A DNA stretch of 14,247 nt, taken from contig DAOWMW010000007.1 in assembly GCA_030642865.1 (NCBI GenBank), positions 1 through 14,247 of the forward strand, written 5' to 3'. The DNA comes from Desulfobacteraceae bacterium (GTDB taxonomy: Bacteria > Desulfobacterota > Desulfobacteria > Desulfobacterales > BuS5). Shown piece by piece: positions 1-14,247 of this stretch (position 1 is the first letter of the stretch; every line of letters starts with the position of its first letter). Below the pieces are notes generated by a model. The model saw nothing but the letters and a program-made list of their open reading frames with translations, had not been told where the DNA came from and ran no database searches. The translations under genes were made by a program, and so were the position numbers.

Positions 1-468
1 GTCAAGAATTTTTATTAATGGATCAGGTGCAGGTTTAGGATGTTTAACATCCATTGCCGTAACTACAATGTCAAAATATTCGGCAATGTCATGGTTGATC
101 AAGATGGAACCCATGGTATTAGTCCGATTTGTGGCAATGGCAATTTTATACCTGCCTCGCAGCTTTTTTAGCAGCGGTTTTAAAAAGGGTTCTATTTCCA
201 TATATTTAAGAAATTGAGAATAATCCAGATTTTTACAATGGAGGAGCGCTTCTTTTGTGCAGGGTGAATTTTTAAACAGATAGCAAATTGATTCATGGGC
301 AGTATGCATATGAACATAGGCAAATTGCTCCTCTGTCATTTCAGGGATGCTAAAATGTTTTAAAATAGAATTATAATAAACCTTGTTGGTGTTTATTGTA
401 TCGAACATTACTCCATCACAGTCAAAAGCAATCACTTTAATCTTTTTTAGAATCTGCCTGTTCATCAT
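1..468 (-). CDS. HAD-superfamily phosphatase, phosphoglycolate phosphatase-like (3' end outside window)
   Basis: A haloacid dehalogenase-type phosphohydrolase, likely cytoplasmic and acting on a small phosphorylated metabolite. The frame is open from ATG at 468 to the left edge, giving 156 residues. Motif I is DCDGVMFDT at residues 16-24, with the two catalytic Asp at 16 and 18. The motif II region is ATNRT at 112-116 and the motif III Lys lies in KHPKPAPDP near residue 145. The helical segment between motifs I and II fits a small cap domain, as in phosphoglycolate phosphatase and related enzymes; the substrate cannot be read from the sequence. The motif IV acidic residues would lie beyond the edge. 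A second ATG follows at 465. The start overlaps the last 32 bp of the upstream DUF1573 gene and the ribosome binding site is weak (AAGAG about 8 nt upstream), which suggests translational coupling. The family assignment is firm; the specific activity is not. Confidence 0.88.
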   Translation of the reverse strand, partial: MMNRQILKKIKVIAFDCDGVMFDTINTNKVYYNSILKHFSIPEMTEEQFAYVHMHTAHESICYLFKNSPCTKEALLHCKNLDYSQFLKYMEIEPFLKPLLKKLRGRYKIAIATNRTNTMGSILINHDIAEYFDIVVTAMDVKHPKPAPDPLIKILD

Positions 469-1210
469 TTTTTTTGCTCTTTATCTCTTTTTTTTTAATG
501 TTTCCGACAATAGTTATTTTTATTTCAGGCTGCAGGCTGCTGTCTGTTTTTAAATATATAATATCAAAAAAACTTCCAGGCTCCTGTTTTGAATTTTCAA
601 TTAGCAGAAGATACTCATCATTTTTAAGGCTGTTTTTCTTTTTTTCCAGCTTGTAGGTAATATTTTGTCCCCGCCGGGCCTTTGTGGAAATTATTTTAAA
701 GGGATATTTTTTTTCAGGTATAATTTTTACTGAAGCTGTTATTTTTGTCCCTGCATGACCGTTTAATCTTACCCATGCCGGCATAATAGTGACAAATTTT
801 TCCACGTTTCCAGATATTAAAAGTTTTGTTATCTTGTTATTGGGATCATTTGTATATACTCTTATTGATCTTAAAAAATTTTTTCCGCCATATCCTGCTG
901 TATTAGCCTTGATTATTACTTCCCCCTTTCCGCCGGAAGGGATCTCTTTTGTGAAAGAGACAGTTGTACAGCCTCACCCTGCTCTGACCTGTTCAATAAA
1001 TAAGACCGAAGTCCCCTTGTTGAACAGAGCAAAGTTATGAACCACTATGGTTCCATCGATCACTTTTTTAAGTTCAAATTTTTTTTCAGGGAAATACGCA
1101 ACAGGGAATGTCCCAGGGAGTGTTTCAGAAGCAAAGGAGGGTACAACTGGAAATAAGAATAAAAGGGTAAATATAAAAAGTAATTTTTTATTAAAATGCT
1201 TTATTATCAT
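437..1210 (-). CDS. Exported DUF1573 protein with in-frame UGA, probable selenoprotein (Sec79)
   Basis: Read with UGA 974-976 as selenocysteine, this is one 257-residue protein. Residues 1-27 form a Sec-type signal peptide (basic start, hydrophobic core, SFAS cleavage region), so it is probably periplasmic or surface exposed. Residues 37-135 match the DUF1573 beta-sandwich pattern: a VHNFALFNKG strand, then EQVRAG, the motif U-G-C-T, an IPSGGKGEV turn and a VYTNDP strand ending in ISGNVE. In the family the motif is normally C-G-C-T, so UGA replaces the first Cys exactly and Cys81 is retained, leaving a Sec-x-Cys pair. The tail after 240 is rich in Lys, Glu and Asp. The start at 1210 has a weak AAGG site; the gene begins 34 bp after priA ends and overlaps the HAD gene. 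The function of DUF1573 is poorly known, and a redox or metal role for the U-x-C pair is inference. The alternative is a nonsense mutation of a Cys codon. Conventional annotation would split it into 78-aa and 122-aa pieces. Confidence 0.8.
924..976 (-). promoter_or_regulatory. UGA codon with candidate SECIS-like stem-loops
   Basis: Reading the minus strand, UGA (976-974) is followed by two hairpins. The first (961-942) is an 8-bp stem, GUCUCUUU with AAAGAGAU, closing a CACA loop that starts 21 nt after UGA. The second (941-924) pairs CCCUUCC with GGAAAGGG (one bulged A) around a GGC loop that starts 40 nt after UGA. Bacterial SECIS elements normally place an apical loop with an early G roughly 16-37 nt after UGA. 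The first hairpin fits the distance but lacks the G; the second has the G but is slightly far. This is a plausible but non-consensus SelB signal. Confidence 0.4.
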
Positions 1211-1244
1211 ACAAGCCTTTTTGAAAATTATTTTAAATTCCTTA

Positions 1245-3704
1245 TTACATCATAAAAAAAGGGTCCACATCTATGGTAACCTTAACATTTTTTGTATAAA
1301 ATATCGATCTGTTTTTAACCAGCAACTGGCGCATAAATTGCTGCAGGGATTTTATGCTTAATCCTTTTAGCATAATCTGCCATCTGTATTTTTTTGCAAT
1401 CATATAAACAGGTGCTTCAATGGGGCCGAGAACTTCCACGTATTTTAAAAAAGAAGCCTCTTTTTTAAGGTTGTTGCAAAGTGTTCCAACAAAAAAAGCA
1501 TGTTTTTTAGTTTTCTCCTCCTCTTTTCCTGAAATTCTGAGCTGAATTATTCGTGAAAAAGGGGGATAATTTAAAGCTTTGCGCAGTTCTATCTCCTGTT
1601 CATAGAATGCGGCATAATCCTGATTTTTTGCAGCTATAATACTAAAATGATCAGGATTGTATGTTTGTAAAATCACTTTTCCCGGAGTATCTCCACGACC
1701 TGCCCTCCCCGCCACCTGGGCTATGAGCTGAAATGTCCGTTCACATGCACGAAAATCGGGAAAGTTTAATGAAAGATCCGCACAAATAACGCCAACCAGA
1801 GTAATGTTTGAAAAATCATGCCCCTTTGCCACCATCTGAGTTCCTATTAACACATCTGTTGTTCGATTTTTTAATCCTTTTAATATTTTTAAAACCGATC
1901 CTTTTTTGGCAGTTGTATCATGGTCCATTCTTTCAACTTTTGCTTCAGGGAAAAGGGCATTTACTGCGGACTCTATTTTTTCGGTGCCAAGGCCAAGGAG
2001 TTTAATACTTTTTGAGCCGCATATGGGACAATGGACATCATCTGAACATGAAAAACCGCAATAGTGGCAGTTATATCCATGGGTCTGTTTGTGAAAAGTG
2101 AGAGTAATGGAACAATGGCAGCATTTTAATGATTCACCGCAGGCTGCGCAGACAGGATGACTTGCAAATCCCCTTTGATTTAAAAAAAGGAGGACCTGTT
2201 CTTTGCGGGCGAGGGTTTTTTTCATTTCATCATATAATCTTTGTGTAATAAAGCGATCCACACCCCTTGCATTTTTATTTGCCCGGAGATCTATTATTGA
2301 AATTTCCGGCAAAGAACGCTGTTCAACCCGTTTTGTGATGGATAGTCTGGAATACTTATTTGTTGCTGCATTATAATATGACTGGATAGAAGGGGTGGCA
2401 GATCCCAGCAGAACAACGCAATCGTTTTGTTTTGCCCGGACTACTGCAAGATCCCTTGCATTATAGCATAACCCGTCATTTTGTTTAAAGGAAGTGTCAT
2501 GCTCCTCATCTACAATAATCAAACCGAGATTGTTTAAAGGTGCAAAAACAGCCGATCTGGCGCCAATTACCAGGTTTACCCTCCCCGATGCAATACGAAG
2601 CCACTGGTCATATTTTTCTCCTAAAGAAAGACCGCTATGGAGTACCGCAACATTATTGTTGAAACGTGAGCGAAATTTTTTTGCGGTCTGGGATATAAGG
2701 GCTATTTCAGGGACAAGGATAATAACCGACAAATCGTTTTCCAGGGCATCTGCTGCAAGTCTGGCATAGACTTCAGTTTTACCGCTTCCTGTGACACCTG
2801 CCAGGAGAAAAGGAGCATAGCTTTTTTTAAAATTTAAAACAGTTGACACCGCTTTTTCCTGTTCATCCGTTAGGGTAAAATTAGTGTCAGGTTCTATTTC
2901 TTCTCCAAAGGGATCACGGTATATTTTTTTTTTAAAGACTTCGACCTGCATATCCCTTTCCATCAATTTAATCGTTGATGGAGAAAACTGTACAATTTTT
3001 TTAAGCTCTTTCAGGGGGAGTTCGGTTTTATCTGTTAAAATATCGATTATTTTTTTTCTTATTGATGAAAGTTTTCTTCCCCTGTGTTCCCTTTCACCCT
3101 GGGGCATTGCCGGATGTTTTGTTAATCTGATATATCTTTCAAACTTTGCCCCTGTTCTCCCCCCTTTTATCACTTTTTCCCTTGAAATATATCCCTTATT
3201 TTCCATTTTAGAGACGAGAAAAGCGGACATCTCAAAATTTATTTTTTTTGCCAGCTCCTTATAAAGATGGGGACCCTTTGCAAGGATGCCCAATATCATA
3301 TTTTCCACAGGTGTTATAAAGTCTTTTTCAAGGCACCCTTCCCCTTTTTTTGTTATGGTAATAAGAGTTGAGTCGTAAAGATTTAAACCGCCGGGCAAGG
3401 CGTGTTGTATAACTTCACCAACAGGATATATGTAATAATTTGCTATCCATTTGAAAAAAGGTACCATGGAGCCAGGGAAAAGGGGAATTCGGTCAAGGAT
3501 ATCAAGTATGAATTTTATCCCATCCCGGGTTGCATCCCTCCCTTGTCCGATAATATAACCGGTAACAATCCGTTTCCCAAAGGGAACCAAAACTCTTTTC
3601 CCAACGCAGGCAGCACTTTTTAGTTCCCCATCTGTTTTGTATGTATAAGTATTAAATACGGGGAGGGTGATGGCAACTTCAATGTATTTAGATTTGCAGC
3701 CCAT
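1245..3704 (-). CDS. priA: Primosomal protein N' (replication restart helicase PriA)
   Basis: PriA is the superfamily 2 DNA helicase that recognises stalled forks and loads the replisome. From ATG 3704 the product is 819 aa, slightly longer than the E. coli protein. It has an N-terminal 3'BD-type region beginning YIEVAITLP, Walker A GVTGSGKT at about 303-310, DEEH at 399-402, SATPS near 435, then a zinc-binding insert and the C-terminal helicase motifs GTQMVAKGHDF and QVAGRAGRG. The eight zinc ligands (Cys 519, 522, 528, 531, 546, 549, 559, 562) have the same spacing as in E. coli PriA. In-frame GTG 3749 and ATG 3746 exist upstream, but they would add a hydrophobic leader that is not typical of the family, so I prefer 3704 although it has no clear ribosome binding site. 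It lies about 135 bp after fabH and 34 bp before the DUF1573 gene, all on the same strand. Confidence 0.97.
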   Translation of the reverse strand: MGCKSKYIEVAITLPVFNTYTYKTDGELKSAACVGKRVLVPFGKRIVTGYIIGQGRDATRDGIKFILDILDRIPLFPGSMVPFFKWIANYYIYPVGEVIQHALPGGLNLYDSTLITITKKGEGCLEKDFITPVENMILGILAKGPHLYKELAKKINFEMSAFLVSKMENKGYISREKVIKGGRTGAKFERYIRLTKHPAMPQGEREHRGRKLSSIRKKIIDILTDKTELPLKELKKIVQFSPSTIKLMERDMQVEVFKKKIYRDPFGEEIEPDTNFTLTDEQEKAVSTVLNFKKSYAPFLLAGVTGSGKTEVYARLAADALENDLSVIILVPEIALISQTAKKFRSRFNNNVAVLHSGLSLGEKYDQWLRIASGRVNLVIGARSAVFAPLNNLGLIIVDEEHDTSFKQNDGLCYNARDLAVVRAKQNDCVVLLGSATPSIQSYYNAATNKYSRLSITKRVEQRSLPEISIIDLRANKNARGVDRFITQRLYDEMKKTLARKEQVLLFLNQRGFASHPVCAACGESLKCCHCSITLTFHKQTHGYNCHYCGFSCSDDVHCPICGSKSIKLLGLGTEKIESAVNALFPEAKVERMDHDTTAKKGSVLKILKGLKNRTTDVLIGTQMVAKGHDFSNITLVGVICADLSLNFPDFRACERTFQLIAQVAGRAGRGDTPGKVILQTYNPDHFSIIAAKNQDYAAFYEQEIELRKALNYPPFSRIIQLRISGKEEEKTKKHAFFVGTLCNNLKKEASFLKYVEVLGPIEAPVYMIAKKYRWQIMLKGLSIKSLQQFMRQLLVKNRSIFYTKNVKVTIDVDPFFMM

Positions 3705-3790
3705 TTTTTTGATAATAAAATACAAATAAAAAAGGTAAAGGGACATCACTTCACTGGCCTGGTTCTAATTATAGCTCATAGTTGACACCT

Positions 3791-3816
3791 GATGGCTGAT
3801 ATTATGATCAGCCATC
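3791..3816. repeat. Intergenic hairpin between fabH and priA
   Basis: A perfect 10-bp inverted repeat, GATGGCTGAT and ATCAGCCATC, encloses a 6-nt loop about 23 bp downstream of the fabH stop. No T-tract follows on either strand, so it is not a classic intrinsic terminator. It could still be an RNA-stabilising or weak termination hairpin for fabH, or a protein-binding palindrome. Confidence 0.55.
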
Positions 3817-3838
3817 TGATGCACCCATACCAGCGGTA

Positions 3839-4828
3839 CTACTCCATGGCCCAGGTGAGAAAAATGGAACCCCATGAAAAACCTGTTCCAAAAGCCGAAA
3901 AAATTATATTGTCCCCTTTATTCAGCAATCCAGCCTGGTAAATTTCTGAAAGTGCCATGGGAATTGTAGCAGCTGTTGTATTACCATATTTTTCTATGTT
4001 GATAACAACCTGCTCTTTTTTTAAACCTAATTTTTTCGCAGCAGATTCAATGATTCTGAGATTAGCCTGGTGCGGTATATAAAATTTTATATCCTCATTT
4101 GACAATCCGTTTTTCTCCATGATTTTTCTGGTGGTGTCAACCATCCCCAAAATTGCTTTTTTAAATACCACTTTTCCGTCCTGCTGGAGATAATGGAGGC
4201 CTTTGGCAATCGATTCCGGGCTTGCAGGACAAAGGCTCCCCCCCCCAGGCATCTGGAGATAGTTTTTGCCCGAGCCATCCGTTTTGAAAATATAATCCAT
4301 AATTCCAGGACCGTTGTCATCAGAAGGCTCCAGCAAGACTGCTCCTGCTGCATCGCCAAAGAGAATACAGGTATTTCTGTCTTTATAATTTGTTATTGAA
4401 CTCATTTTGTCAGAGCCGATGACCATGACTTTTTTATATTGACCGGTTTCAATAAACTGCTTGGCAGTGATAAACGCAAAAATAAAGCCGGCGCATCCCA
4501 CAAGAAGATCATACCCCCAGCAATTAGTTGCATTGATTTCATGCTGGACAATGGATGCTGTTGATGGAAAAAACATATCAGGGGTTACTGTGGCAACAAT
4601 TATCAGGTCAATTTCATCAGGACCAATTTTTCTTTGTTCCAGAAGACTTCTGGCTGCTTTAGCCGCCATATAAGATGTCCCTTTATCTTTGTCTAAAATT
4701 ACTCTTTCCTTAATTCCGGTCCTGGAGACAATCCATTCATCCGAGGTGTCCACAAGTTTTACAAGATCGGCATTGGTAAGTTTCTCCTCAGGTGCAAAAT
4801 GACTCACAGCGCTTATAATCGCACGCAT
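3839..4828 (-). CDS. fabH: 3-oxoacyl-[ACP] synthase III (KAS III)
   Basis: FabH condenses acetyl-CoA or another short acyl-CoA with malonyl-ACP to start type II fatty acid synthesis in the cytoplasm. The 329-aa product is full length. The thiolase-fold catalytic triad is visible: Cys112 in VGCAGF, His253 in IPHQAN and Asn283 in EKYGNTTAA. The N-terminal SDEWIVSRTGIKER and the GDAAGAVLLEP segment are also typical. The start is supported by AAGGAG (4834-4839, minus strand) 5 nt before ATG. Its neighbours are not other fab genes: ihfA is upstream and priA downstream. The residues around the nucleophile (LLVGCAGF) differ a little from the common AACSGF, so a KAS III homologue that starts branched-chain or secondary-metabolite synthesis cannot be excluded, but housekeeping FabH is most likely. 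Confidence 0.94.
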   Translation of the reverse strand: MRAIISAVSHFAPEEKLTNADLVKLVDTSDEWIVSRTGIKERVILDKDKGTSYMAAKAARSLLEQRKIGPDEIDLIIVATVTPDMFFPSTASIVQHEINATNCWGYDLLVGCAGFIFAFITAKQFIETGQYKKVMVIGSDKMSSITNYKDRNTCILFGDAAGAVLLEPSDDNGPGIMDYIFKTDGSGKNYLQMPGGGSLCPASPESIAKGLHYLQQDGKVVFKKAILGMVDTTRKIMEKNGLSNEDIKFYIPHQANLRIIESAAKKLGLKKEQVVINIEKYGNTTAATIPMALSEIYQAGLLNKGDNIIFSAFGTGFSWGSIFLTWAME

Positions 4829-4897
4829 TAAAACTCCTTCTGCTATTAGATATAGAATATTGTCACATAAATAATTTCACTTCGTTATCTGCCGCCT

Positions 4898-4915
4898 GCG
4901 TATTATATAATACGC
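4898..4915. repeat. 18-bp perfect palindrome in fabH leader
   Basis: GCGTATTATATAATACGC is perfectly self-complementary with no spacer. It lies 70-88 bp upstream of the fabH start, where an operator might sit. The motif is not one I can match to a named regulator. Confidence 0.5.
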
Positions 4916-4960
4916 CTTCCTCCTCTATCCTTCCCAAAATCATTACCTTAAGATCTATAT

Positions 4961-4972
4961 CTGCGGCCGCAG
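4961..4972. repeat. 12-bp GC-rich palindrome in fabH leader
   Basis: CTGCGGCCGCAG is a perfect palindrome and unusually GC-rich for its AT-rich surroundings. It is one of three palindromes in the ihfA-fabH gap. Its function is unknown. Confidence 0.4.
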
Positions 4973-5059
4973 CATTACAATACGATTTCCGGCAAACTTT
5001 AAAATTGAGTAAAATTAAGTGATTATCTGACAATCTATATGTTATGACATATGTTGTGT

Positions 5060-5073
5060 GTTCTTTGAAGAAC
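5060..5073. repeat. 14-bp inverted repeat just downstream of ihfA
   Basis: GTTCTT and AAGAAC flank a 2-bp centre, 22 bp after the ihfA stop. The dyad is operator-like. No T-run follows on the minus strand, so an intrinsic terminator is not supported. Confidence 0.4.
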
Positions 5074-5094
5074 TGTATTAAAATAAAAGTAATC

Positions 5095-5373
5095 CTAATC
5101 TTTAACTTTGTCTCTTAATTTTCCCGAGCACTTAAAAGTTATAACTTTTCTGGCCTGGAGCATCAGGTCAATTCCCGTTGCAGGGTTTCGCCCTTTCCGC
5201 TGATTCTTCTGCTTGACACAAAATTTGCCGAATCCTGAAACAAGGACATCATTACCCTGTGACAGCGTACTCTTGAGAATTTCCAGCAGGTCTTCGACAA
5301 TATCAACAGATTTTTTTTTCGTAAAACCCAAATCGTTAACTCTATCGACTATATCATTTTTGGTTAATGTCAT
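5095..5373 (-). CDS. ihfA: HU/IHF-family DNA-binding protein, IHF alpha-like
   Basis: A 92-aa histone-like protein that bends DNA as a dimer in the nucleoid. The N-terminal helices (LTKNDIVDRV to LLEILKSTL) are followed by the conserved SGFGKF turn at about 46-51. The beta-arm tip is KNQRKGRNPATG at 57-68, with the intercalating Pro in RNPATG, and the ending TFKCSGKLRDKV is typical. The KNQR-GRNP-TG arm resembles IHF alpha more than classic HU, so I call it ihfA, but separating HU from IHF by eye is uncertain. A GGGAGAG ribosome binding site lies 9 nt before ATG 5373. It is divergent from the aminotransferase gene and upstream of fabH on the same strand. IHF usually partners a separate beta subunit, which is not in this window. 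Confidence 0.88.
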   Translation of the reverse strand: MTLTKNDIVDRVNDLGFTKKKSVDIVEDLLEILKSTLSQGNDVLVSGFGKFCVKQKNQRKGRNPATGIDLMLQARKVITFKCSGKLRDKVKD

Positions 5374-5694
5374 CGAAAATTTCTCTCCCTTGTTTTAAAT
5401 TTAATCAAATATCTGTATATTTATTACAACAACTTTTTTTATGGATAATATCAGAGGTGTTTGAAAAATTACAAAACATTTTTTATCCTCCTGAAAATAA
5501 AAAGGATTTATTATTTACAGGCTCATATGTCAAGAAATAATAATATTAATTAATGGATTCGCTTTTAGCTTGACTTTTTTTGTATGTAAGCTGTAAAAAA
5601 TATTGTCACCTGGTTATAAAAAGAAATAAAAAATGGAAACAGGATTTTGCGTTTATGTGAATTTTTGATAATTAAGGAATAAAGGAGGTATATT
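5374..5694. other. Divergent intergenic control region (321 bp)
   Basis: This very AT-rich region separates ihfA (leftward) from the aminotransferase gene (rightward) and must carry promoters for both. A rightward promoter candidate is given separately. I see no tRNA, riboswitch or conserved ORF. Rightward translation signals are excellent: AGGAGG at 5683-5688, 6 nt before ATG 5695. Confidence 0.6.
5570..5599 (+). promoter_or_regulatory. Candidate sigma70 promoter for the aminotransferase-CLC pair
   Basis: TTGACT at 5570-5575 is a near-consensus -35 box. A -10 candidate follows as TGTAAA (5592-5597, 16-bp spacer) or TAAAAA (5594-5599, 18-bp spacer). AGCTT and AAGCT half-sites flank the spacer. 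It would give a leader of roughly 90 nt. In DNA this AT-rich the -10 match is weak evidence. Confidence 0.35.
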
Positions 5695-7008
5695 ATGAAC
5701 CCCCTGGCTAAAACACTCAATCAGACTATTGAAAAAGGGAATTCCAATATAATGAATATGTTGTCGGAAATTGGAAAGAATCTCTTTTTTCCCAAGGGGA
5801 TTTTGAGCCAAAGCGCCGAGGCAAAGGAAAAAGCATATAAATTAAATGCAACCATCGGTATTGCAACAGAAAATGGTGAAACCATGTGCTTTCCATCTAT
5901 CATGGATTCCATATGCGCCATTGCTCCCAGGGACGCATTGACCTATGCTCCTTCTTTTGGAGTGCTTAATTTAAGAAAAAAATGGAAAGAAGCCCAACTA
6001 GAGAAAAACCCTTCACTTGCTGATAAAAGGACAAGTCTTCCTGTGGCTGCTTCGGGAATTACCCATTCCATTAGTGTCTTTGCGGATGTTTGGGTAGATC
6101 CCGGGGATACTATAATATTTCCCGACATGATTTGGGGAAACTATAATCTGATTTTTGATGTGCGAAAAGGTGCCCGTTTAACCCATTTTCCCATGTTTAA
6201 TCAGGAAGGGGGGTTTAACCTGAAAGGGTTTGAGAAAAAAATTGTTGATGAAGCAAAAAAAAATGATAAGATAATAGTTTTTTTAAACTTTCCGAACAAT
6301 CCCACAGGTTATACAGTATCGGAAAAGGAAGGGGAGAGGATCGTTGAAATCCTGACAAATACGGCAAAAAAAGGGACTAACATAATTGCCGTACTTGATG
6401 ATGCTTATTTCGGGCTTTTTTATGAAAAAGAAACATTAAAAGAATCTCTTTTTGCACGGCTTTGTGATCAGGATGAAAGGCTCCTGGCTGTAAAACTGGA
6501 TGGGGCGACAAAAGAAAATTTTGTGTGGGGCCTGCGGGTTGGCTTTATTACTTACGGCTGTAAAATGAAAAATGATCCTGAAGCTGTTTATGATGCCCTT
6601 GCAAAGAAGACCGCAGGAGCTGTAAGGGGTTCTATATCCAATGCCTCCCACCTGGGTCAGTCGATTGTTTTAAAATCAATGGAAGCTGAAAACTATTTTG
6701 CTGAAAAAGCAGAAAAATTTAAAATACTTAAAAAAAGGGCGAACCGTGTAAAAGAAGTGCTGGAAGATCCTAAATATAAAGATGCATGGGATGTTTATCC
6801 CTTTAACTCGGGATACTTTATGTGCATTAAATTAAAAACCGTGGATGCAGAAAAACTGAGAGTTCATATTCTTGAAAAATATGGGGTGGGACTTATCTCA
6901 ATTGGGACAAAAAATCTTAGAGTTGCATTTTCCTGTCTGGAAGAAAGAGATATCCCTGAACTTTTTGATATTATATTAAAAGGTGTAAATGAATTGAACA
7001 ATTCTTGA
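5695..7008 (+). CDS. Fold-type I PLP-dependent aminotransferase (class I/II)
   Basis: A 437-aa cytoplasmic PLP enzyme. Visible landmarks are the Tyr-Ala-Pro segment at 84-86 (substrate domain), NFPNNPTG at 198-205 carrying the cofactor-contacting Asn, LDDAYFG at 234-240 with the Asp and Tyr that hold the pyridine ring, and DGATKENFVWGLRVGF, in which Lys273 is the probable Schiff-base lysine. A C-terminal NLRVAFSCL carries the carboxylate-binding Arg. The general layout is that of aspartate/alanine/aromatic aminotransferases, but the N-terminal 60 residues and the insertions match no specific enzyme I recognise, so the substrate is left open. The start is secure, with AGGAGG 6 nt upstream. The CLC gene starts 12 bp after its stop, so the two are probably co-transcribed. 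Confidence 0.9.
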   Translation: MNPLAKTLNQTIEKGNSNIMNMLSEIGKNLFFPKGILSQSAEAKEKAYKLNATIGIATENGETMCFPSIMDSICAIAPRDALTYAPSFGVLNLRKKWKEAQLEKNPSLADKRTSLPVAASGITHSISVFADVWVDPGDTIIFPDMIWGNYNLIFDVRKGARLTHFPMFNQEGGFNLKGFEKKIVDEAKKNDKIIVFLNFPNNPTGYTVSEKEGERIVEILTNTAKKGTNIIAVLDDAYFGLFYEKETLKESLFARLCDQDERLLAVKLDGATKENFVWGLRVGFITYGCKMKNDPEAVYDALAKKTAGAVRGSISNASHLGQSIVLKSMEAENYFAEKAEKFKILKKRANRVKEVLEDPKYKDAWDVYPFNSGYFMCIKLKTVDAEKLRVHILEKYGVGLISIGTKNLRVAFSCLEERDIPELFDIILKGVNELNNS

Positions 7009-7020
7009 TCTTCGATTCCT

Positions 7021-8835
7021 ATGAAAATTTTGCTTGAAAAAATAAAAAAAATTTTTTTTAATAAAAAAAAGACCATGGATATAGCCTATGCAGGTAAATG
7101 GTTCGCGATTTTTATTTTAATCGGGATTATTGCAGGGACAGGTTCGATAATTTTTCATTATCTTTGTCAGGCAGGGATCTACTTTTTCATGGATTGTGTG
7201 GCAGGCTACAGGCCCCCTCCACCTGCTGGAGAGCATAATTTGTTTCAGCCGTCGAATACAGAATTCAGCCGCCTGACCCTCCTGATTCTCCCTGCTTTGG
7301 GGGGAATCGTAAGCGGGTGGCTTGTTTATACATTCGCCCCTGAAGCGGAAGGCCACGGTACAGACGCTGCAATTAATGCATATCACGAAAAAGGGGGCTT
7401 TATCCGTGGAAGAGTCCCGTTTATTAAAACATTAGCCTCTGCCATTACTTTAACCACCGGAGGTTCCGGGGGAAGAGAGGGCCCCATAGCTCAAATCGGG
7501 GCAGGTTTTGGGTCCTTTTTGGCAACAATAATGAAAACAACTGACCGCCAGCGGAGGGTAATGATGGCGGCCGGAATAAGCGCAGGTGTGGGAAGTATAT
7601 TCAGGGCGCCACTGGCTGGAGCTTTGTTTGCTGCCGAGGTTATGTATCAGGACCCTGAGTTTGAATCTGAAGTCATTATTCCTGCTGGAATTTCTTCTGT
7701 GGTTGCTTATTGTATATTCTGCCTTCATTTTGGATGGGGATCATTATTCGATTCCCCTGATTTTATATTTCAAAACCCTGTGGAATTAGGCCCTTATTTT
7801 ATTCTTGCATTTGTCCTTGCAGGTACAAGTTTTATTTACGTCAAACTTTTTTACGGGGTGACTGCTTTTTTTAAATCTTTTCATGTGCCGAATCACATAA
7901 AACCGGCCATTGGTGGGCTGTGTACCGGTATAATAGGTTTTTTTTTACCCCAGACCCTGGCTTTTGGATATGGTTTTGTCCAGCAGGCAATTTTTAATGA
8001 AACAACCATTTTATTCCTGATTTTGCTTGCTGCCGGCAAAATGCTCACCACAGCATTTACAATTGGATCAGGGGGGAGCGGAGGTGTCTTTGGACCATCA
8101 ATAGTTATTGGCGGAGCCCTTGGAGGTGTTGTGGGTAAATGTTTTAATCTGCTTATTCCCGGAATTATTACTCAGCCTGGAGCTTTTGTTGTTGTGGGAA
8201 TGGCAGGATTTTTCACCGCTGTTTCCAATGCTCCCATTTCGACTATTATTTTCGTGAGTGAAATGACCAATTCCTATCATCTTTTGCTGCCGAGCCTGCT
8301 TGTCTGTTCATTATCCTATCTTTTAGCACAAAAATGGACTATTTATCAGAAACAGGTTAAAAACAGGGTAAATTCTTCTGCCCATTCTGGAGAGTTTTTT
8401 GTTGATATATTGCAGGCGATAAAAGTTAAAGACCTCATGCCCCTTGTGAAAAAAACCACTCTTATTCCCCAGGGGATGTCGTTTTTTGAGTTTAAAAAAC
8501 ATTTCTCCCAGACAAAACAGCATTATTTCCCTGTTATGGATGACGACGAGAGACTCACCGGAATTTTTTCCAGCACCGATATCAGAGAAGTCCTCTTTTC
8601 CATAGAGATAGAGCACCTCATAGTTATGGAGGATATTGCAATTTCTGACGTAATTATAATAACACCTCTGGAAGATTTAAATTCCGTTTTGCAAAAATTC
8701 ACTACAAAGAATATAGACAGCCTCCCTGTGGTTTTAGAAGATGACCATGGCATATTAATAGGTATGCTGGACAGGCGTGAGGTTATTGCATATTATAACC
8801 TCAGGATACAGAAGATGAAAAAAAAGGCTTTATAG
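7021..8835 (+). CDS. CLC-family chloride channel/transporter with two CBS domains
   Basis: A 604-aa inner-membrane anion permease of the homodimeric CLC family. Hydrophobic helices fill residues 26-435. The selectivity-filter elements are GHGTD (111-115, in place of GSGIP), GSGGREGP (148-155, with gating Glu153) and GSGGSGGVFGPS (349-360). Two cytoplasmic CBS domains follow, at about 467-528 and 537-592, and may bind nucleotides. The external gating Glu is present, but the position of the internal proton Glu of E. coli ClcA (Glu203) appears to be Val207 (in AAEVMY), so H+ coupling may differ and channel activity is possible. ATG 7021 has no clear ribosome binding site and an alternative ATG lies at 7075. 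Close spacing to the aminotransferase stop implies an operon and perhaps translational coupling. The ion specificity is inferred. Confidence 0.95.
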   Translation: MKILLEKIKKIFFNKKKTMDIAYAGKWFAIFILIGIIAGTGSIIFHYLCQAGIYFFMDCVAGYRPPPPAGEHNLFQPSNTEFSRLTLLILPALGGIVSGWLVYTFAPEAEGHGTDAAINAYHEKGGFIRGRVPFIKTLASAITLTTGGSGGREGPIAQIGAGFGSFLATIMKTTDRQRRVMMAAGISAGVGSIFRAPLAGALFAAEVMYQDPEFESEVIIPAGISSVVAYCIFCLHFGWGSLFDSPDFIFQNPVELGPYFILAFVLAGTSFIYVKLFYGVTAFFKSFHVPNHIKPAIGGLCTGIIGFFLPQTLAFGYGFVQQAIFNETTILFLILLAAGKMLTTAFTIGSGGSGGVFGPSIVIGGALGGVVGKCFNLLIPGIITQPGAFVVVGMAGFFTAVSNAPISTIIFVSEMTNSYHLLLPSLLVCSLSYLLAQKWTIYQKQVKNRVNSSAHSGEFFVDILQAIKVKDLMPLVKKTTLIPQGMSFFEFKKHFSQTKQHYFPVMDDDERLTGIFSSTDIREVLFSIEIEHLIVMEDIAISDVIIITPLEDLNSVLQKFTTKNIDSLPVVLEDDHGILIGMLDRREVIAYYNLRIQKMKKKAL

Positions 8836-8850
8836 GGCATTGCCTTTATA

Positions 8851-8900
8851 AGGATCGTGAATTTTATAAATTACGGGTAATTTATTTCATCCCCAATCCT
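8851..8900 (+). repeat. 50-bp palindromic intergenic repeat, copy A
   Basis: The unit runs from AGGATCGTGA to CCCCAATCCT and matches 48 of 50 positions with the reverse complement of 12069-12118. It is itself an imperfect palindrome: the core ATAAATTAC-GG-GTAATTTAT is perfect and the ends AGGAT and ATCCT are inverted. It starts 15 bp after the CLC stop. Size and structure resemble REP-like or other non-autonomous repeats. Confidence 0.8.
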
Positions 8901-8901
8901 A

Positions 8902-9060
8902 AGGGTTCGCACAAAAATAAATTGGCAATTTTAAGTGTTGAGGCGCCCGCCTGGCAAGGCACAAAAGTGCAGTAATATCAGGATATTCCTGCACTTTTGT
9001 AACGCAGTCAGGCGGGATGTATCGGCGCTTAAAATGTTAAATTATTTTTGCGCGAGCCCT
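8902..9060. repeat. Large imperfect palindrome (about 160 bp), hairpin or MITE-like element
   Basis: The arms 8902-8979 and 8982-9060 are inverted copies around an AG centre at 8980-8981. Matching blocks from the outside inward are AGGG-TCGC-CAAAAATAA, ATTTTAAG, CCCGCCTG, ACAAAAGTGCAG and AATATC, with a few small gaps. As RNA or single-stranded DNA it would fold into one long cruciform. It abuts the 50-bp repeat on its left and ends 18 bp before the ATG of the next gene. A folded mobile unit and a strong leader hairpin are both possible. Confidence 0.8.
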
Positions 9061-9078
9061 AACAAAGGACTTGACTCC

Positions 9079-9897
9079 ATGGGAATTGCTGTAAAATGTA
9101 TAAGCCTTGCAACATGTATTGAAAATATACTTGAAAAAGGGATTGTTTTGAATCCTGATCTGCTGCACCATCTTGATTCAGCATTCGGGGTCTGCAGGGC
9201 CAGTGACATTGAAAAAATTTTTTATAACAGAAAAAACTGCGAACGTGAAGTTATCCTTGAGTTGATATTTTATCCTGATGAATCAATGCAAATTGAAATT
9301 GAGCCTGTACTCGAAAAAAATAATTTTTTCAAAAATGATGAAAAAAATTTGGTTAATTTTCTTTTAGCAAAAAAAATACAAATACCAGTTTTCTTTCCAA
9401 CCAGGTCAGATACCCTTGAAATATACGCTGACGCAGTTATTCTCGACAGCCTGGTGAGCAGGTTAAATATTTCAAAACAGATCAACAGCAAAATAACCAC
9501 TACAGTTAATTGCCATATACCTGAAAAAATCAGGCCGGCAGTAAAGGTCAGGCTGAGAAATACGAGGTTCAGATTTCATGATAATTTAATAATATTTATG
9601 GATCTGTTTTTTAAAAGTGAAATCAGTAAAAGAAGTAATTTTTTTGAGATATTCGATTTTTTGTTAAATTTTCTCCATGAAATCGAGGAAAACAATGATA
9701 TTGCAGATTCCCTGAATGAAAAAAAAGAATTTTATCTGCAAAGCCTGGGGAATGCCGCAATACTCCATGAACAGTTAAAAAAAAATACCATGGAAATAAT
9801 GACTGCGCAGAGCATAAGAATTCCAGCGATAAATATTCCGGATATAAAAAGGAAAATAAGGATCATAGATCAGATCAAAAATCTGGTTTTATTATAG
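9079..9897 (+). CDS. Hypothetical protein, 272 aa, family not recognised
   Basis: I do not recognise a family. The open frame extends upstream to TTG 8935, but those 48 codons translate the palindromic element. I therefore start at ATG 9079, which has AAAGGA about 9 nt upstream. The product is soluble-looking, with no signal peptide or membrane helix. It is rich in Ile, Asn, Lys and Phe, with an N-terminal helical part (MGIAVKCISL to LDSAFGVC), a middle beta-rich part around 60-180, and a helical Glu/Asn-rich C-terminal part from about 185 (FFEIFDFLLNFLHEIEENND). No catalytic motif stands out. It lies alone between repeats, convergent with trpF. Length, uninterrupted frame and ribosome binding site favour a real gene. 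Confidence 0.7.
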   Translation: MGIAVKCISLATCIENILEKGIVLNPDLLHHLDSAFGVCRASDIEKIFYNRKNCEREVILELIFYPDESMQIEIEPVLEKNNFFKNDEKNLVNFLLAKKIQIPVFFPTRSDTLEIYADAVILDSLVSRLNISKQINSKITTTVNCHIPEKIRPAVKVRLRNTRFRFHDNLIIFMDLFFKSEISKRSNFFEIFDFLLNFLHEIEENNDIADSLNEKKEFYLQSLGNAAILHEQLKKNTMEIMTAQSIRIPAINIPDIKRKIRIIDQIKNLVLL

Positions 9898-9963
9898 AAT
9901 TGTTTGAAATTAGATCGGCAAATGTAACGAGACCAGGCAGATGTTCAATGGTTTCATGCAAAA

Positions 9964-9993
9964 GCTAACGGCTAACCGCTAATGGCTAACCGC
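9964..9993. repeat. Heptamer tandem repeat GCTAACC/G (about 4.3 copies)
   Basis: Four consecutive 7-bp units (GCTAACG, GCTAACC, GCTAATG, GCTAACC) plus GC lie between the convergent ends of the 272-aa gene and trpF. Such short tandem arrays can vary in copy number by slippage. Confidence 0.75.
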
Positions 9994-9998
9994 ACAGG

Positions 9999-10667
9999 TT
10001 AAAAAATTTTGCGAATCGGTTCAGGGAGGCTGCATTGCAAAATTGCTTTAATAAATGAATCTGCTTTTTTAAGATCCTTTCTCCCAGGGGAAGATTCAAC
10101 GCCGGAACTGATATCCACCGCATCAGGGAGGCCGGCTGCTACTGCTTTGACGGCATTTTCAGGTGCAAGTCCCCCTGCAAGGATAATGGGACATTTTGTT
10201 TTAAGCCGGCTTGCTTTTTCCCAATTCCATGTTTTTGCATTTCCTCCGGGGAGAATCCCTTTCCCGCACTCCACAAGGTATGCAGAAGCATTATAATCTG
10301 CGGTATCAGCTAAAAATGGTTTTTTGTTTGCGAATAAAGCCTTGATCACTATTATTTTTTCTTTTTGCAGTCTGTTAACAAGTTCGCAAGATTCATTGCC
10401 ATGAAGCTGGACGGCTTTTAAGCCGCAGAATTCAACGATTTTCATAATATTTAAAAATGTTTCATCAACAAAAACTCCCACTGTTGTCACTTTTGGCGGG
10501 AGCGTGCGGGAGATCTCCCTTCCCATTTGCATTGTTACATTTCTTGGACTTTTGGGATAAAAAACAAGCCCAATGGCATCTGCACCAAGGCTTGCACATC
10601 CTAAAGCCTCATCAATTTTTGTTAAACCGCAAATTTTAATCTGAGGGGTATTTTGTATTTTCGTCAT
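9999..10667 (-). CDS. trpF: Phosphoribosylanthranilate isomerase
   Basis: TrpF converts N-(5'-phosphoribosyl)anthranilate to CdRP in tryptophan synthesis, as a cytoplasmic (beta/alpha)8 barrel. The 222-aa product has KICGLTK with catalytic Cys13, GLVFYPKSPR at 33-42, VGVFVDE at 63-69, VQLHGNE at 86-92, ILAGGLAPENA at 162-172 and the phosphate-binding DISSGVESSPGRKD at 185-198. The segment that usually reads LLD...GG(T/S)G..FDW, carrying the general-acid Asp, is here LVECGKGILPGGNAKTWNW, so Glu133 replaces that Asp. No other trp gene is adjacent. No clear ribosome binding site precedes ATG 10667. A C-terminal tail of about 12 residues follows the last helix. Identity is firm; full catalytic competence is less certain. 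Confidence 0.93.
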   Translation of the reverse strand: MTKIQNTPQIKICGLTKIDEALGCASLGADAIGLVFYPKSPRNVTMQMGREISRTLPPKVTTVGVFVDETFLNIMKIVEFCGLKAVQLHGNESCELVNRLQKEKIIVIKALFANKKPFLADTADYNASAYLVECGKGILPGGNAKTWNWEKASRLKTKCPIILAGGLAPENAVKAVAAGLPDAVDISSGVESSPGRKDLKKADSFIKAILQCSLPEPIRKIF

Positions 10668-10706
10668 AAAAAAATAAAAACCGTTTTAAATTAAAAAACT
10701 TGTGAT

Positions 10707-10750
10707 CAGTGGCGTCCGGTTAGGAAATTACAAGGTTCTAACCGGCACTG
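10707..10750. mobile_element. MITE-like element, 44 bp, copy 1
   Basis: It begins CAGTGGCGTCCGGTTAG and ends CTAACCGGCACTG, so its ends are inverted repeats; the right end lacks 4 bp of the full 17-bp terminus. The left terminus and the following GAAATT-CAAG match the element at 12237. A near-duplicate flank (CTTGTGAT before, CTTATGAT 3 bp after the end) may be a decayed target duplication. It has no coding capacity and lies in the trpF upstream region. Confidence 0.65.
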
Positions 10751-10783
10751 CTCCTTATGATATTGTAGTAAAATGGTTTATGC

Positions 10784-10803
10784 TATAAACCTTAAGGTTT
10801 ATA
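10784..10803. repeat. 20-bp perfect palindrome after the NHL gene
   Basis: TATAAACCTTAAGGTTTATA starts 4 bp after the NHL stop codon. A third arm, GGTTTAT at 10775-10781, can pair instead with ATAAACC (10785-10791), giving two mutually exclusive hairpins. No T-tract follows on the minus strand, so a standard terminator is not proven. It could also act in the leader of trpF. Confidence 0.55.
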
Positions 10804-10807
10804 AAAT

Positions 10808-11854
10808 CTATATTTTAATCATCCGCATGGATTTACCCTTTGCCATATGGTTATTTTTGCCTTTATCGACTCTTGTGCCCCATGGAGATTCAAGCTTTTT
10901 TTCAGGGTTGAAACCTTCCCAATATAATAAGGGCTCACCTTTTATGGTAAATTTTCCAACTCGATGGTTTTCTGTATCTGCCACATAGACATTTCCGGCT
11001 GTATCTCTTGCTATTCCTGAAGGATGTATAAATTCCTTTTTCCCATAACCATACCTGCCCCATGTGAATATGAAATCACCTGTTGAATTAAATTTTTGAA
11101 TCCGATCATTCCCTGCGTCAGTAACATAGATATTTCCATCATTGTCCGCTGCTATGGCATATGGATAATTAAAATTTCCTTTTTCACTTCCTTCCTCGCC
11201 CCATTTGAGCAAAAATTCTCCCTGGGATGTAAATTTTATAATTCTGTTGTTTCCAGCATCTGCCACATATACATTTTCATTGTTGTCCGCTGTTATACCG
11301 TGGGGAGAATCAAGTTCATTATTTTTTTCCCCTTTGATCCCCCAGCTGCACAAAAAATCACCATCTGCGGTGAATTTTACTATTCGATTATTTCCCGTAT
11401 CTGCCACATATACATATCCATTATTGTCTGTTGCTATACCGCTGGGAGAAAAAAAATCATATTCATATCTTTCCGAGATTCTCCACTGGCATAAAAAGTC
11501 ACCATCTGTGGTAAATTTTACTTTTCGATTATTTCCCGTGTCTGCCACATATATATATCCATTATTATCTATTGCTATATCATAGGGGAAAAAAAATTCT
11601 TTTTCACCATCTCCACGCCCCCCCCATTGAAATAAAAGCTCTCCCCTGGTGTTAAATTTTTTAATTTTATGATTATTTGTATCAACAACATAAATCTCTT
11701 TGTTATTAAATACTGACAGGCCATGGGGAGAATTAAAATGCCAGGATTCATCATGCTCTATTTCCACATATTTATTTTCTCCCTCCGCTCTGAAGTCTGA
11801 AAAAAATACAAAAAAAGTAAAAACAGCTAAGGTCACGATTCTATTCTTTTTCAA
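10808..11854 (-). CDS. Secreted NHL-repeat beta-propeller protein
   Basis: A 348-aa protein with an N-terminal signal peptide (MKKNRIVTLAVFTFFVFF, cleavage probably near 23), so exported. Six NHL repeats of about 47 residues follow, each with the pattern P-x-GIA-DNNGN-YVADTGNNRI-KF and a G-WG loop, at about 42, 90, 137, 184, 231 and 278. A seventh copy at 323-348 aligns along its length but has lost the motif (GTRVDKGKNN...MRMIKI). The repeats are also near-repeats at DNA level (about 141 bp). NHL propellers usually mediate binding, and the ligand is unknown. The start is TTG at 11854; GGAGG lies 5 nt before it and no ATG competes. It is upstream of trpF on the same strand but separated by a palindrome and a MITE-like element. 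Confidence 0.9.
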   Translation of the reverse strand: MKKNRIVTLAVFTFFVFFSDFRAEGENKYVEIEHDESWHFNSPHGLSVFNNKEIYVVDTNNHKIKKFNTRGELLFQWGGRGDGEKEFFFPYDIAIDNNGYIYVADTGNNRKVKFTTDGDFLCQWRISERYEYDFFSPSGIATDNNGYVYVADTGNNRIVKFTADGDFLCSWGIKGEKNNELDSPHGITADNNENVYVADAGNNRIIKFTSQGEFLLKWGEEGSEKGNFNYPYAIAADNDGNIYVTDAGNDRIQKFNSTGDFIFTWGRYGYGKKEFIHPSGIARDTAGNVYVADTENHRVGKFTIKGEPLLYWEGFNPEKKLESPWGTRVDKGKNNHMAKGKSMRMIKI

Positions 11855-12068
11855 TGGGGCCTCCTTTTTTTAATGATAAAATGAATAAAATGGGGTCACA
11901 TTTTCCATGTGGTATAACATTATGACAATTAGCTTATAACTTTTTATACGGCATTTTCAAGCTTTATTCTTGATTTTATGGCAAAGGGCCAGGAATTTAT
12001 AGAGGTTTTAAGGTAACTCATCAATCATAAGTTTTTTGTAATGAAATATTTTTTATTTTCAATGAGTA

Positions 12069-12118
12069 AGGATTGGGGATGAAATAAATTACACATAATT
12101 TATAAAATTCACGATCCT
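12069..12118 (-). repeat. 50-bp palindromic intergenic repeat, copy B (inverted)
   Basis: The reverse complement of 8851-8900 with two mismatches, both in the centre (C/T and G/T). The outer flanks differ completely on both sides, which defines the unit ends. The pair brackets a 3.2-kb segment holding the 272-aa gene, trpF and the NHL gene. Confidence 0.8.
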
Positions 12119-12218
12119 AAGATATTTTTAAATTTTTGAAATGAATTTTTTTTGACCTTCTGGTCCAACTTCGTGCCAAATCTGCAAAAAAAAGTTAAAA
12201 AAAACATTCATAAAAATA

Positions 12219-12344
12219 ATAAGTTCTATTAAAACACTGTGGCGTCCGGTTAAGAAATTGCAAGAAACAAAATAGACAAAATACGGAAAGTTCTAACCGA
12301 ACATTACTGATTAAAACAAGTGGTTATGTTTTAATAGAACTTAT
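12219..12344. repeat. Interrupted 18-bp inverted repeat, possible terminator of the RND gene
   Basis: ATAAGTTCTATTAAAACA (12219-12236) pairs perfectly with TGTTTTAATAGAACTTAT (12327-12344). Removing the inner insertion and one target copy leaves an 18-bp stem with an 8-nt loop, about 55 bp past the RND stop, followed on the minus strand by a T-rich stretch. A former terminator or another small palindromic element are both possible. Confidence 0.75.
12237..12309. mobile_element. MITE-like element, 73 bp, copy 2, with 9-bp target duplication
   Basis: Flanked by the direct repeat ATTAAAACA at 12228-12236 and 12310-12318. Termini are CTGTGGCGTCCGGTTAA on the left and CTAACCGAACATTACTG on the right, imperfect 17-bp inverted repeats close to those of copy 1. 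It contains no ORF. It is too short to be autonomous and was presumably moved by a DDE transposase with matching ends that is encoded elsewhere. Confidence 0.8.
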
Positions 12345-12398
12345 ACGGGTTGATTTTATCTTTGTCCATCAGATGTTATGACCAACTCCCCTTTATTC

Positions 12399-14247
12399 CT
12401 AAACAACTGATTTATTAAAAAAAGCTGGCTCCACCTCCTCTCTGGTGGGCCATTTACCGTATTTTATGCGATGTACAAGGCAGCGTAAATCATTTAAAAT
12501 CACAATAAAGCTTGGAATAAGCAGCAGAGTAAGTAAAGTGGCAAATGCTACCCCCCCCGCAAGGGATAAGGCCATGGGTATCAGCATTGCCGCTTGCAAA
12601 TTTTTTTCCATAATCATCGGAGTAAGACCTCCCACAGTACTAAGAGTCGTAAAAAATATAGCCCTGAACCGTCTTGCGCCACCTTTTTTTATTGCTTCAA
12701 AAAATGGCATCCCTTCTGCTATATTTTTATTAATCCGTTCAATGAGGATGATGGCATCGTTAACCACAACTCCGCTTAAGGCAACCATTCCGCAAATACT
12801 CATGAATGAAAGGTCATACCCAAAGAGCAGATGCCCCAGTATTGCTCCGATGATACCAAAGGGGACTGTGAACATAATTATCAGGGGTTGCAGATAAGAA
12901 CTAAACAGGGTGGCTATGATTATAAAAATTCCCATAACAGCCAGGGGAAAGCTAATATAAAGACTGCCAAAGGATTCACGTATCTTTTTTTGCTCACCCT
13001 GAACAGAGATATGAATCCCCTGGTATTTATTTTTAATATAGCTGAAAAAATTATTCGATAATTCCGCAAATATTTCATTGGCATTTGCCTTGTTCGTGTC
13101 TACATTGGCACTGACTGCAATCACTTGCATTTCATCTGTACGGGTAATGGTGGAAAAACCTGGAGAAAAAGTGATATTTGCCACAGACTTAAGGGGGACT
13201 TCGTGCCCCCCGGGGGTCCTGATACGAATATTTTTAAGTCCCGAGAATCTGCTCCTTTCATCTGCAGTATAACGAACCTTGACGCGAATATCATCACGGC
13301 CCCGCTGCAGTCTCACAGCCTCTTCCCCATAAAATCCGGCATGTACCTGTCTGGCCAGGTCATTCACAGTCAGACCGAGGGTCCTTGCCTCCGGTTTGAG
13401 CTCAAAGCGAATTTCGTTTTTACCGGGAGAAAAATCGGAATGGATCTGGTATACCCCATCAAACTGATGTAACCGTTCCATGAGTTCATTCGCAGCATTT
13501 ATAATATTATTATTATCATATCCCTGAATCCAGATTTCTATGGGTGCTCCAGGGGGGCCCCCCGCCATCCCCTCAAATACGATCGACTCGACTCCGGGGA
13601 TAAGACCCGTCTCTTTTTCCCATTCAACAAGGAGTTCCTTTGAATGAATTCCCCGTTTTTCCGATTCCAGAAGAATCGCCTGAACACTGCCGAAATTCGG
13701 CCCGATTCCAGGCATCTTGGACAAGGTCTGTCCCACAAGGGATAAAGATTTAACAATCAGAGGCTCCCCTGAAACAGTCGTGGTTCTGTTTGCGACTTTC
13801 CTCAGGGCAGCTTCCACCTGATCAAGAGCAGCCCTGGTTACATGGGGAGGAGTTCCACTGGGAAATTTTACAGTGGAGGTTATGACAAAACCGTCAACTT
13901 CTGGAAAAACTTCAAACTTCATGATTCCGCTTTTCATCAAACCAAATGCCAGCAGTAAAATAGTTATGGCGATACAAAGGGATATATAACGCCAGGTAAG
14001 AACTTTTCCCAAAAACGGCATATAAACCTTCTCCACAAACACCTCCAGAGCATTCCCCGTGAATCTGTGAAAAGAGCTAAACCTGCTTTTGAACCCTTTT
14101 TTCCCAATAACCGGATTAGTGTTAAAATCAGGAAGATGATTCAGATGGGCAGGAAGGAGAACAAGACATTCCAGAAGGGATATAGCAAGACAGGCTATGA
14201 CTACTTTCGGCAATATTGCTATAAATTTACCCATGGTTCCCTCCACA
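12399..14247 (-). CDS. RND-family efflux permease (HAE1/AcrB type), N-terminal part outside window
   Basis: Inner-membrane proton-driven pump subunit that works with a periplasmic adaptor and usually an outer-membrane channel. The visible 615 residues are the C-terminal part. They begin within the central transmembrane helices (ILPKVVIACLAISLLECLVLLPAHL). An amphipathic linker, a transmembrane segment near 88-105 and the second large periplasmic porter loop follow (about 108-430, with PEVDGFVITSTVKFPSGTP and VNDLARQVHAGFYGEEAVRLQRGRDDIRVKVRY). The final helix bundle has GVVVNDAIILIERIN and TTLSTVGGLTPM. It ends TREEVEPAFFNKSVV with a TAG stop. The first in-frame codons at the edge are not the start. 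Adaptor genes are not visible. The substrate cannot be inferred. Confidence 0.95.
   Translation of the reverse strand, partial: VEGTMGKFIAILPKVVIACLAISLLECLVLLPAHLNHLPDFNTNPVIGKKGFKSRFSSFHRFTGNALEVFVEKVYMPFLGKVLTWRYISLCIAITILLLAFGLMKSGIMKFEVFPEVDGFVITSTVKFPSGTPPHVTRAALDQVEAALRKVANRTTTVSGEPLIVKSLSLVGQTLSKMPGIGPNFGSVQAILLESEKRGIHSKELLVEWEKETGLIPGVESIVFEGMAGGPPGAPIEIWIQGYDNNNIINAANELMERLHQFDGVYQIHSDFSPGKNEIRFELKPEARTLGLTVNDLARQVHAGFYGEEAVRLQRGRDDIRVKVRYTADERSRFSGLKNIRIRTPGGHEVPLKSVANITFSPGFSTITRTDEMQVIAVSANVDTNKANANEIFAELSNNFFSYIKNKYQGIHISVQGEQKKIRESFGSLYISFPLAVMGIFIIIATLFSSYLQPLIIMFTVPFGIIGAILGHLLFGYDLSFMSICGMVALSGVVVNDAIILIERINKNIAEGMPFFEAIKKGGARRFRAIFFTTLSTVGGLTPMIMEKNLQAAMLIPMALSLAGGVAFATLLTLLLIPSFIVILNDLRCLVHRIKYGKWPTREEVEPAFFNKSVV

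What the first reader, a model, noticed from the sequence alone, without database searches (positions are those of the whole stretch)
437..1210. Probable selenocysteine in a DUF1573 protein: U-G-C-T replaces C-G-C-T
Directly seen: one continuous DUF1573-like frame is interrupted only by UGA 974-976. Both sides match the domain without a gap, and the UGA falls on the first Cys of the family's Cys-Gly-Cys motif. Known: Cys-to-Sec replacement at conserved Cys positions is the classic signature of a selenoprotein, and sulfate-reducing Deltaproteobacteria are rich in them. Inferred: a U-x-C redox or metal-binding pair in an exported protein of largely unknown function. I cannot say whether this family is already listed as a selenoprotein. 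Standard gene callers would split it and miss it.
Basis: partly seen in the sequence, partly recalled or inferred. Interest (0 to 1): 0.85.

Follow-up and report, generated by a model that had tools for sequence, protein, structure and literature searches.

The report
Selenoprotein gene with two-hairpin insertion signal
A gene in a Desulfobacterales-type bacterium reads one stop codon as the rare amino acid selenocysteine; the protein family was already known, but the RNA signal behind the stop codon looks like two hairpins in a row instead of the usual single one, which may explain some signals that current prediction rules miss.

Summary
One DUF1573 frame (1210-437, minus strand) is broken only by UGA 976-974, on the first Cys of C-G-C. 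The Sec reading is right: in 112 aligned homologous frames the column is UGA in 92, Cys in 19, gap in 1; the genome encodes SelA, SelB and SelD. tRNA-Sec was not found in this 67%-complete MAG, but is in 76 of 96 genomes searched in the order. The family is already known (OS_HP2). What seems new is the RNA. Two adjacent hairpins follow the UGA: the first pairs well beyond a synonymous-codon null and covaries; the second has the G-loop typical of SelB sites, but about 39 nt away. Neither usually fits the published SECIS model (4 and 5 of 90 genes), whereas selD (26 of 26 located) and FlpD (18 of 18 located) do. Subtracting hairpin 1 leaves about 21 nt, close to selD's 20. I propose a two-part SECIS; the hairpins' roles are inferred, covariation of hairpin 2 is weak, and RNAalifold missed hairpin 1. 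The founding 2007 paper was not readable here.

The parts
437..1210 (-). OS_HP2/DUF1573 selenoprotein gene, 257 codons, read through one UGA; TAA stop at 439-437
974..976 (-). in-frame UGA, proposed selenocysteine codon (residue 79)
   Evidence: UGA in 92 and Cys in 19 of 112 aligned frames
968..976 (-). U-G-C motif (residues 79-81)
   Evidence: Cys at the partner position in 109 of 112 frames
942..961 (-). hairpin 1 (HP1), 8 bp in the fold of this sequence, loop CACA, starting 12 nt after the UGA
   Evidence: fold; homologues
924..941 (-). hairpin 2 (HP2), 7 bp with one bulge in the 60-nt fold; apical loop GGC at 934-932, 39 nt after the UGA
1127..1210 (-). N-terminal hydrophobic stretch that reads as an export signal (by eye; no signal-peptide program run)
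   Evidence: lower pLDDT and a helix at residues 6-18
803..1093 (-). DUF1573 / HYDIN-VesB-like Ig domain 1 (residues 40-136)
   Evidence: structure matches
491..796 (-). second Ig-like domain (residues 139-240), no Pfam match
   Evidence: predicted structure; matches over about 138-240
1245..3749 (-). priA, upstream neighbour
   Evidence: Pfam PriA domains; a PriA-cluster protein near 43 of 85 Sec genes
1..468 (-). HAD-family hydrolase, downstream neighbour, cut by the window end
   Evidence: a HAD-cluster protein near 64 of 85 Sec genes

Best explanation
Shown by sequence: the gene encodes a member of the known OS_HP2/DUF1573 selenoprotein family (two Ig-like domains in the predicted structure), with UGA where other relatives have Cys, in a genome with selA, selB and selD. 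Inferred: SelB and tRNA-Sec decode UGA 976-974 as selenocysteine, giving an exported protein whose only well-conserved Cys/Sec site is the U-G-C pair, probably used for thiol/selenol chemistry or soft-metal binding. Most likely insertion mechanism (inferred): a two-part SECIS. HP2, with a GG apical loop like that of selD, is the SelB-binding hairpin. HP1 lies between it and the UGA and folds away about 16-20 nt, so that the effective UGA-to-loop spacing falls from about 39 to about 21 nt, near the normal spacing in these genomes. My confidence in the steps: Sec insertion about 0.97; both hairpins real RNA elements about 0.85; SelB on HP2 with HP1 as spacer about 0.45.
For: Protein: NCBIfam OS_HP2_seleno, 118.7 bits against a cut-off of 100; UGA/Cys column; selA, selB, selD, selD itself carrying a UGA. 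RNA: in 85 ungapped UGA genes HP1 forms 5.00 of 6 pairs against 2.90 under synonymous recoding with the locus's own codons (replicate sd 0.11, maximum of 300 3.19), and HP2 5.74 of 7 against 4.34 (0.10, maximum 4.60). An unguided covariation scan ranks HP1 pairs 16-29 and 17-28 first and second, 18-27 sixth. On alignment A1, 82 cells have changes on both sides against 28.6 in shuffles (0 of 500 reach it); on the Cys alignment A2 none of the five measures stands out from the shuffles. On starred tree branches HP1 pair 16-29 co-changes in 4.8 of 5 independent pairs and 17-28 in 3.6 of 4, none opposed; two mispartnered controls, 0.2 of 5 and 0.2 of 4. All 18 Sec genes of named records not seen before have a hairpin of 4 bp or more in both regions, including the Olavius Delta 1 symbiont. 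Spacing: HP2 loop at 37-42 nt less the HP1 span = median 21, IQR 19-23, n 81 of 90; selD loop at 20 nt in 23 of 26.
Against: tRNA-Sec was not found in this MAG. RNAalifold on A1 predicts three pairs in the HP2 region, one off my register, and no HP1. HP2 covariation is weak: pair 38-49 shows no co-change in 6 independent pairs, 35-52 was uninformative because position 52 hardly varies, and HP2 overlaps the conserved I-P-P-G-G-E-G codons. The 15 Cys genes are not wholly free of the signal: HP1 2.80 against 2.14 exceeds all 300 null replicates (maximum 2.67), and HP2 4.33 against 3.68 lies high in the null (maximum 4.60); fossil SECIS could explain it, but I did not prove this. A hairpin of 4 bp or more is not specific: 10 of 15 Cys genes have one in the HP1 region, and the 6 with both give the same subtracted spacing (median 21.5), since position follows from the codons. 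In A1, partners slid by -1 still give 64 double-change cells against 82. Effective spacing varies from 17 to 25. No experiment and no SelB-binding data.
Confidence: 0.8

Rival explanations
1. HP1 alone is the SECIS: SelB of this lineage binds a hairpin at the usual distance whose loop lacks the usual G, and HP2 is mostly a by-product of the conserved P-P-G-G-E-G codons.
For: HP1 starts about 11-12 nt after the UGA and its loop lies at 17-18 nt in 68 of 90 genes, within the published 16-37 nt. HP1 has the stronger covariation.
Against: With loop and stem size in the model's range, HP1's loop has a G in its first two positions in 5 of 90 genes, HP2's in 79 of 90. HP2 pairing also exceeds the synonymous null, and HP2 has 4 bp in the Cys gene L134 against 9 in its Sec sister L130. 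selD and FlpD of the same order use mostly GG-type loops.
Confidence: 0.2
2. HP1 is a recoding enhancer that slows termination at the UGA, in the manner of eukaryotic SRE hairpins, while HP2 is the SelB site; spacing is not the point.
For: HP1 sits just behind the UGA; SRE structures downstream of UGA-Sec are described for SELENON and SELENOT (PMC8704476, passages). Its loop sequence has no conserved G.
Against: No bacterial SRE is known to me (recall, not searched). The fit of the subtracted spacing to selD's would then be coincidence.
Confidence: 0.25
3. The UGA is a true stop, a sequencing error or a decayed gene.
For: The source is an incomplete MAG; tRNA-Sec was not found in it.
Against: UGA at the same column in 92 of 112 aligned frames; domain match across the stop; RNA constraint mainly in UGA genes.
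Confidence: 0.01
4. The genome reads UGA as another amino acid throughout (altered code).
For: None found.
Against: The aminotransferase 5695-7008 ends in UGA just before the next gene; selA, selB and selD are present.
Confidence: 0.005

Closest known systems
OS_HP2 family (seleno)protein, NCBIfam NF041425; 'DUF1573 domain-containing protein, UGC' of the selenoprotein lists
   Same: Same domain, same U-G-C motif, over the curated cut-off. The reviews credit the family to the 2007 study of the Olavius algarvensis symbiont (PMC13188914 and PMC9312934, passages); the record titled Olavius sp. associated proteobacterium Delta 1 has the same UGA and both hairpins (L291).
   Different: Nothing that I found in the protein sets it apart; it is one more member.
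Published bacterial SECIS model (PMC13188914 Fig 2 legend, passage)
   Different: HP2's loop lies at 38-42 nt in 74 of the 82 genes where the hairpin forms, beyond 16-37, and a second hairpin lies between. HP1 has the right distance but mostly the wrong loop. HP1 meets the model in 4 of 90 genes and HP2 in 5 (the energy limit of the model was not applied); a laxer search finds some fitting hairpin in 15 of 90.
selD and FlpD SECIS elements of the same order
   Same: Hairpin with a G-bearing, mostly GGA, apical loop.
   Different: One fitting hairpin, loop at 17-20 nt (26 of 26 located selD, folded in a short sub-window; in whole 60-nt folds 20 of 23 located selD show a loop at 19-20) and 22-23 nt (18 of 18 located FlpD sites).
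Eukaryotic SRE (selenocysteine redefinition element)
   Same: A structure just downstream of UGA-Sec, separate from the element that binds the Sec factor (PMC8704476, passages).
   Different: Eukaryotic, with the SECIS in the 3' UTR; here both hairpins are in the coding region. A likeness of position only.

Membership tests
OS_HP2 / DUF1573 selenoprotein (NF041425) | score over the curated cut-off | tested here: met
   118.7 v 100 bits on the read-through protein; 111.5 bits in the whole-genome search
OS_HP2 / DUF1573 selenoprotein (NF041425) | UGA at the first Cys of the C-G-C motif, with Cys homologues | tested here: met
   U 92, C 19, gap 1 of 112
Sec-decoding organism | selA, selB and selD | tested here: met
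Sec-decoding organism | selC (tRNA-Sec) | tested here: inconclusive
   not found in the 67%-complete MAG; 76 of 96 genomes searched in the order are over cut-off
[quoted passage not shown]
   window: HP1 loop CACA at 20 nt (no G), HP2 loop GGC at 39 nt; family: HP1 4 of 90, HP2 5 of 90, any hairpin in a laxer search 15 of 90
Bacterial SECIS, by function | binds SelB and directs Sec insertion | not testable with these tools
   needs binding or reporter assays
Selenoprotein, by product | selenium at the UGA-encoded residue | not testable with these tools
   needs mass spectrometry or 75Se

The most novel reading that the evidence does not exclude
OS_HP2 genes use a distinct class of bacterial SECIS: two adjacent hairpins, in which the first is a spacer that folds away about 16-20 nt and brings a distant SelB-binding hairpin to the standard effective distance. 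If spacers of this kind are general, the 'distance' rule for bacterial SECIS should be counted along the folded RNA, and part of the unexplained non-conforming elements would be accounted for.
Probability: 0.4. Interest if true: 0.65.

Novelty: new variant of a known kind. Interest (0 to 1): 0.5.

Why it matters
The protein adds a member to a known selenoprotein family; here standard ORF calling splits it. The RNA matters more. Reviews say that some bacterial SECIS elements fail the single-hairpin model and that distinct classes may exist (PMC13188914; PMC9312934; [quoted passage not shown] A conserved two-hairpin element, seen in some 100 homologous genes with single-hairpin controls from genomes of the same order, is a concrete and testable candidate for such a class. 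It also suggests (inference) that amino-acid choice after the Sec, R or K and V or A, is tied to RNA pairing inside the coding sequence.

Tried and rejected
Rejected: true stop or pseudogene, and altered code (see rivals). Rfam gave nothing useful for 850-1050: at E up to 10 three hits, all far below their gathering scores. The five tRNA-Sec-like hits in the own genome scored under the cut-off; ARAGORN names them Leu, Glu, Ser, Arg and Arg. No PDB sequence relative at E up to 1. RNAalifold did not recover HP1, nor any of the structure in the Cys alignment; I take the register-shifted members as a likely cause but did not prove it. DUF3179 as a SECIS control failed: 5 of 58 genomes matched and my pattern gave one doubtful site in 5 loci. 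The first FlpD pattern found one doubtful site in 25 loci; a looser one located the G-U-H site in 18 of 25. The first selD pattern located 23 of 30, a second one 26 of 30. The search for related loci with the single protein found nothing. Structure search: the best matches are Ig/ASH/HYDIN-like domains, which give fold but no function. The U-C geometry in the model was not examined. In one search part of the output (pair 14-31) was cut and is not used.

Literature: searches showed me no paper describing a two-hairpin bacterial SECIS. That is weak evidence of absence: the library is open-access only, and the 2007 paper that founded the family is not held and may show its SECIS. Of the papers cited I saw passages by term search and search listings only, none whole.

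Full report
What is there. The minus strand at 1210-437 holds one frame of 257 codons ending in TAA, with a single internal stop, UGA at 976-974. Pfam DUF1573 matches residues 40-136 across it (E 5.1e-18); the piece before the stop alone gives 1.4e-3 and the ORF called after it (437-805) nothing. The UGA stands for the first Cys of C-G-C-T. NCBIfam names the read-through protein OS_HP2_seleno, 118.7 bits against a cut-off of 100.

Is it selenocysteine? A protein search of 96 genomes of the same order (own genome included) found 112 matches in 89 of them. I fetched up to 5 kb on each side of all of them (with the window itself) and aligned the 112 frames: the column is UGA in 92, Cys in 19 and a gap in 1; the partner Cys two residues on is kept in 109. 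UGA was written as C for the aligner, and some distant frames are unsure. For the RNA work I kept frames scoring at least 110 bits, 90 with UGA and 15 with Cys, and for column-wise work dropped 5 UGA genes with indels, leaving 85 and 15. The own genome (a 67%-complete MAG) has selA, selB and selD, the last with its own in-frame UGA. SelA is found in 93 of 96 genomes. tRNA-Sec is not found in the own genome but is over cut-off in 76 of 96. UGA is a normal stop elsewhere in the window. I treat Sec as settled short of experiment.

Already known. OS_HP2 is listed with pfam07610 and UxC in the 2008 ocean survey (PMC2398784, passages), and DUF1573 with 'UGC' in two reviews (PMC9312934, passages; PMC13188914, passages), credited there to the 2007 study of the Olavius symbiont, which was not readable here. 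A search of named genomes found 60 relatives: the best 40 are records titled Desulfobacterales, Deltaproteobacteria, Proteobacteria or the like, among them Olavius sp. associated proteobacterium Delta 1; the weaker 20 include Bacteroidales, Bipolaricaulota and Phycisphaerales. That the window's genome is in Desulfobacterales is inferred from the sequences of its 'same order' relatives turning up in such records. A scan of 395 genomes of the phylum found the family at E up to 1e-3 in 161, over cut-off in 45.

The RNA behind the UGA. Folding showed two hairpins in a row. Counting from the T of TGA as 0, HP1 pairs 14-19 with 26-31, and HP2 pairs 35-41 with 45-46 and 48-52; in the window HP1 is in a shifted register, 15-22 with 27-34. 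In 60-nt folds the mean z of the folding energy against synonymous recoding is -1.37 for 90 UGA genes and -0.68 for 15 Cys genes (Mann-Whitney p 0.018). Further tests address whether this is more than codon bias. (1) Recoding each gene with synonymous codons from its own locus, HP1 has 5.00 of 6 pairs against 2.90 (sd of replicate means 0.11, maximum of 300 replicates 3.19) and HP2 5.74 of 7 against 4.34 (0.10, maximum 4.60). The 15 Cys genes have 2.80 v 2.14 (sd 0.23, maximum 2.67) and 4.33 v 3.68 (sd 0.23, maximum 4.60): far less, but for HP1 still over every replicate. (2) A covariation scan of all position pairs, with codons permuted within columns among equal amino acids, puts HP1 pairs 16-29 (z 6.4) and 17-28 (z 5.5) first and second; third is 18-26, one off the register, and 18-27 is sixth. 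Fourth and fifth are 39-47 and 35-50, in the HP2 region but not pairs of my HP2. This null does not control for genome GC. (3) For the stated structure, 82.6% of cells pair, 12 of 13 pairs have changes on both sides, and 82 such cells compare with 28.6 in shuffles, 0 of 500 reaching it; sliding the partners by 1 to 3 columns gives 37.5 to 55.3% paired and 10 to 64 such cells. The Cys alignment gives 54.9% against 53.4% (126 of 500), with no measure clearly above its shuffles. (4) Related rows inflate such counts, so I used independent pairs on starred branches of a protein tree: 16-29 co-changes in 4.8 of 5 and 17-28 in 3.6 of 4, none opposed; the two mispartnered controls co-change in 0.2 and oppose in 1.2 and 1.3. 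With so few pairs p 0.05 cannot be reached. HP2 pair 38-49 shows no co-change in 6; 35-52 is uninformative, as 52 hardly varies; the alternative 35-50 gives 2.1 of 6. Against the structure, RNAalifold finds three pairs in the HP2 region, one off my register, and no HP1.

Why it is unusual. The published model asks for a 3-9 nt apical loop, a 4-16 bp stem, G in the first two loop positions, and 16-37 nt from the UGA (PMC13188914, passage). Of 90 UGA genes, HP1 meets these in 4 and HP2 in 5. HP2 forms 4 bp or more in 82, with the G-loop in 79; its loop lies at 39 nt in 56, 38 in 15, 37 in 8 and 42 in 3. A laxer sliding search finds some fitting hairpin in 15 of 90. Controls from the same order: selD, the 30 loci kept and the own genome examined, 26 UGA sites located, all 26 fit, loop at 20 nt in 23 (in whole 60-nt folds 20 of 23 located show a loop at 19-20 nt); FlpD, 25 loci chosen by me among the many UGA-bearing matches, 18 G-U-H sites located, all 18 fit at 22-23 nt. 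Subtracting the HP1 span from the HP2 distance gives median 21, IQR 19-23, range 17-25, n 81; the 6 Cys genes with both hairpins give 21.5, so the figure partly reflects fixed codon positions. Outside the order the same pair is seen by eye in several genes (for example L196, L204, L212). In named genomes I examined 42 of the 60 loci; the motif was located in 41: 35 Sec and 6 Cys. Of the Sec genes 34 have hairpins of 4 bp or more in both regions, including all 18 not seen before; of the Cys genes 3 of 6 do.

Evolution. A tree of 107 proteins with the Sec column masked needs 8 Sec/Cys changes, at least 5 on starred branches; its bootstrap had not settled. The sister pair L130 (UGA) and L134 (Cys) is telling: both have a 7-bp HP1, while HP2 has 9 bp in the first and 4 in the second.

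Verdict. The two-hairpin signal does not fit the accepted model and deserves experiment.

Noticed in passing
L039 near 1531 (own genome, C81): selD of the same genome carries an in-frame UGA, so it too is probably a selenoprotein.
   Followed up: partly
L132 (G069), about 4017-5744, minus strand: A Sec form and a Cys form of the same family lie side by side.
   Followed up: partly
L130 and L134: Sister genes in the tree, one UGA and one Cys; the Cys gene keeps a 7-bp hairpin 1 but has only 4 bp in hairpin 2, like a fossil SECIS.
   Followed up: partly
L147 (G052): UGA kept, but the Gly-Cys partner of the motif is not there (U-A-S-I), while hairpin 1 is found about 3 nt further on.
   Followed up: no
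L084, L085, L103, L142: Sec DUF1573 genes next to a MauE/DoxX-like membrane protein, and in some a rhodanese, instead of priA and HAD. Pfam was run on the L084 pair only; the others are by eye or by clustering.
   Followed up: partly
window 10808-11854, minus strand: 348-aa ORF with repeated stretches that look like NHL beta-propeller repeats (by eye; not scanned).
   Followed up: no
window 8935-9897, plus strand: 320-aa ORF of unknown nature; not scanned.
   Followed up: no
upstream of 21 of 85 Sec loci, opposite strand (for example L051): A recurring small, membrane-like protein among the second or third neighbours upstream, of unknown function.
   Followed up: no
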